Origin: Acidimicrobiia bacterium
GTDB lineage: Bacteria; Actinomycetota; Acidimicrobiia; IMCC26256; PALSA-555
Assembly (NCBI GenBank): GCA_035948415.1
Contig: DASZJD010000123.1
Span: 1 to 64,000 of the forward strand
Length of the DNA: 64,000 bases
Direction of reading: 5' to 3'
The notes under the pieces are model-generated. The model did no database searches. It worked only from the letters and a program-made list of their open reading frames with translations, and was not told where the DNA came from. This document shows positions 1 through 64,000 of the stretch, one piece after another. Position numbers and translations under genes: made by a program. Numbering within the stretch: the first letter of the stretch is position 1; each line of letters begins with the position of its first letter.

Positions 1-2
1 TG

Positions 3-1103
3 GAGATCCCCGCCCGCTACGGCGTCCGCCAGCCGGTGGGGGACAGCGTCGGCCCCGGTGGCATCAGCCGCGCGCTGCGCAGCGTCCCGGTGCTGCTGCG
101 CATCGCTCAGCAGGTGGCGCGACGCTGCCCCGACGCGCTGCTGCTGAACGTGACGAACCCGCTCTCGGCCCTGTGCCGCGTCGTGACCCGCGAGACCGCG
201 GTCCGCACCGTCGGCCTCTGCAACGAGGTGGTCGGTCTGCAGTTCGTCACCAGCCTCCTCCTCGACGCCGACCTCCGCCGGGTGGACCCGGTGGTGGCCG
301 GGGTCAACCACCTCCCCCTCGTCACGGCCCTGCGCGTCGACGGCGACGACGGGTTCGCGCGCCTCCGGGCCCTGCTCGAGGACGAGGAAGCTCAGCGCCA
401 GCCGCTCTGGATGAAGCCCCCGGCGGGGATGCACTACCAGAAGGTCAGTTCGGGCCCCACTTGGACGAAGGCCGACGTCATCGCTGGGAACCGGCTCAAG
501 CTGGAGTTGTTCCGACGGTTCGGCGTCCTGCCGGGCTCGTCGGACACCCACGTCGGCGAGTTCTTCCCGGGCTTCGTGACCGCCGCCTCCGACTTCGGGC
601 GCGACTGGTCGGTGCACCACTACGGGCTCCAGGGCCACATCGCCGACAAGCGCGCCGACGAGCAGGAGGTCGCCGAGCTGCTGGCCAGCGACGAGGTGAG
701 CCCGCATCCCTCCGGCGAGCTCGTGGCACCGCTGCTCGACTCGATCGTGCGCCAGGCGCCCCGGCCGCTGCCCGTCAACCTCCCGAACGCGGGCCAGGTT
801 CAGAACCTCGACGAGGGCACGGTCGTCGAGTGCATCGGCCTCGCCCAGGCCGGTGAGGTCGTCCCGCGCGACTCGGTCGACGTGCCGTCGATCCTGGGCG
901 AGCAGCTGCGCCGCGTCGCCGTCGCCGAGGAGCTCACGGTCGAGGCGGCCCTCAGCGGGAGCCGGACCACGGTCCTCGAGGCCATGCTGGCCGACCCCAT
1001 GGCCGGGCGGCTGCCCTACGAGCACGTCGTCGCGATGACCGACGAGCTCCTCGCTGCCACCAGGCCCTGGCTCCCGCAGTTCGCCGGTGACCAGCCGGGC
1101 TGA
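3..1103 (+). CDS. Glycoside hydrolase family 4 (6-phospho-glycosidase/alpha-glycosidase type), 5' end outside window
   Basis: The reading frame is open to the left edge, so the N-terminal NAD-binding glycine-rich part is missing and the GTG at 36 is not the true start. Family GH4 enzymes cleave glycosides by an NAD+- and Mn2+-dependent redox mechanism in the cytoplasm. Visible family marks in order: GPGGI, NVTNPLS, GLCNE (the Cys that ligates metal in GH4), GVNHL, and EFFPGF in the second half. The Asn after the metal Cys is as in 6-phospho-beta-glucosidases, whereas alpha-galactosidase-like members usually have His, but substrate cannot be fixed from this. A crotonase gene follows after 68 bases. 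Family assignment is firm, specificity open. Confidence 0.85.
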
Positions 1104-1171
1104 CCGGCCGCCATCGCGGACGCCCGGCGGAGGAGCGGCGTGACCCGCCCCGTGTCACCGGACGTCAGCGC

Positions 1172-1984
1172 GTGACCGACCGCTTCGCGGCGTTCGAGTC
1201 GCTCGACTTCGACCGACCCGACCCGGGGGTGCTGCGGATCACGCTCGCCGGCCCCGGGCTCAACGCCGTGAGCCCCCGCATGCATCGCGACCTGGCCTCG
1301 GTGTGGCCGGCGGTCGACGACGACCCGGCCACGGCCGCGGTCGTGGTGCGGGGCGCGGGCGAGGCCTTCTCGGCCGGCGGCAGCTTCGAGCTCATCGACG
1401 AGGTCGCCGAGAGCCACGACGCCCGCCTCCGGGTGATGCGCGAGACCCGCGACCTCGTCGTGCGCATGCTCGAGTGCTCGAAGCCGATCGTCTCCGCGAT
1501 CCGGGGTCCCGCGGTCGGTGCCGGGCTCGCGGTCGCGCTGCTCGCCGACATCTCCGTCGCGAGCCGCGCCGCCCGGCTCCTCGACGGTCACACGCGCCTG
1601 GGCGTGGCCGCCGGCGACCACGCCGTGCTGGTCTGGCCGCTGCTGTGCGGCATGGCGAAGGCGAAGTACCTGCTGCTCAGCTCGAAGACCGTGAGCGGCG
1701 AGGAGGCGGAGCGGATCGGCCTGGTCTCGCTGTGCGTCGACGACGACGACGTGGACGAGACGGCGCTCCAGGTGGCGCGAGAGCTCGCCGCCGGCTCCTC
1801 GAGCGCCATCCGGCTGACGAAGCTCGCCCTGAACGAGTGGTATCGAACCTTCACCCCCGCCTTCGACGCCTCGCTCGCCTACGAGTTCCTCGGCTTTGGC
1901 GGCACCGACATCCACGAGGGCATCGCGGCCGTGCGCGAGCGCCGGCGGCCGCGGTTCTCCGGCCCGGCCACGCCGGAGGGATGA
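1172..1984 (+). CDS. Enoyl-CoA hydratase/isomerase (crotonase) family protein
   Basis: A 270-residue crotonase-fold protein, probably acting on an acyl-CoA thioester in the cytoplasm. The [11 protein letters not shown] stretch (about residues 112-122) is the oxyanion-hole region. Neither catalytic glutamate of true enoyl-CoA hydratases is present: the usual PEI in the second active-site loop is replaced by [11 protein letters not shown]. This variant is shared by a large crotonase subgroup whose reaction I cannot name, so a plain hydratase function is doubtful. GTG start at 1172. It is followed after 16 bases by a RibD-like reductase on the same strand. Confidence 0.8.
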
Positions 1985-2000
1985 GCGGTCACCGGTCGGC

Positions 2001-2813
2001 ATGCCTCCGCCCGCGTCCTCGCCCGACCAGCCGATCCTCCGGGAGCTCTTCCCGGTGCCGGGGGACGCCGACCTCCACGCCCTCTACCGGCCGACGCTCA
2101 CTGCAACGCACGACCGCCACGTGCGCGTGAACATGATCTCGAGCGTCGACGGCGGCTCGTCGCGCGCCGGCACCTCGGGGTCGCTCGGCGGCACCGCCGA
2201 CCGGCTCGTGTTCACGGCCATCCGCTCGTTCGCCGATGTCATCGTCGTCGGGGCCGGCACCATGCGCGCCGAGGGCTACGGGCCGGCGCGCCTCGGCGAT
2301 CCCGACCGGCGGGCTCGCGTCGAGCGCGGCCAGTCGCCGGTGCCACCGATCGCCGTGGTCACCCAGCGCGTGGACCTCGACTGGGCCGCACCGTTCTTCG
2401 CCGCCGCCGAGGCCGCGCCGCTCATCGTCACCGCCGCGGCGTCACGCACGCGGGTGCCGGCCGAGGCGCCGGTCGCCGCCGTGCTCCTCGCGGGGACCGA
2501 CCGGGTCGACCTCACGTCGGCGCTCGCCGAGCTGTCCCAGCGGGGGTACCGCCGGGTCCTCGTCGAGGGCGGCCCCACGATCAACGGCGAGCTCGCGGCC
2601 GCGGACGCCGTCGACGAGCTGTGCCTCACCGTGGCACCGACGCTGCTCGGCGGCCCGAGCTCGAGGATCGTCCGCAGCGGCGACGAAGGACCGGCCCCGG
2701 CCATGCGCCTGGAGTCGGTCGTCACCGCCGACGGGTTCCTGTTCCTCCGCTACGGGCGCGAGCGCCCGCCCGCGCCGCCGTCCGGGTCAGGGCGTCCCGA
2801 CGCCGCCGGATGA
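2001..2813 (+). CDS. RibD C-terminal-domain / dihydrofolate reductase-like pyrimidine reductase family protein
   Basis: A 270-residue protein of the RibD_C fold, which in riboflavin synthesis reduces a pyrimidine ribosylamine with NADPH. It shows VNMISSVDG near residue 38 (substrate-binding start of the fold), VVGAGTMRAEGYGP, and VEGGPTINGEL, the glycine-rich NADPH site typical of the family. No deaminase domain is attached. The ATG at 2001 was chosen because homology begins just after it; frame-consistent upstream codons overlap the previous gene. The last 27 bases overlap the convergent TetR gene. Whether it serves riboflavin or another reduction is unknown; no other rib gene is nearby. Confidence 0.82.
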   Translation: MPPPASSPDQPILRELFPVPGDADLHALYRPTLTATHDRHVRVNMISSVDGGSSRAGTSGSLGGTADRLVFTAIRSFADVIVVGAGTMRAEGYGPARLGDPDRRARVERGQSPVPPIAVVTQRVDLDWAAPFFAAAEAAPLIVTAAASRTRVPAEAPVAAVLLAGTDRVDLTSALAELSQRGYRRVLVEGGPTINGELAAADAVDELCLTVAPTLLGGPSSRIVRSGDEGPAPAMRLESVVTADGFLFLRYGRERPPAPPSGSGRPDAAG

Positions 2814-3434
2814 CGACGCGTGCTGGGCCGGCTCGTCGGCCCGGATGCCGCGCAGGCCGAACCAGGCGAGCTCCGAGACCCACCGCGCCAGCTGCTCCGG
2901 CTCCGGGCCGGCCCCTCCGTCGGTCAGGGTGTCGCGGCTCGTCGCCTCGGCGACCCCGATCAACGCGTGCGCGAGCACCCTGCGGTGCTCGGGGGTGCCC
3001 TCGATCTCGATGAGGAGGCTGATGACTCCGGCGATCTGGTCGAGCAGGCGCTCGATGACGTCGGCGAACTCGGGGTCATTCCGAGCCGAGGCGCCGAACA
3101 GCAGCCGGAACGCGGCCTCGTTGCGGCTCGTGAACCAGAAGTAGGAGGCGAAGCCGGCCTCGACCCGCTCCCGGCCCGACTGGACCGCGGCGGTGGCCCG
3201 CTCGAGCTCACCGAGCAGGCGCTGGCCGAGGTCCCCGAGCAGCTCGACGAACAGCGCCCGCTTCGACGGGAAGTGCTGGTAGAGGACGGGCTTCGTGACG
3301 CCCGCCGCGGCGGCGATGTCGTCCATCGCGGTGGCGTGGAACCCTCGGTCGGCGAACACCGTGCAGGCCACGTCGAGGATCTGCTGGCGGCGCCGCTCGG
3401 CCGGCAGACGGGTCGTGACCGGGCGACCGGTCAT
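2787..3434 (-). CDS. TetR/AcrR family transcriptional regulator
   Basis: A 215-residue repressor-type protein. The N-terminal TetR helix-turn-helix reads ILDVACTVFADRGFHATAM...AAGVTKPVLYQHF (about residues 16-52). The C-terminal ligand domain is of a common actinobacterial type with no recognisable ligand. The start ATG at 3434 overlaps the stop codon of the aldo/keto reductase gene (ATGA), so the two are translationally coupled. Its target may be that operon, but no clear operator palindrome was seen at the reductase promoter. Confidence 0.88.
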   Translation of the reverse strand: MTGRPVTTRLPAERRRQQILDVACTVFADRGFHATAMDDIAAAAGVTKPVLYQHFPSKRALFVELLGDLGQRLLGELERATAAVQSGRERVEAGFASYFWFTSRNEAAFRLLFGASARNDPEFADVIERLLDQIAGVISLLIEIEGTPEHRRVLAHALIGVAEATSRDTLTDGGAGPEPEQLARWVSELAWFGLRGIRADEPAQHASSSGGVGTP

Positions 3435-4438
3435 GCGCTGGACTTCAAGGGCATCTGGTACCGGTCGACGTGATCGAAGTTGCGGTCCCACAGCTGGTCG
3501 AGCCGGGCCTTGTCCTCGAGCGTGAGTGGCCGGTCGGACGCGGCCGCGTACTCCCGCACCTCCTCGACGGTCACGCACGTGGGGAGCACGGTGGTGAACG
3601 CGGGGTTGGCGAGGATGCCGGCGATGGCCGCCTGCGCCATGGTCCGCTCCCCGTCATCCCAGAGGAAGGTGAGGGTCTCGGCCTTCTCGAAGTTGTCCAG
3701 CATGTTGTCTCGGTTTCGGTGGGCGCGATGGTCGTCGGCGGCGAACACCGTGTCGCGGTCGATCTTGCCCGAGAGCACGTCCGACGCGTGCGGCACGCGA
3801 GCGATGAGACCGACCCGGCCCTCGGTCACGCTCGGCTCGGCGGCGAAGGTCAGTCCAGGCTCCTGCTCCAGCACGTTGAACACCGTCTGCAGCGACGCGA
3901 TCGGGCGCCGCCGCAGCGATTCCAGGCCCTCCTGCACCCATCCGATCGCGGGGCCGAGGGCCACCCCGAGCTCGCGCACCTTCCCCTCGTCTCGGAGGCC
4001 CTCGAGCACCGCCCACAGCTCGTCGTCGAGGATCGGGTCCAGCCGGGCGTTGTGGAGCTGGTACAGGTCGACGTAGTCGGTGCCGAGCCGCCGGAGGGAC
4101 GCCTCGAGCTGGCCGCGGATCGACGCCGGACGCCAGTCCTGGGGACGCTCGGACTGGCCGGGATGCTGGCGGGGGGCGTCGATGTCGTAGCCGCACTTCG
4201 TCGTGAGGACGATCTCCTCGCGGTGGGCCGCGAGCAGCCCGGCCAGCAGCGATTCCCCGACGCCGTCGCGGCCGTAAACGGGCGCGGTGTCGAAGAAGGT
4301 GACGCCGGCGTCCAGGGCCGCGTGCAGCAGCCCGTCCTTGTCGTCGACCCGGCCCCACCAGTCGCTGGCAAGGGTCCAGGTTCCGAACCCGACCTCGGAG
4401 ACCATGAGCTCCGAAGCCCCGAACCGGCGGTATCGCAC
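3431..4438 (-). CDS. Aldo/keto reductase
   Basis: A 335-residue NADPH-dependent oxidoreductase of the AKR TIM-barrel family. The catalytic tetrad is complete: Asp50 and Tyr55 in DTAPVYG, Lys81 in LTTKCG, His129 in YQLHN. The GTG at 4438 is chosen over an ATG-like codon further upstream because GGAGGAG (4445-4451) lies 6 bases before it and homology starts at RYRRFG. A TAGCCT -10 box sits at 4468-4473. First gene of a two-gene operon with TetR. Substrate unknown. Confidence 0.88.
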   Translation of the reverse strand: MRYRRFGASELMVSEVGFGTWTLASDWWGRVDDKDGLLHAALDAGVTFFDTAPVYGRDGVGESLLAGLLAAHREEIVLTTKCGYDIDAPRQHPGQSERPQDWRPASIRGQLEASLRRLGTDYVDLYQLHNARLDPILDDELWAVLEGLRDEGKVRELGVALGPAIGWVQEGLESLRRRPIASLQTVFNVLEQEPGLTFAAEPSVTEGRVGLIARVPHASDVLSGKIDRDTVFAADDHRAHRNRDNMLDNFEKAETLTFLWDDGERTMAQAAIAGILANPAFTTVLPTCVTVEEVREYAAASDRPLTLEDKARLDQLWDRNFDHVDRYQMPLKSSA

Positions 4439-4467
4439 GGCGGTCTCCTCCAGCTGGCGACTGATCG

Positions 4468-4473
4468 AGGCTA
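4468..4473 (-). promoter_or_regulatory. -10 box of the aldo/keto reductase-tetR operon
   Basis: TAGCCT on the minus strand, 29 bases before the GTG at 4438, leaving a leader of about 20 bases with a GGAGGAG ribosome-binding site. Confidence 0.5.
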
Positions 4474-4498
4474 GATGCTGTCGCGACACATCGACGAA

Positions 4499-4786
4499 CT
4501 AGCCCTCGGTCGGCTCGCGCTCCGGCGGACGGCGCCGCGCCGCGTCCTCACGCTCGGCTGCCCGCAGGCCGTAGCTCAGCACGATCGGAACCGGCAGCAC
4601 CGCGATCGAGACGATCAGGGCCGCCACGGTCGCCACGACGGACCAGTTCGGGAACCCCGTGCTGGCGCCGACGACGAACGCGACGACGGCCAGGGCCATG
4701 GCGCCGTACCCGAGGCGCTGCGCGATCGTCACGAGGCGCCGGATGCGGGCGCGCCGAGCCACGATCGGGTCGTGCGTCTCGCTCAC
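4499..4786 (-). CDS. Small membrane protein of unknown function
   Basis: A 95-residue protein with two hydrophobic segments (about residues 22-46 and 54-76), a charged N-terminus rich in Arg and an Arg/Glu/Pro-rich C-terminal tail. I do not recognise a named family. The GTG start at 4786 overlaps the TGA stop of the glycosyltransferase (GTGA), which indicates translational coupling and decides against the TTG at 4798. It may be a membrane partner of that enzyme, which is inference from position only. Confidence 0.65.
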   Translation of the reverse strand: MSETHDPIVARRARIRRLVTIAQRLGYGAMALAVVAFVVGASTGFPNWSVVATVAALIVSIAVLPVPIVLSYGLRAAEREDAARRRPPEREPTEG

Positions 4787-5868
4787 CAGCGGTCCCAACC
4801 TACCTGGGCGAACGCCTGCGCCAACCGGCCCGGCAGCCGAGCCAAGGAGAGCTCCCGGCCGACGATCTGATGGTTGCGTCGGAGGACCTCGAGGTCGGGA
4901 TGCTCGACGAAGGAGGCGACGGCCAAAGCGTCTCCGATCGGCAGCACCTCCACGCCGAGGGCCAGCAGCTCGCTCAGCACGGGGTAGGGGGCGCAGGCGA
5001 CCGGGCGCTCGGCGAGCATCGCTTCGGCCACCGGGTTGCCGAAGCCCTCCCAGCTCGAGGGCATCACGACGAGGTCGGCCGCCGCGTACACGTCGGCGAC
5101 GCGCTCGGTTCGACCTCTCGTGACCGGCACGGTGGCGCCTGCAAGGATCCGCTCGACCTCGGGGCCGTAGCCGTCCTCGTCTGGCCCCGTGAGCCAGTAC
5201 CGCGTGCTGACCGACGGGTTTGCGTCGGCCAGCTGAGCAGCGAGCCCGAGCCCGGCGCGGATCCCTTTCCGTGGAATGGCCCGCGTGGGTTGGACGACGA
5301 CTTGCTCGTCCTCGCCTAACCCCAGCCGTCGACGGGTGCCGTCTCGGTCCCCTGGTGCCGGCTCTGGGTCGAAGGCGTTCCGGATGGTGACGGCCTCGAT
5401 CCCGCGCTCAGCGAGCGTGGCCCGGGCGTGGTCGCTGATTGTGACGTGGAGCGCCCCCGGCAGCGGCGGAGGCAGGCCGGGCGCCGGGGTGAGCTCGGGT
5501 CGTTCCCACGGGAGGTCGTGGTGGTGAAGCACGATCCGGCCCGGGAATCGCGCCAGCACCGCGGCGGCACCCGTTGCTGCGCTCGCATTCACGGGCAGGG
5601 AGAGCAGGTTCTCCACGACGACGACGTCGGCGCCAGCGATCGCCGCGTCCAGGGCGTCGAAGTCGGCTGAGACGGACACGTCGGCGCCGATCCGCAGGAA
5701 GGGCAGCGGCGTGTCGTCCCTCCGGCCCCCGTCTTCGAGCTCACCGGCGACGCGCCGGGTCTCGAAGCCGAGGGATCGCAGCGCCCACTCCCACTTCCGC
5801 GCCTCGACCGAGACGCCATCGGCGCCACCCAGCCGGTAGGAGAGCAAGACGGCGACCGGAGTCCTCAC
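4783..5868 (-). CDS. Glycosyltransferase family 4
   Basis: A 361-residue GT-B fold transferase, likely retaining, using a nucleotide-sugar donor at the inner face of the membrane or in the cytoplasm. The C-terminal donor domain carries the EX7E motif (Glu274 and Glu282 in WEGFGNPVAE). The N-terminal acceptor domain contains HHHDLPWE and TISDHAR. GTG start at 5868 with a CAGAAT -10 box 7 bases upstream, so the message is probably leaderless. Coupled to the small membrane protein downstream. Acceptor and sugar unknown. Confidence 0.85.
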   Translation of the reverse strand: MRTPVAVLLSYRLGGADGVSVEARKWEWALRSLGFETRRVAGELEDGGRRDDTPLPFLRIGADVSVSADFDALDAAIAGADVVVVENLLSLPVNASAATGAAAVLARFPGRIVLHHHDLPWERPELTPAPGLPPPLPGALHVTISDHARATLAERGIEAVTIRNAFDPEPAPGDRDGTRRRLGLGEDEQVVVQPTRAIPRKGIRAGLGLAAQLADANPSVSTRYWLTGPDEDGYGPEVERILAGATVPVTRGRTERVADVYAAADLVVMPSSWEGFGNPVAEAMLAERPVACAPYPVLSELLALGVEVLPIGDALAVASFVEHPDLEVLRRNHQIVGRELSLARLPGRLAQAFAQVGWDRW

Positions 5869-5875
5869 GACTCCG

Positions 5876-5881
5876 ATTCTG
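5876..5881 (-). promoter_or_regulatory. -10 box, leaderless glycosyltransferase gene
   Basis: CAGAAT, 7 bases before the GTG at 5868; fits the TANNNT pattern except for the first base. Confidence 0.4.
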
Positions 5882-5889
5882 TGCCCCGA

Positions 5890-6570
5890 TCAGGCCAGGG
5901 GATGATCGCCCGGGAGATAAGGGAGGCGCCGGTTGACGGCGTCAAGGACGGCGCGGACGGCGCCGAGGTCCGGCGACTGCCGGGCGAGCGCGGCGCCGAC
6001 CAGCTCGAACTCGTGCGGCGGATCAAGGTGGATGAGGGTCACCGCGACCACATCGTGGCTTCCGACCCGAGCCACGGACGCATCTTCAACCTCGAGCGCC
6101 TGGGCACCGTCGTGCAACTGTCGAAGCGCGTCGAGTGTCGCCGAAGCAACCAGGCGCAGCCGGGTCGCGCTGGCCGCCGAGCCCTCGGCGTAGCCGGTCG
6201 CCTCCAGGTCGCCCGATGAGAGGGTGATCCGGATCGTCGCACGACGGGTGTCGACCTGGGACTGGATCGCACCGATCGTCGTTCGGGCCAGGTCGGGCTT
6301 CGGCAGCTCACCCGGGCTCTCCCCCGTAGGGCCCAGCTGCACGACCGAGACGATTCGCCGATCGATATCCACGCCGAACGAGGCGAGAGCGACCGATTGC
6401 ACGTCACGCACGACCTGCTTCGGGTGTTTCCCTGGATGTGCCAGCACGTGCACCTCGAGGGGGCGACCCAGCGAGTCAGCGACAATTCGACACGCCACCA
6501 CGCCGGGAAGACGGGTGATCTCGTGTTCGATCGCTTGGGTGTCGACGCCAGCGATCTCCTGGTCGGCCAT
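5890..6570 (-). CDS. Hypothetical two-domain protein
   Basis: A 226-residue cytoplasmic protein with no signal peptide or membrane segment. The N-terminal third (about 10-85) starts AIEHEITRLPGVV and looks like a small alpha/beta domain of ACT or ferredoxin-like kind. The C-terminal part contains EATGYAEGSA and RLRLVASATLDAL, a recurring motif in uncharacterised proteins from deep actinobacteria as far as I recall. ATG 6570 is preferred over GTG 6573 because GAAGG lies 7 bases before it. No function is assigned. Confidence 0.7.
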   Translation of the reverse strand: MADQEIAGVDTQAIEHEITRLPGVVACRIVADSLGRPLEVHVLAHPGKHPKQVVRDVQSVALASFGVDIDRRIVSVVQLGPTGESPGELPKPDLARTTIGAIQSQVDTRRATIRITLSSGDLEATGYAEGSAASATRLRLVASATLDALRQLHDGAQALEVEDASVARVGSHDVVAVTLIHLDPPHEFELVGAALARQSPDLGAVRAVLDAVNRRLPYLPGDHPLA

Positions 6571-6606
6571 CACCCTGCCTTCGCATGCCCAACCACTTGA
6601 AATCGA

Positions 6607-6612
6607 AGATTA
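6607..6612 (-). promoter_or_regulatory. -10 box of the hypothetical gene
   Basis: TAATCT on the minus strand, 36 bases before ATG 6570; leaves a short leader carrying the GAAGG ribosome-binding site. Confidence 0.4.
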
Positions 6613-6719
6613 CGGAATCGAGGGACACGGGCCGCGGATGCCTCTGTGGCTGGCCGAGTCTCAGGAATGCTTGCGTGGATGAAAGGAGTCGATGAAACTG
6701 ACGTGACCTAAGTTCGTTG

Positions 6720-6862
6720 AGGGGCCGCAGTCCTGATGGGAGCGAAGCCGAACGGTGACCGATTGAGGGATTGGGCGCGCGGAGCCTCAAGCACTAAACC
6801 CTTGATGAGTCCGAAGGCGAATGCGAAGCTAACGGGCCCTCTACACGTGGGGAGGGGTAGCA
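6720..6862 (+). other. Non-coding leader before the 29-residue ORF; possible structured RNA
   Basis: No credible gene lies between 6571 and 6862. From about 6735 the strand is rich in short purine loops and small stems: CGG TGA CCG at 6764, TCAAG/CTTGA around 6787-6806, and a GGGCCC near 6835. It ends in a strong ribosome-binding site. CCGAAGGCGAATGCGAAGC followed by TAAC faintly recalls the 3' end of the c-di-AMP riboswitch but lacks its other conserved blocks, so no class is assigned. Confidence 0.25.
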
Positions 6863-6952
6863 ATGAGGAAAATGGTTGCGCGTGGAGCGCTAATCGGATG
6901 CGGCTTGGTCGCGATTGTGCTCGCGGGAGGAGCAAGCCGAATCTGGAAGTAG
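6863..6952 (+). CDS. 29-residue putative membrane peptide
   Basis: A short reading frame starting MRKMVARGALIGCGLV and ending RIWK. It has a positively charged N-terminus, one hydrophobic segment of about 15 residues containing a single Cys, and a basic C-terminus. GGGGAGGGG (6849-6857) sits 5-8 bases before the ATG, one of the strongest ribosome-binding sites in the window. Upstream of the HD-domain membrane protein, it could be a leader peptide or a small membrane regulator. No homologue is known to me. Confidence 0.5.
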   Translation: MRKMVARGALIGCGLVAIVLAGGASRIWK

Positions 6953-7154
6953 CGAGAAGAGGTCGGAAAGAACTCGACCCCGGATCAGTCGATCTGGAGT
7001 CTATGGGTCAAACGGCTCGGACGGTGGCGGTCTGCCGCCAAAGTGTCTACTCGGTCCACCCATCTTCTATTGGATCGCCACCGCCACTTGCCGTTCTGCT
7101 GCGGTACGGACGCCCTCAGTCCACGACGGCTCCCTCAAGCTGGCTGAATGCGAC
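6953..7154 (+). other. Intergenic stretch, no gene seen
   Basis: 202 bases between the small peptide and the HD-domain protein. The frame of the downstream gene stays open through it, but the encoded stretch is low-complexity and lacks a ribosome-binding site. A TATTGG-like -10 box around 7066 could serve the downstream gene. Confidence 0.35.
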
Positions 7155-8333
7155 ATGCTGAAGCGCGCGCCGCAGTCTCTTGCTCTAACTGCCGCAGGCG
7201 GAGCTGCCGCAGTCGTCGCGCTCTTGGTCGGAGCCAGTCATCAAGTCCTCGACCTGGTCGTCATTGGCACCGCGCTTGTCGTTGGCGATCTCTTCGATCT
7301 TCGGCCGGCGGGCCGCGCAAGCATTCCAGTGGGCTTCGCAGTCGTTGTTGTATTGTTGCGTGCCGCTACACCGCGAGAATTCATCACGGTCATCTTCGTA
7401 ACGGCAGTGGTGGCAGCAGCGCTACGTGCGGAGCCACAGCTAATTGGAGCGCGCGTTTTCCTCCTAACCGAGATCCTGACGGCAGGGCTACTCGCCGGTG
7501 CAGTCTTCCGTGTCATCCTCGGATCGACGAGCGCAAATTCGAGAATCGGCGTGCTATCGGCTCTCGCTGGGGCCGCGATTGCACAGATACTCGTTATCGA
7601 TCTCGTCGCATTCCAAAGGGACCATCGATTGGCCGCCGTCGGACGCCGGGGTGCCGACGTTGCGGTGGTTACGAGCGGCATCTTGATGGCCGTCGGCTAC
7701 GGCGGCTTGGGAGGTCAAGGTCGGCTCGGTCTCTGGGGTCCCTTGCTATTCTCGATTCCCCTCTTCGCCGCTTGGTATTCATTCGAGTTGCTCAGACGGA
7801 CTCGCCGCACGTTTCGTCAAACGGTTCGCGCCCTGGGTATCGCTCCTGAGCTTGGCGGCTTAACAAGGTCGGGCCATATCGAACGCGTCGCCACCCTCTC
7901 TGTATCGCTAGGTCAGGAGCTAGGGGTGACGGCTGGTCAACTCGAGGACCTGGAGACGGCGGCCTGGCTCCACCACCTCGGAGCCGTGTGCATCGATGAT
8001 CCGACTCCCGGTGAGCAACCCGATGCAATGGAAGTGGCTCGCGCCGGTGCAAAAATGTTGCGCACGAGCCACGCGCTAGCGAGCGCCGGCGACATTGTGG
8101 CTTCGGAGCCCAGTCTGCACCGGCCGCCGCATCTCGATTCGGAGCCGGCGTCGGCTCTCCTCGGCCAGATACTGAAAGTCGCCAGCGCCTACGACGAGCT
8201 AACTGAAGGTGACGATGCGCACGCTTCATGGGCTGTTGAGGCGCTTTTCACTGGCCCGGCCTATGTCTATGACGGGCGAGTCCTGACTGCGCTCGAGCGG
8301 GTTCTCTCGAAGCGTGGCCATCTTTCGAGATGA
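7155..8333 (+). CDS. Membrane protein with degenerate HD phosphohydrolase domain
   Basis: A 392-residue protein. Residues 1-212 hold about six membrane segments (a MASE-like sensor region with GDLFDLRPAGR between segments). Residues 235-385 resemble an HD-GYP/HD phosphohydrolase: HIERVATLSVSLGQELG followed by LETAAWLHHLG. In active enzymes the last motif is HD; here it reads His273-His274, so the metal-binding Asp is missing and hydrolase activity is doubtful. It may be a sensor that binds but does not cleave a nucleotide. ATG 7155 was chosen at the start of the first membrane segment; the start is not supported by a ribosome-binding site. Confidence 0.7.
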   Translation: MLKRAPQSLALTAAGGAAAVVALLVGASHQVLDLVVIGTALVVGDLFDLRPAGRASIPVGFAVVVVLLRAATPREFITVIFVTAVVAAALRAEPQLIGARVFLLTEILTAGLLAGAVFRVILGSTSANSRIGVLSALAGAAIAQILVIDLVAFQRDHRLAAVGRRGADVAVVTSGILMAVGYGGLGGQGRLGLWGPLLFSIPLFAAWYSFELLRRTRRTFRQTVRALGIAPELGGLTRSGHIERVATLSVSLGQELGVTAGQLEDLETAAWLHHLGAVCIDDPTPGEQPDAMEVARAGAKMLRTSHALASAGDIVASEPSLHRPPHLDSEPASALLGQILKVASAYDELTEGDDAHASWAVEALFTGPAYVYDGRVLTALERVLSKRGHLSR

Positions 8334-8913
8334 GCATCGGCGTTCGAGCTCGGCGACTCGCGTAGTAAGCGAGTTCACAGATGCCGACCGATATCACCAG
8401 GTCCCCGAACGAGACAATGGTGTCAAATGGCTTTGGGAACAGGATTCGGTCTCCGAGAAAGGAGAGCAGGTCACCTCCCATCGCTTGCCGATGCTTCACG
8501 GTCTGTTCAACGGGCTTGAAGATTCGATTGCCATGAGAATCGTTGCCGATCGGCTTTGTCGGCATCCCAAGATTCAATCCAATCACGAGCGCGTTCATTG
8601 CCACCCCGATCGCGATAACGCCGAAGCCGCGGGTCGCGATGTTGGATATGCAGAAGGCGAGAATTAACGCATACGACAACATCAAGAGCGCGTACCCGAC
8701 CGTCTCGATCTGGTTACGCGGGAATGTGATGTACTCGAGCACCGCTTGAATGACGAGGCCAAGCAGCAGTAGCGGTGCTCCGAGCGGTCGGAGCGTTCCG
8801 ATTTGCCTCGGGCTGCCGCGAGTAACGGCAACAACAAGACCAGCTGACAGAGCCGTGACTAAAAGAAGCCACACGCCTAACGGTATCGACCTTCGGGGTG
8901 GAGTGGATTGCAT
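8248..8913 (-). CDS. DUF5317 family membrane protein
   Basis: A 221-residue integral membrane protein with about five hydrophobic segments. It shows the DUF5317 landmarks: LNLGMPTKPIG in the middle, KHRQAMGGD, then LGDRILFPKPF and SFGDLVISVG near residues 155-180. Function unknown. Its 3' end overlaps the convergent HD-domain gene by 86 bases, and its ATG at 8913 is only 11 bases from the divergent crotonase start. Confidence 0.75.
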   Translation of the reverse strand: MQSTPPRRSIPLGVWLLLVTALSAGLVVAVTRGSPRQIGTLRPLGAPLLLLGLVIQAVLEYITFPRNQIETVGYALLMLSYALILAFCISNIATRGFGVIAIGVAMNALVIGLNLGMPTKPIGNDSHGNRIFKPVEQTVKHRQAMGGDLLSFLGDRILFPKPFDTIVSFGDLVISVGICELAYYASRRARTPMLISKDGHASREPARAQSGLARHRHRPGQ

Positions 8914-8918
8914 ACGAT
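8913..8918 (+). promoter_or_regulatory. -10 box, leaderless crotonase gene
   Basis: TACGAT, 6 bases before ATG 8925. It touches the start codon of the divergent DUF5317 gene. On the other strand TAGGGC (8920-8925) lies 6 bases before ATG 8913. Confidence 0.55.
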
Positions 8919-8924
8919 CGCCCT

Positions 8925-9701
8925 ATGGCTGACGTGCTGTACGAGGTTCGCAACTCAGTTGCCCGAATCACGATCAACCGACCGGATCGTCGCAACGCGA
9001 TGTCTGCCGGGGTCCTGGACGGCCTGAACGAATCTCTCGATACCGCATCGCGCGACCAGTCGGTGAGAGTCGTCGTAATCGCTGGAGCTGGAGACCGCGC
9101 TTTTTCGGCGGGTGCTGACCTCGGCGGGATGGCGCCGGAAACGTCGATGATCAATGCACACGACGCGCGCGGCCTAATCGCGGCGATCTTTCGAAAGCTC
9201 TGGAAACTAAACAAGCCGTCGGTGGCTAGCGTGAGGGGTTTCGCGCTGGCGGGGGGTTTTGGACTGGCTTTGGCCTGCGACTTTGTCGTTGCAGCGTCTG
9301 ATGCTCAGTTCGGGACACCAGAGATCAATGTGGGCCTCTGGCCTTACATGATCACTGTGCCGCTCCTGCGTTCGATGCCGCCCCGCTATGCCCTCGAACT
9401 AATGGCGACTGGTCGACGCGTGCAGGCGGATGAAGCGCAGCGCATCGGATTTGTGAACCGTGTAGTTGCGGTCGATGAATTGGATAGCACTGTTAACGAA
9501 CTCGCGACCACACTTGCTTCCAAGTCGCCTCTCATCATGAGACTTGGCAGACAGTCCTTCTATCGGGTCCTTGGCATGGACGCCGACGCGGCGCTCGACT
9601 ATCTCCAATCGATGCTCACCCTAACGGTCTCCAGTGATGACACTGCCGAGGGCCTTGCTGCGTTCGCCGACGGGCGTCAGCCGGAGTGGCGAGGAAGCTA
9701 A
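8925..9701 (+). CDS. Enoyl-CoA hydratase/isomerase family protein
   Basis: A 258-residue crotonase. INRPDRRNAMS, AFSAGADLGGM and ALAGGFGLALACDF (oxyanion hole) are present, as is FGTPEINVGL, which supplies one catalytic Glu; the position of the other hydratase Glu is Leu. This pattern fits an isomerase or specialised hydratase. The start at 8925 is fixed by the leaderless promoter 6 bases upstream. It lies between signalling genes and upstream of the sigma factor, in an AT-richer stretch; no pathway partner is adjacent. Confidence 0.87.
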   Translation: MADVLYEVRNSVARITINRPDRRNAMSAGVLDGLNESLDTASRDQSVRVVVIAGAGDRAFSAGADLGGMAPETSMINAHDARGLIAAIFRKLWKLNKPSVASVRGFALAGGFGLALACDFVVAASDAQFGTPEINVGLWPYMITVPLLRSMPPRYALELMATGRRVQADEAQRIGFVNRVVAVDELDSTVNELATTLASKSPLIMRLGRQSFYRVLGMDADAALDYLQSMLTLTVSSDDTAEGLAAFADGRQPEWRGS

Positions 9702-9839
9702 AAGAGACACCATCCAGCAGCACTCGTGACGCTTAAGTCGCACCTTTCTTTGTGCGACACCCGTAGTAATCGCGCTGATGGATCGCTAGTTTCCTCGCTA
9801 AGGGATGCCGCACCGGGGCGCGGCAGAGCGGGGGAGCGT

Positions 9840-10553
9840 ATGACGAATCCGGGGGGGCCGGAATCGTCGGACGAGGGCCAATTAGCGACCCTCATCGCGC
9901 AGTATCGAGACGACGCCCTGCGGGTGGCTCGACGACTCGTACGGACTCAACATGAGGCTGAGGACCTGGCTCAAACAGCCATTCTGAACGTACTCCTGCG
10001 CGCAAACAACATTGAGGACACCGCAAACGTCAAGGCATACCTACTGGCATCTGTCCGCAACCTCTGGCGTAACCAGCTGCGCCAACAAGGCCGGCGACGC
10101 TTTGTCGGGGCCGACGCCGCTGACTCATTGCCCTCCAGCGATCTGGGCCCAGAGGAACAGGCACTGAATGCACTGGATGCGGCGCTGGCTCGGGCGGCCT
10201 TCTCATCGCTATCGGCAACCAGCCAACGGATCCTCGCTCTTCGCTACGTGGACGGCTTGGGATTCTCTGAACTCGCGGACCAGCTTGGAATATCAGAAGT
10301 CGCTGCGCGCCAACGAGCGCATCGAGCGCGAGAGGAACTCGTCGGAGCCTGCATCGAACGAACATCCCTCGTGGGTGATGTCGGGGCGTGTTCGTCCGTA
10401 CGCTCACGACTCGGTCGCTATCTGCGAGGACGGTTAAGCCGAAAGTCCCGCGCTGCAATCGCGCTTCACCTCGGCGCCTGCGAGGCCTGCGAGCGGTGTT
10501 ACAGAGAAGTGGTTGACCTATACGGGCATCTACTGATTCGGTCGGGGGAGTAG
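9840..10553 (+). CDS. ECF-type sigma factor with fused C-terminal zinc-finger (anti-sigma-like) tail
   Basis: A 237-residue sigma factor. Sigma region 2 spans about 14-85 (EAEDLAQTAILNVL) and region 4 about 120-172 (LGFSELADQLGISEVAARQRAHRAREEL). The tail (184-225) reads as a zf-HC2 domain: Cys184, then His210-x3-Cys214-x2-Cys217, the Hx3Cx2C signature of zinc-binding anti-sigma factors. A sigma factor that carries its own ZAS-like domain may be self-restrained or redox-gated. ATG 9840 was chosen because GGGGGAG lies just before it. The membrane protein gene starts 6 bases after its stop, so the pair is an operon. Confidence 0.85.
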   Translation: MTNPGGPESSDEGQLATLIAQYRDDALRVARRLVRTQHEAEDLAQTAILNVLLRANNIEDTANVKAYLLASVRNLWRNQLRQQGRRRFVGADAADSLPSSDLGPEEQALNALDAALARAAFSSLSATSQRILALRYVDGLGFSELADQLGISEVAARQRAHRAREELVGACIERTSLVGDVGACSSVRSRLGRYLRGRLSRKSRAAIALHLGACEACERCYREVVDLYGHLLIRSGE

Positions 10554-10559
10554 TCCCGA

Positions 10560-12041
10560 ATGCGCGACCAAGAGACCGAGATAGTCGTTCAATCGACACG
10601 GAGTTCGAGCTCCCGGCAGTGGCGGCTTCGCGGTTGGGCTCTCGTAACGCTTGCCGCGTCGATCGTGAGTGCAGGATTCGGTCTCTCGTCGGCTCAAGCG
10701 ATACCCATCGGAGTCTTCGTGGGACTCGGGGCCACTCTGGTTGCCGCCGAACACCGAGACCGGCTGTTCGGCGACGAAACGTCTGTCAGCGGCAGCATCG
10801 TTGTCGGGATGGCGGCGGTCGTCGCCTTCTCCAAGGGACCATGGTTGGCCGGACCGGTGCTCTGTGCCGCTATGGCTGGTCTCTACTGGCCGCACCTCCG
10901 GACGTTTGCGTTCTCGAGGGTGGCAATCAACGCCGCATCCATGGGCCTCGCAGCTGGCGCGGCCGCGTCGGTGTTTCATGCCACCGGCGTCAGCGCGATC
11001 GCGTTCGATGCTCCCTTCGTAGGGGCCGGCGTCCTCGCCCTCGTCGCTTTTTGGTTTGTGAACAGCACCGTTCTTGGCGTCGCAGTAGGCGTAATACAAG
11101 ATCGAAGATGGTGGTCAGTCTCGCTGGAGCTTGTTAGGTCAGACCTGAGTCTGCTGCCGTTCGCTATGGCTGGCCTGATTGGCGGGTATCTCATCCTGCG
11201 GTCTGCGTTTTGGGTGGGCTGGCTCACACTCTTGCCGATCTTGCTACTCGTCGATCTCGTCGTCATTCGGAGGAGTGTGTATTGGTTCCGTGGTCACGTG
11301 CGAGCAATAGTCGCAACGCTGGCAGTGACTGCAGTCGTCACGTCTGCTTGGATCGATAAGCCGCACGTCGGTTACGCACTTCTTGTCGTGGTAGGGCTCG
11401 CCGTTGGCGGCGTCCTGTTGCTTGATCGCGCACGCACGGGTATTGCCTACGGACCCGAAGTTGTCTGCCTCGGTTGTGCAGCCGTCGAGTTTCATCGCAG
11501 CGCGCCCCTCTTCGCGCCGCTCGTAGTCGGACTGGCAACGGGCCTCGCGCTGGCAATCTGTGCCCGGAGGACTCACTCGATACTTGGAGATCCAAGTCGG
11601 GCCGCGCTAGCCGCGTTGGCAGTCGCGTGTGCCGGGAGCCTGCTTCCAGCCTTTCTTGGTGTGTCGCTCTATGGGTCGTTGCTCATCGGGCTGGCCAGCG
11701 GCTTGGCCGCATTGATCGGATGGCACGCGGTGCCGGCGCTGTCACTAGTTGCTGCGGTTGGTCGAAATGCTTGGCGGCCCGCCGCGGACCTTGTTCTTAT
11801 CGATGCCGGCCTCTTCGTGACCGCAGGTCTAGGGGGCGCTCTTTGCGGCTGGGCGTCGCTCGAAGCCGGGCTTGCCGGCCTGACAGCGTCACTCTGTGTC
11901 GTTGAGTTCGCAATGGTGATGGTCAGCAATCGGCGCTTTCGCGAGCCAGCACATCGCGCGCTGACCGATGCCGCGCTCGAAGACGTCGTGCGGAGCGCGC
12001 TGCTGGACCTTCCGGCATCGCGGCTGCCAGACGACTTGTAG
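10560..12041 (+). CDS. Large integral membrane protein of unknown function
   Basis: A 493-residue protein with about twelve hydrophobic segments and a short cytoplasmic C-terminus. Segments around residues 70-130 (HRDRLFGDETSVSG, then PHLRTFAFSR) resemble membrane sensor modules in uncharacterised actinobacterial proteins. No catalytic motif is visible. GGGGGAG inside the end of the sigma gene serves as its ribosome-binding site. Its coupling to the sigma factor suggests a membrane signal receptor or the regulated output, which is inference from position. Confidence 0.7.
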   Translation: MRDQETEIVVQSTRSSSSRQWRLRGWALVTLAASIVSAGFGLSSAQAIPIGVFVGLGATLVAAEHRDRLFGDETSVSGSIVVGMAAVVAFSKGPWLAGPVLCAAMAGLYWPHLRTFAFSRVAINAASMGLAAGAAASVFHATGVSAIAFDAPFVGAGVLALVAFWFVNSTVLGVAVGVIQDRRWWSVSLELVRSDLSLLPFAMAGLIGGYLILRSAFWVGWLTLLPILLLVDLVVIRRSVYWFRGHVRAIVATLAVTAVVTSAWIDKPHVGYALLVVVGLAVGGVLLLDRARTGIAYGPEVVCLGCAAVEFHRSAPLFAPLVVGLATGLALAICARRTHSILGDPSRAALAALAVACAGSLLPAFLGVSLYGSLLIGLASGLAALIGWHAVPALSLVAAVGRNAWRPAADLVLIDAGLFVTAGLGGALCGWASLEAGLAGLTASLCVVEFAMVMVSNRRFREPAHRALTDAALEDVVRSALLDLPASRLPDDL

Positions 12042-12053
12042 GGTTTTCGGTGC

Positions 12054-12063
12054 GGCACGTGCC
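12054..12063. promoter_or_regulatory. 10-base palindrome upstream of the carboxylase gene
   Basis: GGCACGTGCC, a perfect palindrome ending on the first base of the CAGGAT -10 box. Its position suits an operator. Confidence 0.35.
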
Positions 12064-12068
12064 AGGAT
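12063..12068 (+). promoter_or_regulatory. -10 box, leaderless carboxyltransferase gene
   Basis: CAGGAT, 6 bases before GTG 12075. Confidence 0.45.
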
Positions 12069-12074
12069 GATCCT

Positions 12075-13685
12075 GTGAAAGACGATTCAAAGGCTGGTGC
12101 CAGGAACGCTCCGCCGGCTGCCGGCACCGAGCTTCATGACTGGGGGCCGCTCATTGCCGACCTAGAGCAGCGTCGAAGTCGTGCGCTTGACATGGGCGGC
12201 CCGGAGCCTGTCGCCCGCCAGCATTCACTCCACAAGCTCACGGTTCGAGAGCGACTTGATCTCTTGATTGACGCGGGTACCTGGGTTGAATACGGACAGC
12301 TCGCCGACAGCATGGATGCCAGCTACGAGGGGCGTTACCTGGCTGCCGACGGAGCCGTGACTGGAATCGGGCGGATCGACGGCCGACCCGTGGCCGTTGC
12401 CGCATATGACTTCACGGTGCTCGCCGGCTCGATGGGTCGAGTTGGCGAGCAGAAGATCAAGCGGATGCGCGAGTTGGCGATAAGGCAGCGGATCCCCATG
12501 GTCTGGCTTCTCGACTCAGCAGGAGCGCGGATACAAGCACAGAGCGGCTCGACCTTCGCGGGAATGGGCGACCTGTTCCGCGAGCAGGTGACGATGAGCG
12601 GCGTCGTTCCAATGGTGGCGGCGATGTTGGGTCATTGCGCGGCCGGCACTGCATACATCCCAGGGCTGGCCGATTTCGTGCCGATGGTGAAGGGGACGTC
12701 GTCCATGGCGCTTGGAGGTCGCCACCTGGTCAAGGCGGCAGTTGGCGAGGATGTGACCGAAGAGGAGATGGGCGGTTCCGCTGTCCACACCAAGATCTCA
12801 GGCTGCGCCGACCTCGAGGTCGCCGATGACCGTGAGTGCCTCGAGACCGTTCGCGAGTACCTGTCCTTCTTTCCATCGAACAATCGAGAGCAACCACCCG
12901 TCCGGGCCACAAGCGATTCGGTCGAGCGCCAGGTCAAGGAGCTGTACGACATCGTTCCGACGGCGCCACGTCGCGCTTACGACGCCAGACATGTTGTGCG
13001 GGCCGTCGTCGACGATGGGCACGCCTTCTGGATCAAGCCCGAATGGGCGAAGAATCTCGTGACGGCGCTGGCACGAATCGGAGGCCATCCAATCGGAGTG
13101 CTCGCGAACCAGCCGATGGTCCTCGGCGGCGCGCTGGACGTGAACGCGGCGGACAAGGCCGCCCGCTTTGTCTGGTTGTGCGATGCGTTCAACATCCCTC
13201 TCGTGTTCCTGCACGACGTTCCGGGCTTTATCGTCGGGTCGGCGGTGGAGCGCCAGGGCATCATCCGACACGGAGCAAAGATGCTCTTCGCGGTATCAGA
13301 GGCCACCGTGCCGAAGATCAGTGTCGTCATGCGAAAGAGCTACGGCGCCGGCTACTTCGTCATGAACGGGTTCGGCTATGAGCCCGACTACCTCGTCGCC
13401 TGGCCGACGGCTGAGATCGCAGTGATGGGTCCCGACGGGGCTGTCAACATCATCCACCGGAGGACACTCGAAGCGGTGCCGGAAGACCAGCGGGCTGAGA
13501 AACGCCTCGAGCTCGCGGAGGAGGTGCGGCGGAACATTGATCCCTTCGTTGCCGCGGGTCACGCCCTCGTCGACGACGTCATCGATCCTGCCGAGACCCG
13601 GGCTGCGATCTGGCGGGGTCTCGAGCTTTCGCGCGACAAGCAGATCGTCCGACCGTGGCGGAAGCACGGCGTGATGCCGGTCTGA
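12075..13685 (+). CDS. Acyl-CoA carboxylase, carboxyltransferase (beta) subunit
   Basis: A 536-residue carboxyltransferase that moves CO2 from carboxybiotin to an acyl-CoA such as propionyl- or methylcrotonyl-CoA, or acts in the reverse decarboxylating direction. The N-terminal half has LTVRERLDLLIDAGTW and LLDSAGARIQ. The C-terminal half has HDVPGFIVGSAVE and KSYGAGYFVMNG, marks of the two oxyanion holes in this family. The small biotin carrier gene follows at 13802. No biotin carboxylase subunit is in the window, so the complex must borrow one or work as a decarboxylase or transcarboxylase. Confidence 0.92.
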   Translation: MKDDSKAGARNAPPAAGTELHDWGPLIADLEQRRSRALDMGGPEPVARQHSLHKLTVRERLDLLIDAGTWVEYGQLADSMDASYEGRYLAADGAVTGIGRIDGRPVAVAAYDFTVLAGSMGRVGEQKIKRMRELAIRQRIPMVWLLDSAGARIQAQSGSTFAGMGDLFREQVTMSGVVPMVAAMLGHCAAGTAYIPGLADFVPMVKGTSSMALGGRHLVKAAVGEDVTEEEMGGSAVHTKISGCADLEVADDRECLETVREYLSFFPSNNREQPPVRATSDSVERQVKELYDIVPTAPRRAYDARHVVRAVVDDGHAFWIKPEWAKNLVTALARIGGHPIGVLANQPMVLGGALDVNAADKAARFVWLCDAFNIPLVFLHDVPGFIVGSAVERQGIIRHGAKMLFAVSEATVPKISVVMRKSYGAGYFVMNGFGYEPDYLVAWPTAEIAVMGPDGAVNIIHRRTLEAVPEDQRAEKRLELAEEVRRNIDPFVAAGHALVDDVIDPAETRAAIWRGLELSRDKQIVRPWRKHGVMPV

Positions 13686-13690
13686 CGCTC

Positions 13691-13709
13691 CGACGACGCG
13701 CGTTCGTCG
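13691..13709 (+). terminator. Stem-loop after carboxyltransferase gene
   Basis: CGACGA, 7-base loop, TCGTCG: perfect 6-base stem 5 bases after the stop codon, without a T-run. Could be a terminator or an RNA-processing hairpin. Confidence 0.35.
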
Positions 13710-13786
13710 AACCCAGCGGTGCTCGTAGGGCCCGGCGCTCGTCTCGGGTCACGAGTCCTGAACAATCCGTGTCAGGATCGGGACGC

Positions 13787-13792
13787 TAACCT
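13787..13792 (+). promoter_or_regulatory. -10 box upstream of biotin carrier gene
   Basis: TAACCT, 9 bases before GTG 13802, giving a leader of about 3 bases at most. Confidence 0.45.
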
Positions 13793-13801
13793 CCTGTCCC
13801 C

Positions 13802-14020
13802 GTGCACGAGATCCGCGCAGAGATCACCGCGAACGTGTGGCAGGTGCTCGTCGATGAGGGTCAGATGGTCGCCGAGGGCGATGAGATCGTCATCCTCGAA
13901 TCGATGAAGATGGAGATCCCGGTAGCGACCGAAGTGCCGGGCGTGGTTCGCGAGTTGCACGTTCAGCCGGAGGACGTGGTCCAAGAAGGCGACCTCATCG
14001 CGCTTATCGACGAGTCATGA
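13802..14020 (+). CDS. Stand-alone biotin/lipoyl carrier protein (biotin carboxyl carrier)
   Basis: A 72-residue single-domain carrier. ESMKMEI contains Lys36, the residue biotinylated in the MKM motif. It is far smaller than fused alpha subunits of actinobacterial acyl-CoA carboxylases and corresponds to the bare swinging-arm domain, as in transcarboxylases and decarboxylases. It lies 116 bases after the carboxyltransferase gene, with its own near-leaderless promoter, and the crotonase gene starts 1 base after its stop. Confidence 0.9.
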   Translation: MHEIRAEITANVWQVLVDEGQMVAEGDEIVILESMKMEIPVATEVPGVVRELHVQPEDVVQEGDLIALIDES

Positions 14021-14021
14021 C

Positions 14022-14798
14022 GTGCCAATCCGATGGGAACGCGACGATGACGTCGGGATCGCGGTTATCGATCGCCCGGAGCGCAGCAACGCCCTGAGCG
14101 CCGAACTGTGCGAAGAGCTGCACGGTCATCTCGACGCCGATGGCGATCTGCGCGCGGTCGTGATCACGGGTGCGGGCGACAGGGCGTTTTGCGCCGGCGC
14201 GGACCTGGCTCGCCGCAGATCTGATGTGGGGGTTCTCGGGCACGGAGGCGGGGACACCTTCCGCCCCGCGTTCGACGCGTTGCTGGCCTCCATCGTCGGC
14301 TACCCCAGCCCGGTGATTGCCGCCATCAATGGCACCGCCCTTGGTGCGGGGATGCAGCTCGCGGTGGCGTGTGATCTCCGTGTTGTCGCCGAACACGCGA
14401 CCTTCGGGATCCCGTCCGGCCGGCTCGGTGTGCTGTTGAGCTCAACGAACATCTGGCGTCTCGCGACACTGGTCGGACAGGCGATGGCGCGAGATCTCTT
14501 GCTCACGGCGCGGATCCTCGACATTGAAGAGGCACACCGTGTCGGCCTCGTGCAGCGCCGCACCGACAACGCACTGGAGAGCGCCAAGGTGCTGGCCGCT
14601 GAGTTGACCGCGCTCGCTCCGTTGTCGAGCGTCGGGCACAAGCGGGCGCTCAACCTCGTTGCCGAGGCACACGCCCTCGCTCCGCCGGCCCGAGCAGAGA
14701 TCGAATTGCTCGAAGCCGCGGCCTTCCGGAGTGCTGACCTGCAGGAGGGCCTTACCGCCTTTGCTGAGAAGCGCCGGCCGCACTTCCAGGGGGCGTGA
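14022..14798 (+). CDS. Enoyl-CoA hydratase/isomerase family protein
   Basis: A 258-residue crotonase whose GTG start lies directly after the biotin carrier stop, so the two are co-translated. IDRPERSNALS, AFCAGADLAR and GTALGAGMQLAVACD (oxyanion hole) are present. The second loop reads FGIPSGRLGVLLSS, with Ser where hydratases have the catalytic Glu. Crotonases beside carboxyltransferase and carrier genes often process the same acyl-CoA, so a role in degrading a branched or propionyl-type CoA ester is plausible but inferred. Confidence 0.85.
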   Translation: MPIRWERDDDVGIAVIDRPERSNALSAELCEELHGHLDADGDLRAVVITGAGDRAFCAGADLARRRSDVGVLGHGGGDTFRPAFDALLASIVGYPSPVIAAINGTALGAGMQLAVACDLRVVAEHATFGIPSGRLGVLLSSTNIWRLATLVGQAMARDLLLTARILDIEEAHRVGLVQRRTDNALESAKVLAAELTALAPLSSVGHKRALNLVAEAHALAPPARAEIELLEAAAFRSADLQEGLTAFAEKRRPHFQGA

Positions 14799-14812
14799 GA
14801 CGCCGGCGCGTC
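14799..14812 (+). terminator. Hairpin directly after the crotonase stop
   Basis: GACGC-CGGC-GCGTC, perfect 5-base stem with a tetraloop beginning at the base after TGA. No T-run follows. Confidence 0.35.
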
Positions 14813-14850
14813 AGCGTCGCGACTGCTCACCGGATCCCGGCTCGGACGGC

Positions 14851-15723
14851 CTAGTAATTGGACGGCAGAACGCGCTCGAGATACGAGTAGAAGACGAACA
14901 GGGCGACGGCGAACGGGATGACACCGGCTAGCCAGTTCGTCCAGCGCGGATGCCGGTGAAACCCGAGCCACCACAGCCCGCCGATCAGAGCGGCGATGAT
15001 CCCGGTGAGGACGGTCGGGAGCTTCGAGCCGGGATCGCCCGAGAGTCCGGTCTCGGCGAGCTTGCTTCGTCGTGGAAGCCCAACCGGTGGCGGCAGCGGC
15101 GCCGGACTGTCGAGGGCGGCCTTGACCACGAGACGCTGCGCGGCCGAGTACTTCGGGTTGCAGGTCGTGAGGGTCAGGGTCGCCGGCCGTGCAGGATCCG
15201 GGTCGAGAACGGCGACGTTGCTCGGATCGACGACCAGCTGCTGGAAGACACGGTACGTGAAGAAGCCCTGAAGCGTTCGCAGTCTGACCTCGTCACCCGT
15301 CGAGAGCTGATCGAGGTTGCCAAACGGAGCGCCGTAGGTCGTCCGGTGACCGGCGATCGCCGAGTTGCCCTGCTGTCCGGGCAGCGGCGTGGCTGGGTAG
15401 TGGCCCGGTCCCTTACGCAGGTCGTCGCGGCCTATTCCGTTGACGACGATGTCGTCCAGGCCGATCTTGGGGATCTGAATCCGCGCGACCGCGTCACCGG
15501 TCGGCGGCAGCGGCGGCGACAGGGTGGTCGTCGTCGTCGGCGTTGTCGGCGCCTTGGCCTTGGCCGACGCCTTATGGAGCGCGGCGTCGAACTGGTTCCG
15601 GAGTCGACTTTGCTGCTGGGACGTGTAGATGCCGGTGCCCCAGAGCTGGTACGCGACAAAGAGGAGGATGAGGATGCCCGCGGTCAGGAGGGTCCGACCG
15701 AGGGCGGCGGCGGCTCGGCGCAA
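14851..15723 (-). CDS. Class E sortase
   Basis: A 290-residue membrane-anchored transpeptidase. An N-terminal membrane segment (about 10-28) is followed by a Thr/Pro linker (59-75). The sortase barrel (about 76-205) has catalytic His126 in AGHRTTYG, Cys188 in TLTTC and Arg197. The TTG at 15723 was chosen because TAGGAT lies 7 bases upstream, giving the usual leaderless spacing and placing the start just before the membrane segment. After the barrel comes LAETG (222-226), then two hydrophobic segments separated by HRHPR. Class E sortases recognise LAXTG, so the enzyme carries a copy of its own likely sorting motif. Confidence 0.88.
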   Translation of the reverse strand: MRRAAAALGRTLLTAGILILLFVAYQLWGTGIYTSQQQSRLRNQFDAALHKASAKAKAPTTPTTTTTLSPPLPPTGDAVARIQIPKIGLDDIVVNGIGRDDLRKGPGHYPATPLPGQQGNSAIAGHRTTYGAPFGNLDQLSTGDEVRLRTLQGFFTYRVFQQLVVDPSNVAVLDPDPARPATLTLTTCNPKYSAAQRLVVKAALDSPAPLPPPVGLPRRSKLAETGLSGDPGSKLPTVLTGIIAALIGGLWWLGFHRHPRWTNWLAGVIPFAVALFVFYSYLERVLPSNY

Positions 15724-15730
15724 GGCACTG

Positions 15731-15736
15731 ATCCTA
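15731..15736 (-). promoter_or_regulatory. -10 box, leaderless sortase gene
   Basis: TAGGAT on the minus strand, 7 bases before TTG 15723; it decides the start. Confidence 0.5.
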
Positions 15737-15786
15737 CGATCGGAACAACGAGGGGTTGCGGTTCGCCGCCAGCACGGGGCTCTCCG

Positions 15787-15792
15787 TAGACT
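15787..15792 (+). promoter_or_regulatory. -10 box of the ccm operon
   Basis: TAGACT 26 bases before GTG 15819; a GGAG ribosome-binding site lies 6-9 bases before that start. Confidence 0.45.
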
Positions 15793-15818
15793 CACGACAC
15801 CCGCTCTTCGGAGACGCT

Positions 15819-16547
15819 GTGCAGCCCGTCGTCCGCTTGCGTTCCGCCGTGTGCCTCCTCGGTCGCTTTCCGGCACTGGCCGGCGTGGACCTGGACGTCC
15901 TCGACGGGGAGGTGGTGCTGCTCTCCGGTGGGAACGGCGCCGGCAAGACGACCCTGCTGCGCTTGCTCGCCGGCCTCGTCCCTCTTCACTCCGGGACCGG
16001 GGAGGTGCTCGGACACGACCTCACCATCGACCGGCGGGCCCACCGACGCCTGGTTGGTCTCGTCGGGCATGAAACCGGCTGCTACGACGACCTCACCGTC
16101 ACCGAGAACCTTCGGTTCGCCGCCCGGGCGGCCGGCGTCGAGGACCCGCACGAGCAGTCGGTGATCGACCAAGTCGGTCTCGGGCCGCTCGCCGACGTTG
16201 TCCATCGCAAGCTGTCCGCGGGACAGCGGCGACGCCTGGCGCTCGCGGTCGCACTCGTCCGCAACCCGCGTCTCCTGCTGCTCGACGAGCCGCACGCTGG
16301 ACTCGACGCGGAGGGGCGGGCCACGCTCGACCAGGTGCTCGCGGGCGCGGCGGCGTGCGACCGTTCGATCGTGCTCGCTTCGCACGAGCTCGAACGAGCA
16401 CGGCCTCTCGCCTCACGTGAGGTGGTGCTCACCGCCGGCCAGGCGCACGGCATCGCGCCGCAGCGCGCGCCCGACGCCCGAGAGCGCACCGACCCCGCGC
16501 CGGCGCGGCGACCCGAGCCGCAGGCCGGCGATCGGAGTCTGCGGTGA
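15819..16547 (+). CDS. ccmA: Heme ABC exporter ATP-binding protein CcmA
   Basis: A 242-residue ABC ATPase, first gene of the cytochrome c maturation operon. Walker A GGNGAGKTT (about residue 39), ABC signature LSAGQ, Walker B LLLLDEP and a switch His in ASHEL are all visible. With CcmB it powers release of heme-loaded CcmE from CcmC. GTG 15819 was chosen for its GGAG site and fit to family length. Its stop overlaps the ccmB start by 4 bases. Confidence 0.9.
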   Translation: MQPVVRLRSAVCLLGRFPALAGVDLDVLDGEVVLLSGGNGAGKTTLLRLLAGLVPLHSGTGEVLGHDLTIDRRAHRRLVGLVGHETGCYDDLTVTENLRFAARAAGVEDPHEQSVIDQVGLGPLADVVHRKLSAGQRRRLALAVALVRNPRLLLLDEPHAGLDAEGRATLDQVLAGAAACDRSIVLASHELERARPLASREVVLTAGQAHGIAPQRAPDARERTDPAPARRPEPQAGDRSLR

Positions 16548-17218
16548 GCTTGCTCCAGGAGGCGATGCTCGTCGCGGGGAAAGACCTGCGGATCGAGGCC
16601 CGCTCGCGGGTCACGGCGCAGCAGATCCTGCCGTTTGGGCTCGTCGTCTTACTGCTGTTTGCCTTCGCGCTCGATCCGGACCGGGGGGTGCTCACACGAG
16701 TCGCCCCGGGCCTGTTCTGGGTCACCGTTCTGTTGGGCACCCTCTTGGCTGTCGGTCGTGCCTTCGCCATCGAGTCCGAGAACGGAGCCCGCGACGGCCT
16801 CCGGCTGACCGGGCTCGACAGCGCCGCGCTCTTCCTCGGCAAGGCAGGCGCCGTCGCTGTCGAGCTCGCGGCCCTCGAGGTCCTCTTGACGGCGGGCGTG
16901 GTCGTGCTCTTCAACGTCGGGTTGGCCGGCCTCGCGCCGTTGGTCCTGGCCACGCTGACCGCGACCGTCGGTCTGGCTGCCACCGGTACCCTCTACGGCG
17001 TCCTGGCCGCAGGGCTGCGCGTGCGCGAGACGCTGCTGCCGGTGCTCCTGCTACCGGTGGTCGCCCCCGTTCTCCTGGGGGCCAGCCGAGCGTGGGAGGC
17101 CGCCATCGACGGCGCCACGGGTGACGCGTGGCCCTGGGTCGCGCTGTTGGGGATCTTTGCCGTGCTGTTCACAGGCATCGGGATGCTGGCCTTCGGGCCG
17201 CTCCTGGAGGAGTCATGA
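16544..17218 (+). CDS. ccmB: Heme exporter permease CcmB
   Basis: A 224-residue membrane protein with about six hydrophobic segments and the CcmB signature ESENGARDGLRL after the second segment. It is the permease paired with CcmA. The GTG start overlaps the ccmA stop (GTGA), and its own stop overlaps ccmC (ATGA). Length matches the family. Confidence 0.9.
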   Translation: MSLLQEAMLVAGKDLRIEARSRVTAQQILPFGLVVLLLFAFALDPDRGVLTRVAPGLFWVTVLLGTLLAVGRAFAIESENGARDGLRLTGLDSAALFLGKAGAVAVELAALEVLLTAGVVVLFNVGLAGLAPLVLATLTATVGLAATGTLYGVLAAGLRVRETLLPVLLLPVVAPVLLGASRAWEAAIDGATGDAWPWVALLGIFAVLFTGIGMLAFGPLLEES

Positions 17219-17979
17219 CGCTGCTGAATCCCAGGCTCAGCCGAGCGCTCGGTTGGCTCTCGCTGGCGGCCATCGCGGTGCTGGCCGTGTTCGGCCTCTG
17301 GGTCGCGCCTCCGGACCGGGTCCAGAGCGACGCTCAGCGGCTGATGTACCTCCACGTCCCGGCGGCCTGGATCGCGTACCTCGCATTCGGCATCACCGCG
17401 TTGGCATCGGCGCTGTACCTCTGGCGGCGCACCCGCTCGCCGGTCTGGGACCGGCTCGCCGGCGCCTCGGCGGAGCTCGGCGTCGTGTTCACCGGCCTCA
17501 CGCTCGTCCTGGGGTCGCTGTGGGGCCGACCCGTGTGGGGGGTGTGGTGGGCGTGGGACGCCCGGCTCGTCACCACCGCGGTGCTGTTCTTCCTCTATGT
17601 CGGCTACCTGGCGCTGCGGCGGGTGCCCACCTCGCTCGAGGCGCGAGCCAAGCGGAGCGCGATCGCCGCCCTCGTCGCGTTCGTGGACGTGCCGATCGTC
17701 CACTTCTCGGTTGACTGGTGGCGGACCCTCCATCAGCAGGCCACGGTTTTCACCCCCAGCCTGAACGCCCACATCCACGGCGTGATGGCGTTCACGCTCT
17801 GGTGGGGCGTCCTCGCCTTCACCCTCCTCTTCGTGTACCTCCTGGACCGGCGTTACCGGCTCGAGGCGCTCGAGGAAAACATCGAAGCCCGGGAGCTCGA
17901 GCGCGCGATCGAGGAACGGCTCCACGGCGCCGGCATGACCGCGCCACCGGAGCAGATCGAAGTGGGAGCCGGCCGATGA
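17215..17979 (+). CDS. ccmC: Cytochrome c maturation protein CcmC (heme lyase/handling)
   Basis: A 254-residue membrane protein of the heme-handling family. The tryptophan-rich WWD motif, WGVWWAWD, lies at 108-115. Candidate axial histidines are His47 in YLHVPAAW and the one in VHFSVDWW. It loads heme onto CcmE. GGAGG precedes the ATG, which overlaps the ccmB stop. The C-terminal 30 residues form a charged helix longer than in Escherichia coli. Confidence 0.92.
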   Translation: MTLLNPRLSRALGWLSLAAIAVLAVFGLWVAPPDRVQSDAQRLMYLHVPAAWIAYLAFGITALASALYLWRRTRSPVWDRLAGASAELGVVFTGLTLVLGSLWGRPVWGVWWAWDARLVTTAVLFFLYVGYLALRRVPTSLEARAKRSAIAALVAFVDVPIVHFSVDWWRTLHQQATVFTPSLNAHIHGVMAFTLWWGVLAFTLLFVYLLDRRYRLEALEENIEARELERAIEERLHGAGMTAPPEQIEVGAGR

Positions 17980-18095
17980 AGTTCGCCGAGTACGTGATCG
18001 GTGGCTGGGCGCTGACCGGTGGCGTCTTGGCGGCGTACTGGCTCCGGCTCGGCGCCCGCATCCGGCGCGCCGAGCGCCTAGACCGAGGCGCATGA
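17976..18095 (+). CDS. ccmD: CcmD-like small membrane protein
   Basis: A 39-residue protein with one membrane segment (about 6-24) and a basic tail, too short for most gene callers. It sits exactly between ccmC and ccmE with ATGA overlaps on both sides. CcmD is known as the small subunit that keeps CcmABC and CcmE together. Sequence similarity is weak, as usual for this protein; assignment rests on size, topology and place. Confidence 0.7.
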   Translation: MKFAEYVIGGWALTGGVLAAYWLRLGARIRRAERLDRGA

Positions 18096-18505
18096 AGCAC
18101 CGTCGCCGTCGCACCTACGTCGCGATCGCCATGTGCGTCGGTGCGCTTGCGGCGATCATCGCCTTGGTCGTCGTGCTCTCCCAGAACATCCAGTACTTCC
18201 GGACGGTCTCGGAGGCGGTCGCGCATCGCCAGGACAGCTCTCGCTTCCGCATGGCGGGCGCAGTCGTGAACGGCTCCATCGTCCCGACTCGGGCCGGCGT
18301 CGACTTTCGCGTGACCGACGGGAAGGCAACGGCACGGGTGGTCCAGCACGGCGACCCGCCCCAGCTCTTCAAGGACGGCGCCCCGATCGTCTGCGAGGGC
18401 CACTGGGCCGCCAACGGGAGCTTCGCGTCGGACCGGATCTTGATCAAGCACGGCAGCGACTACCGGCCGCCGGCCGTGAAGCAGTCGTCGGCAGGCGGCC
18501 GATGA
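18092..18505 (+). CDS. ccmE: Heme chaperone CcmE
   Basis: A 137-residue periplasm-facing heme carrier. An N-terminal membrane anchor (about 9-30) precedes an OB-fold domain with FRVTDG and VCEGHW. Heme-attachment motif: His120 in KHGSDY with Tyr124, the HxxxY pair that binds heme covalently in proteobacterial CcmE. Some Gram-positive and archaeal homologues have Cys at this position; this one has His. It overlaps ccmD and ccmF by 4 bases each. Confidence 0.92.
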   Translation: MKHRRRRTYVAIAMCVGALAAIIALVVVLSQNIQYFRTVSEAVAHRQDSSRFRMAGAVVNGSIVPTRAGVDFRVTDGKATARVVQHGDPPQLFKDGAPIVCEGHWAANGSFASDRILIKHGSDYRPPAVKQSSAGGR

Positions 18506-20532
18506 AGGCGTCGCTCGGGATCTTGGGCGTCGCCCTCGGCGCGAGCGCGGCCGGGCTCGGGATCGTCACGCTGGCCCGGGGGCTCTGGTCCCACGACGAT
18601 CACCTCTTGACCGTGGGCCGCCGGTTCCTGTTCGCCGTGCTCGCCGCCGCCGCCGTCGCCGCCGGGGCGATGGAATGGGCGCTGCTCACCCACGACTTCT
18701 CGCTGCGGTACGTGGCGGAGAACAACGCCCGGGCGACCCCGCTCCTCTTCACCGTCACCGGCCTCTGGGCCGCGTTAGAGGGCTCGATCCTCCTGTGGAC
18801 GCTCGTGCTCGGGGGCTACCTGGCGTACATGGCGCACCGGTTCCGAGCCCGGGCCACCGATCCGGTGGTGGCCTGGGCGAACCTCGTCGGGCTCGTCGTG
18901 GCGCTGTTCTTCTTCGCGCTCATGCTCGGGCCCGCGAACCCGTTCCGGACGCTGAGCTCGGCGCCGGCTGACGGTCGCGGTCCGAACGCCTTGCTGCAGG
19001 ACCACCCCCTGATGGCGTTCCACCCGCCGCTGCTCTATCTCGGGCTCGTCGGCTTCACGGTCCCGTTCGCGTTCGCGGCGGCCGCACTCATCACCGGCCG
19101 CTTCGGTGAGGGCTGGCTCGAGGACACGCGCCGCTCGACGCTCTTCGCCTGGGGCTGCCTGGGGGTCGGCATCATCCTCGGGGCCTGGTGGAGCTATGAG
19201 GTGCTGGGCTGGGGCGGGTTCTGGGCCTGGGACCCAGTCGAGAACGCCGCCCTCCTGCCGTGGCTGACCGCCACGGCGTTCCTCCACTCGGTGATCGTCC
19301 AGGAACGCCGCGGGATGCTCCGAGTCTGGAACCTCTCGCTGGTCCTGGCGACCTTCTGCCTCACGATCCTCGCCACCTTCCTCACCCGCAGCGGCGTGCT
19401 CAACTCGGTCCACTCGTTCACCGAGTCCGGCATCGGGCCGTGGCTGCTCGTGTTCCTGGCGATCGTCGCTGCCGTCGGCGTCGGCCTCATCGCCTGGCGC
19501 GGGGACCGGCTGCGCTCACCCGGGCGCATCGACGCCCCCGTGTCCCGAGAGTCGGCGTTCCTGGTCAACAACCTGCTCTTCGCCGGGCTCGCCTTCGTCG
19601 TCCTCCTCGGCACCGTGTACCCGCTACTGGCCGAGGCGCTGCAGGGCCGCCAGCTCTCGGTCGGGGAGCCGTACTTCAGCCGGATGACCACGCCGCTCGG
19701 GATCGCGCTGCTGCTGCTCATGGCCGTGGCGCCCGCGCTGCCGTGGCGGGCGTCGACGGCCGAGGTCCTCCGCCGGCGCTTGATCGTCCCCGCCTACGCA
19801 GGCGCGGCGACGATGCTCGTGGCCCTGGCGCTCGGCACCCGAGGCGTCACGACGGTGCTGGCCTTCGGGCTCGCCGCCTTCGCGGTCGCCGGCGTGGCGC
19901 GCCAGTTCGTCGTCGGTGTCGCGGCGCGTCGCCGGGCCGAGGCCGAGCGCTGGCCGAGAGCGTTGCGACGGACGGTGGGTGGGAACCCGCGCCTCTACGG
20001 CGGCCTCGTCGTGCACGTGGGCGTGGTCTGCATCGCCCTGGCCCTGGCCGGGTTCGGGGCCTTCACGACGAAGCGCGAGGTGCAGCTCGCCCGGGGCCAG
20101 TCGGCCACGGTGAGCGGGTATCGGCTCACCTACGTCGGGTCCCGCACGGTGCGGAGCGCGCAGAAGACGAGCGTGAAGGTGCTCGTCGCCATTCACCACG
20201 ACGGCAGCAGCCTCGGCGTGTACGCCCCCGCGATCTCCACCTTCCCGAACACCGCCGAGGGCATCGGGACGCCCTCGGTGCGGTCGGGGTTGCTGCGCGA
20301 CGTCTACCTCACCGTCGTGTCGACCCCGAACCAGCGCGGTCGGGTGACGATCGGCGTCGGCATCAACGCGATGGTGGTGTGGCTCTGGATCGGCGGCGGC
20401 GTGGTCGCGGTCGGGACGGGGATCGCGCTGTCGCCCCGCCTCCGTCGGCGGGCCCGGTTGCCGCTCGAGGTGCCGGCCCGGGATCCGGTCGCGGACCCGC
20501 GGCCCGAGGAGCCCGAGGTCGTGCCGGTATGA
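18502..20532 (+). CDS. ccmF: Cytochrome c synthetase CcmF
   Basis: A 676-residue multispanning protein that ligates heme from CcmE to apocytochrome c. The WWD motif GWGGFWAWD is followed by PVENAALLPWL. Conserved histidines include the one in QDHPLMAFHPP. An external domain near the C-terminus (about 540-620) precedes the last membrane helix. ATG 18502 overlaps the ccmE stop. Full length for the family, no frameshift. Confidence 0.95.
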   Translation: MKASLGILGVALGASAAGLGIVTLARGLWSHDDHLLTVGRRFLFAVLAAAAVAAGAMEWALLTHDFSLRYVAENNARATPLLFTVTGLWAALEGSILLWTLVLGGYLAYMAHRFRARATDPVVAWANLVGLVVALFFFALMLGPANPFRTLSSAPADGRGPNALLQDHPLMAFHPPLLYLGLVGFTVPFAFAAAALITGRFGEGWLEDTRRSTLFAWGCLGVGIILGAWWSYEVLGWGGFWAWDPVENAALLPWLTATAFLHSVIVQERRGMLRVWNLSLVLATFCLTILATFLTRSGVLNSVHSFTESGIGPWLLVFLAIVAAVGVGLIAWRGDRLRSPGRIDAPVSRESAFLVNNLLFAGLAFVVLLGTVYPLLAEALQGRQLSVGEPYFSRMTTPLGIALLLLMAVAPALPWRASTAEVLRRRLIVPAYAGAATMLVALALGTRGVTTVLAFGLAAFAVAGVARQFVVGVAARRRAEAERWPRALRRTVGGNPRLYGGLVVHVGVVCIALALAGFGAFTTKREVQLARGQSATVSGYRLTYVGSRTVRSAQKTSVKVLVAIHHDGSSLGVYAPAISTFPNTAEGIGTPSVRSGLLRDVYLTVVSTPNQRGRVTIGVGINAMVVWLWIGGGVVAVGTGIALSPRLRRRARLPLEVPARDPVADPRPEEPEVVPV

Positions 20533-21071
20533 GCCATCCCGCCCGGTGGGCCGCCGTCGCCGTGGGCGTGACCGTGGCGGCCTTCGGGATCGTGCTCGCC
20601 ACCCAGGTCGGGACCAACCCGCAGGCCGCGACCGAGCGGAGCCAGCTGGTCGGGAAGCGGGCGCCCACCTTCACCGCGCACACCTTCGACGGCCAGACGC
20701 TCTCGACCCAGAGCCTGGCGGGGAAGCCGCTGCTCGTGAACTTCTGGAACTCGTGGTGCATCCCGTGCCAGCAGGAGCTGCCGTCGCTCCGGCAGTTCGC
20801 GCAGCGCCACGCCGGCGACTCGAGCTACGTGCTGCTCGGCGTGGTCCGAGACGACACGACGGACGCCGCCCGGCAGTACGCGAGCGCCGAGGGGATGACC
20901 TGGCCGCTCGCGGCTGACCCCGGCGCCGCCCTCTCCCTGGCCTTCGGGACGCGTGGCCAGCCGGAGACCTACGCCATCTCCCCGAGCGGCGTGATCGCCG
21001 GCGCCGAGATCGGACCGGCGTCGGTCGGCACCCTCGAGACGCTGCTCGCGGCGGCGCGAGCGGTCCGGTGA
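20529..21071 (+). CDS. ccmG: Thioredoxin-like protein CcmG/DsbE
   Basis: A 180-residue membrane-anchored thioredoxin-fold protein. The membrane segment covers about 8-26. The active site is WCIPC, Cys77 and Cys80, and PETY supplies the usual cis-Pro region. It reduces the CXXCH cysteines of apocytochrome c outside the membrane. It overlaps ccmF (ATGA) and ccmH (GTGA). Confidence 0.92.
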   Translation: MSHPARWAAVAVGVTVAAFGIVLATQVGTNPQAATERSQLVGKRAPTFTAHTFDGQTLSTQSLAGKPLLVNFWNSWCIPCQQELPSLRQFAQRHAGDSSYVLLGVVRDDTTDAARQYASAEGMTWPLAADPGAALSLAFGTRGQPETYAISPSGVIAGAEIGPASVGTLETLLAAARAVR

Positions 21072-21523
21072 CGACGCGAGGGGCTCTCAGCTGGGCCGGC
21101 CTCGCCGCCGTCGTCGTCGCCGCGCTGGTGTGGGCGGCGTGGCCCAGCTCGGGGTCCCGGACGGCGGCGCAGCGCGCCCACGAGCTCGGCACCGAGCTCC
21201 GGTGCCCCGACTGCCAGGCCCTCTCCGTCGCCGACTCGTCGAGCAGCACGGCCCGAGCGATCCGAGCCGACCTGCAGCGGCGGACGGCGGCCGGCGAGTC
21301 CGACGCCACGATCCGCCAGGTCTACGTCAACCGCTACGGCGAATCGATCCTCTTGAAGCCGTCCGGCAGCGGGTTCGGGATCCTGGTGTGGGGCCTGCCC
21401 GTGGTCGCGGTGGCGCTGGCCGTCGCCGGCCTCGGCTTTGCGTTCGCGCGGTGGCGTCGCCAGCCCCGCCTGCGCGCGACGCCCGCCGACGAGGTGCTCG
21501 TCGAGCGGGTCCGCAGCGGGTGA
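21068..21523 (+). CDS. ccmH: Cytochrome c maturation protein CcmH (CcmH/NrfF/CycL domain)
   Basis: A 151-residue protein with an N-terminal membrane segment, the LRCPDCQ motif (Cys46, Cys49) and a second membrane segment at about 101-121. The CXXC forms a mixed disulfide with apocytochrome c in heme ligation. Here the CcmI-type TPR portion is encoded by a separate downstream gene, as in many bacteria with split CcmH and CcmI. Confidence 0.92.
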   Translation: MTTRGALSWAGLAAVVVAALVWAAWPSSGSRTAAQRAHELGTELRCPDCQALSVADSSSSTARAIRADLQRRTAAGESDATIRQVYVNRYGESILLKPSGSGFGILVWGLPVVAVALAVAGLGFAFARWRRQPRLRATPADEVLVERVRSG

Positions 21524-21527
21524 GCTG

Positions 21528-22388
21528 ATGACCGAGGTCACGGAGCCGGCCGCCGAGGGGCGCGAGGGCCTCGAAGCCGAGCGCGACTTCCTGCTCCGGT
21601 CGCTCGACGACCTCGAGGCCGAGCGCGCCGCCGGCGGGATCGACGCCGAGTCGTACGCCCGCCTCCACGACGACTACACCGCCCGCGCCGCGGCCGTGAT
21701 CCGCCAGCTGCGGGACGGTGTCGACGCGCTGCCGGCGCCGCCGACGAAGTCGATCCGGCGGCGGGCGCTGATCCTGGCCGCGGTGCTCGGGTTCGCCACG
21801 CTCGCGGGGATCGCGCTCGCCGCCGCGCTCGGCGCCCGCCTCCCGGGCCAGACCTCCTCGGGCAACAGCGCCGTGCGCACCGGCTCCGCCGCCGACACGG
21901 CCACGGCGGCCCGGCAGGCGCTCCAGGCCGCGGTGGCCCGCAACCCGCAGGACGTCCAGGCCCGGCTCCTCCTCGCCAGCGCGCTCGAGCAGGGCAACGA
22001 CCTGGCCGGCGCCCTCGCCCAGTACGACCAGATCACGAAGATGGACCCGTCGAACGCCGAGGCCGAGGCCCAGGCCGGCCGCATCCTCTACCTGACCGCC
22101 CAGGCGTCCCCCGCGAACGCGGCGCGGCTCGTGAGCCTCAGCCGGGCTCGGCTCGACCACGCCGTGCAGCTGAACCCCCAGTACCCCGACGCCCACTTCT
22201 TCCGTGCCATCGTGCTCGCCAACGAATTCCAGGACTTCGTGGGCGCCCAGAACGAGTGCCAGCGCTACCTGGTGTTGGCCCCGAACGGCCAGTACGCGGA
22301 GCCGGTGCGCCAGCTCCTCGCCCAGGTGACCAACGCCCTGACGGGACCCCCCGCCACGTCCGCTCCGAGAGGAAAGGCCAAGCCGTGA
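21528..22388 (+). CDS. ccmI: CcmI/CycH-type TPR protein of cytochrome c maturation
   Basis: A 286-residue protein. An N-terminal heptad-rich segment (ERDFLLRSLDDLEAER) is followed by one membrane helix (about 80-102) and TPR repeats (about 120-270, with NPQDVQARLLLASAL and NPQYPDAHFFRA). This matches CcmI, which holds apocytochrome c for CcmF/H. ATG 21528 follows the ccmH stop by 4 bases. The stop overlaps the cyclophilin start (GTGA). Confidence 0.85.
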   Translation: MTEVTEPAAEGREGLEAERDFLLRSLDDLEAERAAGGIDAESYARLHDDYTARAAAVIRQLRDGVDALPAPPTKSIRRRALILAAVLGFATLAGIALAAALGARLPGQTSSGNSAVRTGSAADTATAARQALQAAVARNPQDVQARLLLASALEQGNDLAGALAQYDQITKMDPSNAEAEAQAGRILYLTAQASPANAARLVSLSRARLDHAVQLNPQYPDAHFFRAIVLANEFQDFVGAQNECQRYLVLAPNGQYAEPVRQLLAQVTNALTGPPATSAPRGKAKP

Positions 22389-22858
22389 CCGCACCCCCTG
22401 CCCACCAGATCGACGACTCGAAGGGTTACCGCGCCACCATCGACACCGACCGCGGCGGCATGACCCTGGAGCTCGACCCCCAGCTGGCCCCGAACACGGT
22501 CAACAACTTCGTGGCCCTGGCCCGCCAGGGCTACTACGACGGGCTCACGTTCCATCGCGTGGTCCCCGAGTTCGTGATCCAAGGTGGGTGCCCGGAGGGC
22601 ACCGGGCGCGGCGGCCCCGGCTACAAGTTCGCCGACGAGCCCGTTCGTGGCGAGTACACGCTCGGCGCGGTCGCGATGGCGAACGCGGGCCCGGACACGA
22701 ACGGCTCACAGTTCTTCATCTGCATCGACGACTGCACCACCAAGCTCGCCAAGTCCTACAACCTCTTCGGTCACGTCGTCGACGGGGTCGACGTTGCCCA
22801 GTCGATCGCGGTGGGCGACGTGATCCGATCGGTCACCGTCGAGGAGCACGACCGCTGA
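22385..22858 (+). CDS. Peptidyl-prolyl cis-trans isomerase, cyclophilin type
   Basis: A 157-residue cyclophilin with FHRVVPEFVIQGG and ANAGPDTNGSQFFI, the catalytic Arg and binding-pocket motifs. No signal peptide, so it is cytoplasmic. It is the tenth cistron of the ccm operon, coupled to ccmI by a GTGA overlap and a GAGAGGAAAGG ribosome-binding region. A direct role in cytochrome assembly is not implied by its location, because System I assembly happens outside the membrane. Confidence 0.93.
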   Translation: MTAPPAHQIDDSKGYRATIDTDRGGMTLELDPQLAPNTVNNFVALARQGYYDGLTFHRVVPEFVIQGGCPEGTGRGGPGYKFADEPVRGEYTLGAVAMANAGPDTNGSQFFICIDDCTTKLAKSYNLFGHVVDGVDVAQSIAVGDVIRSVTVEEHDR

Positions 22859-22864
22859 CATGAT
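22859..22864 (+). promoter_or_regulatory. -10 box, leaderless DNA glycosylase gene
   Basis: CATGAT, 6 bases before GTG 22871 and touching the cyclophilin stop codon. Confidence 0.45.
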
Positions 22865-22870
22865 GCGCCG

Positions 22871-23767
22871 GTGCGTGAGCGCCGGCTCCGGCCGCCCGGC
22901 CCCCTCGACCTGACCCTGACCCTCGGCCGGCTCCGCCACGGACGGCAGGACCCGTGCCTGCGCCTCGGCTCGGGCACGGCGTGGCGGGCCACGCGCACGT
23001 CGGCGGGGGCGGCCACCCTGGCGCTGACCGCCGAGGGCGGCGAGATCGCCGCGCAGGCGTGGGGTCCCGGTGCGGACGCCGCGCTCGAGCAGCTCCCCGA
23101 GCTCCTCGGCTTCGACGACGACCCCACCGGGTTCGGGCCCGCGCCCGGCCTCGTGCGCGACCTGCACCGCCGGCGGCCGGGGCTGCGGCTCGGGCGGACG
23201 GCCGCCGTCGTCGAGACGCTCGTCCCCACCGTCGTCGCGCAGCGGGTCACCGGCGTCGAGGCCGCTCGGTCGTACGGGAGCCTGGTCCGACGCCACGGCG
23301 AGCCGGCGCCGGGCCCCTGCGGGCTGCTCGTGCCGCCCGCCCCCGACGTCCTGGCGGCGCTCCCGTACTGGGCGTTCCACCGGTGTGGGATCGAGCAGCG
23401 GCGGGCCGAGACGATCCGGCGCGTCGCGGCGCGCGCGTCGCGGTTGGAGGCCGCGACGGCGCTCGCGCCCGGCGAGGCGACGCTCCTGCTGACGGCGGTG
23501 CCGGGGATCGGCGCGTGGAGCGCGGCCAAGGTGGCCCAGGCCGCGCTCGGCGACCGCGACGCCGTCTGCGTCGGCGACTACAACCTGCCTCACCTCGTGG
23601 GGTGGGCGCTCGCCGGGGAGCGGCGCGCCACCGACGAGCGGATGCTCGAGCTGCTCGCGCCGTACCAGGGCCAGCGGGCGCGCGTCGTCCGCCTCCTCGA
23701 GTTGTCCGGGCGCTACCCGCCGCGCCGCGCGCCGCGCGCGGCGCTCCGGTCGTTCGCGGACTGGTGA
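22871..23767 (+). CDS. AlkA-like DNA-3-methyladenine glycosylase (HhH-GPD)
   Basis: A 298-residue base-excision repair glycosylase. The helix-hairpin-helix, LLTAVPGIGAWSAAKV, is at 207-222 and the catalytic Asp236 is in VGDYN, as in AlkA. The N-terminal beta domain is short. It removes alkylated bases such as 3-methyladenine. It may be transcribed separately from the ccm operon by a leaderless promoter. Confidence 0.87.
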   Translation: MRERRLRPPGPLDLTLTLGRLRHGRQDPCLRLGSGTAWRATRTSAGAATLALTAEGGEIAAQAWGPGADAALEQLPELLGFDDDPTGFGPAPGLVRDLHRRRPGLRLGRTAAVVETLVPTVVAQRVTGVEAARSYGSLVRRHGEPAPGPCGLLVPPAPDVLAALPYWAFHRCGIEQRRAETIRRVAARASRLEAATALAPGEATLLLTAVPGIGAWSAAKVAQAALGDRDAVCVGDYNLPHLVGWALAGERRATDERMLELLAPYQGQRARVVRLLELSGRYPPRRAPRAALRSFADW

Positions 23768-23797
23768 GGCGATGGGGAGCGTCCGCCCGCCCGCTCG

Positions 23798-23803
23798 TAG
23801 CAT
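23798..23803 (+). promoter_or_regulatory. -10 box, leaderless MpaB-like gene
   Basis: TAGCAT, 7 bases before ATG 23811. It selects that start over the ATGs at 23772 and 23802. Confidence 0.5.
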
Positions 23804-23810
23804 GCCGGCG

Positions 23811-24590
23811 ATGGACACCGGCCTGTTCGGTCCCGACAGCGTGGCCTGGCGGCTCCACGCCGACCCCGCCATGCTCGCCGGGGGGCTGCGGGCCCTGCTC
23901 GTCCAAGCGCTCGAGCCGCGGGCCATGGCCGGAGTCGACCAGCACAGCCGCTACCGGGTCGACCCGTGGGGCCGGCTCCAGCGCACCACCGAGTTCGTGT
24001 TCCTGACCACCTACGGCGACCACGCCACCGCCGAGGCGGCCTGCGAGAAGGTCCGGCGGGTGCACGAGCGGGTGCAGGGCCTGGACCCCACCACCGGGCG
24101 CTGGTACCGGGCCAGCGACCCGGACCTGCTGCTCTGGATCCACGCCGTCGAGGTGCACTCCTTCGTCGTCGCCTACCGCGCGTACGCGGGCCGGCTCGAC
24201 GACGAGGACGCCGACCGCTACGTGTCCGAGATGGTGCGGGTGGCCGAGCGGGTCGAGCTCCCGGTCGGCCTGGCCCCCCGCACGATGGGCGAGGTGCGCG
24301 AGTACCTCCGATCGGTCGACGGGCTCGAGGTCACGCCGGCGGCTCGGGAGGGCCTGCGGATGATCTTCTTCCCGCCGATGCCGCTGCCCCTCCGACCGCT
24401 GTGGGCGATCCCGGCCATGGCCACGCTGGCGATCCTGCCCCGCGTGGCGCGCCGGCTCTACGGCCTGCCCTGGCCGGCGCCGGTCACGCTCCCGGTGCGG
24501 GCGAACGTGTTCGCGCTGACCCGGGTGATGAACACGCTCCTGCCCCGGGCTCCGATCATCCGCCGGGCTCGGGCCCGCGTCGCCGCCTGA
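23811..24590 (+). CDS. Oxygenase MpaB / DUF2236 family protein
   Basis: A 259-residue protein of the MpaB/latex-clearing-protein-like family, heme-associated in the characterised rubber oxygenase members. Family marks: RTTEFVFLTTYGD, DPDLLLWIHAVEVHSF near residue 105 with the conserved His residues, and VRVAERVELP. A hydrophobic stretch around 190-215 may touch the membrane. The substrate in actinobacteria is generally unknown. Standing alone; not part of the neighbouring operons. Confidence 0.8.
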   Translation: MDTGLFGPDSVAWRLHADPAMLAGGLRALLVQALEPRAMAGVDQHSRYRVDPWGRLQRTTEFVFLTTYGDHATAEAACEKVRRVHERVQGLDPTTGRWYRASDPDLLLWIHAVEVHSFVVAYRAYAGRLDDEDADRYVSEMVRVAERVELPVGLAPRTMGEVREYLRSVDGLEVTPAAREGLRMIFFPPMPLPLRPLWAIPAMATLAILPRVARRLYGLPWPAPVTLPVRANVFALTRVMNTLLPRAPIIRRARARVAA

Positions 24591-24657
24591 GCCACGGCGC
24601 GGTCGGGGGCGTCACCTCGACGCCGGTGCCGACGCAGAGTTCGCCGGCTGCGGGACG

Positions 24658-24663
24658 TAGCCT
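24658..24663 (+). promoter_or_regulatory. -10 box of the aconitase operon
   Basis: TAGCCT 27 bases before ATG 24691; a GAGGAG ribosome-binding site lies in the short leader, so this message is leadered. Confidence 0.45.
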
Positions 24664-24690
24664 GCGAGGAGTGCCGAGTGAGGAGCGCCG

Positions 24691-26976
24691 ATGGCCGAAT
24701 CGCAGGTCGGACCCACCACCCCGCTCGAGCTCGTCGAGTCCCGGTACCGCCGCTACCCAGAGTCCGTAGCGGCGGGCCGACGGCGGCTCGGCCGGCCGTT
24801 GACCTTCACCGAGAAGGTGCTCCTGGCCCACGCCGACGACCCGGAGACGGTCGGCCTCGACCGTGGCGCGGCATACGCCAACTACCGGCCGGACCGGGTC
24901 GCCATGCAGGACGCGACCGCCCAGATGGCGCTCCTGCAGTTCATGACCGCGGGCCTCGACCACGTGGCGGTGCCGACCACCGTGCACTGCGATCACCTGA
25001 TCCAGGCGCACACGGGGGCGGGCCCCGATCTGACCGCGGCGCTGGACACGAACTCTGAGGTCTACGAGTTCCTGCGCAGCGTGTCGTCGAAGTACGGGAT
25101 CGGGTTCTGGCAGCCGGGGTCCGGGATCATCCACCAGGTCGTGCTCGAGCAGTACGCGTTCCCCGGCGGGATGATGATCGGCACCGACAGTCACACACCG
25201 AACGCCGGCGGGCTCGGCATGGTCGCGATCGGGGTCGGCGGCGCCGACGCGGTGGACGTGATGGCCGGGTGGCCGTTCAACACCCGCGTGCCGCGGCTCA
25301 TCGGCGTGCGGCTCACCGGTCGGCTGTCGGGCTGGGCGGCCTCGAAGGACGTGATCCTCGCGGTGGCCGGCGTCCTCACGGTCAAGGGCGGCACGGGCGC
25401 GATCGTCGAGTACTTCGGACCGGGCGCGGAGTCGATCTCGGCCACCGGGAAGGCGACGATCTGCAACATGGGCGCGGAGATCGGCGCCACCTGCTCGGTG
25501 TTCCCCTACGACCATCACTCGGGGCTGTACCTGAAGGCGACCGGGCGAGAGGCGATCGCCGGCCTGGCTGACGAGCACGCTGACCAGCTGCGCGCCGACC
25601 CCGAGGCCGAGGCGGAGCCCGAGCGCTTCTACGACCGGGTCATCGACATCGACCTCGACGACCTCGGCCCGCACATCGTCGGGCCTCATACCCCCGACCT
25701 CGACCGCCCCCTGGCCGAGCTCGCCCGAGTGGCTGCCGAGGAGCGCTACCCGCTCGACATCTCCTACGCCCTGGTCGGGTCGTGCACGAACTCGTCGTAC
25801 GAGGACATCGGACGTGCTGCGCACGTCGCTCGGCAGGCCAAGGCGCAGGGCCTCTCGGTCCGGTCCCCGTTGCTGGTCACGCCCGGCTCGGAGCAGGTGC
25901 GCGCCACCATCGAGCGGGACGGCCTGCTGGCCGACCTCGAGGCGATCGGCGCCACCGTCCTGGCCAACGCCTGCGGCCCGTGCATCGGGCAGTGGCAGCG
26001 GGACGACATCCAGCCCGGGGAACGCAACACGATCGTGTCGTCGTACAACCGCAACTTCCCGCGCCGCAACGACGGCAACGCCGAGACGCTGTCGTTCATC
26101 GGGTCGCCCGAGACGGTCGTCGCCATGGCCCTGACCGGTCGGCTCGACCACGACTTCGTCCACGAGCCGATCACCGCGTCGGACGGGCACGAGGTCCGGC
26201 TCGACCCCCCGGCAGCCGACGAGCTGCCCGCCGCCGGCTTCGATCCCGGCGAGTCCGGGTTCGTCCCTCCCGCCGCCGATGGCGCCGCGGTCACGGTGAT
26301 CGTGAAGCCCGACTCGGAGCGCCTCGAGCTGCTCGAGCCGTTCCCGGCGTGGGACGGGCAGGACCTGCTCGGCCTCCGGGTGCTGGTGAAGGCGGTCGGC
26401 AAGTGCACCACGGACCACATCTCGCCGGCGGGCCGGTGGCTCCGTTACCGCGGCCACCTCACGAACATCTCCCAGAACTTGTTCAGTGGGGTCAACAACG
26501 CGTTCTCGCTCGACGAGGCGGGGACGGGCGTCGACGTGCGGGACGGAACCCGTCGCCCGCTCCCCGAGCTCGCGCGCGCCTATAAGGACGCGGGCATCGC
26601 CTGGGTCGCGATCGGCGACGAGAACTACGGCGAGGGTTCGTCGCGTGAGCACGCGGCGATGGAGCCCCGCTTCATGAACGGGCGGGCGATCATCGTCCGC
26701 TCCTTCGCCCGGATCCACGAGGCGAACCTCAAGAAGCAGGGCGTGCTGGCGCTCACCTTCGTCGACCCCGACGACTACGAGCGGGTCCTGGCCGACGACA
26801 CCGTCGACATCATCGGGCTGGCCGAGCTCGCCCCCGACCGGCCGGTGACGGTCCGCCTCCGCCACGCCGACGGCGAGAGCACCGATGTCTCGTGCCGGCA
26901 CACGATGTCCGAGGAGCACATCGAGTGGTTCCGCGCCGGGTCGGCGCTGAACGTGCTGCGACGGCCGCGGGGATGA
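24691..26976 (+). CDS. Aconitate hydratase (mitochondrial-like type)
   Basis: A 761-residue aconitase that interconverts citrate and isocitrate in the TCA cycle. The [4Fe-4S] ligands are Cys365 in GSCTNSS and Cys428 and Cys431 in ACGPC. GTDSHTPN and GEGSSREHAA complete the active site. Length and order match the mitochondrial-like aconitases rather than the longer AcnA/IRP type common in actinobacteria. The lipoprotein gene overlaps its stop by 4 bases. Confidence 0.93.
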   Translation: MAESQVGPTTPLELVESRYRRYPESVAAGRRRLGRPLTFTEKVLLAHADDPETVGLDRGAAYANYRPDRVAMQDATAQMALLQFMTAGLDHVAVPTTVHCDHLIQAHTGAGPDLTAALDTNSEVYEFLRSVSSKYGIGFWQPGSGIIHQVVLEQYAFPGGMMIGTDSHTPNAGGLGMVAIGVGGADAVDVMAGWPFNTRVPRLIGVRLTGRLSGWAASKDVILAVAGVLTVKGGTGAIVEYFGPGAESISATGKATICNMGAEIGATCSVFPYDHHSGLYLKATGREAIAGLADEHADQLRADPEAEAEPERFYDRVIDIDLDDLGPHIVGPHTPDLDRPLAELARVAAEERYPLDISYALVGSCTNSSYEDIGRAAHVARQAKAQGLSVRSPLLVTPGSEQVRATIERDGLLADLEAIGATVLANACGPCIGQWQRDDIQPGERNTIVSSYNRNFPRRNDGNAETLSFIGSPETVVAMALTGRLDHDFVHEPITASDGHEVRLDPPAADELPAAGFDPGESGFVPPAADGAAVTVIVKPDSERLELLEPFPAWDGQDLLGLRVLVKAVGKCTTDHISPAGRWLRYRGHLTNISQNLFSGVNNAFSLDEAGTGVDVRDGTRRPLPELARAYKDAGIAWVAIGDENYGEGSSREHAAMEPRFMNGRAIIVRSFARIHEANLKKQGVLALTFVDPDDYERVLADDTVDIIGLAELAPDRPVTVRLRHADGESTDVSCRHTMSEEHIEWFRAGSALNVLRRPRG

Positions 26977-27404
26977 GGGCCCGCGTCGCCGCGCTCCTGG
27001 CGGGCGCGGCGGTGCTCGCGGCCTGCGGCGGGGGCGGCGGCGGGCGGGTGCAGACCCGGCCGCCAGTCACGAGCGCCCCGACCGTCCCGTCGACCCTGCC
27101 GTCGGCGGGAGGTCCGTCGGTGACGGTCGGCATCATCTGCTCCACGCCGACCGACGCCGCGCAGGCCGTCGTCAACGCCTGGATGGCCGCCGACCCGGCC
27201 GCGGCCCAGCGCTGCGCATCACCCGCGGCGGTCGGGACCCTCTTCGCGCGGGCCCGGGCGGCCTGGACCTTCCAAGGCTGCGACGGGCCGGACCCCGGGG
27301 TCCCGCAGTGCACGTACGCGTACCCGGGCGGTCACGCCTCGCTCACCCTCGCCGGCACCGAGGCCCAGGGCTGGAAGGTAGACCGCGTCGCGTTCGGCCC
27401 GTGA
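26973..27404 (+). CDS. Small putative lipoprotein
   Basis: A 143-residue secreted protein. The signal peptide ends in a lipobox, VLAAC, with Cys18 as lipid-anchor residue, followed by a glycine run and a Pro/Thr linker. The mature part has four further Cys residues, suggesting two disulfides. The ATG overlaps the aconitase stop (ATGA), an odd pairing with no known functional link. No named family recognised. Confidence 0.7.
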   Translation: MRARVAALLAGAAVLAACGGGGGGRVQTRPPVTSAPTVPSTLPSAGGPSVTVGIICSTPTDAAQAVVNAWMAADPAAAQRCASPAAVGTLFARARAAWTFQGCDGPDPGVPQCTYAYPGGHASLTLAGTEAQGWKVDRVAFGP

Positions 27405-27407
27405 TCG

Positions 27408-28754
27408 TCAGGGCGCCAGCGGGAGCAGCTGCGCCTGCGTTGGCTCGGCGCAGCAGAACCACGGCTCGCTGAGCCTCGGCACCGCCGCCGCGCGCGCCTC
27501 GTCGACCGCGACCGGGGGGAGCCCGAGCGCGGCGCGGACCCGGCCGTAGACGGCCGGGATCGACGCGCCGGCTTCCGTCTCGGCCTCGACGAGCCCGGCC
27601 AGCTCCACCTGCAGCGCGTCGACCGCCGGATCGGCGGCCCGCCACGCGTACGTCGCCCGCTCTTGGTCGTACGAGCCGAGGTGCGGGACCACGTCGGGGT
27701 GGTCGAGGAGCAACGAGCCCGGCGGCAGCAGCAGCCGGATCGTGTACTGCACGGGGTCGACGTTGCCGACGAGGTCGTGGGCGGCCACGAACTCGACCAG
27801 GGCCTGGAGCTGCTCGAGGGTGGTCCAGGGCGTGAACGGCAGCCAGGACGGGCGCACCTCGATCCCGTGCGTGCGCAACAGCGTCACCGCCGCGGCCGCG
27901 TCGGCGGTCGTGTGGCCCTTGTCGAGGCAGGCCAGCGTCCGGTCGTCGACGCTCTCGAAGGCCGAGACGACGAACAGGCACCCGGCGGCCGCCAGCTCGG
28001 GCCAGAGGTCCTGGTGGGCGAGCACGTGCTCCACCTTGACCGTGCAGTCGTAGGTGAGGGCCGGGAACCGTTCGTGGACGGCTCGGACGACGCGGCGGGC
28101 GTGGTGGGGGCCGTTCAGGAAGTCGGGGTCCGCGAAGGTCAGGTGCTCGGCCCCGGCTGCGACCTGCTGGGCGACGTCGGCGAGGACGGCGTCGACGCCC
28201 ACGACGCGGATGCGGCCGTCGTAGACGACGGGCACCGGGCAGTGCCGACACCGGTGCGCGCAGCCGCGGCTCGCCTCCACGGCCCCGACGAGCCGCTCGC
28301 GGTCGCCCCAGCGGAGCCGGGCGTACCGGTCGAGGGGCGGGAGGAGCTCGCGGGCCGGACGCGGGACCTCGCCGCCGTCCCGCTCGAGGTGGACGACCCG
28401 GCCGTCGTCGGCGCCGTCGATCCAGGCGAGGAGCGCGGCGTCGGTCTCGCCGGCGAAGACCCGGTCGGCGCGGTCGGCCATCGCCGCGCCGTAGAGCCCG
28501 AAGCAGGCCACCGGGAGCTCGGGTCGGCGCCGCCGCACCTCGTCGATCACCTGCCGCGCGATGCGGGTGGCGGTGTGCATCGGCACGGAGCAGGCCACGC
28601 GGTCAGCCCAGTCGACGAGGCCAGGGTCCCACGGCTGCACCGCCAGGTCGTGCCCCCGGACCTCGTGGCCGGCGGCGCGGAGCCGGGCGGCGGGGCCAGC
28701 GACGCCGAGCGGCTGATGGCCGAGCTCGTAGCAGGACACCAGGGCGACGCGCAT
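27408..28754 (-). CDS. CUAEP/CCAEP-tail radical SAM protein
   Basis: A 448-residue radical SAM enzyme. An N-terminal B12-binding-like Rossmann region (1-115) precedes the SAM cluster motif CAHRCRHC (Cys165, Cys169, Cys172). The C-terminus carries Cys434-Cys435-Ala-Glu-Pro, the tail that names the CUAEP/CCAEP family, in which some members have selenocysteine at the second position. Here both codons are TGC, so this is a Cys form. TAGCCT lies 7 bases before the ATG. It faces the aconitase-lipoprotein pair and lies beside an ATP-grasp gene. The reaction is unknown. Confidence 0.85.
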   Translation of the reverse strand: MRVALVSCYELGHQPLGVAGPAARLRAAGHEVRGHDLAVQPWDPGLVDWADRVACSVPMHTATRIARQVIDEVRRRRPELPVACFGLYGAAMADRADRVFAGETDAALLAWIDGADDGRVVHLERDGGEVPRPARELLPPLDRYARLRWGDRERLVGAVEASRGCAHRCRHCPVPVVYDGRIRVVGVDAVLADVAQQVAAGAEHLTFADPDFLNGPHHARRVVRAVHERFPALTYDCTVKVEHVLAHQDLWPELAAAGCLFVVSAFESVDDRTLACLDKGHTTADAAAAVTLLRTHGIEVRPSWLPFTPWTTLEQLQALVEFVAAHDLVGNVDPVQYTIRLLLPPGSLLLDHPDVVPHLGSYDQERATYAWRAADPAVDALQVELAGLVEAETEAGASIPAVYGRVRAALGLPPVAVDEARAAAVPRLSEPWFCCAEPTQAQLLPLAP

Positions 28755-28761
28755 CGGGCCG

Positions 28762-28767
28762 AGGCTA
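28762..28767 (-). promoter_or_regulatory. -10 box, leaderless radical SAM gene
   Basis: TAGCCT on the minus strand, 7 bases before ATG 28754. Confidence 0.5.
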
Positions 28768-28850
28768 GGCCCGGTCGCCCGGCCCGGCGCCGAGCCGGCG
28801 GACCGGTCGCCGACGCCGCGGCCCCGCCGCCGGCCGAAGCCGACCGGCGC

Positions 28851-30035
28851 TCAGGCGATCTCGACCGTCAGCCGCGCGTGCGCGCGTCGGAGCGCGTCCT
28901 CGACCCCGGCCGGATCCGGGGCGCGGGCGAACAAGAACCCGAGGTAGCGGTCACCCTCGGGCAGGGCCCGCACGGCGCGACCACGCGGGATCGTGACCTC
29001 GAGCCCGACGATCCCGGGCACGGCGCGCGCGTCGTCCTGGCCGCGGACTGCCACCAGGGTGCCGGAGCGCGGGATCGGCAGCATCATCACGCCCGATGCC
29101 TGCGGCTCGCGGGTCAGGTCCTCGATCGGCAGCTGCAGCGCGTGCCGCAGGATCACCTCCTCGAGGCTGATGCCGGCGCCGAGCCGGAGCGAGCGCGCGC
29201 ACAGCCCGCCGATCGAGCGTGCCGCTACCTCGAGCACCGACACGCGCCCCTCGTGGACTCGCAGCTCGGCGTGCACCGGACCCTCGGTGAGGCCGAGCGC
29301 GCCGGCGGCGTCGGCGGCGACGCGTCGCACCGACGCCAGCGTCTCCTCGGGAAGCCGCGACGGCGTGACGTAGATCGTCTCCTCGAAGTAGGGGCCCTCC
29401 ATCGCATCGGGCTTGTCGAACACCGCCAGCACGGTGAGCTCGCCGCCGCGGAGCAGCCCCTCGACCGCGACCTCGACGCCGGGCACGTACTCCTCCACGA
29501 GCAGCGGCTGGCCGGCGATGGCCGCCGCCTGGCGCGCGGCCGCCTCGGCGCCCGCGGGGTCGTCGGCGCGGATCACGCCCCGGCTGGCCGAGGACCGCGT
29601 GGGCTTCACGACCCGAGGCCAGCCCACGTCGGGGAGGTCGTCCGGCGCCGCCAGCCGCGCGTAGCGCGGCTGGGGCACCTCGGCGGCGGCGAGGGCGTCG
29701 CGCATCGCCGCCTTGTCGCGGGTGCGGGCGACCGCGTCCGGCGGGTTGTGCGGGAAGCCGAGGCGCTCGCCGGCCTGGGCCGCGACGACGACGCCCTGGT
29801 CGTCGACGGCGACGACGGCGTCGATCGGGCTGCGGGCGTCGAGCGCCTCGATGACCCGCGCCGCCTGGTCCGGATCGTCGAGGGGGACCGTCACCGCCCG
29901 GTCGCCCATCGTCGCCGCCAGCACCGGCGCCTCCTCGGAGGCGACGACGACCTCCACGCCGAGGGCCCGGGCCGCAGCGACGAAGTCGGCGGCCCGGTAG
30001 GTCGCCGTGGGCAGCAGTAGGAGCGCACGGGGCAC
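28851..30035 (-). CDS. ATP-grasp domain protein (carboxylate-amine ligase type)
   Basis: A 394-residue ATP-grasp enzyme. An N-terminal Rossmann-like domain (1-105), central ATP-binding lid with RVVKPTRSSASRGV and LVEEYVPGVEVAVEGL, and Mg-binding LEVAARSIGGL near residue 290. Such enzymes join a carboxylate to an amine or thiol with ATP. It lies 96 bases upstream of the radical SAM gene on the same strand and diverges from nfuA by 17 bases. A joint peptide- or metabolite-modification role with the radical SAM enzyme is inference. Confidence 0.82.
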   Translation of the reverse strand: MPRALLLLPTATYRAADFVAAARALGVEVVVASEEAPVLAATMGDRAVTVPLDDPDQAARVIEALDARSPIDAVVAVDDQGVVVAAQAGERLGFPHNPPDAVARTRDKAAMRDALAAAEVPQPRYARLAAPDDLPDVGWPRVVKPTRSSASRGVIRADDPAGAEAAARQAAAIAGQPLLVEEYVPGVEVAVEGLLRGGELTVLAVFDKPDAMEGPYFEETIYVTPSRLPEETLASVRRVAADAAGALGLTEGPVHAELRVHEGRVSVLEVAARSIGGLCARSLRLGAGISLEEVILRHALQLPIEDLTREPQASGVMMLPIPRSGTLVAVRGQDDARAVPGIVGLEVTIPRGRAVRALPEGDRYLGFLFARAPDPAGVEDALRRAHARLTVEIA

Positions 30036-30040
30036 GGTCT

Positions 30041-30046
30041 TATGAT
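30041..30046 (+). promoter_or_regulatory. -10 box, leaderless nfuA gene
   Basis: TATGAT, 6 bases before ATG 30053. The opposite strand reads CATCAT (30047-30042), 6 bases before the divergent GTG 30035, so both promoters nearly coincide. Confidence 0.55.
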
Positions 30047-30052
30047 GGCCAC

Positions 30053-30679
30053 ATGAGCGACGAGGCCCAGCCAGCGGTGGTCGTCACCGACGCCGCCCGC
30101 GAGAAGATCCTCGAGGTTCGGGCCGACGAGCCCGACGCCGACGCGCTCGCGCTGTGGGTCGAGGTGAGCGGCGAGTCCGCGGGGGCGTTCAGCTACACGA
30201 TGGAGCTGCGCCCGCTGGCCGAGGCCGGGACCGACGACCTCGTGCAGCGCCACGACGACCTGTCCCTCGTGGTGCCGGCGTCGAGCGTCGATCGCCTCCG
30301 AGGCGCGACCTTGGACTTCGCCGGCGCCGGGATGGTGATGCAGAACCCGAACCGGCCGGCGGCGGCCCCGAGCGCGGGCTCGCGTCCCTCCGCCGACCTC
30401 TCCGGGCCGGTGGCCCAAGCCGTGCTGACGGTGCTCGACGAGCAGATCAACCCCGCCATCGCCGCCCACGGGGGCCAGGCCGACCTCGTGGCGGTGGAGG
30501 AGGGCGTGGCCTACGTGCGCATGTCCGGCGGGTGCCAGGGCTGCGGGCTGGCCGCCGTCACCCTGACCCAGGGCATCGAGGTCGCGATCCTGGACGCCAT
30601 CCCCGAGATCAGCTCGGTCGTGGACGTGACCGACCACGAGGCCGGCGACAACCCGTACTACGAGTCGGCCAAGAAGTAG
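30053..30679 (+). CDS. Fe-S cluster carrier NfuA-type protein
   Basis: A 208-residue protein. The N-terminal A-type (HesB-like) domain (8-98) lacks the usual cluster cysteines. The C-terminal Nfu domain (118-195) has Cys161 and Cys164 in GGCQGCG, which hold a [4Fe-4S] cluster between two monomers. It passes clusters to apo-enzymes; aconitase and the radical SAM enzyme nearby are both possible clients, which is inference. Same arrangement as E. coli NfuA. Confidence 0.9.
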   Translation: MSDEAQPAVVVTDAAREKILEVRADEPDADALALWVEVSGESAGAFSYTMELRPLAEAGTDDLVQRHDDLSLVVPASSVDRLRGATLDFAGAGMVMQNPNRPAAAPSAGSRPSADLSGPVAQAVLTVLDEQINPAIAAHGGQADLVAVEEGVAYVRMSGGCQGCGLAAVTLTQGIEVAILDAIPEISSVVDVTDHEAGDNPYYESAKK

Positions 30680-30685
30680 CGCCGC

Positions 30686-31402
30686 TCAGCTGAAGCGCTT
30701 GGCGTCCTCGGCGGCGTAGCGCGCCACCGCGGTGTCGGCCCGGGCGGTGGCGACGACCGCGTCCAGCACCGCCGGCAGCTGCGCGGCCGGGATCGCGCAC
30801 GTCATCTCGGTGGCGGGCATGCCGGTCCGGACCCGGCTCAGCGCGCAGCCGACGCTGGCCGCGGCCTCGCCCTGCTCCTTCGCCACCGCGACGATGTGGC
30901 ACTGGGGCTTGCCCTCGATTCGGAGCCCCGGGAGGGCGTCCGAGAGGACCATTAGCTGCTTCGCGTGCACGCGCAGCAGCACCACGTCGGGGTCGACGGT
31001 CGTCTCGGCGAGGGGCCCGTAGGTCACCGCGCCGGGGCGGGTGCGCACGGTCGGGATCTGGGGCACCGCGTCCATCGTCACCCAGCCCGCCTCGAGGAGC
31101 GTCGCGACGTCAGCGCTCGTGGCGACGTCCTCGAGCGTCGTGAACCCGTGGGTGACGCTGCCGACCGAGCAGTTGGCGTGGTCCTCGGCCACGGTCGAGA
31201 ACGTGCGCTCGGTGGCGTGGGTCCAGAACACGCAGCCGGCGGGCACGCGGCCGGTTCGCCCGTCCGCGGTCGGGGGCGGCGTCGGGGCGTCGAAGGGCTC
31301 GACCTCGGGGGGCGGCTCGGCGCCGAAGGTGATCGCGATCGGGGGCGCGGCCAGGTTCAGCGCGTCGGTCAGCTCGCCCGCGAGGCCCGGCCAGTCGGTC
31401 AC
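30686..31402 (-). CDS. DUF169 family protein
   Basis: A 238-residue protein matching DUF169: PPIAITFG near the start, GCVFWTHA, HANCSVG, then KPQCHIVA and SVGCALSRVRTGM with conserved Cys residues, and ATEMTCAIP. The conserved cysteines suggest a metal or cluster site. Function unknown. GTG start at 31402 with a TAGCGT box 6 bases upstream, hence leaderless and separate from the VOC gene. Confidence 0.82.
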   Translation of the reverse strand: MTDWPGLAGELTDALNLAAPPIAITFGAEPPPEVEPFDAPTPPPTADGRTGRVPAGCVFWTHATERTFSTVAEDHANCSVGSVTHGFTTLEDVATSADVATLLEAGWVTMDAVPQIPTVRTRPGAVTYGPLAETTVDPDVVLLRVHAKQLMVLSDALPGLRIEGKPQCHIVAVAKEQGEAAASVGCALSRVRTGMPATEMTCAIPAAQLPAVLDAVVATARADTAVARYAAEDAKRFS

Positions 31403-31408
31403 GCCCCC

Positions 31409-31414
31409 ACGCTA
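31409..31414 (-). promoter_or_regulatory. -10 box, leaderless DUF169 gene
   Basis: TAGCGT on the minus strand, 6 bases before GTG 31402. Confidence 0.5.
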
Positions 31415-31430
31415 CCGAGGCGCTCGGTCC

Positions 31431-31892
31431 TCAACCGTGCCGGGCGATCTCGGCGTCGAGGTCGAGGGGCGCGACCGCGGCGTCGTGCTCGTGGGCGCCC
31501 CACTCGTCGCGGGGCAGCATCCACATGACCTCGAACTCGTTGCCGTCCGGGTCGTGCCCGTAGATCGACTTCGTGGCCCCGTGGTCGGACTCGCCGGCGT
31601 AGGCCCCCACCTCGCGGAGCGCGTCGCGGGCGGCGCGCAGGTCGCGGACGGAGCCGACCTCCCACGCCAGGTGGTAGAGGCCCACCCGACCCGCCTCCGG
31701 GCCCGGCGCGCGCGGCCCGACCGAGAACAGGCCGAGGTCGTGGTGGTTCTGGGACCCACGCGCCCGCAGGAACGCCGCGCCCGGGAACTCGGCCACGGTC
31801 TCGAACCCGAACGTCGAGCGGTAGAAGTCGGCGGCACGGGCCGCGTCCCGCACGTAGAGGACGGCGTGGTTCAGGCGCTGGACCGGGATCAT
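31431..31892 (-). CDS. VOC family protein (glyoxalase/dioxygenase fold)
   Basis: A 153-residue metal-binding fold protein made of two beta-alpha-beta-beta-beta units. LNHAVLYVRD gives the first metal His, YHLAWEV a second, and GNEFEVMW the Glu ligand, so a metalloenzyme is likely. ATG 31892 has GAGG 5 bases before it, better than the GTG at 31898. It lies 7 bases after the cysteine desulfurase stop, in the same operon. Substrate unknown. Confidence 0.8.
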   Translation of the reverse strand: MIPVQRLNHAVLYVRDAARAADFYRSTFGFETVAEFPGAAFLRARGSQNHHDLGLFSVGPRAPGPEAGRVGLYHLAWEVGSVRDLRAARDALREVGAYAGESDHGATKSIYGHDPDGNEFEVMWMLPRDEWGAHEHDAAVAPLDLDAEIARHG

Positions 31893-31899
31893 GGCCACC

Positions 31900-33045
31900 T
31901 CAGCCGCCGCGGAGGGCCCGCAGCTTCCCGATCACCTCGGGGAAGGCGGCGCCGAAGGCGGCGACGTCGGCGTCGGTGGTGCTCCAGCCCACGCTCGGCC
32001 GCAGCGACCGCTCGGCGTCGACCCCCATCGCCGCCAGCACCGGTGAGGGCTCGAGCGCCTCGCTCGAGCACGAGGAGCCGGAGTGCACCGCCACGCCGTG
32101 CTGGTCGAGGCCCAGCAGCACCGGCTCGGCCTCGACGCCGTCCACGGCGAGGCACACCAGGTGCGGCAGGCGCGCCGTCGGGTCGCCGAGCTCGTGGACG
32201 CCCTCGACGGCGGTGGCGTCGGCGACGAGCCGGGTGGTCTGGGCGCGGGCGGTCTCGGCCTCGGCGTCGAGCCGGCCGGCGGCGTCGAGCTCGGCGGCGG
32301 CGGCGCCGAAGCCCACGATGGCGGGGACGTCCTCGGTCCCGGCCCGCCGGGCCCGCTCCTGGTCCCCCCCGACCACGAACGGCGGCAGCCGGACCCCACG
32401 CCGCACCAGCAGCGCCGCCGCCCCCTTCGGCCCGCCGAGCTTGTGGGCGGTGACCGAGCAGAGATCGGCGCCGAGCTCGCCGAAGTCGAGGCGCACGTGG
32501 CCGGCGGCGGCGCAGGCGTCGACGTGGACGAGCACCCCCCTGTCGCGCGCGCCCGCGACCACGACGGGAACCCCGCCCTGGAGGGTCCCGACCTCGTGGT
32601 TGGCGAGCTGCACGGTGACGAGCGCCGTCTCCGGTCGGAGCGCGGCGACGACCTCGTCGCCGTCGAACCGGCCTCGCCCGTCGACCCCGACGACGGTGAC
32701 GTCAGCGTCGGCGCGTCGGCACGACTCCAGCACCGCCGAGTGCTCGACCGCGCTCGTCACCACGTGCGGCCGCGCCGGAGCGGCCGCGGCCCGGGCCACC
32801 GCGCCCCACACGGCCGCGTTCACGGCCTCGGTGCCGGTGGCGGTGAACACGACCTCGCGGGGTCGGGCCCCCAGCAGCGCGGCCACCTCGACACGAGCGT
32901 CCTCGACGGCGACCCGGGTGACGCGGCCGTCGCTATGGACGCGCCCGGGGTCGGCGGGGTGGTCACGCAGGTAGGGGAGCATCGCCTCGAGCGCCACCGG
33001 TCGCAGCGGCGAGGACGACGCGTGGTCCAGGTAGGCCCGGCTCAC
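31900..33045 (-). CDS. Cysteine desulfurase (class V aminotransferase, IscS/NifS type)
   Basis: A 381-residue PLP enzyme that takes sulfur from cysteine for Fe-S clusters or thiolation. PLP-binding Lys202 is in TAHKLGGPKG, His102 stacks on PLP, and Cys326 in SGSSCSS is the persulfide residue on the flexible loop, as in group I enzymes. It follows the SufR-like regulator by 10 bases, with an AAGG ribosome-binding site. No scaffold gene is adjacent; Mrp and NfuA are nearby on the other strand. Confidence 0.92.
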   Translation of the reverse strand: MSRAYLDHASSSPLRPVALEAMLPYLRDHPADPGRVHSDGRVTRVAVEDARVEVAALLGARPREVVFTATGTEAVNAAVWGAVARAAAAPARPHVVTSAVEHSAVLESCRRADADVTVVGVDGRGRFDGDEVVAALRPETALVTVQLANHEVGTLQGGVPVVVAGARDRGVLVHVDACAAAGHVRLDFGELGADLCSVTAHKLGGPKGAAALLVRRGVRLPPFVVGGDQERARRAGTEDVPAIVGFGAAAAELDAAGRLDAEAETARAQTTRLVADATAVEGVHELGDPTARLPHLVCLAVDGVEAEPVLLGLDQHGVAVHSGSSCSSEALEPSPVLAAMGVDAERSLRPSVGWSTTDADVAAFGAAFPEVIGKLRALRGG

Positions 33046-33055
33046 GGGCTTGCCT

Positions 33056-33820
33056 TCAGACCCGGGCGACGCAGTGGTCGCTGCCCTCGGGGCGGCTGGC
33101 CTCGAAGTGCGGGGACGTCTCCCCGTACAGGCCGGCGAGCATGCCGCGGATCATGCCCCGGTCGAGCGCGCACACGACGTGCGGGTAGCGCTGCGCAGCG
33201 TCGCCGAACGGGCAGCACTCGGACACGATCGTGAAGTCGTCGCCGTCGGCCTCGGCGTGGGCGGCGAAGCCGTGGGCGGTGAGGGCGTCGGCGACCGCCG
33301 CGATCGCGGTGCGAGCCGACCGGTGCCCGGCGCCGGGGTCCATCCGCCGGGCGAGGTCGCGGCCGTACTCGTAGCCGACCTGGTCGGCGAGGGCCTCGGC
33401 CGGCTCGGGCCCGAGGGCGTCGAGCGCGCCGGCGAGCAGGCTGGCGAGCACGCCGTCGTGGCGGAGCGGGAGGGCGAGGGTGTCGTGGCCCGAGGCCCGG
33501 TAGCGCTTCGACGGGCGGCCGGCGGGCCGGGCCCCGTCCCCGGGGCGGGCGATCTCCACGAACAGGTACCCGCCGCCGGTGAGCTTCTCGAGGTGGTGGC
33601 GCGCCACGTTCGGGTGGAGGGCGAAGCGCTCGGCGACGTCGGCGGTCGTCACCCCCTCGGCGGCCTCCCGCACGAACAGGTAGATGTCGCGGCGGGTCGG
33701 GTCCCCGAAGGCGTTCGTCACCGCGGCGACGGCCGCGGTGAACTCGTCGGCGCTCAAGGCGCGTTCCCCGGCGGTGACGTCGGGGTCGTGGAGCGCCCGC
33801 AGGGCGGGTTCGCCGGCCAC
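33056..33820 (-). CDS. SufR-like Fe-S-sensing transcriptional regulator
   Basis: A 254-residue protein. The N-terminal winged helix (about 25-95) is of ArsR/DeoR kind, with TTADVAERFALHPNVARHHL. The C-terminal part has Cys202, Cys203, Cys217 and Cys250 in the spacing ECCPF...VVC...HC that binds a cluster in SufR regulators. It likely represses when loaded with a cluster. The GTG start is leaderless, with its TAGAAT -10 box overlapping a perfect palindrome. It heads an operon with cysteine desulfurase and diverges from mrp. Confidence 0.85.
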   Translation of the reverse strand: MAGEPALRALHDPDVTAGERALSADEFTAAVAAVTNAFGDPTRRDIYLFVREAAEGVTTADVAERFALHPNVARHHLEKLTGGGYLFVEIARPGDGARPAGRPSKRYRASGHDTLALPLRHDGVLASLLAGALDALGPEPAEALADQVGYEYGRDLARRMDPGAGHRSARTAIAAVADALTAHGFAAHAEADGDDFTIVSECCPFGDAAQRYPHVVCALDRGMIRGMLAGLYGETSPHFEASRPEGSDHCVARV

Positions 33821-33826
33821 GCCGGT

Positions 33827-33832
33827 ATTCTA
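33827..33832 (-). promoter_or_regulatory. -10 box, leaderless SufR-like gene
   Basis: TAGAAT on the minus strand, 6 bases before GTG 33820; its first bases lie inside the operator palindrome. Confidence 0.6.
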
Positions 33833-33845
33833 CCTACGCTGGTAG
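33830..33845. promoter_or_regulatory. Putative SufR-type operator
   Basis: CTACC-TACGCT-GGTAG, a perfect 5-base inverted repeat with a 6-base spacer, between the divergent regulator and mrp genes. It overlaps the regulator's -10 box, so binding would block its own transcription and probably that of mrp. Confidence 0.6.
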
Positions 33846-33873
33846 TGGAAAATCCCGTTCCCGGAGTGCCGCC

Positions 33874-35022
33874 GTGACCGTGTCCGACGCCGACGTGCGG
33901 GCGGCGCTGCGCGGGGTCGAGGACCCCGAGCTGGGGCGCTCGGTCACCGACCTCGGGATGGTCGCCGGGGTCGAGCGGGACGGGCCCGCGGTGGTCGTCC
34001 GCCTGGCGCTGCCGCTCCCCGAGGAGGGCTGGCCGCCGGACCGACTCGACGACCGGGTCCGCGCCGCCGCCCTGGCGCTGCCCGGGGTGGAGCGGGTGGC
34101 CGTCGAGCACCGGCCCATGACCGAGGCGGAGGCGGCCGGCGCCGCCCGGGTCTTGCGCGGCGAGCCGGCCGCGAACCCGCTGGCGGTGGTCGACGCCGCC
34201 GCCGGGCCGGCCCCGCCCTCGCCGCGCCGGAACCCGTTCACCGACGCCGCCACCCGGGTGCTGGCGGTGGCGTCGGGCAAGGGCGGCGTCGGCAAGTCGT
34301 CGGTGACCACGAACCTGGCGGTGGCGCTGGCCGCCCGCGGCCACCGCGCCGCGGCCCTCGACGCCGACGTTTGGGGCTTCTCGCTGCCGCGCATGTTCGG
34401 CGTCGACCATCCCCCGGGGCTCGTCGACGACGTGATCGTCCCGCCCCGAGCCCACGGGGTGCAGCTGGTGTCGATGGGCTTCTTCGCGCGCGACGACCAG
34501 GCCGTGATCTGGCGGGGACCGATGCTCCACAAGGCCCTCGAGCAGTTCATCACCGACGTGCACTGGAACGACCCCGACCAGCTCCTGGTCGACCTGCCCC
34601 CCGGCACCGGGGACGTGGCCCTCTCGATGGCCCAGCTGCTGCCCCGAGCCGAGGTGATCGTCGTCACCACCCCCCAGCCCGCGGCGCAGCGGGTGGCGCA
34701 GCGGAGCGCGGCGATGGCCGAGCGGGTGAACCTGCCCGTGGTCGGCGTCGTCGAGAACATGTCGTGGTTCACCGGCGACGACGGGAAGCGCTACGAGATC
34801 TTCGGGGCCGGCGGCGGCCAGGCCCTCGCCGACCAGCTCGGGGTGCCGCTGCTCGGCCAGATCCCGCTCGTGCCGGCGCTGCGGGCCGGCGGCGACGAGG
34901 GCCGGCCGATCACCGTCGCCGAGCCCGACAGCGAGGCGGCGGCGGCGTTCGTCGCCATCGCCGAGCGCCTCGACGCGCTGGCGCCCCGGCGGGTCCGCCA
35001 CCCCGAGCTCCGCATCTCCTGA
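33874..35022 (+). CDS. mrp: Mrp/NBP35 family ATP-binding Fe-S carrier (ApbC)
   Basis: A 382-residue P-loop protein. An N-terminal MIP18-like domain (4-80, with VEDPELGRSVTDLGMV) precedes the deviant Walker A GKGGVGKSS (135-143). VDLPPGTGDVALS and VVENMSWF follow. The CPxC pair found after ENMS in most bacteria is absent, as I recall for other actinobacterial Mrp proteins. It carries or inserts Fe-S clusters. The location opposite the SufR-like operator supports an Fe-S role. Confidence 0.9.
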   Translation: MTVSDADVRAALRGVEDPELGRSVTDLGMVAGVERDGPAVVVRLALPLPEEGWPPDRLDDRVRAAALALPGVERVAVEHRPMTEAEAAGAARVLRGEPAANPLAVVDAAAGPAPPSPRRNPFTDAATRVLAVASGKGGVGKSSVTTNLAVALAARGHRAAALDADVWGFSLPRMFGVDHPPGLVDDVIVPPRAHGVQLVSMGFFARDDQAVIWRGPMLHKALEQFITDVHWNDPDQLLVDLPPGTGDVALSMAQLLPRAEVIVVTTPQPAAQRVAQRSAAMAERVNLPVVGVVENMSWFTGDDGKRYEIFGAGGGQALADQLGVPLLGQIPLVPALRAGGDEGRPITVAEPDSEAAAAFVAIAERLDALAPRRVRHPELRIS

Positions 35023-35049
35023 GCGGAGCCGCACCGGCCCGGTTCGACG

Positions 35050-35055
35050 TACAGT
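35050..35055 (+). promoter_or_regulatory. -10 box, leaderless DUF3107 gene
   Basis: TACAGT, 6 bases before ATG 35062. Confidence 0.55.
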
Positions 35056-35061
35056 CGTCGC

Positions 35062-35292
35062 ATGGACGTCCGGATCGGCGTGCTCCACTCCCCGAAGGAG
35101 CTGACCGTCGAGGTCGACGGCGACGCCGCCGAGCTCGAGGAGTCCGTGAACGACGCCCTCCGCGAGGATCGGTCGGTGCTCTGGCTGACCGACGTGAGCG
35201 GCCGACGGGTCGGCGTGCCGGCCGAGCGGGTCGCCTACGTGGAGATCGACCTGGACGGCAGCACCAAGCGGGTCGGGTTCGGACCCGGCTGA
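35062..35292 (+). CDS. DUF3107 family protein
   Basis: A 76-residue protein matching DUF3107 from start to end: VRIGVLHSPKELTVEV, then VLWLTDVSGRRVGVPAERVAYVEI. The family is small, actinobacterial and of unknown function. Leaderless promoter. The gene lies 7 bases before the first ArsA-like gene, so it likely leads that operon. Confidence 0.85.
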   Translation: MDVRIGVLHSPKELTVEVDGDAAELEESVNDALREDRSVLWLTDVSGRRVGVPAERVAYVEIDLDGSTKRVGFGPG

Positions 35293-35299
35293 GCGCCCG

Positions 35300-36271
35300 G
35301 TGACCCCGGCGTCGCTCGGCGCAGGCTTCCTCGACCGCCGGCTCCTCTTCTTCACCGGCAAGGGCGGGGTCGGGAAGAGCACGGTCACGGCGGCGTCGGC
35401 GTTGCTCGCCGCCGACCGGGGGCGGCGGGTGCTGCTCGTCGAGGTCGACGCCAAGGGCAACCTCACGTCGCTGTTCGAGCACCCGCCGGTCGGCTTCGAC
35501 CCGGTGGAGGTGTACCCCGGGGTCAGCGCCATGCAGATGCGCACCGAGGCCGCGCTCAGCGAGTACCTCCGCCTGAACCTGCGGGTCCCGGTGCTCGGCC
35601 GCCTCGGGCCGCTCGCCAACGTCCTCGACTTCGTCGCCACCGCCGCGCCGGGCGTCAAGGAGATCCTCACCGTCGGCAAGGTGTGCTGGGAGGTCCGGGA
35701 GTCGCTGCAGGGTCGCGCCGACTGGGACGTGGTCATCGTCGACGCCGCGGCCACCGGCCACGTGGTCGCGCAGCTCGACTCGCCGCGCGCCATCCAGGAG
35801 CTGGTGCAGGTCGGGCCGGTCCGCCAGCAGACCGAGTGGATGGTCCAGCTCCTGTCGGACCCGAGCGTGACCGCCCTCCATGTCGTCACCGCGCCCGAGG
35901 AGATGCCGGTGAACGAGACCATCGAGCTGGTGGCGCGGGCGCGGGCCGAGCTGGCGGTGCCGCTCGGTTCGGTGGTCGTCAACCGGGTGCTGCCGGAGCC
36001 GTTCAACCGCGCCGACGAGCCCGCCTTCGAGGCGCTGCTCGACGGCCCGGCCCGGGACGAGCTCGAGGCCGACGTCGGGACGGGGGTCGGCGCCGTCCTC
36101 GAGGCGACGCGGCTGGCGGTGTCGCTGCGCCGGTCCCGGGCCGCCCACCTCGCCCGGCTACGCGACGTCGGCCTGCCCCTGCTCTACCTCCCGTACCTCT
36201 TCGTGCGCGATCACGGACTGCGCGTGACGCGCGTGGTTGCCGACCACCTCGCACGCGAGCTCGGGCTGTGA
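35300..36271 (+). CDS. ArsA/Get3-like ATPase, subunit A
   Basis: A 323-residue ATPase of the SIMIBI class. The deviant Walker A is GKGGVGKST (20-28) with signature Lys21; switch I-like EVDAKGN and VVIVDAAATGH follow. GTG start at 35300. The stop overlaps the next ArsA-like gene (GTGA), so the two are made together, like the mycobacterial Rv3679-Rv3680 pair next to whiB4. Arsenite transport is not implied; no arsB or arsR is present. Confidence 0.87.
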   Translation: MTPASLGAGFLDRRLLFFTGKGGVGKSTVTAASALLAADRGRRVLLVEVDAKGNLTSLFEHPPVGFDPVEVYPGVSAMQMRTEAALSEYLRLNLRVPVLGRLGPLANVLDFVATAAPGVKEILTVGKVCWEVRESLQGRADWDVVIVDAAATGHVVAQLDSPRAIQELVQVGPVRQQTEWMVQLLSDPSVTALHVVTAPEEMPVNETIELVARARAELAVPLGSVVVNRVLPEPFNRADEPAFEALLDGPARDELEADVGTGVGAVLEATRLAVSLRRSRAAHLARLRDVGLPLLYLPYLFVRDHGLRVTRVVADHLARELGL

Positions 36272-37455
36272 CGTCGACGAGCATCGAGCCGCTGCTCGCC
36301 TCCCGCGAGATCGTGGTGTTCTGCGGCTCGGGCGGGGTCGGGAAGACCACGACGGCGGCCGCCACGGCGCTGGTAGCGGCGGCCGAGCTCGGCGGCCGGG
36401 TCCTCGTGCTCACGATCGACCCCGCCCGCCGCCTCGCCGACGCGCTCGGCCTCGAGTCCATCGGCAACGTCGAGCGGCGGGTGCCCGACGAGGCGCTGCG
36501 AGGCGCGGGCCTCGAGCCTCGCGGCGAGCTGTTCGCGGCGATGCTCGACACCAAGGCGTCGTGGGACGACCTCGTCTTGCGCCACGCCCCCGACGAGGAG
36601 ACCGCGTACAAGGTCCTTGGGAACAGCCTCTACCAGAACATCACGGCCCGCTTCGTGCAGAGCCACGACTACATCGCCATGGAGCGCCTCTACGACCTCC
36701 ACACCAACGGCCGCTACGACCTCATCGTCGTCGACACGCCGCCGACCCGAAACGCCATCGACTTCCTCGAGGCGCCGAAGCGCATGGCTGAGTTCTTCGG
36801 GGGGCGGCTGCTGCGGTGGCTGACCATGCCGTACCGGCTCGGCGGGCGTCGCGGCGCCCGGGTCGTGAACTTCGCCAGCCGGCCCTTCTACCAGCTGGCC
36901 GACCGGATCCTCGGCAGCCAGTTCCTCCAGGACATCGCCGAGTTCTTCCTGAGCTTCCAGAGCATGTACGACGGGTTCGTCGCTCGCGCCGAGGCCGTCG
37001 AGCGGCTCCTCCACGACCGGCGCACGACGTTCGCGGTCGTCACGACGCTGGAGGGGGCACCGCTCCGCGAGGCGGAGTTCTTCGCCCGGGAGCTCACGCG
37101 CCGCCAGTACCCGTTCGGCGCCATGGTGCTGAACCGGGTGCTGCCCGAGTTCCTGTCCTCGGCCGACGGCCAGGCCGCGGCGGCGACGCTCGCCGACCAC
37201 GCCGACGAGATCGCCAAGCAGCTGGCGGGCCTCGACGAGCCCGTCCTCCAGGAGCCGGACCGGGTCACCCGGGTGCTGCGCACGATGGCGGGGACGTTCC
37301 GTGACTACAGCGTCGTGGCCACGCGCGAGCGGGAGCTGCGAGCCGAGGTCGCGGGGCTGCCCGAGGTCGTCGCCTCGGTGCCGGCCTTCCCCGACGACGT
37401 CCACGACCTCGCCGGGCTGGCGCAGATCGGCCGGGCGCTGCTCGGGACTCCGTAA
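36268..37455 (+). CDS. ArsA/Get3-like ATPase, subunit B
   Basis: A 395-residue ATPase related to the previous gene. Its P-loop is GSGGVGKTT (20-28): the signature Lys is Ser21 here, so it cannot complete a neighbour's active site in the usual way. LTIDPARRLADALG and VDTPPTRNAIDFL are the switch regions. A hydrophobic segment around 200-225 may bind client helices. With subunit A it probably forms an asymmetric dimer with one competent composite site, which is inference. The stop TAA doubles as the start of the next -10 box. Confidence 0.85.
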   Translation: MTSTSIEPLLASREIVVFCGSGGVGKTTTAAATALVAAAELGGRVLVLTIDPARRLADALGLESIGNVERRVPDEALRGAGLEPRGELFAAMLDTKASWDDLVLRHAPDEETAYKVLGNSLYQNITARFVQSHDYIAMERLYDLHTNGRYDLIVVDTPPTRNAIDFLEAPKRMAEFFGGRLLRWLTMPYRLGGRRGARVVNFASRPFYQLADRILGSQFLQDIAEFFLSFQSMYDGFVARAEAVERLLHDRRTTFAVVTTLEGAPLREAEFFARELTRRQYPFGAMVLNRVLPEFLSSADGQAAAATLADHADEIAKQLAGLDEPVLQEPDRVTRVLRTMAGTFRDYSVVATRERELRAEVAGLPEVVASVPAFPDDVHDLAGLAQIGRALLGTP

Positions 37456-37458
37456 CCT
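37453..37458 (+). promoter_or_regulatory. -10 box, leaderless histidine kinase gene
   Basis: TAACCT, 6 bases before ATG 37465. Its first three bases are the stop codon of the ArsA-like gene. Confidence 0.55.
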
Positions 37459-37464
37459 CTGCCT

Positions 37465-38949
37465 ATGGCCGTCGGGCTGCTCGACCTCGCGCACGCGAAC
37501 ACCGACCTGCAGGGCGCGGCGCTGCGGCACCTGCAGCGGCTCGTGGCGTCGTGGCAGCCGCTGGCCGACCTGTGCTTCGCCGACCTCATCGCCCTGGCCC
37601 CGGTCGAGGGCGAGGAGGGGCACCGCTTCGTGGTGCTGGCCCACGTCCGTCCGGTCACGGGCCAGACCCTCTACCCGGCCGAGCTCGTGGGCACCGTGGT
37701 CCAGGAGGTGGAGCGGCCGCTCGTGGCCCGCGCCTGGCGGAAGCACGAGATCGTCGGCGGCGACGCCACCGTGCTCGGGTCGGCGGAGCGGGCCCGCACC
37801 CAGTGCATCCCGCTCCTGCTCCGCGACGAGCCGATCGCGGTCGTGAGCCGGGAGGCGCCGACCGCATCGGGCCGGCGGCAGGGCGAGCTGGAGCGCGTCT
37901 ACCTCGACACCTTCGAGCGCTTCGCGCGGATGATGACCGAGGAGGCGTTCCCGTTCGCCCGCGACGAGGTGCAGCTGGAGGAGGCACCCCGTGTCGCCGA
38001 CGGCGTGATCCTGCTCGACGACCAGCTCCAGATCCGGTTCACGAGCCCGAACGCGATCAGCTCGCTGCACCGGATGGGGATCCACGCCTACACGAACGGA
38101 CTCCAGCTCGGAGAGATCGGCTTCGACCAGGACGCGGCCGAGACCGCGTTCCGGCTCCGGGTCCCGGTCACCGAGGAGATCGAGCGCGGCGAGACGTCGC
38201 TGCTCATCCAGGCCATCCCGCTCCTCGAGCACGGTCGTTCGACCGGCGCCATGCTGCTGGTCCGCGACGTGACCGACCTCCGCCGTCGTGACCGGATCCT
38301 GCTCTCGAAGGACGCCACGATCCGCGAGATCCACCACCGGGTGAAGAACAACCTCCAGACCATCGCCGCGCTGCTGCGGCTGCAGGGGCGCCGGCTGCAC
38401 TCGACCGAGGCCCAGGAGGCGATCAAGGAGTCGGAGCGGCGGATCCGGTCGATCGCGATCGTCCACGAGACGCTGTCTCGCGACGCCGCCGACATCGTCG
38501 ACTTCGCCGACATCATCGGCCCGCTCGTCCGCGTCGTCGAGGAGACGGTGTCGACGCCGGAGCTGCGGCTGCACTTCGACGTCGAGGGCGACGCGGGCTG
38601 GCTGCCGGGAGAGGTGGCCACGCCGCTGGCGGTCGCGCTCAACGAGCTGATGCAGAACGCGGTCGACCACGCCTTCCCGGTCGACGAGGGCGGCCCGAGC
38701 GAGGGTCACGTCCGGGTGCGGCTCCGCCGCGGCGAGGGCGAGCTGGCCATCGACGTCATCGACGACGGCGTGGGGCTGCCGCCCGGCTTCACGCTCGAGC
38801 AGTCGCGCGGGCTGGGCCTCTCGATCGTGCAGGGGCTGGTGACGAGCGAGCTCGGGGGCTCGCTCGAGCTCCGCGACGACGGCGGCACCCGCGTGAGCCT
38901 GCGGGTCCCGCTGAAGCCGGCCGGGCGGGTCGAGCTCGAGACCCTCTAG
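37465..38949 (+). CDS. PdtaS-type sensor histidine kinase (HisKA_2)
   Basis: A 494-residue soluble kinase. A GAF-like N-terminal domain (about 5-165) and PAS domain (170-275) precede the HisKA_2 helix with EIHHRVKNNLQT (His290/His291 phospho-acceptor) and an HATPase domain (about 385-490: NELMQNAVDHAF, DDGVGLPPGF, GLGLSIVQGL). This architecture is that of mycobacterial PdtaS, which signals to the RNA-binding antiterminator PdtaR. No response regulator gene is in the window. As in mycobacteria, a whiB gene lies alongside. Confidence 0.88.
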   Translation: MAVGLLDLAHANTDLQGAALRHLQRLVASWQPLADLCFADLIALAPVEGEEGHRFVVLAHVRPVTGQTLYPAELVGTVVQEVERPLVARAWRKHEIVGGDATVLGSAERARTQCIPLLLRDEPIAVVSREAPTASGRRQGELERVYLDTFERFARMMTEEAFPFARDEVQLEEAPRVADGVILLDDQLQIRFTSPNAISSLHRMGIHAYTNGLQLGEIGFDQDAAETAFRLRVPVTEEIERGETSLLIQAIPLLEHGRSTGAMLLVRDVTDLRRRDRILLSKDATIREIHHRVKNNLQTIAALLRLQGRRLHSTEAQEAIKESERRIRSIAIVHETLSRDAADIVDFADIIGPLVRVVEETVSTPELRLHFDVEGDAGWLPGEVATPLAVALNELMQNAVDHAFPVDEGGPSEGHVRVRLRRGEGELAIDVIDDGVGLPPGFTLEQSRGLGLSIVQGLVTSELGGSLELRDDGGTRVSLRVPLKPAGRVELETL

Positions 38950-38990
38950 GCGCGGCGGCGCCGGCCGGCGCGGAGCCGGTCAGGAGCGGT

Positions 38991-39281
38991 TCAGCAGGCG
39001 GCGCGCTGGCGGGCGACCCAGGCCTTGCGGAGCTTGCGGCGCTCCTCCTCGGTGGTGCCGCCCCAGATCCCGGCCTCCTGGTTGGTGGCGAGGGCGAACT
39101 CGAGGCACTCGTCGGTGACGAGGCAGGCGGTGCAGATGCGCCGCGCCGTCTCGATCTGCTCGAGGGCCGGGCCGGTGGTCCCGATGGGGAAGAAGACGTC
39201 CGGGTCGGAGTCCCGGCAGGCTGAGCGCCCCCGCCAGGCCTCGGCGTCCCAGTCGTGCGTGCGGATCCACGTCAGCGCCAC
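38991..39281 (-). CDS. WhiB family Fe-S transcription factor
   Basis: A 96-residue WhiB protein. Four cluster ligands: Cys22, Cys50, Cys53 and Cys59 (C-x27-C-x2-C-x5-C). GIWGGTTEEERR and a basic tail with RKLRKAW give the sigma-binding turn and DNA-contact region. GTG 39281 was chosen for the GAGGA site 5 bases upstream and the correct family length. Of the mycobacterial members it is most like WhiB1 in length and in its place beside pdtaS, which suggests but does not prove orthology. Confidence 0.93.
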   Translation of the reverse strand: MALTWIRTHDWDAEAWRGRSACRDSDPDVFFPIGTTGPALEQIETARRICTACLVTDECLEFALATNQEAGIWGGTTEEERRKLRKAWVARQRAAC

Positions 39282-39449
39282 TGCTGTCCTCAGTTTCTCG
39301 GCCTTCGGGCCGTCGAACCTTGCCCCCGCTGCCGGGCCGACAGGCTCCGGCGCGTCCCTGCTCCCGGGCCGTCGCCCTGGAGCCACGGAGCGTAGATGCC
39401 GGACGCGGTCGTCCACAAGGGCCTTGACCTGGGGTTTCGCGTCGACCCG

Positions 39450-39455
39450 TAGCAT
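39450..39455 (+). promoter_or_regulatory. -10 box, leaderless GDPD gene
   Basis: TAGCAT, 7 bases before GTG 39463. It decides this start over several upstream in-frame codons. Confidence 0.5.
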
Positions 39456-39462
39456 CCGCCGG

Positions 39463-40176
39463 GTGCGCGCCCGCCCCGCCGCTCGGGTGTGGGCCCACCG
39501 GGGGGCCCGCCGGCGGGCGCCCGAGAACACCCTCGAGGCGTTCCGGCTGGCGCTGGCGCTGGGCGCCGACGGGGTCGAGCTCGACGCCCGCCGCAGCGCC
39601 GACGGCGTGGTCGTCGTCCACCACGACGTCGCCGCCCCCGGGTTCGGGGTGCTGGCCGACCGTCCCTTCGCGGAGTTGCGGGCGGCCCGCCCGGACATCC
39701 CGACGCTCGACGAGGCCCTCGACGCCTGCACCGGCGCGCTCGTGAACGTCGAGGTCAAGAACCTCCCGGGCGAGCGGGACTACGACCCGGGTGACCGGGT
39801 GGCGGCGCTCGTGGCCGAGCGGCTGCTGGGCCGGGGCGGCGACGACGTCGTGGTCTCGTCGTTCAACCTGGCCACCCTCGACCGGTACCGGCAACTCGAC
39901 CCGGGCCGGCCGACGGGCCTGCTCACGCTGCGCGGCTTCGACCCGCGCGACGCGCTGGCGCTGGCGGCCGACCGAGGCCACGCCGCGCTGCACCCGGACG
40001 TGCGGGGGCTGCGCCGGCTGGCGCCGGCGCTGGTCGAGCGGGCCCACGCGCTCGGGCTGGCCGTGCACGTGTGGACGGTGAACGACGCGGCGCGGATCCG
40101 CCGGCTGGCGGCCGCCGGTGTCGACGCGCTCATCACCGACGTGCCCGACCTCGCGGCCCGGGCCCTCGGCCGGTGA
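39463..40176 (+). CDS. Glycerophosphodiester phosphodiesterase
   Basis: A 237-residue TIM-barrel phosphodiesterase that hydrolyses glycerophosphodiesters to glycerol-3-phosphate and an alcohol. AHRGARRRAPENTLEAF contains the catalytic His and the metal Glu; VELDARRSADGVVVVHHD gives further metal ligands and the second His. VWTVND is near the C-terminus. No signal peptide, so cytoplasmic. It converges with a lipid-kinase gene 4 bases away. Confidence 0.9.
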   Translation: MRARPAARVWAHRGARRRAPENTLEAFRLALALGADGVELDARRSADGVVVVHHDVAAPGFGVLADRPFAELRAARPDIPTLDEALDACTGALVNVEVKNLPGERDYDPGDRVAALVAERLLGRGGDDVVVSSFNLATLDRYRQLDPGRPTGLLTLRGFDPRDALALAADRGHAALHPDVRGLRRLAPALVERAHALGLAVHVWTVNDAARIRRLAAAGVDALITDVPDLAARALGR

Positions 40177-40180
40177 CCGG

Positions 40181-41101
40181 TCAGCCGATCGGCATCACGA
40201 CGGTCAGGCAGGCGGGCTCGTAGCGGACCTCGAGTCGCTCGACCTCGCCCAGGTAGTCGCCGTCGACCTGCCACGGGAACGGGGAGCTCTCGGCGACGAA
40301 GGCCACGGCGTCGAGGTCGGCGAGCTGCACGATGTCACCGTCGCGCTCGAGCCGGCGGCCGGTGACCATCGCCGACAGCGCCGCCGGGAGCAGCACCCGG
40401 GTCTCGAGGTGGCGGAACAGGGTCAGCGCCAGCTTGCGGTCGAGCCCGGCGGCGTGGGTGACGGTGAGCGGGCGCAGCCCGAAGAACGCGTAGGGGGTGG
40501 TGTTCGACACGACGGCGAAGAACCCGTTCCCGATCGTCTCGGCGCCGACCTCCACGCGGTAGGTGGGGTGGGCGCGGTCGTAGCCGCGGAAGAAGGTGGT
40601 GAGGGCGGTGACCGCGAAGGCGGGGTGGGCGAGGCGCCGCTTCAGCCAGGCGTGGCGCTCCATCTGCTCGATCACCTCGGCGTCGAACCCGGTGCCCAGG
40701 TGGAAGAGGAACCGGCGCCCGTTGCCGGCGCCGAGGCCGACGCGCCGGAACGAGCGGGCGGCGAGGCTGGCCACGAGCTGCTCGGTCGCCGGGCGGAGCG
40801 AGTTCGGCACGCCGATGGTGCGGGCGAACACGTTCGTCGACCCGCCGGGCAGCGCCGCGAGCGCGGTTTCGGTGCCGGCGAGCCCGTTGGCGGCCTCGTT
40901 CAAGGTGCCGTCACCGGCGGCGACGACCACGGCGTCGAAGCCCTCGCGTGCCGCGTTGCGGGCGAGCCGGGTGGCGTGGCCGCGCCGGACGGTCTCGGCC
41001 ACCTCGAGGCGGTGCGCTTCGCCGAGCGCGTGCTGGATGCGAACGCGTCGCCGCGGCGTCATCGACGACGCGGTCGGATTCACGACGAGGAGGAGCCGCA
41101 C
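40181..41101 (-). CDS. Diacylglycerol/lipid kinase family protein
   Basis: A 306-residue DAGK-catalytic-domain protein (DgkB/sphingosine-kinase fold). ATP-binding AAGDGTLNEAANG and PGGSTNVFAR are clear; VNPTA starts the fold. It phosphorylates a lipid hydroxyl such as diacylglycerol at the membrane. GTG start with TAACCT 8 bases upstream, back to back with the uracil-DNA glycosylase promoter. True lipid substrate unknown. Confidence 0.88.
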   Translation of the reverse strand: MRLLLVVNPTASSMTPRRRVRIQHALGEAHRLEVAETVRRGHATRLARNAAREGFDAVVVAAGDGTLNEAANGLAGTETALAALPGGSTNVFARTIGVPNSLRPATEQLVASLAARSFRRVGLGAGNGRRFLFHLGTGFDAEVIEQMERHAWLKRRLAHPAFAVTALTTFFRGYDRAHPTYRVEVGAETIGNGFFAVVSNTTPYAFFGLRPLTVTHAAGLDRKLALTLFRHLETRVLLPAALSAMVTGRRLERDGDIVQLADLDAVAFVAESSPFPWQVDGDYLGEVERLEVRYEPACLTVVMPIG

Positions 41102-41109
41102 GGCGGGGC

Positions 41110-41115
41110 AGGTTA
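41110..41115 (-). promoter_or_regulatory. -10 box, leaderless lipid-kinase gene
   Basis: TAACCT on the minus strand, 8 bases before GTG 41101. Confidence 0.45.
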
Positions 41116-41121
41116 GGGCGG

Positions 41122-41127
41122 TACCGT
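41122..41127 (+). promoter_or_regulatory. -10 box, leaderless uracil-DNA glycosylase gene
   Basis: TACCGT, 6 bases before GTG 41134; 6 bases from the divergent -10 box. Confidence 0.5.
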
Positions 41128-41133
41128 CCGCGG

Positions 41134-41868
41134 GTGCCGACCGCGCTCGACGAGCTCACCGCCGAGATCGTCGCCTGCCGCGCGTGCCCGCGCCTGGTGG
41201 CGTGGCGCGAGGAGGTGGCTCGCACCAAGCGCGCCGCGTTCCGCGACGAGACGTACTGGGGGCGTCCGGTGCCGGGCTTCGGGGATCCGCGCGCGTCGAT
41301 CCTCCTGCTCGGGCTGGCGCCGGCGGCGCACGGCGGCAACCGGACCGGCCGGGTGTTCACCGGGGACCGGTCGGGGGACTGGCTGTTCGGCGCCCTGCAC
41401 CGGGCCGGGCTCGCCAACCGGGGCGAGTCGGTGTGGGCCGGCGACGGGCTGCGGCTCCGGGGGGCCTACGTGGCCGCGGCGGTGCGGTGCGCGCCGCCCG
41501 GCAACGCGCCGACGACCGAGGAGCGCGACCGCTGCCTGCCGTACCTCGAGCGCGAGCTCGACGTGCTGGCGCAGGTTCGGGTCGCGGTCGTGCTCGGCGC
41601 GTACGCGTACACGGCGTTGTGGCGGGTGCTCGGCGACGCGGGGGTGACGCTGCCCCGGCCCCGACCTCGCTTCGCCCACGGCCTCGAGGTGCCCACCTCG
41701 CGGCTCACCATCGTCGGCTGCTACCACCCGAGCCAGCAGAACACGTTCACCGGCCGGCTCACCGAGCCGATGCTCGACGCCGTCATCGATCGGGCCCGGC
41801 GCCTGGCCGGGCTCGACCGGGTCAGACCAGGGCGAGGGTCTCCCCGAGGCCGTACGCGACGGCGATGA
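41134..41868 (+). CDS. Uracil-DNA glycosylase, type 5 (UDGb)
   Basis: A 244-residue family 5 uracil-DNA glycosylase. Four [4Fe-4S] cysteines: Cys15 and Cys18 in ACRACP, Cys119 and Cys134. The family 5 active-site loop is GLAPAAHGGNRTGRVFTGD, and HPSQQNTFTG is the C-terminal His motif. It removes uracil, and in this family also hypoxanthine, from DNA. The leaderless promoter fixes GTG 41134. The last 47 bases overlap the convergent permease gene. Confidence 0.92.
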   Translation: MPTALDELTAEIVACRACPRLVAWREEVARTKRAAFRDETYWGRPVPGFGDPRASILLLGLAPAAHGGNRTGRVFTGDRSGDWLFGALHRAGLANRGESVWAGDGLRLRGAYVAAAVRCAPPGNAPTTEERDRCLPYLERELDVLAQVRVAVVLGAYAYTALWRVLGDAGVTLPRPRPRFAHGLEVPTSRLTIVGCYHPSQQNTFTGRLTEPMLDAVIDRARRLAGLDRVRPGRGSPRGRTRRR

Positions 41869-42655
41869 CGCCGAGCACGCCGCCGACCAGGAGCCGCAGC
41901 GTCCGGTCCGAGCTCCGGATCGTGAGGTGGGCGCCGAGGCGCGCCCCCGGCACCACGCCGACGCAGAGCGGCAGCGCGTACAGCCAGTCGATGTGGCCGA
42001 GCGCGGCGTGGGTGATCAGGGCGGGCACGGCCAGGACGCCGACGCAGGCCAGCGACGTCGCCAGCGCCGGCTTGATCGACAGGCGCACCCAGCCGGTGAA
42101 CGCGGGCACCAGCAGCACCCCGCCGCCGATCCCGAGCAGGCCGCTGACGGCGCCGGCGGCGACCCCGATCACGGCGAGGCGCCACGGCTCCGCTCGGCGG
42201 GGCGGGCGGGCGTGCAGGTTCGCCAGGCCAGGCGCGGCGTCGGTGAGACCCTCGGTCGCCACCACCGGCTCCGGCTCGGGGACCGCCGCCGGTCGCCCGA
42301 GCCGATAGGCGCCGAATCCGACCAGCACCGCGGTGGCGATCATCAGCGGGTGGCCGCCCCCGGGCACCGCGTCGGTGGCGAGCGCGCCGCCGACGGCGGC
42401 GGCCATCCCGGCGCCGCCGGTCCAGGCCACGATCCGCCAGTCGATGAGCCGCTCCCGCCCGTAGCGGAGGGCGCCGCTCACCGCCGACGGGATGATCGAC
42501 GGGATGGTGGAGGCGACGGCGGCGAGCGGCGTCGCGCCGAGCACCCGGATGGCGGGGGTCGACACGATGGCGCCGCCGATGCCGAACATCCCCGACAGGA
42601 TCCCCGTCCCCACCCCGAACAGCGCGGTGAGCACGATTCGCCAGAAGTCGGACAC
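41822..42655 (-). CDS. TauE/SafE family permease
   Basis: A 277-residue membrane protein with about eight hydrophobic segments in two repeated halves. Each half begins with the glycine motif of the family: GMFGIGGAIVSTPA and GLLGIGGGVLLVPA. Family members export sulfite, sulfoacetate or other organic sulfur anions. A hydrophilic loop of about 30 residues separates the halves. GTG start is served by the shared AGGCTAGCCT palindrome. Confidence 0.88.
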   Translation of the reverse strand: MSDFWRIVLTALFGVGTGILSGMFGIGGAIVSTPAIRVLGATPLAAVASTIPSIIPSAVSGALRYGRERLIDWRIVAWTGGAGMAAAVGGALATDAVPGGGHPLMIATAVLVGFGAYRLGRPAAVPEPEPVVATEGLTDAAPGLANLHARPPRRAEPWRLAVIGVAAGAVSGLLGIGGGVLLVPAFTGWVRLSIKPALATSLACVGVLAVPALITHAALGHIDWLYALPLCVGVVPGARLGAHLTIRSSDRTLRLLVGGVLGVIAVAYGLGETLALV

Positions 42656-42663
42656 TCACGCGG

Positions 42664-42673
42664 AGGCTAGCCT
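42664..42673. promoter_or_regulatory. Palindromic double -10 box
   Basis: AGGCTAGCCT reads TAGCCT on both strands: 7 bases before GTG 42681 on plus and 8 bases before GTG 42655 on minus. One site would serve two opposite, leaderless genes. Confidence 0.6.
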
Positions 42674-42680
42674 TCGCCTC

Positions 42681-43577
42681 GTGGCATCCGGCGCGACGTT
42701 GCGCGGCGTCTACATCCCGATCGTCACGCCGTTCGCCGCCGACGGCTCAGTCGCGCTCGACGCAGTCGAGCGGCTCGCGCACCGGCTCCTCGACGCCGGC
42801 GTGGCCGGGCTCGTGCCGCTCGGCACCACCGGCGAGACGCCGCTCCTCGAGCCCGACGAGCAGCGCGCCGTCGTCGACGTGTGCGCGCGGGCGTGCCGTG
42901 ATCGCCGCGCCGACCTCATCGTCGGCGCGGGGACGAACAGCACCCGGACCACGATCGCGGCGACCGCCGGGCTCGCCGACGTCGCCGGGGTCACGGCGAC
43001 CCTGTGCGTCGTCCCGTACTACCTGCGGCCGAGCCAGGCCGGGATCGTCGCCCACTTCGAGGCGGTGGCGGCCGCCAGCCCGGTGCCCGTCGTCCTCTAC
43101 AACATCCCGAGCCGCACCGGGCAGGCGCTCGGCGTCGAGGGCCTCCTCCGGCTGGCCGGGACCCCGAACGTCGCCGGCCTCAAGCAGTCGACCCCCCTCG
43201 ACGGCGACACGCTGCGGCTGCTCGCCGAGGCGCCCCCGGGCTTCGCCGTGCTCGGCGGCGAGGACCCGCTGCTGTTCCCGCTGGTGCTCCTGGGCGGCTC
43301 CGGGGCCGTCGCCGCCTCCGCGCACGTCTGCACCCGCCGGTACGTCGAGATGATCGAGTGCGCCCTCGCCGGCAAGGTCGACGAGGGTCGGGCCCACCAC
43401 GAGGCGCTGCTGCCCGTCGCCCGGGCCTGCTTCGCCGAGCCGAACCCGGCGGTGTTCAAGGGGGTGCTCCACGCCCAGGGCCTGATCCCCACCCCCGACG
43501 TGCGGGCCCCGCTCACCAACGCCTCCCCGGGTGCAGTCCGGTCCGCCCTCGAGGCGGTCACCGCCGCCGGCGGCTGA
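42681..43577 (+). CDS. Dihydrodipicolinate synthase family protein (DapA-like)
   Basis: A 298-residue TIM-barrel aldolase. Schiff-base Lys168 in AGLKQST, Tyr140 in YNIPSRTG with Arg145, and Thr49-Thr50 in GTTGE match true DapA, which condenses pyruvate with aspartate semialdehyde for lysine and cell wall synthesis. Related aldolases share this core, and no dapB or lysine gene is adjacent, so the role is probable, not certain. Confidence 0.85.
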   Translation: MASGATLRGVYIPIVTPFAADGSVALDAVERLAHRLLDAGVAGLVPLGTTGETPLLEPDEQRAVVDVCARACRDRRADLIVGAGTNSTRTTIAATAGLADVAGVTATLCVVPYYLRPSQAGIVAHFEAVAAASPVPVVLYNIPSRTGQALGVEGLLRLAGTPNVAGLKQSTPLDGDTLRLLAEAPPGFAVLGGEDPLLFPLVLLGGSGAVAASAHVCTRRYVEMIECALAGKVDEGRAHHEALLPVARACFAEPNPAVFKGVLHAQGLIPTPDVRAPLTNASPGAVRSALEAVTAAGG

Positions 43578-43580
43578 GCC

Positions 43581-43605
43581 CCGCCGTGACGGCGGTCGTG
43601 TTGTT
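43581..43605 (+). terminator. Rho-independent-like terminator after dapA-like gene
   Basis: CCGCC-GTGAC-GGCGG stem-loop starting 4 bases after the stop codon, followed by TCGTGTTGTT. Confidence 0.4.
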
Positions 43606-43637
43606 CGGCGGCCGCGCCGTCGGTACCGTCGGGAATT

Positions 43638-43655
43638 CGGAACGCGGTCGTTCCG
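43638..43655. promoter_or_regulatory. TetR-type operator upstream of the MFS exporter
   Basis: CGGAACG-CGGT-CGTTCCG, perfect 7-base arms with a 4-base centre, 54 bases before the exporter ATG. The TetR gene downstream of the exporter is the likely binder. Confidence 0.55.
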
Positions 43656-43709
43656 GTTAATGACTCACGGGTCCACAGGCCCGCCCGAGCCGACCGGAAG
43701 GGGCAGCCC

Positions 43710-45383
43710 ATGACGAAGCTGGCGGATCGCGTGCAGAGCCGCGCCCACGAGCGGCGCTGGCTGATCCTCGGTGTCCTGTGCTTCAGCCTGCTCGTGATCG
43801 TGCTCGACAACTCGATCCTGAACGTGGCGCTGCCGAGCATCGTGCGTCAGCTGCACGCGACGAACAGCCAGCTGCAGTGGATGGTCGACGCGTACACGCT
43901 CGTGTTCGCGGGCCTGCTGCTGACGATGGGAAGCCTCGGTGACAAGTTCGGTCGCCGACCCGCCCTCCAAGCCGGCTTCCTCGTCTTCGGCGTCGGGTCG
44001 CTGCTGTCGGCGCTGGCGGGCTCACCGAACCAGCTCATCGGGAGCCGCGCCTTCATGGGGATCGGCGGCGCGCTCATCATGCCGGCGACGCTGTCGATCA
44101 TCACCAACGTCTTCGCCGGCAACGAGCGCCCGAAGGCGATCGGCGTGTGGGCCGCCACGGCCGGCGTCGGGGTCGCGCTGGGCCCGCTGACCGGCGGCGC
44201 CCTCCTCGAGCACTTCTACTGGGGTTCGATCTTCCTCGTGAACCTGCCCATCGTCGTCGTCGGGGTGCTCGCCGGCATCTTCCTGATCCCGAACTCGAAG
44301 GACCCCCGCGCCCCCCGACTCGACCTCGTGGGCGCGGTGCTGTCGATCGCCGGGCTCAGCGCGCTGCTCTACGCGGTCATCCAGGCGCCCACCGTAGGCT
44401 GGACCGCGCCGCGGATCCTGGCCTTCTTCGCCGGCGGCGGCGTCCTGATGACGGCCTTCTTCGGCTGGGAGCGGCGCGTCGACCACCCGATGCTCGACGT
44501 CCGGTTCTGGCGGAACCCCCGCTTCAGCGGGGCCAGCGCCGCCATCGCGATCACCTTCTTCGCCATGTTCGGCTCGATCTTCCTGCTCACCCAGTACCTG
44601 CAGTTCGTGCGCGGCTACTCGCCGCTGGCGACGGGGGTGCGCCTGCTGGCGTTCGCGGTGCCGATGATGATCATCGCTCCGCTCAGCCCGAAGCTCGTGG
44701 ACCGCATCGGCACGAAGCTCACGGTCGGGCTGGGCCTGGTCTGCAACGTCGCCGGGCTCGCCGCCATCGCCAACCTGGGGCAGGGCAGCACGTTCCTCGA
44801 GATCGCGTGGCCGATGGCGCTGGCGGCGTCCGGGATCGCGCTGACGATGAGCCCAGCCACGGAATCGATCATGGGGTCGCTGCCCCTCGCTCGGGCCGGG
44901 GTCGGCTCCGCCGTCAACGACACCACCCGGCAGGTCGGCGGCGCCGTCGGCGTGGCCGTCATCGGCAGCATCTTCTCGAGCATCTACGGCTCGAGGGTCG
45001 TGAGCGCGCTCCGGGGCCAGCGGCTGCCGACCACCGTCGTGCACAACGCCAAGCAGCAGCTCGGCTACGCGCTCCAGGCCGCGGCGCACCTGCCCCCCCA
45101 GGCCGCCCGCGTCTTCGTCGCCCTCGCCAAGACCGCCTTCCTCGACGGGTTCCAGACCAGCGTGTACGTCGGCGCCGCGGTCGTGGCCGCCGGGGTCGTG
45201 GCCGTGCTCGTCTTCCTCCCCGCCCGACCTCGGGCCGAGGACGTCGAGCGCCAGGCCGCGGAGTACGGGGAGGAGTGGGACCTCGCGCCGGCGGCGCCGG
45301 TGGGCGCCGACGGGCAGGCGGGGCGCGGAGCCGAGGAGCCGGCCGACGAGCCGCCTCGCCCCGCCCCGGCTCGCGCCCCGTGA
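43710..45383 (+). CDS. MFS drug-exporter (DHA2 family, 14 membrane segments)
   Basis: A 557-residue transporter of the DHA2 group (EmrB/QacA-like), proton-driven export. LDNSILNVALPSI is motif D1 of the first segment; GSLGDKFGRRPAL is motif A; GVGVALGPLTGG is the antiporter motif C. The C-terminal tail is long, acidic and Pro/Ala-rich. GGAAGGGG precedes the ATG. The operon ends with the tetR gene, and a palindrome lies at the promoter. Substrate unknown. Confidence 0.9.
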   Translation: MTKLADRVQSRAHERRWLILGVLCFSLLVIVLDNSILNVALPSIVRQLHATNSQLQWMVDAYTLVFAGLLLTMGSLGDKFGRRPALQAGFLVFGVGSLLSALAGSPNQLIGSRAFMGIGGALIMPATLSIITNVFAGNERPKAIGVWAATAGVGVALGPLTGGALLEHFYWGSIFLVNLPIVVVGVLAGIFLIPNSKDPRAPRLDLVGAVLSIAGLSALLYAVIQAPTVGWTAPRILAFFAGGGVLMTAFFGWERRVDHPMLDVRFWRNPRFSGASAAIAITFFAMFGSIFLLTQYLQFVRGYSPLATGVRLLAFAVPMMIIAPLSPKLVDRIGTKLTVGLGLVCNVAGLAAIANLGQGSTFLEIAWPMALAASGIALTMSPATESIMGSLPLARAGVGSAVNDTTRQVGGAVGVAVIGSIFSSIYGSRVVSALRGQRLPTTVVHNAKQQLGYALQAAAHLPPQAARVFVALAKTAFLDGFQTSVYVGAAVVAAGVVAVLVFLPARPRAEDVERQAAEYGEEWDLAPAAPVGADGQAGRGAEEPADEPPRPAPARAP

Positions 45384-46000
45384 CCGCGGTCGCCCGCCCC
45401 GGTCGCCCGCGCAGCGCGGCCTGCGACCAGGCCATCGTCGGGGCCGCCCTCGAGGTGTTCGCCGAGCAGGGCTTCGACGGGCTCACCATGGAGGCGGTGG
45501 CGGCTCGGGCCGGGGTCGGCAAGGCGACGCTGTACCGCCGCTACCCCGGGAAGGCCGCGCTCGTCCTCGAGGTGGTGTCGTGCCTCGCCGCCAGCGACGC
45601 CCCGCCGCCGGACACCGGCTCGTTCACGGGCGACCTGACCGCCCATGCGCGCCAGCTCGTGCACGTGCTCACCGCGACGGAGGCCGGTCGCTTCCTGCCC
45701 CAGCTGGTCGCGGCGCTGCCACGCGCCCGCGAGCTGGCGAGCGCGTTCGAGCGGTTCGTGGCGGCTCGGCGCGCGAACATTCGCGCCGTCGTGGAGCGGG
45801 CCGTGGCGCGCGGTGACGTGGGGCCCGAGGTCGACCCGGGCCTCGTCGCCGACCTCGTGGCGGGCTCGATCTTCTACCGGCACCTCGTGAGCCGGGCCCC
45901 GCTCGACGAGGCCTACGCCGACGGGGTGGTCGCGATGGTGACGACCGCGACCGAGCGATCGTCGACCGCAGCGCCCGAGCCGGTCGGCGCCGCGCGCTGA
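45380..46000 (+). CDS. TetR family regulator of the MFS exporter operon
   Basis: A 206-residue regulator. Helix-turn-helix ALEVFAEQGFDGLTMEAVAARAGVG then ATLYRRYPGK (about 22-60), with a TetR_C C-terminal domain. Its GTG overlaps the exporter stop (GTGA), so expression is coupled and self-controlled through the 18-base palindrome, which is the usual arrangement for drug-exporter repressors. It converges with kgd. Confidence 0.88.
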   Translation: MTAVARPGRPRSAACDQAIVGAALEVFAEQGFDGLTMEAVAARAGVGKATLYRRYPGKAALVLEVVSCLAASDAPPPDTGSFTGDLTAHARQLVHVLTATEAGRFLPQLVAALPRARELASAFERFVAARRANIRAVVERAVARGDVGPEVDPGLVADLVAGSIFYRHLVSRAPLDEAYADGVVAMVTTATERSSTAAPEPVGAAR

Positions 46001-46004
46001 TCGA

Positions 46005-49000
46005 CTACAGGTCGGCGAGCGCGGCCGCCAGCAGGGCCTGCTGCTCGGCCTCGTGGACCTTGGCGCTGCCGGTGGCGGGGCTGGCGCTGGCGTGGCGCGC
46101 CACGTGGTCGAGGCGCCCGTCGCCGCCGACGAGGCGCCGGAGCGGGTCCTGCGCGTACCGCCAGGCCCCCATGTTCACCGGCTCCTCCTGCACCCACCAC
46201 ACCTGCGTCGCGTTCGGGTAGCGGTCGAGGGCCGCGGCCACCTCGTCCTCCGGCCACGGGTAGAGCTCCTCGACCCGCACCACCGCCACCGGGGCGCCGG
46301 CCTGGTCGCGGGCGTCCATGAGCTCGTGCCCGACCTTGCCCGTGCACACGAGCACCCGCCGAACCGCGCCGGCGTCGAGGTCCGGCGACCGGTCGCCGAG
46401 CACGGCGTGGAACCGATCGTGGGTGAAGGCCTCGACCGGCGAGCGGGCCTGCGCCATGCGGAGGTAGCGCTTCGGCGTCAGGCACACGAGCGGCGCCCGC
46501 GGCGCCAGGCGGGCCTGGCGGCGCAGCACGTGGAAGTACTGCGCGGCCGTGGACGGGTACACGACCCGCAGGTTGTCGGCCGCGCTCAGATCGAGGAAGC
46601 GCTCGAGGCGGGCGCTCGAGTGGTCCGGCCCCTGGCCCTCGAGGCCGTGGGGGAGGAGGAGGGCCAGCCCCGACCGCTGCCCCCACTTGTCCTCGGCGCT
46701 GGCGAGGAACTCGTCCACCGTGACCTGGGCGCCGGTGATGAAGTCCCCGAACTGGGCCTCCCAGCAGGTGAGCGTGTCCGGGGCCTCGAGCGAGTAGCCG
46801 TACTCGAAGCCGAGCGCGGCGAACTCGGAGAGCACCGAGTCGTAGAGGCGATAGGGGGCCTGATCCGGGCCCACGTGGTTCAGGGGCACGTACTCGGTCT
46901 CGTCGACCGAATCGACGAGCACCCCGTGGCGTTGGCTGAACGTGCCGCGCCGCGTGTCCTGGCCGGCCACCCGGACCGGGGTCCCCTCCAGGAGCAGCGA
47001 GCCGAAGGCCGCCGCCTCGCCCAGCGCCCAGTCGATCGTCCCCGCCTCGAAGGCGCTGCGGTGGGCGAGGAGGACGCGCGCCAGCTTCGGGTTCACGTGG
47101 AAGGTCTCCGGCCACGTCGTGAGGGCGCGCACGACGGCGTCGAGGACGGCCCGATCCACCGCGGTCTCGACCGGCGCCGACGGGGCCGCACGCTCCGGCC
47201 GGTCGAGCGGCGACCGGGCCTCGGCGAGGCCGGTGTCGTGCGGCTCGTGGGTCTCCTCGAAGGCCCGGTCGAGGCGGGCCCGGAAGTCGGCCTGCGCCGC
47301 CTCGCTCTCCTCGGCGGTCAGCTCGCCCCGGTGCACGAGCTGCTCGGTGTACAGCTGGCGCACCGACGGGTGCGCCTCGATCAGCGCGTACATGCGCGGC
47401 TGGGTGAACGCGGGCTCGTCGATCTCGTTGTGGCCGTACCGGCGGTAGCAGACCAGGTCGACGACGACGTCCTTGTGGAAGGTCTCCCGGAACTCGAACG
47501 CGAGCCGCGTGACGCGCACGCACGCCTCGGGGTCGTCCCCGTTCACGTGGAAGATCGGCGCCTGCACCATCTTCGCCACGTCGGTCGCGTACACGCTCGA
47601 GCGACCCGACTCGGGTGACGTCGTGAACCCGAGCTGGTTGTTCACGACGACGTGGACGGTGCCGCCGACGTCGTAGCCCTCGACCTCCGACAGGTTGAAG
47701 GTCTCGGCGACGACGCCCTGGCCGGCGAAGGCGGCGTCGCCGTGCACCAGCACCGGGAGCGCGGCGTCGACCGGGTCGCCGGCCTGGTCGGCCAGCGCCC
47801 GGGCCATGCCCTCGACGACGGGGTCGACGGCCTCGAGGTGGCTCGGGTTGGCGGCCAGGAGGAGCCGCAGCTCGTGGCCGGCGGGGGAGCGGTGCTTGCC
47901 GGTCTGGCCAAGGTGGTACTTCACGTCGCCGGACCCCTGGGTGCTCGACGGGTCGAGCTCACCCTCGAACTCGCGGAAGACCTGGGCGTACGACTTCCCG
48001 AGGACGTTGGCGAGGACGTTCAGGCGACCCCGATGGGCCATGCCCATGACGAGCTCGCGGATCCCGGCGTCGGCGGCGGCGCTGCAGAGGGTGTCGAGCA
48101 TCGGGATGAGCGTCTCGGCCCCTTCGAGGCTGAACCGCTTCTGGCCCAGGTACTTGACGGCGAGGAACCGCTCGAAGGCCTCGGCCGCGTTCAGCCGCCG
48201 CACGATCCGACGCTTCTCGGCGCTGTCGAGCGGCGCCGCGCCGCCCTCGACGCGCTGCTGGATCCACGCCTTCTGGTCCGGCTCCTGGATGTGCATGTAC
48301 TCGACGCCGATCGTGCGGGCGTACGCGTCGCGCAGCACCCCGAGGATCTCGCGCAGGGGGAGCCGGGTGGCGGCGATGCGCCCGGCGCCGAGACTCCCGA
48401 TCGGGAACTCGCGCTCGAGGTCCCAGATCGACAGCCCGTAGTGCGCGATGTCGAGCTCCGGGTGCGTGTGGGGCTCCGACCGGCCCAGCGGGTCGAGGTT
48501 GGCGATGAGGTGGCCGCGGACCCGGTAGATGTTGATGAGCTGGTGGACGTGCACGATCTTCTCGGAGCTGGCCTGCACGTCGGCGAAGGGGCTCTGGTCC
48601 GGCAGCCACCGGGCCGGCTCGTAGGGGACCTCGAGGCTGCGGAACACGAGGTCGTAGAACTCGTCCTCGCCGAGCAGCAGGCGGTGGATCCGGCGGAGGA
48701 ACTCGCCGCTCTCGGCGCCGCCGATGATGCGGTGGTCGTAGGTGTTGGTGAGCGTGGTGACCGGGCTGATCCCGAGCTCGGCGATGGTCTTGGGGTCGGC
48801 CCCCTCGTACTCGGCTGGGTAGCCGATCGTCCCCACGCCGACGATGAACCCCTGGCCGCGCATGAGGCGCGGCACGGAGTGAACGGTGCCGATCATCCCG
48901 GGGTTCGTGATCGTCCCGGTCGTGCCGACGAAGTCGTCGGGCGTGAGCTTCCCGCCCCGAACCCTGCGGATCAGGTCCTCGTACGCGCGCCAGAACCCGG

Positions 49001-49718
49001 CGAAGTCCAGGTCGTCGGCGTGCTGGATGTTCGGGACGAGGAGGGTTCGGGTCCCGTCGGCTCGGTTGACGTCGACGGCGAGACCGAGGTTCACGTGCTC
49101 GTGGCGGGTGATGGTCGGCTGCCCGTCTCGCTCGTCGTAGCTGGCGTTGATCCCGGGGTGGTCGCGCAGCGCCTGAACCACGGCGTACGCGATCAGGTGC
49201 GTGTAGCTGACCTTGTCCCGCCCGGTGCGCCCGAGGTGGTTGTTGAGGATCTGGCGGTTGACCTCGAGCAGCTTCGCCGGGACGGTGCGGACCGACGTGG
49301 CGGTCGGGACCTCGAGCGAGGCCTCCATGTTGGTGACGGTGCGCGCCGCGGCGCCCCGCAGCACCTCGGGCTGGTCGCCATCAGGAGCCGGGGCCGCCGC
49401 CGCCGGTGGGGTCGGTGGTGCCGCCGTCGGCGGCGCGGAACTCGCCGGCGGCGGGCTCGGTGCGGCCGGGGTCGGAGGCGCCGGGTTCGACGGCGCGGGG
49501 GCGGTCGGGGCGGGGCCCGACGGCGCGGGGGCGGCTGGGACGGGGCTCGGGACGCCAGGCGTGGAGCGGGCGTCGCCGGGGAGCTGCTCCCCGTTGCCGG
49601 GACCCGGGGATCCGAAGTACTGCCGCCACCGTTCCGGGACCGAGTCCGGGTCTCGCCGGTAGCGGTCGTACAGCTCCTCGAGGAGCCCCTCGTTCAGCCC
49701 CCCATCGCCCGTGGTCAT
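46005..49718 (-). CDS. kgd: Multifunctional 2-oxoglutarate decarboxylase/dehydrogenase E1-E2 (KGD)
   Basis: A 1,237-residue fused enzyme of the actinobacterial TCA cycle. The N-terminal E1o helix (LNEGLLEELYDRYRRD) is followed by an Ala/Pro-rich linker (about 40-115). Next comes an E2 succinyltransferase domain without lipoyl part (its catalytic DHRIIGG near residue 330). The thiamine-diphosphate E1 domain contains MAHRGRLN and RYGHNEIDEPAFTQP. Same layout as mycobacterial KGD (SucA). It decarboxylates 2-oxoglutarate to succinate semialdehyde or, with a lipoylated partner, to succinyl-CoA. ATG 49718 was chosen at the first conserved helix. Confidence 0.93.
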   Translation of the reverse strand: MTTGDGGLNEGLLEELYDRYRRDPDSVPERWRQYFGSPGPGNGEQLPGDARSTPGVPSPVPAAPAPSGPAPTAPAPSNPAPPTPAAPSPPPASSAPPTAAPPTPPAAAAPAPDGDQPEVLRGAAARTVTNMEASLEVPTATSVRTVPAKLLEVNRQILNNHLGRTGRDKVSYTHLIAYAVVQALRDHPGINASYDERDGQPTITRHEHVNLGLAVDVNRADGTRTLLVPNIQHADDLDFAGFWRAYEDLIRRVRGGKLTPDDFVGTTGTITNPGMIGTVHSVPRLMRGQGFIVGVGTIGYPAEYEGADPKTIAELGISPVTTLTNTYDHRIIGGAESGEFLRRIHRLLLGEDEFYDLVFRSLEVPYEPARWLPDQSPFADVQASSEKIVHVHQLINIYRVRGHLIANLDPLGRSEPHTHPELDIAHYGLSIWDLEREFPIGSLGAGRIAATRLPLREILGVLRDAYARTIGVEYMHIQEPDQKAWIQQRVEGGAAPLDSAEKRRIVRRLNAAEAFERFLAVKYLGQKRFSLEGAETLIPMLDTLCSAAADAGIRELVMGMAHRGRLNVLANVLGKSYAQVFREFEGELDPSSTQGSGDVKYHLGQTGKHRSPAGHELRLLLAANPSHLEAVDPVVEGMARALADQAGDPVDAALPVLVHGDAAFAGQGVVAETFNLSEVEGYDVGGTVHVVVNNQLGFTTSPESGRSSVYATDVAKMVQAPIFHVNGDDPEACVRVTRLAFEFRETFHKDVVVDLVCYRRYGHNEIDEPAFTQPRMYALIEAHPSVRQLYTEQLVHRGELTAEESEAAQADFRARLDRAFEETHEPHDTGLAEARSPLDRPERAAPSAPVETAVDRAVLDAVVRALTTWPETFHVNPKLARVLLAHRSAFEAGTIDWALGEAAAFGSLLLEGTPVRVAGQDTRRGTFSQRHGVLVDSVDETEYVPLNHVGPDQAPYRLYDSVLSEFAALGFEYGYSLEAPDTLTCWEAQFGDFITGAQVTVDEFLASAEDKWGQRSGLALLLPHGLEGQGPDHSSARLERFLDLSAADNLRVVYPSTAAQYFHVLRRQARLAPRAPLVCLTPKRYLRMAQARSPVEAFTHDRFHAVLGDRSPDLDAGAVRRVLVCTGKVGHELMDARDQAGAPVAVVRVEELYPWPEDEVAAALDRYPNATQVWWVQEEPVNMGAWRYAQDPLRRLVGGDGRLDHVARHASASPATGSAKVHEAEQQALLAAALADL

Positions 49719-49788
49719 GGCCCCATGGTCGCGCCGCTCGCGACCATGCCCGCGCCCCGGGCGCCGGCCGCTCGCCACCCGGGTCGGC

Positions 49789-51150
49789 TCAGCGGCGGAG
49801 CAGCCCCGCGACCTCGAAGGCCAGGTCGAGGGACTGGCGGGCGTTCAGGCGCGGGTCGCAGATCGTCTCGTAGCGCCGCTCGAGGTGCTCGTCGAGCACC
49901 TCCTCGCTGCCGCCGAGGCACTCCGTCACGTTCTCGCCCGTCAGCTCGAGGTGCACCCCGCCCGGGGCCACGTCGGCGGCCTCGCAGGCGGCGAAGAACC
50001 CCCGCAGCTCGCGCAGCACGTCCTCGAAACGGCGGGTCTTGTAGCCGCTGGCGTGCACGAACGTGTTGGCGTGCATGGGGTCGCAGGCCCACAGGACGGG
50101 ATGACGGGCAAGCGAGACGGCGCGGAGGAGCGGCGGCAGGGCCTCGGCGACCCGGTCGGCGCCCATGCGGGCGAAGAGGACGAGCCGTCCGGCCTTCCGC
50201 TGAGGGTTCAGGCGCTCGCAGAGGGCCAGGACCTCGTCCGCGGTGGCGGCGGGGCCGAGCTTCACGCCGACGGGGTTGTGCACGCCGGCGAGGAACTCGA
50301 CGTGGGCCCCGCGCGGCTGACGGGTCCGCTCGCCGATCCACAACAGGTGCGCGGAGCAGTCGTACCAGTCGCTGGTGATGCTGTCCCGACGGGTCAGCGC
50401 CTCCTCGTACTCGAGGAGCAGCGCGTCGTGGGCGGTCCAGAAGTCCACCTGGTGCAGCGCCAGCTCGGCCTCCAAGTCGATTCCGCAGGCGCGCATGAAT
50501 CGCAGGGCCCGGTCGATCTCGCCGGCGAGGGCGTCGTAGCGGCGACCCTCGGGGCTGCTGGCCACGAACTCCTGGTTCCATGCGTGCACGCGCGACAGGT
50601 CGGCGAACCCGCCCTTGGCGAAGGCGCGCACCAGGTTCAGGGTTGCCGCGGCCTGGTGGTAGGCGCGCACAAGCCGGCTCGGGTCGGGTTGGCGGGCCAG
50701 CTCCTCGAAGGCGAAGTCGTTCACCGTGTCGCCTCGGAACGACGGCAGCTCGACCTGGTCTCGCACCTCCGTTGGCGACGAGCGCGGCTTCGCGAACTGG
50801 CCCGCCATCCGGCCGACCTTGATCGTCGGGACGCCGCTGCCGTAGGTGAGCACGACCGACATCTGGAGGATGACGCGGAGCTTGTCGCGGATGGTGTCGG
50901 CCGAGAAGCCCTGGAACGACTCGGCGCAGTCCCCGCCGACGAGCAGGAAGGCCCGGCCGTCCTGCGCCGCTGCAAGGGCGTCGGTCAGCGAGCGCGCCTC
51001 CCCTGCGAAGACCAGCGGCGGGAGGGCGCGCAGCTCGGCGCAGGCCTGCTCGAGCGCGGCGTCGTCGGGCCACGCCGGCTGCTGCGCGGCGACCCGGTCG
51101 CGCCACGCCGAGGGCGACCAGCTCGAATCGAAGAGCTCGGCGGTCGACAT
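49789..51150 (-). CDS. aroG: 3-Deoxy-7-phosphoheptulonate synthase, class II
   Basis: A 453-residue DAHP synthase of the plant/mycobacterial class, first step of the shikimate pathway (phosphoenolpyruvate plus erythrose-4-phosphate). VGGDCAESF supplies the metal Cys; WIGERTRQ, GVKLGP, CDPMHANT and HLELTGENVTEC are active-site motifs. Near-full family length. It starts 4 bases after bpa, so the two form an operon, with kgd 70 bases further on. Confidence 0.94.
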   Translation of the reverse strand: MSTAELFDSSWSPSAWRDRVAAQQPAWPDDAALEQACAELRALPPLVFAGEARSLTDALAAAQDGRAFLLVGGDCAESFQGFSADTIRDKLRVILQMSVVLTYGSGVPTIKVGRMAGQFAKPRSSPTEVRDQVELPSFRGDTVNDFAFEELARQPDPSRLVRAYHQAAATLNLVRAFAKGGFADLSRVHAWNQEFVASSPEGRRYDALAGEIDRALRFMRACGIDLEAELALHQVDFWTAHDALLLEYEEALTRRDSITSDWYDCSAHLLWIGERTRQPRGAHVEFLAGVHNPVGVKLGPAATADEVLALCERLNPQRKAGRLVLFARMGADRVAEALPPLLRAVSLARHPVLWACDPMHANTFVHASGYKTRRFEDVLRELRGFFAACEAADVAPGGVHLELTGENVTECLGGSEEVLDEHLERRYETICDPRLNARQSLDLAFEVAGLLRR

Positions 51151-51154
51151 CGGA

Positions 51155-51670
51155 TCAGAGGTAGCCGCTGCCGGGCTCTGCCGTTCGCAGACCCTGAGCG
51201 GATTCCAGCGCCCGGCGGCGGCGCATCTCGTCGAGCTGCTGCTGGGCCGCGGCCTGCTGGGTGAAGAGGGTGGCCTGGATGCCGTGGAACAGCCCCTCGA
51301 GCCAGCCCACGAGCTGGGCCTGGGCCAGCCGCAGCTCGGACTCCGACGGCGCCTCCGACGTGAACGGCAGGACGACCTCGGCCAGCTCCTTCTGCAGCTC
51401 GGGGGAGAGCACCCCCTCGAGCTCGTGGAGCGACCGCTCGTGGATCTCGCGCAGCCGGCGGCGCCCGGCGTCGTCGAGAGGCGCGCGACGCACCTCGTCG
51501 AGCATCGTCCGCACCATCGACGCGATGCGGATCAGCTTCGTCGGCTGGGTGACCTGCTCGCTGTCGTCACCGCCGGGGCCACCCGCTGGGGACGACGGTG
51601 GTCGCGGCTCGAGGACCTCGGGCTGCACCCGCTCGCGATCGGCGCCGTCGTCGACACTCGGGTTGGTCAC
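51155..51670 (-). CDS. bpa: Bacterial proteasome activator Bpa/PafE
   Basis: A 171-residue ATP-independent proteasome ring protein. An acidic, flexible N-terminus (1-40) precedes a four-helix bundle (about 42-145; IRIASMVRTMLDEVR, LVGWLEGLFHGIQATLF). The last residues GSGYL correspond to the GQYL tail of the mycobacterial protein that opens the 20S gate. Its presence implies a 20S proteasome elsewhere in the genome. GTG start with GGAG upstream and a TATCCT -10 box at 51709-51714. Confidence 0.93.
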   Translation of the reverse strand: MTNPSVDDGADRERVQPEVLEPRPPSSPAGGPGGDDSEQVTQPTKLIRIASMVRTMLDEVRRAPLDDAGRRRLREIHERSLHELEGVLSPELQKELAEVVLPFTSEAPSESELRLAQAQLVGWLEGLFHGIQATLFTQQAAAQQQLDEMRRRRALESAQGLRTAEPGSGYL

Positions 51671-51708
51671 GGGAGGCTCCTGGGTCGGGGCGGGGCCGCG
51701 GACGATCC

Positions 51709-51714
51709 AGGATA
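51709..51714 (-). promoter_or_regulatory. -10 box of bpa operon
   Basis: TATCCT on the minus strand, 38 bases before GTG 51670; leadered. Confidence 0.45.
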
Positions 51715-51766
51715 CGAACCCGGGCGTCCCCGCAAGACATCCGTTTGCCGGGTCAGCGCCCGGCGC

Positions 51767-52567
51767 TCACACGGCCCCGGAGCCGGGTGCCAGCCCCGGC
51801 GGGACGCGGCCGCGCGCCCCCTCGGTCCGGGGGCCCGGTACGTCGCGGAACTCGTACCGCACCGCGTCGCGCCCGGGCTGGCAGACCCAGCAGCGCCCGG
51901 TCTCGCCGCTCGTCACCGCGTGCACGACGGCGTCGGCGATCTGCGCCGGCGGTATGAGGGGGAAGTCGGCCGCGGCGAGCATGGCGCGCGCGTCGTCGGT
52001 CAGGATCGCGGTGTCGGTCATCCCGGGGTTCACGCAGTTTGCCGTGATGCCCTTCGGTGCCAGGGTCGGCGCGATGGAGCGCATGAACCCGACGACGGCG
52101 TGCTTGGTCAGGTCGTAGACCGGGTCGGGCGGGAACGGGATGAGCCCGGCCAAGGACGCGGTGGCGACGATGGCGCCGCCGCCGCCGCCTCGGAGCATCT
52201 CGCGAACCGCGGCTCGAGCCCCGTACACGACCCCGTCGACGTTCACGCGCATGATGCGGCGGTACACGTCGTCCGGGAGCGTCTCGATGTCGGTGTGCCC
52301 GATGGCGATGCCCGCATTGAGGTACGCGACATCCAGGCCGCCGAGCTCGCCGACGCAGTGCGCGAACGCACCGTCGACCTGACCGGCGTCGCCGACGTCG
52401 GCCACGTGGAACGTCCCGTCGATCCCCGCCGCAACCTCGCGACCACCGTCCTCGTGCTGGTCGACGACGCAGACCCGCATCCCCTCGGCGGCGAAGCGCT
52501 CGGCGGTTGCCCGGCCGATCCCCGACGCGGCGCCGGTGACGAGCGCGACCTTGCCGGCGAGGCTCAC
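51767..52567 (-). CDS. Short-chain dehydrogenase/reductase
   Basis: A 266-residue NAD(P)-dependent classical SDR. Cofactor motif TGAASGIG, NAG in YLNAGIA, catalytic Ser in ATASLAG and YxxxK in YDLTK. Asp at the end of beta strand 2 (VVDQHED) favours NAD over NADP. The last 35 residues form a Pro/Gly-rich tail beyond the usual fold. GTG 52567 was chosen by alignment to the fold; no good ribosome-binding site is seen. Substrate unknown. Confidence 0.88.
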   Translation of the reverse strand: MSLAGKVALVTGAASGIGRATAERFAAEGMRVCVVDQHEDGGREVAAGIDGTFHVADVGDAGQVDGAFAHCVGELGGLDVAYLNAGIAIGHTDIETLPDDVYRRIMRVNVDGVVYGARAAVREMLRGGGGGAIVATASLAGLIPFPPDPVYDLTKHAVVGFMRSIAPTLAPKGITANCVNPGMTDTAILTDDARAMLAAADFPLIPPAQIADAVVHAVTSGETGRCWVCQPGRDAVRYEFRDVPGPRTEGARGRVPPGLAPGSGAV

Positions 52568-52820
52568 CGCCGGGCCGGCCAGCGCCGAACCGAGCCTCCG
52601 GGTGGGGCCAGCACCTCGCCCTCGCTCGCACGCACGAGCAGGGAGTCTGACAGCCCGGAGGACGGCGCGCGCCCCGCTCCGCGCGGGCTCGGCCGCTCCA
52701 CGGGAGTCGGCCGCCTCCCGAAGACCGCGCCCGCGCCACGCCGAGCGCGAGACGGGCTGCGCGCGGTGACCGAACGGACGCGGTCGCATCGCGCTCCGCG
52801 AGCGAACGCGCCGATCTCGT

Positions 52821-52826
52821 TATCGT
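52821..52826 (+). promoter_or_regulatory. -10 box of the hsp20-type gene
   Basis: TATCGT 25 bases before ATG 52852; GAGGAGGAG at 52837-52845 is the ribosome-binding site. No CIRCE or HAIR element was recognised upstream. Confidence 0.5.
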
Positions 52827-52851
52827 TGCCCATCGCGAGGAGGAGACCCCG

Positions 52852-53226
52852 ATGCTGATCCGGTACGACCCGTTCGACGAGTGCGACCGCTTTCTCGCGC
52901 ACGCGCTCGCGCAAGGTGCGGGCCCGCGTCGGATGCCCATCGACGCCATTCGGCGCGGCGACTGCGTCGAGATGAGCTGCGAGCTGCCGGGCGTCGATCC
53001 CGACTCGATCGTCGTCACCGTCGACGACGACGTCCTCGCCATCCGGGCCGAGCGCGTCGTAGCGCCCGAGGCGGGCGACGAGGTGCTCGAGCTCGAGCGA
53101 CCCCAGGGCCTGTTCGGACGGGACGTGGCCTTGAGCCCGATCCTCGACACGTCGCGCGTCGACACCCGCTACGAGCGTGGCGTCCTGCGGATCACGATCC
53201 CGGTCGTCGCGGTCCTCCCCGTCTGA
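52852..53226 (+). CDS. Hsp20/alpha-crystallin small heat-shock protein
   Basis: A 124-residue holdase chaperone. The alpha-crystallin domain runs about 26-118: MSCELPGVDPDSIVVTVDDDVLAIRAE and the closing YERGVLRITIP match the family. The N-terminal arm is short and the C-terminal IxI-type anchor is only a VLPV end, so assembly into large oligomers may be weak. Strong ribosome-binding site. Confidence 0.9.
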   Translation: MLIRYDPFDECDRFLAHALAQGAGPRRMPIDAIRRGDCVEMSCELPGVDPDSIVVTVDDDVLAIRAERVVAPEAGDEVLELERPQGLFGRDVALSPILDTSRVDTRYERGVLRITIPVVAVLPV

Positions 53227-53256
53227 GCCCACGCGGCCCGAGCCCGCGCGCAGGGT

Positions 53257-53685
53257 TCAACGACCTGCGGGCTCGTGGGTGACGAGGTAGTCGTCGAAGT
53301 CGGCCACCTTCTGGGTGTCCTCGTAGACGGTGCCGAACTTGATCTTGCCCCAGGACATCTTGGCGAAGATCACCCCGTGGTTCTCGTAGACGACGCGCCC
53401 CTGCTCGTCGGCGGCGTGGTCGGTGAAGTGCACGCAGAGCGTCGTGTTCCAGGGCGGCCCCTGCACGAGGATCTCGCGCGGTTCGAGCTGCAGGCCCGCG
53501 CGGGCGAAGCGCTCGTACCACGCGCCGATGTCGTCGCGGTTCCGGAAGTCAGCGGCCCACGAGTGCCGGCCGGGGAAGACGAAGTGCCCGTCGTCGGCCC
53601 AGAGGGCCAAGGTGGGGGCCATGTCGCCGGCTCGGGAGCGGGCGGCCACCCGCCGGACCATCGTGCGGACCAACCACCGATACAT
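53257..53685 (-). CDS. SnoaL/NTF2-like protein
   Basis: A 142-residue protein with the NTF2-like cone fold (LALWADDGHFVFPG, DDIGAWYERF). Members are small enzymes or binding proteins, and the active site here is not diagnostic. GAGGAGG precedes the ATG. It diverges from a TetR gene across a palindromic operator, so it is probably the regulated partner. Confidence 0.78.
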   Translation of the reverse strand: MYRWLVRTMVRRVAARSRAGDMAPTLALWADDGHFVFPGRHSWAADFRNRDDIGAWYERFARAGLQLEPREILVQGPPWNTTLCVHFTDHAADEQGRVVYENHGVIFAKMSWGKIKFGTVYEDTQKVADFDDYLVTHEPAGR

Positions 53686-53705
53686 GGCGTGCCTCCTCGG
53701 CTCAC

Positions 53706-53721
53706 TAGATAGATCGCTCTA
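53706..53721. promoter_or_regulatory. TetR-type operator between the SnoaL-like and tetR genes
   Basis: TAGATAGATCGCTCTA: symmetric as TAGA-NN-GATC-NN-TCTA. It resembles the operators of LmrA/YxaF-type TetR proteins, the type encoded next to it, and lies in the -35 region of the tetR promoter. Confidence 0.55.
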
Positions 53722-53735
53722 GCGCCGAGGGTAGC

Positions 53736-53741
53736 TACGAT
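53736..53741 (+). promoter_or_regulatory. -10 box of tetR gene
   Basis: TACGAT 30 bases before ATG 53772, with GCGGAGGGG as ribosome-binding site; 14 bases downstream of the operator. Confidence 0.5.
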
Positions 53742-53771
53742 GGCGGGGTCCGGGCAACGCGGAGGGGCGAG

Positions 53772-54380
53772 ATGGCGGCGAACACCAAGGAGCGGATCCT
53801 GGACGTGACCGCCGAGCTGTTCCGCCAGTACGGCTACACGGGCACGGGACTCAAGCAGATCGTGGCGAACGCCAACGCGCCCTTCGGATCCCTGTACCAC
53901 TTCTTCCCGGGCGGCAAGGAGCAGCTCGGTGCCGAGGTGATCCACCGATCGGGTCGCATGTACTACGAGCTGTTCGAGGCCATCCTCGACGCCGCCCCCG
54001 ACCCGGTCACCGGGGTCAGCGACTTCTTCGCGGGCGCGGCCGAGGTCCTGCGCCAGACCGAGTACGCGGACGCGTGCCCCATCGCCACGGTCGCGCTCGA
54101 GGTCGCGAGCGCGAGCGAGCCGCTACGGGAGGCCACGGCAGCGGTCTTCGAGAGCTGGATCGACGGCGCGGCCGGGCGGCTCGCGGCCGCGGGCGTCCCG
54201 ACCGAAGCCGCACGAGAGCTGGCCGTCCTGGTGATCAACATGCTGGAAGGCGCGTTCGTCCTGAGCCGGTCTATGCGCAGCACCCAGCCGGTCGAGGTCG
54301 CGGGCACGGCCGCCACGGCTGCGGTGCGGGCGGCGCTGCCGTCACGGCGGGCCCGTCCCCGGGCCACCGCCCGCCGGTAG
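53772..54380 (+). CDS. TetR family regulator (LmrA/YxaF-like)
   Basis: A 202-residue regulator. Helix-turn-helix ILDVTAELFRQYGYTGTGLKQI then APFGSLYHFFPGGKEQL (about 8-50). ACPIATVALEVAS matches the CPI motif in the ligand domain of the LmrA/YxaF group. It likely binds the adjacent TAGANNGATCNNTCTA site and represses itself and the SnoaL-like gene. Confidence 0.9.
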   Translation: MAANTKERILDVTAELFRQYGYTGTGLKQIVANANAPFGSLYHFFPGGKEQLGAEVIHRSGRMYYELFEAILDAAPDPVTGVSDFFAGAAEVLRQTEYADACPIATVALEVASASEPLREATAAVFESWIDGAAGRLAAAGVPTEAARELAVLVINMLEGAFVLSRSMRSTQPVEVAGTAATAAVRAALPSRRARPRATARR

Positions 54381-54457
54381 CGGAGGCGCGCCGAGACGGC
54401 GCGCCTCACCGTCGCCGCGACGGCTCCGTGCGTGCCGACCGACACCGGCGCGGTCCA

Positions 54458-54463
54458 TAGGGT
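54458..54463 (+). promoter_or_regulatory. -10 box, leaderless phosphotransferase gene
   Basis: TAGGGT, 8 bases before GTG 54472. Confidence 0.45.
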
Positions 54464-54471
54464 GGGCCCCG

Positions 54472-55281
54472 GTGGCGGCCGCAGGGGATCCACGGCAGAA
54501 GCTGGGCGAGGGTCGCGAGGCGGAGATCTTCGCCTGGGACGGCGGCCGCGCGCTCCGCCTGCTGCGGGACCCGGCCGGGCGACCGCGCCTCGAGCACGAA
54601 GCGACGGCGATGGCCGCCGCGCGCCAGACCGGCGTGTCGGTCCCGCGGGTGCACGAGATCGTCGTTCTCGACGGTCGCCCGGGGATGATCATGGAACGGG
54701 TGGAGGGCACCGACCTGCTCACCGACCTGGCACGGCGCCCGTGGCGGTTCGCGAGGCGGGCCCGCCAGCTCGGCCGCCTCGAGGCCCAGCTGCACGCCGT
54801 CGTCGCACCGGGCGGCCTCCCCGACCTGCGCGCCCTGCTCCGCGAGCGGATCGAGTGGGCGCCGCGCCTGCCGGCCCGGTTGCGGGCATCGGCGCTCGAC
54901 GTGCTGGCCGAGCTCCCCGACGGCGACCACCTCTGCCACGGCGACTTCCACCCCGGCAACGTCATCGTCGGCCGAAGTGGCCTCGTCATCATCGACTGGA
55001 CGAACGTCGCTCACGGCGACCCGATCGGCGACCTGGCCCGAACGATGCTCCTGCTCCGCGTGGCTGAGCGCCCGGCGCTCTCCGCCCTCGCGCGGGCCCT
55101 CGACCGGTTCGGGCGCGGCCAGTTCCGCCGCGCCTGGCTCCGCGCCTACCGACACCACCGCCCGGTCGATCCCCAACGGTTCGAGCGATGGGAGACCGTG
55201 AACGCGGCCGCCCGCCTGGCGGAGGGCCTCCACGAGGAGGTCCCGGTGCTCGTCGAGCTGCTGGAGGCCAGGCTGGCCTGA
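54472..55281 (+). CDS. Aminoglycoside phosphotransferase/choline kinase-like protein
   Basis: A 269-residue protein-kinase-like phosphotransferase. Catalytic loop CHGDFHPGN with Asp158 and Asn163, and metal Asp175 in IIDW. The N-lobe shows LGEGREAEIFAWDGG but its ATP-site Lys is not obvious. Such enzymes phosphorylate antibiotics or small alcohols; the substrate cannot be read from sequence and a resistance role should not be assumed. Confidence 0.85.
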   Translation: MAAAGDPRQKLGEGREAEIFAWDGGRALRLLRDPAGRPRLEHEATAMAAARQTGVSVPRVHEIVVLDGRPGMIMERVEGTDLLTDLARRPWRFARRARQLGRLEAQLHAVVAPGGLPDLRALLRERIEWAPRLPARLRASALDVLAELPDGDHLCHGDFHPGNVIVGRSGLVIIDWTNVAHGDPIGDLARTMLLLRVAERPALSALARALDRFGRGQFRRAWLRAYRHHRPVDPQRFERWETVNAAARLAEGLHEEVPVLVELLEARLA

Positions 55282-55596
55282 CCGCGGCCGAACCGGGTCA
55301 GGGCGCGGACCCGGCCACGTCGACGACGTGCGCGTCCGTGCGAGCGGCCAGGACCCGGCGCGATCGCCGCGCAGGCGCGGAGCGCGTGGGCCCTCGAGCT
55401 GACCGTCCGACGCCAAGTCGCATCGTCGGTGGTGGAGGCGCGCCGCCCCGCCCGAACCGCTCGCCTCGCCGCGACAAGGGTCGCGTCGGAGCGAGGCCCG
55501 GATCTCTCGACCCGACCCACGGAAGCAGGGCGTGTTCGCCTGGCAGCCGCCGGCGTCGTGGGGCAAGGTGTCGGCTCGACTCTTGAGAGGGCAATC
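55282..55596 (+). other. Intergenic stretch, no gene seen
   Basis: 315 bases, very GC-rich, between the phosphotransferase and alcohol dehydrogenase genes. The dehydrogenase frame is open through part of it but shows no homology. No tRNA, repeat or clear -10 box recognised; a ribosome-binding site appears only at the very end. Confidence 0.5.
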
Positions 55597-56793
55597 GTGA
55601 AGGCGCTGGTGTTCCGCCACAATCTCGCTCGCGAGGCGCTCGGGTTCGTCGGCGGCCGCTTCACGCGCCGCGCGTACACGGCCCCCGGATCACCGACCGG
55701 CCTCCGGGACGTCCCTGAGCCCGAGCGGCCTGGAGACGACTGGGTCCTGTGCGACACCATCGTGAGCGGCATCTGCGGATCCGACACGAAGCAGATCTTC
55801 ATGCACGGGGCGCTCGACAACCCGCTGACCGCGCTCCTGTCCTTCCCCCACGTGCTCGGCCATGAGGTCGTCGCCCGACGGCGAGACACGGGTGGGCGCG
55901 TGGTGCTGAACCCGTGGCTCTCCTGCGGGCCCCGGGGGATCGACCCGGTGTGCCCGGCCTGCGCCGACGGCCGGTTTCCGTGGTGCCGCAACTTCGATCG
56001 GGGCGCCCTGCCGGCCGGGCTCCACCTCGGCAACTGCGCGTCGGCCCCAGGCGCGCACGCCGAGCGGTTCTTCGCCCACGAAGGCCAGCTGTTCGACGTG
56101 CCCGACGGCATGGACGACGACACCGCCGTCCTCGCCGACCCGGCGAGCGTCTCACTCCGCACCATCCTCCTGGCGCCGCCGACACCACCGGGTCCGGTTC
56201 TCGTCTACGGCTGCGGGACCCTGGCCGCGGCCGCGGTGGCGCTGCTTCGACATCTCTACCCCGACGTCGAGGTGTGGGTCGTGAGCCGCCCCGGGCCCCG
56301 AGCCGCCCTCGTCGAGCGGATGGGCGCGCACGCCGTCCTGCCGTGCACGCCGGACGAACTCGTCCGCGAGGTCGCGCGCCGCGTCGGCACCGAAACTCGC
56401 GTGCCCTGGAGCAAGAAGCCGTGGCTCCAGGACGGCCCCACGGTCGTCTACGACACCGTCGGCAGCCCCGAGACCGTCGAGACCTCGTTACGCCTGCTCA
56501 CGACCGGCGGCACGCTCGTCGTCAGTGGCGTCGAGACACCGAAACGGTTCGAGTGGACGCCCCTGTACTTCAAGGAGCTGCACGTCGTGGGCTCGAACGC
56601 GTTCGGGATCGAGGACGTTCACGGCGTCAAGCGCCACGCCTTCGAGCACTACTTCCACTTCGTCGGCGCGGGGTTGGACCTCACGCCCATGATCACCCAC
56701 CGCTTCCCGCTCACCGACTGGCGGCGCGCCATCTCGACGATCGCCCGCCGGCGCCGCACCGGGGCGGTCAAGGTCCTGCTCGACCAGGGATAA
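55597..56793 (+). CDS. Zinc-dependent alcohol dehydrogenase family protein
   Basis: A 398-residue medium-chain dehydrogenase. Catalytic zinc ligands Cys60 in GICGSD and His89 with Glu90 in GHE. Structural zinc cysteines Cys110, Cys119, Cys122 and Cys130 are all present. Cofactor site VYGCGTLAAAA replaces the usual GxGxxG third Gly with Leu-Ala. GTG 55597 is supported by GAGAGG 6 bases upstream. Substrate unknown; longer than typical members by an N-terminal insertion before the Cys60 region. Confidence 0.88.
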   Translation: MKALVFRHNLAREALGFVGGRFTRRAYTAPGSPTGLRDVPEPERPGDDWVLCDTIVSGICGSDTKQIFMHGALDNPLTALLSFPHVLGHEVVARRRDTGGRVVLNPWLSCGPRGIDPVCPACADGRFPWCRNFDRGALPAGLHLGNCASAPGAHAERFFAHEGQLFDVPDGMDDDTAVLADPASVSLRTILLAPPTPPGPVLVYGCGTLAAAAVALLRHLYPDVEVWVVSRPGPRAALVERMGAHAVLPCTPDELVREVARRVGTETRVPWSKKPWLQDGPTVVYDTVGSPETVETSLRLLTTGGTLVVSGVETPKRFEWTPLYFKELHVVGSNAFGIEDVHGVKRHAFEHYFHFVGAGLDLTPMITHRFPLTDWRRAISTIARRRRTGAVKVLLDQG

Positions 56794-56801
56794 GCGGGGC
56801 G

Positions 56802-56821
56802 TCGGCCCTCCGCCAGGCCGA
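56802..56821 (+). terminator. Stem-loop after alcohol dehydrogenase gene
   Basis: TCGGCC, 8-base loop, GGCCGA, starting 9 bases after the stop; no T-run. Confidence 0.35.
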
Positions 56822-57063
56822 GCTGGGACCGACGGGGGTCTCCACACGCCCCTCCGTCGGGGGACCAGCCCGAGCGCAGTGGCGGCCTTCTGCCTGCCGG
56901 GTGGGAGTGATCGCGTGCTCGCGGCGAGCGGGCGGTCGCCGGCCCGGGCGCCCGCGGTCCGCGCCGGACTGCGGAGCGACGGGCCCCGGACCACGGCCGC
57001 CTGGCGCTTGGTTCCCGCGTCTGGGCTTCGCGGTCACGGCTCGACCTTGACGCCGGTCTTGGA

Positions 57064-57591
57064 TCAGCCGCGTCTCTTCCCCCAGCTGATCTGTCCCGAG
57101 GCCGTCTCCGTGAAGCGGTTCGTCTGCACGCCGTTCCCGAGCGCGATCCGGTGGATGTCGATGTGCAGCTTCCACTGACCCGTCGAGGCCTCGAACTTGC
57201 CGGTGCCGCCGGTGGCGTCGCAGGTCCAGTCCTCCTGGCCGTCGGGGATGGGCAGGATGCCGGTGCCGATGCACGCCCCGATGAGCGCGTCGCTGCTCGG
57301 ATCGACGATCACCATGCTGGCGTGGACGGCCAGCGCCCTCGGACCCGGAAACTGGAGCCAGCCGGCCACGTGCGTCTTGATCTTCCCGAAGGGCGTCGCC
57401 CGGCCCGTCCAGAGCTCGCGGAGCTCGCCCGTCTGGATGCTGACCCGGTTGGTGCCGGCGCCGGTGTAGCTGAAGTTGCGCAGAGCAGGCGCGCCCTGAG
57501 CGGGAGCGGCAGCGGTCGCAACGCTCACGGCGACCACCACCGCGATGGCAAGAGCAGCCCTCAAGCCGTCAAGTGTCCCGAAACGACGCAT
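57064..57591 (-). CDS. Secreted protein of unknown function
   Basis: A 175-residue protein with a signal peptide (Arg-rich start, hydrophobic core about 12-28, AQGA cleavage region near 32-36). The mature part is probably a beta-rich domain with two Cys residues (about 107 and 125, likely a disulfide). ATG 57591 was preferred because upstream in-frame codons run into the tRNA gene. I recognise no family with certainty. Confidence 0.68.
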   Translation of the reverse strand: MRRFGTLDGLRAALAIAVVVAVSVATAAAPAQGAPALRNFSYTGAGTNRVSIQTGELRELWTGRATPFGKIKTHVAGWLQFPGPRALAVHASMVIVDPSSDALIGACIGTGILPIPDGQEDWTCDATGGTGKFEASTGQWKLHIDIHRIALGNGVQTNRFTETASGQISWGKRRG

Positions 57592-57629
57592 ACGGTGCAA
57601 GAGGACGCAGGCTTGACGGAGACCAGCTG

Positions 57630-57701
57630 CGCCCTCGGCAGGACTCGAACCTGCGCACACGGCTCCGGAGGCCGATGCTCTATCCGCTGAGCTACGAGGG
57701 C
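57630..57701 (-). tRNA. tRNA-Arg (anticodon CCG)
   Basis: 72 bases on the minus strand. Acceptor arms GCCCTCG/CGAGGGC pair perfectly, the D-arm is GCTC/GAGC, the anticodon loop is CTCCGGA and the T-arm is GCAGG-TTCGAGT-CCTGC. Discriminator G; CCA is not encoded. CCG reads the CGG arginine codon, frequent in this GC-rich genome. Confidence 0.95.
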
Positions 57702-57862
57702 CGGGGGTGGAGACTTCTTGGGAGAAAACTCTACGTGCTGCTGCTCGTCGGGGTGCTCTCCGGGACTTGGCGGACCGCGCGCAGCGAAATCGAGCCGGAG
57801 AGTTCGGTCTAGCTAGTTCTGCGCGCGTAGGCCCCCGGGGGGGAGGGCCGGGGCTGGGGGTG

Positions 57863-58264
57863 CTAGGCGGCTAGGTGGTCGGGTTCGCGCTGCTTTTGGT
57901 GTCGGTGGAGGGCGAGGGCGTTGACCATGAGGGCGTAGCCGAGGAGGTTGAGGTGTTGGCGAGTGTGGCCGACGCTGTGGGCACGTCCGATCCAGAGGCT
58001 GTCGTCGATGGCGCGGTTGACGGATTCGGCGTCGAGGCGGCGGGGGTAGAGGCGGGTGAAGTCGGGGTCGCTGGGCGGGATCGGCCGGACGTTTTCGGTG
58101 CGGTTGAACTTGCGGGCTTCATCGTCGGCGTTGGTGTGCATGCGGACGGTGAGCACCCTGCCTCCGAGGTGCTGGGGGAGGCCGTAGTCAAAGGACCGAC
58201 TCGGCGGCCTCATCCACGAATACAGCCTCGCTGCATGACCGCGCCGGGTTTTTAGACACCCCAC
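57863..58264 (-). pseudogene. Transposase-like C-terminal fragment
   Basis: About 110 recognisable residues (RPIPPSDPDFTRLYPRRLD, then IGRAHSVGHTRQHLNLLGYAL) that I recall as the C-terminal half of a DDE transposase-like family spread through actinobacteria. The N-terminal half is missing: homology seems to start near 58190, and the frame before it is unrelated. The family is not assigned to a named IS. It lies next to a terminal-repeat copy, consistent with a decayed insertion. Confidence 0.5.
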
Positions 58265-58265
58265 A
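58254..58265 (+). repeat. Terminal-repeat copy A (partial)
   Basis: AGACACCCCACA, matching the inner 11 bases of the repeat found three more times at 60948, 61023 and 61196. A truncated coding fragment starts at its edge. Confidence 0.5.
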
Positions 58266-58447
58266 AGCTACTGACCCACATCGGCGGCGGCGGCGAAGGC
58301 ACGGTTGTCGTCGTCGAGGTGTGGGAGTCGCGCGCCGATCAGGAGTCCTGGATGGAATCCACACTCGGTCCAGCACTTGGGCAGGCGGGAGTGGCTCAGC
58401 CGAAGCGCATGGAGTGGCTGAGCCTGCTCGGCAACATCAATCTCTAG
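58266..58447 (+). pseudogene. Truncated gene fragment (dimeric alpha-beta barrel/monooxygenase-like C-terminus)
   Basis: An open frame without a start that begins exactly at the edge of repeat copy A and ends in TAG at 58445-58447. It encodes VVVVEVWESRADQESWM, then GPALGQAGVAQP, the typical C-terminal half of small dimeric alpha-beta barrel proteins (antibiotic-biosynthesis-monooxygenase-like). The N-terminal half is absent, so an insertion or deletion ending at the repeat removed it. Confidence 0.5.
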
Positions 58448-58613
58448 ACCAGAGGCTGCCGGAGCTTCGCACTGCGAGCGGGATGGTCGCCGCGGGCGCG
58501 TCTTGTCTGGTGTGCGGCCCCTGAGACCCGGCGCTTTGGTCAGTCGGTGACCGTCTGAGTCCGTCAACACGTCCCGGATTCGGGATACAGCGGTGCTCGC
58601 TGATGCCGGCTCG

Positions 58614-58619
58614 TAGGCT
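58614..58619 (+). promoter_or_regulatory. -10 box, leaderless hydrolase-cyclase gene
   Basis: TAGGCT, 7 bases before GTG 58627, which selects that start over ATG 58603. Confidence 0.5.
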
Positions 58620-58626
58620 GGCCGAT

Positions 58627-59970
58627 GTGGAGCTTGGGGAGATCCACTACGCCAAGAGCGGGGACCGCCATATTGCGTATCAGGTTCTTGGCGACGGCCC
58701 CATCGATTTGCTCGCTCTCAACACCGGCTGCAATATCTGGATTGATCGCGACGACGAAGCGCACTGGAGCCGCTTCGATCGGCGGCTGGCATCTTTCAGC
58801 CGGTTGATTCGGTTCGATCCGAGCGGTGTTGGGCTCTCCGACCCCCTTGTCGGCGGATCGGGTCCCACCATCGAGGGTTGGACCCAGGACGCGGTCGCCG
58901 TGCTCGATGCGGTCGGCTCGCCCTGCGCCGCGATCTTTGGTGTGTCGACCGGCGGCTTGGTCGCCATGATGTTCAGTGCGACCTATCCGGAGCGGACGTC
59001 GGCCCAGGTTCTGATGAACTGTTTCGCTCGGATGGTTCGCGATTCGGACTATCCGTGGGGTTGGCCGCAACGCATCGTCGACCGCTTCGTCGATGCGGTG
59101 ACTGACCCGAGCTACCAAGGAGAACCTGTCGATGATCTCGCGCTCAGCGCCCCGAGCCTCGCCGGCGACGTCGAGTTTCGCTTGTGGTGGAAACGTGCGG
59201 GCGAGCGGTCCGCCAGTCCGGCAATCGCCAGGGCAATAGATACGCTCACGAACGGCGCGGATGTGCGTGCGCTGCTCCCGTTGATCAAGACTCCGACGAT
59301 CGTGCTGCACCGGGTCGACAACGGATTCATACCGATTGGCCACGGGCGGTACCTCGCCGAACACATCGCCGGCGCCACTCTCATCGAGCTGCCCGGCCAG
59401 GACCATCTAGCGTTCGCTGGCGATACCGATACGGTGGTTGGCGAGATCGAGGAATTCCTCACCGGGACACGGGGAACACCGAACACCGACCGGATGCTGG
59501 CAACGATTCTGTTCACAGATGTCGTGCACTCCACCAAGCGGGCGGTGAGCAGCGGAGACCGCCGCTGGCGCGAGCTGCTCGACAACCACGACCGCATGTC
59601 CGAGCGGCAGGTTCGTCGCTTCGGCGGTCGACAAGTCAAGACCACCGGTGATGGCATTCTCGCGACGTTCGATGGTCCGGCGAGAGCGATTCAGTGTGGC
59701 CTCGCGATCTGCGGCGGCGCGCGCCAGCTCGGCATAGACGTAAGGGTCGGTGTCCATACCGGTGAGGTCGAACGACGCGGTGACGACGTCGCTGGCATCG
59801 GCGTCCACATCGCGGCGAGGGTCCAAGCGCACGCGCACCCGGGTGAAGTCTGGGTGTCCAGAACCGTTGCCGATCTGGTCACCGGATCGGGAATCACCTT
59901 CGACGACCGTGGTGAGCATGGACTCAAGGGTGTAGCCGGCAGCTGGCAGCTGTTCGCAGTGACCGGCTAG
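58627..59970 (+). CDS. Alpha/beta hydrolase fused to class III adenylate cyclase
   Basis: A 447-residue two-domain protein. The hydrolase (about 5-270) has the nucleophile elbow GVSTGG with Ser107 and a late His in GQDHLAF. The cyclase homology domain (about 285-447) has metal Asp residues in LFTDVV and TTGDGIL, preceded by Lys, and an Arg in HIAARV needed for transition-state binding. Catalytic residues of both parts appear intact, so it could make cAMP in response to a hydrolase-domain ligand, as suggested for similar mycobacterial fusions. It lies inside the repeat-bounded region. Confidence 0.85.
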   Translation: MELGEIHYAKSGDRHIAYQVLGDGPIDLLALNTGCNIWIDRDDEAHWSRFDRRLASFSRLIRFDPSGVGLSDPLVGGSGPTIEGWTQDAVAVLDAVGSPCAAIFGVSTGGLVAMMFSATYPERTSAQVLMNCFARMVRDSDYPWGWPQRIVDRFVDAVTDPSYQGEPVDDLALSAPSLAGDVEFRLWWKRAGERSASPAIARAIDTLTNGADVRALLPLIKTPTIVLHRVDNGFIPIGHGRYLAEHIAGATLIELPGQDHLAFAGDTDTVVGEIEEFLTGTRGTPNTDRMLATILFTDVVHSTKRAVSSGDRRWRELLDNHDRMSERQVRRFGGRQVKTTGDGILATFDGPARAIQCGLAICGGARQLGIDVRVGVHTGEVERRGDDVAGIGVHIAARVQAHAHPGEVWVSRTVADLVTGSGITFDDRGEHGLKGVAGSWQLFAVTG

Positions 59971-60060
59971 TGCCTCGGCTGACGTGCGCCTCCGATACCG
60001 ATGCCGAGACTGATTGAGCGTGCAGGAAGCACCTCGATGTAGGGAACGAGGAGGGGATCG

Positions 60061-60885
60061 ATGGCGGGCGACCCAACTTGGGACTTTCGAAATCCGGCCA
60101 GCAAGGACCGGCTGCTTGGCGTGCTCCGGGGCGAGATCGACGAGATGTTTGGGCTCGTGGCTGATCCGGCGCGTTGGCACACCCCCACGGCGTGTCCGGG
60201 CTGGGAGGTCCGCGACATGGTCGGTCATCTGATCGACGCGACCGACAGTTACCTGACGGCGTTCGAGATAGCGCGCAACGGCGCCGCTGGGCCGGAGCCC
60301 GTCGGTGTGGCCAGGATGGCCACCGCAACAGATCAAGCGGCTCGGGCGTTTCGACCGGTACCGTGCGACGAACTAGTGGCGCGGCTCCGCGATGACACTG
60401 ACAGGCTGATCTATGAGTTCGAGCGTCTCTCCGACGCTGAGTGGTCAGGCTTGATCGTCCCAGACGCATACATGGGTCCGCTCCCGGCGATGATCGTCGT
60501 CGCTGGACTGCTTGGCGGCTATGCGGTGCACGGCTGGGACGTCCGCCAAGGCCTGGGCGCGCCGCACGCACTCGCAGGCGATGCGGCCGACCTCTTGGTG
60601 CCGTTCGTCTTCCTGCTCTGGTGGGCCACCGCCAACACTGACTCAGTGGACACGCCATACGCAGTCGGTATCCGCACCACCGGTCGCAACGGCGGCGAGA
60701 CCCGATTCGACGTCGCCAAGGACAGCCTCCAATTCGCGCCCGCCGACCTCGACACATGCCCAACGGTCCTCGAGTTCGACCCCGCCACGCTCGTACTCAC
60801 CGCATACAACCGAATCAACGGCGGCACGGTACGCGGCGACCGACAGCTAGCAGCCAACTTCCGCACCCTGTTCATCGCGATCTGA
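60061..60885 (+). CDS. Maleylpyruvate isomerase/mycothiol-dependent enzyme family protein (TIGR03086-like)
   Basis: A 274-residue DinB-like four-helix bundle protein. ACPGWEVRDMVGHLIDA near residue 45 carries the metal His of the MDMPI N-terminal domain, and GYAVHGWDVRQGL the second His motif. Such proteins use or are thought to use mycothiol, an actinobacterial thiol. A GAGGAGG(G) site lies just before the ATG. Substrate unknown. It is the second intact gene within the repeat-bounded region. Confidence 0.85.
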   Translation: MAGDPTWDFRNPASKDRLLGVLRGEIDEMFGLVADPARWHTPTACPGWEVRDMVGHLIDATDSYLTAFEIARNGAAGPEPVGVARMATATDQAARAFRPVPCDELVARLRDDTDRLIYEFERLSDAEWSGLIVPDAYMGPLPAMIVVAGLLGGYAVHGWDVRQGLGAPHALAGDAADLLVPFVFLLWWATANTDSVDTPYAVGIRTTGRNGGETRFDVAKDSLQFAPADLDTCPTVLEFDPATLVLTAYNRINGGTVRGDRQLAANFRTLFIAI

Positions 60886-60947
60886 CCCAACTCGCACCCC
60901 GCCGAAAACTCGCGAGCCGCCGACGAGCTGCGCGGCCCTACCAAGCC

Positions 60948-60967
60948 CTGTGGGGTGTCAAAACTCG
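60948..60967 (-). repeat. Terminal-repeat copy B
   Basis: CTGTGGGGTGTCAAAACTCG on plus; exact reverse complement of copy D, 228 bases away. Confidence 0.7.
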
Positions 60968-61022
60968 TGAAGGGTGTCTTTATTCGGTCATGCGGCTCGG
61001 CATTGGTATTCGTTGATGAGAC

Positions 61023-61041
61023 CTGTGGGGTGTAAAACTCG
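61023..61041 (-). repeat. Terminal-repeat copy C
   Basis: As copy B with one base missing (TGTAAAA instead of TGTCAAAA). It shares the outer ATCA extension with copy D. The deletion removes the stop codon embedded in the repeat. Confidence 0.65.
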
Positions 61042-61195
61042 ATCACGCCGCTGACCTGCGAGTTCGCCGGAGCGTGCCGTAGGTAGCGCTGTGAATTCTG
61101 AGACTCCTGCGGCTTATGAGGTTCTGCATCCGCCTCGAGCGGCGACGATCCGGGTCTTTCACGAGCCAGCAAGAAACCGCTGGTCAAGGGCCTGA

Positions 61196-61215
61196 TCGAG
61201 TTTTGACACCCCACA
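61196..61215 (+). repeat. Terminal-repeat copy D
   Basis: CGAGTTTTGACACCCCACAG. TTTTGA supplies a stop codon to the frame entering from the left. Copies C and D form an inverted pair enclosing 193 bases. Confidence 0.7.
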
Positions 61216-61275
61216 GGGCGCGCGCGCTTTCTCTGCGGAGCGATCGGAAGAGCGCGGTTGTACCGGTCGGTCCAA

Positions 61276-61281
61276 TAGGAT
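61276..61281 (+). promoter_or_regulatory. -10 box, leaderless acyl-CoA dehydrogenase gene
   Basis: TAGGAT, 6 bases before GTG 61288. Confidence 0.55.
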
Positions 61282-61287
61282 CCGCCC

Positions 61288-62436
61288 GTGGACTTCTCGC
61301 TCACGGAGTCGGAGCGTGATCTCGTGAGCCTCTGTCGCGAGTTCGCGCAGAAGGAGATCGCCGGGCGTGCCCCCTTGGCGTGGGAGGAGGCCCGGTGCCC
61401 AACCGACCTTCTCCGCGAGATGGGTGCGTTGGGCCTGCTCGGCATGCTGATCCCGGAGCGGTGGGGAGGTATCGGCATGTCGACCGTCGGCTTCGTCGCC
61501 GCGATGGAGCAGCTCGGCGTAGCCGACCAGTCGGTGGCCGCCGCGTGGCAGGCGCACGTGACCATCGGCTCTTTGCCGCTGTACCTCTTCGGGAACGACG
61601 CTCAGCGAGAGCGGTGGCTGAGGCCGTTGGCCGAGGGACGCGTCCTCGGCGCGTTCGGTTTGACGGAGCCCGACGCGGGTTCGGACGCGCGTGGTATTCG
61701 CACGCGGGCGGTCCGCCGCGATGGTGGCTGGTTGATCAACGGTCGGAAGGCGTTCATCTCCAACGCCGGCACGGATATGTCGTTCGGGGTGACGCTGCTG
61801 GCCCGCACCGAGTCGGGCGAGGGGAGCGGGCCGACGTTCGCGAACTTCGTCGTGGAGAAAGAGACCGCCGGCTTCACCATGGGTCCGAAGATGCGCGGCA
61901 TCGGCTGGCGGGGTCTCGACACCCGCGAGCTGTTCTTCGACGACGTCTGGGTCGCCGACGATCACCTCATCGGCGATCCGGCGATCGGACTCAGCCAGTT
62001 CATGCGCACGCTCGAGGTCGGGCGCATCTCGATCGCCGCCTTGTCGCTCAGCCTGACCCAGGCCGTGCTCAACATGGCGATGGACCACGCCCGCCAGCGC
62101 GTGCAGTTCGGCCAGCCCATCTCGAAGTTCCAGGCGATCCAGTTTAAGCTCGCCGACATCGCGACCGAACTCGAGGCGGCACGGTGGCTCACGTATCGCG
62201 CCGCATACCTGCGCGACACCGCGCAACCCTTCCTGAAGGAAGCAGCAATGGCAAAGCTGAAAGCCAGTCGCCTTGCGGTGTCGGCGGCATCGGAGGCCGT
62301 CCAGATCCACGGCGGCCTCGGCTACATGCTCGAGTCACCGGTGGCCCGCTTCTACTGCGATGCGAAGGTGCTCGAGATTGGCGAAGGCACCAACGAGATA
62401 CAGCACCTGGTGATCGCGCGCGCCTTGGGGTGCTGA
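61288..62436 (+). CDS. Acyl-CoA dehydrogenase
   Basis: A 382-residue FAD enzyme that makes the alpha-beta double bond of an acyl-CoA. FAD and substrate motifs GLTEPDAGSDARG and FISNAGTD, then FGQPISKFQAIQFKLADI, with the catalytic Glu in EGTNEIQ near residue 368 as in short/branched-chain members. It converges with the E1 dehydrogenase gene 2 bases away; a branched-chain keto-acid route for both is possible but not shown. Confidence 0.92.
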   Translation: MDFSLTESERDLVSLCREFAQKEIAGRAPLAWEEARCPTDLLREMGALGLLGMLIPERWGGIGMSTVGFVAAMEQLGVADQSVAAAWQAHVTIGSLPLYLFGNDAQRERWLRPLAEGRVLGAFGLTEPDAGSDARGIRTRAVRRDGGWLINGRKAFISNAGTDMSFGVTLLARTESGEGSGPTFANFVVEKETAGFTMGPKMRGIGWRGLDTRELFFDDVWVADDHLIGDPAIGLSQFMRTLEVGRISIAALSLSLTQAVLNMAMDHARQRVQFGQPISKFQAIQFKLADIATELEAARWLTYRAAYLRDTAQPFLKEAAMAKLKASRLAVSAASEAVQIHGGLGYMLESPVARFYCDAKVLEIGEGTNEIQHLVIARALGC

Positions 62437-62438
62437 GC

Positions 62439-64000
62439 TCACACCCGCGCAAGGCGGCGGACGGCCGCCGCGATGTCGTCGCGGTCGGGCAGCCACGCGC
62501 GTTCGAGGTCGGGCGCGTAGGGAGGGGGAGTCGGTGCGGCGCCGATCCGTTGGATCGGCGCGTCGAGATCCCAGAAGCCGTCGCGGGCGACGGTGGCGGC
62601 GATCTCGGCGCCGATGCCGAATGGGACGACGGCCTCGTGGGCGATCAGGAGTCGGCTCGTCTTGTGAACCGAGTCGAGGATCGGAGCCATGTCGAGCGGG
62701 GCGACGGTTCGCAGGTCGATCACCTCGACGGAGATGCCCTCGCCGGCGAGGCGCTCGGCCGCGGCGACCGCCTCGTGCACCATCCGTGAGACGGACACGA
62801 CGGTGAGGTCGCTTCCGGGGTGCACGACGGCCGACGTGCCGATCGGCAGGATGTGGTCGGCCGGCGGCTGAGGTCCTTTCATGCCATAGAGCAGCCGGTT
62901 CTCGATGAAGACGACCGGGTTCGGGTCCTGGATCGCCGCGCGCAGCAGCCCGTACGTGTCGGCCGGGGTCGACGGCATGACGACGCTCAGCCCGGGGATG
63001 TGCGCGAGCAGCGCCTCGAGGCTCTGCGAGTGCTGGCTTCCCGAGGAGCGCCCCGCGCCGAACTGGGTCCGCACAGTCAGCGCCATCTGCGCGGCGCCGC
63101 CGGTCATGAACGGCAGCTTCGCCGCTTGGTTGAGCAGCTGGTCGAGACAGACACCAACGAAGTCGAGGTACATCAGCTCGACCACGGGGCGCATGCCCGC
63201 GATCGCGGCGCCGACGCCGAGGCCGATGATCGCGCTCTCGGAGATGGGGGTGTCGCGGAGGCGATCGCCGAAGCGGTCGTGCAGGCCGCGCATCAGGCCG
63301 AACACGTTGCCTCCGGCCGCGACGTCGATCCCCGCGACGAACACGCGCTCGTCGCCGGCGAGCTCCGCTTCGAGCGCGGCTCTGATCGCGTCCATGGTGC
63401 GGAACACCGGGCTATCGGCGGCCGGTGCCGGCGGCTCGGCGCGTTGGGGTCTCGGGCGCGTGACGAAGTCGGTCAGCGTGGCGGCCGCCGGAGTCGTCAA
63501 CCGCCGAGCTGCCTCGACGGCTTCGTCGAGCTCGTGCGCGACCGATGACTGCATGGATTCGAGCGCGTCGTCCGTGAAGCCCGCCGATCGGAGCCGGCGC
63601 GCGTTGATGAGGAGCGGGTCACGTGCTTCCCACTCCCGAACTTCGTCGAGCGATCGGTAGCGCTGTGGGTCGCCTTCGTAGTGACCGTGCCAGCGGTAGG
63701 TGGCTGCCTCGACGACGACGGGACCCCGTCCGGCACGGGTCGCCTCGATCACGGAATTCATCGCGGCTGCAGTCGCCACGACGTCGTTGCCGTCCACTGA
63801 GACGTAGTCGGCCCCGTAGCCGGCGGCGCGGCGCTCGAGTGGCGCCGCGTGCTGGGCCGATGCGAGCGAGAACTCGGCGTAGCCGTTGTTCTCACAGAAG
63901 AAGATCACCGGCAGCCGCCAGACGGCGGCGAGATTGATCGCCTCGTGGAAGGTGCCGGTGGCCACCGCGCCGTCGCCGAAGAACGCCACCGCGACGCTGC
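62439..64000 (-). CDS. Fused 2-oxoacid dehydrogenase E1 (alpha-beta), N-terminus outside window
   Basis: The frame is open to the right edge; about 520 residues are visible. They cover the thiamine-diphosphate motif FFGDGA...ENNGYA of the alpha part, a linker near residue 190, and the whole beta part (ESAIIGLGVGAAIAG, MYLDFVGVCLDQLLNQAAK, SVSRMVHEAV). Alpha and beta subunits are fused in one chain. It feeds a lipoylated E2, decarboxylating pyruvate, acetoin or branched-chain 2-oxoacids; which of these is not decided. No E2 or E3 gene is visible. Confidence 0.9.
   Translation of the reverse strand, partial: SVAVAFFGDGAVATGTFHEAINLAAVWRLPVIFFCENNGYAEFSLASAQHAAPLERRAAGYGADYVSVDGNDVVATAAAMNSVIEATRAGRGPVVVEAATYRWHGHYEGDPQRYRSLDEVREWEARDPLLINARRLRSAGFTDDALESMQSSVAHELDEAVEAARRLTTPAAATLTDFVTRPRPQRAEPPAPAADSPVFRTMDAIRAALEAELAGDERVFVAGIDVAAGGNVFGLMRGLHDRFGDRLRDTPISESAIIGLGVGAAIAGMRPVVELMYLDFVGVCLDQLLNQAAKLPFMTGGAAQMALTVRTQFGAGRSSGSQHSQSLEALLAHIPGLSVVMPSTPADTYGLLRAAIQDPNPVVFIENRLLYGMKGPQPPADHILPIGTSAVVHPGSDLTVVSVSRMVHEAVAAAERLAGEGISVEVIDLRTVAPLDMAPILDSVHKTSRLLIAHEAVVPFGIGAEIAATVARDGFWDLDAPIQRIGAAPTPPPYAPDLERAWLPDRDDIAAAVRRLARV

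What the first reader, a model, noticed from the sequence alone, without database searches (positions are those of the whole stretch)
27408..31402. CCAEP-tail radical SAM locus with ATP-grasp, NfuA and DUF169 neighbours
The tail Cys-Cys-Ala-Glu-Pro marks a family in which some members have selenocysteine; this is a Cys form (both codons TGC). Its reaction is unknown. An ATP-grasp ligase upstream on the same strand, a cluster carrier and a cysteine-rich DUF169 protein next door could form a functional module, for example for making or maturing an unknown metabolite or peptide.
Basis: partly seen in the sequence, partly recalled or inferred. Interest (0 to 1): 0.6.

Follow-up and report, generated by a model that had tools for sequence, protein, structure and literature searches.

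The report
Radical-SAM/ligase module tagging an iron-sulfur carrier
A radical-SAM enzyme of unknown function, a peptide-bond-forming ligase and an iron-sulfur carrier protein travel together across many bacteria, and the carrier has a two-lysine tail essentially only where the ligase exists, which suggests that the pair dock on, and perhaps chemically modify, that tail.

Summary
The gene at 27408-28754(-) is a full-length CUAEP/CCAEP-tail radical SAM protein (NF040546, 530 bits, cut-off 500; tail TGC-TGC). ATP-grasp, NfuA-like and DUF169 genes lie at the stated places.

The module is real, not chance synteny. In 296 genomes of the class, 100 of 103 radical-SAM-positive genomes also have the ATP-grasp (44 expected). 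This includes ~1-Mb genomes where the two genes are unlinked. A divergent DUF169 subtype falls in radical-SAM genomes 43 times of 44. Other phyla keep the same partners in rearranged order.

The unexpected finding is in NfuA. Where the ATP-grasp exists, NfuA ends ...NPYYxxxKK (98 of 98 tree rows). Where it is absent, 48 of 51 lack the lysines, and two of the three exceptions are incomplete genomes. On a tree built without the tail, 10 independent contrasts agree and none disagree (p=0.002). The tail follows the ATP-grasp, not the radical SAM enzyme.

Best reading: the ligase acts on the lysine tail of NfuA. The radical SAM enzyme, a distant full-length relative of arsinothricin synthase ArsL, makes or remodels the added group. 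Direct contact is inferred and covalent modification is unproven. The radical SAM reaction stays unknown.

The parts
27408..28754 (-). CCAEP-tail (Cys form) radical SAM protein, 448 aa; C165-C169-C172 cluster motif, tail W432-F-C434-C435-A-E-P438; B12-type N-terminal fold
   Evidence: model pLDDT 95; nearest solved folds AprD4, OxsB, TsrM, MgmA
28851..30035 (-). ATP-grasp ligase of the L-amino-acid-ligase type (ATP-grasp_4 + LAL_C2), 394 aa, GTG start
   Evidence: co-occurrence
30036..30052 (.). 17-bp gap between two divergent start codons; TATGAT at 30041-30046 is 6 nt from the NfuA ATG and overlaps CATCAT (minus strand), 6 nt from the ATP-grasp GTG: putative shared bidirectional promoter for leaderless mRNAs
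   Evidence: box recurs as TATCATG in most homologous gaps; inference, no transcript data
30053..30679 (+). NfuA-like iron-sulfur carrier, 208 aa, NifU domain with GGCQGCG, C-terminal tail NPYYESAKK
30650..30679 (+). C-terminal tail NPYYESAKK-stop of NfuA: the proposed docking or modification site
30686..31402 (-). DUF169 protein of a divergent subtype, 238 aa, four invariant cysteines; no solved fold resembles it

Best explanation
These genes encode one module centred on the iron-sulfur carrier NfuA. SHOWN: the ATP-grasp, the CUAEP/CCAEP radical SAM enzyme and a DUF169 subtype co-occur and are co-located across distant lineages. NfuA carries a C-terminal ...NPYYxxxKK tail essentially only where the ATP-grasp is encoded, independently of the radical SAM gene. 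INFERRED: the ATP-grasp ligase docks on the NfuA tail and most likely joins a carboxylate (an amino acid) to a tail lysine, or extends the C-terminus. The radical SAM enzyme uses its [4Fe-4S] cluster and the Cys-Cys/Cys-Sec tail to make, or rework in place, the added group, and NfuA can renew its cluster. DUF169 is an accessory Cys-rich protein. The result would be a modified Fe-S carrier (as EF-P is modified by EpmA/EpmB) or a carrier-bound precursor that is later released (as with LysW). Of ArsL-type chemistry (3-amino-3-carboxypropyl transfer), only the relation to ArsL supports it.
For: Co-occurrence in 296 genomes: radical SAM 103, ATP-grasp 127, both 100, expected 44. In one genus of ~1-Mb genomes with the genes unlinked: 15 both, 2 ligase only (74-77% complete), 0 radical SAM only, 24 neither. 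On the NfuA tree 7-8 independent contrasts radical SAM/ligase agree, 0 oppose. ATP-grasp stop and radical SAM start overlap by 4 bp in 14 loci; 49 of 54 same-strand pairs lie within 100 bp. Rearranged partners: L208, L209, L211, L212, L213, L216. ATP-grasp/NfuA divergent pair in 38 of 40 loci with no or unlinked radical SAM gene. NfuA tail: ligase+ 98 of 98 with Lys, ligase- 48 of 51 without; contrasts 10 to 0, p=0.002. Replicated outside the class: the 12 ligase+ genomes whose NfuA tail was read end in Lys or KQ, while 2 of 2 ligase- genomes end THG/SPG. Paralogue control: genome G133 has a KK copy beside the ligase and a non-KK copy elsewhere. Within ligase+ genomes the tail is Lys in 71 of 71 radical SAM+ and 25 of 25 radical SAM-. 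ArsL homology 31-33% full length, CC tail aligned.
Against: No biochemical data. Tail covariation can mean docking without a covalent change. Which lysine matters is unclear: most have both, some only one (SAK, AQK, KQ, KG, KA). One nearly complete genome (G024) has ...EPAK without a detectable ligase. The closest solved relative of the ATP-grasp, BL00235 (3vot), is an L-amino acid ligase and not a protein ligase. The canonical E-x-N-x-R metal-site motif of ATP-grasps reads E-x-A-x-R here, and E-V-G-A-R in that relative, so activity is plausible but untested. The radical SAM gene is missing from 27 of 127 ligase+ genomes, so it is not obligatory.
Confidence: 0.45

Rival explanations
1. Small-molecule pathway like arsinothricin: the radical SAM enzyme moves a 3-amino-3-carboxypropyl (or other) radical from SAM to an acceptor held by the CC/CU tail. 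The ATP-grasp then joins the resulting amino acid into a small peptide. NfuA only supplies clusters and is co-regulated; its KK tail is a docking tag.
For: Full-length homology to ArsL. ArsL clusters of Alicyclobacillus and Priestia plasmids also hold an LAL-like ATP-grasp (25% and 22% identity to the window's). The ATP-grasp is nearest to a free amino-acid ligase. ArsL alone suffices for hydroxyarsinothricin in E. coli (PMC8552651).
Against: No methyltransferase, exporter or ars regulator recurs next to CUAEP genes. The module persists in ~1-Mb genomes. The tail follows the ligase even without the radical SAM gene, which docking for cluster supply to the radical SAM enzyme does not explain.
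Confidence: 0.3
2. Non-covalent assembly: the ATP-grasp and NfuA form a stable complex through the KK tail that targets Fe-S clusters to the radical SAM enzyme and other clients; no tail chemistry.
For: NfuA is a known donor that renews the auxiliary cluster of lipoyl synthase (established knowledge; cf. PMC9585516). Shared promoter box and divergent pair.
Against: It gives no role to an intact-looking ligase with conserved nucleotide-site residues. KK is kept in ligase+ genomes that lack the radical SAM gene.
Confidence: 0.18
3. Chance or purely inherited gene order without functional link.
For: Within the window's own order the whole block (NifS, SufR-like, Mrp, aconitase) is syntenic.
Against: Partners recur in different order in other phyla, co-occur when unlinked, and the protein tail covaries with the ligase.
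Confidence: 0.03

Closest known systems
NF040546 CUAEP/CCAEP-tail radical SAM (seleno)protein
   Same: Profile score over cut-off, full coverage, tail motif, Cys or Sec forms
   Different: Nothing: it is a member. The family's reaction is not described, and no paper in the held library mentions it
ArsL (RCCLKC-tail radical SAM, arsinothricin biosynthesis, NF040542)
   Same: Full-length homology 31-33%, same N-terminal region and CxxxCxxC site, vicinal Cys pair at the C-terminus
   Different: Scores 249 bits against a cut-off of 450; third tail Cys replaced by Pro; no arsM/arsQ/arsR context
EpmB/EpmA/EF-P (beta-lysylation of a protein lysine)
   Same: Logic only: radical SAM enzyme plus ATP-using ligase plus a protein lysine acceptor
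   Different: Other radical SAM family, other ligase family (EpmA is synthetase-like, here ATP-grasp), other target protein
LysX/LysW, RimK and PylC ATP-grasp systems
   Same: ATP-grasp ligases that act on a protein C-terminus or on a lysine amine
   Different: Window protein far below their cut-offs (RimK family 31 of 143 bits, PylC 31 of 248); acceptor would be NfuA
L-amino acid ligase BL00235 (PDB 3vot)
   Same: Nearest solved relative of the ATP-grasp over nearly full length (E 2e-68)
   Different: Known for free amino acids; not linked to NfuA or a radical SAM enzyme
NfuA (E. coli type, TIGR03341)
   Same: Degenerate A-type N-terminus plus NifU domain with CxxC
   Different: Below the equivalog cut-off; has a C-terminal extension ...xxxKK beyond the usual YY end

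Membership tests
NF040546 CUAEP/CCAEP-tail radical SAM | score over curated cut-off 500, full length | tested here: met
   530.2 bits, profile 1-466 of 468
NF040546 CUAEP/CCAEP-tail radical SAM | C-terminal C[C/U]AEP | tested here: met
   WFCCAEP, TGC TGC; C434, C435 invariant in 48 aligned
NF040546 CUAEP/CCAEP-tail radical SAM | CxxxCxxC radical SAM cluster motif | tested here: met
   C165, C169, C172
ArsL / arsinothricin pathway | NF040542 cut-off 450 | tested here: not met
   249.3 bits
ArsL / arsinothricin pathway | RCCLKC tail with three Cys | tested here: not met
   CCAEP, two Cys
ArsL / arsinothricin pathway | arsM/arsQ/ars regulator neighbours | tested here: not met
   none near the window gene or recurrent in homologues
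ArsL / arsinothricin pathway | 3-amino-3-carboxypropyl transfer, methylthioadenosine released | not testable with these tools
   needs purified enzyme
L-amino acid ligase type ATP-grasp | ATP-grasp_4 and LAL_C2 domains over gathering score | tested here: met
   96.6 of 27 and 61.8 of 29.4 bits
L-amino acid ligase type ATP-grasp | forms dipeptides from free amino acids | not testable with these tools
   needs purified enzyme
RimK-type protein C-terminal ligase | TIGR00768 cut-off 143.4 | tested here: not met
   31.2 bits
EF-P-like lysine modification (functional analogy) | a lysine of the partner protein kept only with the ligase | tested here: met
   10 to 0 independent contrasts
EF-P-like lysine modification (functional analogy) | covalent modification of that lysine | not testable with these tools
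   mass spectrometry needed
NfuA (TIGR03341 equivalog) | score over 269.35 | tested here: not met
   103.2 bits; NifU domain PF01106 met at 74.4 of 27
DUF169 PF02596 | gathering score 27 | tested here: met
   74.7 bits; divergent subtype in the class, 58-86 bits against 126-146 for canonical ones

The most novel reading that the evidence does not exclude
A previously unrecognised post-translational or carrier-protein system: an ATP-grasp ligase adds an amino acid to the C-terminal lysine tail of the iron-sulfur carrier NfuA. A Cys/Sec-tailed radical SAM enzyme related to ArsL builds or remodels that group, giving either a modified Fe-S carrier or a tail-borne small molecule.
Probability: 0.4. 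Interest if true: 0.9.

Novelty: new variant of a known kind. Interest (0 to 1): 0.74.

Why it matters
It gives a widespread selenoprotein family of unknown reaction its first concrete partners and a testable substrate. If the NfuA tail is modified, iron-sulfur carriers would join EF-P among proteins tuned by a radical SAM enzyme plus a ligase, or NfuA would be a new kind of carrier protein for biosynthesis. The presence/absence contrast of a two-residue protein tail also shows a way to find enzyme substrates from genomes alone.

Tried and rejected
Chance neighbourhood: rejected. Arsinothricin membership: rejected by score, tail and context. Tail tracking the radical SAM gene rather than the ligase: rejected (25 of 25 radical-SAM-negative ligase+ genomes keep KK). 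Separate NfuA paralogue brought in with the ligase: not the general cause, since KK and non-KK NfuA lie side by side inside genera g36, g45 and g78 (one search was a script error). ATP-grasp on plasmids: no match. SECIS fold near the UGA: inconclusive. DUF169 fold: no solved relative. Literature on CUAEP, CCAEP, RCCLKC, or DUF169 with radical SAM and selenocysteine: none held; the selenoproteome review gave no passage on this family among those shown.

Full report
CHECK OF THE OBSERVATION. The radical SAM protein (27408-28754, minus) is a full-length member of NF040546 (530 bits, cut-off 500) whose second-best family is ArsL, the arsinothricin radical SAM protein (249 bits, cut-off 450). The tail codons are TGC TGC. 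The ATP-grasp (28851-30035, minus) has the ATP-grasp_4 and LAL_C2 domains of L-amino acid ligases. The carrier (30053-30679, plus) has a NifU domain with CxxC, and the DUF169 gene ends the stretch.

NEIGHBOURHOOD. I fetched 100 loci of the family from the class and phylum. In 54 loci (window included) the ATP-grasp lies upstream on the same strand within 3 kb of the radical SAM gene, in 49 within 100 bp, and in 14 the stop and start codons overlap by exactly 4 bp. NfuA stands divergently beyond the ATP-grasp. The arrangement holds down to 35% identity of the radical SAM protein and in other actinobacterial groups. A named scan added Chloroflexi, Poribacteria, Nitrospirota, Gemmatimonadota, Rokubacteria, Planctomycetota, KSB1 and a Rhodospirillaceae MAG. 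There the same partners recur in new orders: DUF169-rSAM-ligase (L208), rSAM-DUF169-ligase (L216), rSAM-NfuA-ligase (L209), NfuA-rSAM-ligase (L211), rSAM-ligase-NfuA (L212), rSAM and ligase (L213).

CO-OCCURRENCE. In 296 genomes of the class the radical SAM gene is in 103, the ATP-grasp in 127, both in 100 (expected 44), and 166 have neither. The three exceptions are a gene cut at a contig end (G188) and two incomplete genomes (72% and 89%). One genus of ~1-Mb genomes, where the two genes are unlinked, splits cleanly: 15 both, 2 ligase only, 24 neither. The divergent DUF169 subtype falls in radical SAM genomes 43 times of 44. Fisher p values (4e-49, 2e-9, 5e-22) ignore kinship. With kinship taken into account on the NfuA tree, 7-8 contrasts radical SAM/ligase agree and none oppose. 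The order is nested: ligase, then radical SAM, then DUF169.

THE LIGASE-NFUA PAIR. In 40 loci where the radical SAM gene is absent or elsewhere, the ligase still has NfuA divergently at about 1 kb in 38. In the window only 17 bp separate the two start codons, and a TATGAT box lies 6 nt from each. Related gaps hold TATCATG in the same place. I read this as a shared promoter for leaderless transcripts; this is inference.

THE TAIL. NfuA itself is nearly universal in the class (256 of 296), which makes it a good control. Where the ligase exists, NfuA ends ...NPYYxxxKK, the three x varying and the lysines fixed. Where the ligase is absent it stops at or shortly after NPYY, for example NPYFASH, NPYYAAS, NPFYT. 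On a 151-row NfuA tree made without the tail residues the table is: ligase+ with Lys 98, ligase+ without 0, ligase- without 48, ligase- with Lys 3. Two of the three are genomes in which the ligase may be missing through incompleteness (66% and 89% complete); the third is G024 (...EPAK). Ten independent contrasts agree, none oppose, p = 0.002. Contrasts occur inside genera (g36, g45, g78). Two genomes carry both a linked copy beside the ligase and a non-KK copy elsewhere (G133, with KK in the linked copy; in G225 the linked copy is cut by the contig end). A second sample outside the class repeats it: the 12 ligase-bearing genomes whose NfuA tail was read end in Lys or KQ, while two ligase-free genomes end THG and SPG. 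Among ligase+ genomes the tail does not depend on the radical SAM gene: 71 of 71 and 25 of 25. Outside Actinomycetota and Chloroflexi the tail is SKG, GKA, GK, EK or, in one locus, AAKK, so one lysine four residues after the aromatic pair may be the key one.

MECHANISM. Direct contact between ligase and tail is the simplest cause of such covariation. Since the partner is a ligase that activates carboxylates, a lysine acceptor is natural, as in EF-P lysylation or PylC (established knowledge). The radical SAM enzyme has a B12-type N-terminal fold (model pLDDT 95; nearest AprD4, OxsB, TsrM, MgmA). It has five invariant cysteines, three for the cluster and two in the tail, and the tail pair aligns with CCLKC of ArsL. 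ArsL is predicted to move the aminocarboxypropyl group of SAM to arsenite (PMC8552651). ArsL clusters in Alicyclobacillus and Priestia also hold a distantly similar ATP-grasp, so radical SAM plus LAL-type ligase may be a general pairing. What the CUAEP enzyme transfers is not known. DUF169 has four invariant Cys and a confident but unmatched fold.

LIMITS. No expression, mass or enzyme data. Genomes are mostly MAGs. The ligase-absent call rests on E<=1e-40. The tree was a quick one with an NfuA topology, not a species tree. Contact is strongly suggested; covalent modification is a hypothesis at about 0.4-0.45.

Noticed in passing
window 30036-30052: TATGAT box equidistant (6 nt) from two divergent start codons; similar boxes in most homologous gaps, suggesting a shared bidirectional promoter with leaderless transcripts.
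   Followed up: partly
window 31900-37455: Cysteine desulfurase, SufR-like regulator, Mrp/ApbC, DUF3107 and two ArsA-type ATPases are syntenic with the module in about 20 genomes of the window's order only.
   Followed up: partly
L220:1436-2668 and L222:635-1858: ArsL clusters on Alicyclobacillus and Priestia plasmids carry an LAL-like ATP-grasp, a CMD-family protein and a CobW-type GTPase, parts not in the three-gene arsQML pathway; a peptide form of arsinothricin is conceivable.
   Followed up: partly
L219:8935-10371: Thermomicrobium roseum DSM 5159 (cultured) has the family on its megaplasmid; the annotated gene stops at the UGA, but reading on gives WFC(U)AEP.
   Followed up: yes
   Followed up: yes
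L140, L188: Contigs titled Bifidobacterium breve MAGs are plainly Acidimicrobiia-like in gene order and sequence, so the titles look wrong.
   Followed up: no
genome G325 (L119, L124, L332): Two CUAEP genes and two ATP-grasp/NfuA pairs in one genome; in the two G325 loci examined one radical SAM copy sits beside the ligase and the other beside DUF169.
   Followed up: no
L078-L100, several loci: In families f26/f31 the radical SAM gene is unlinked from the ligase and instead often sits by an ABC-2 type transporter ATPase and permease.
   Followed up: no
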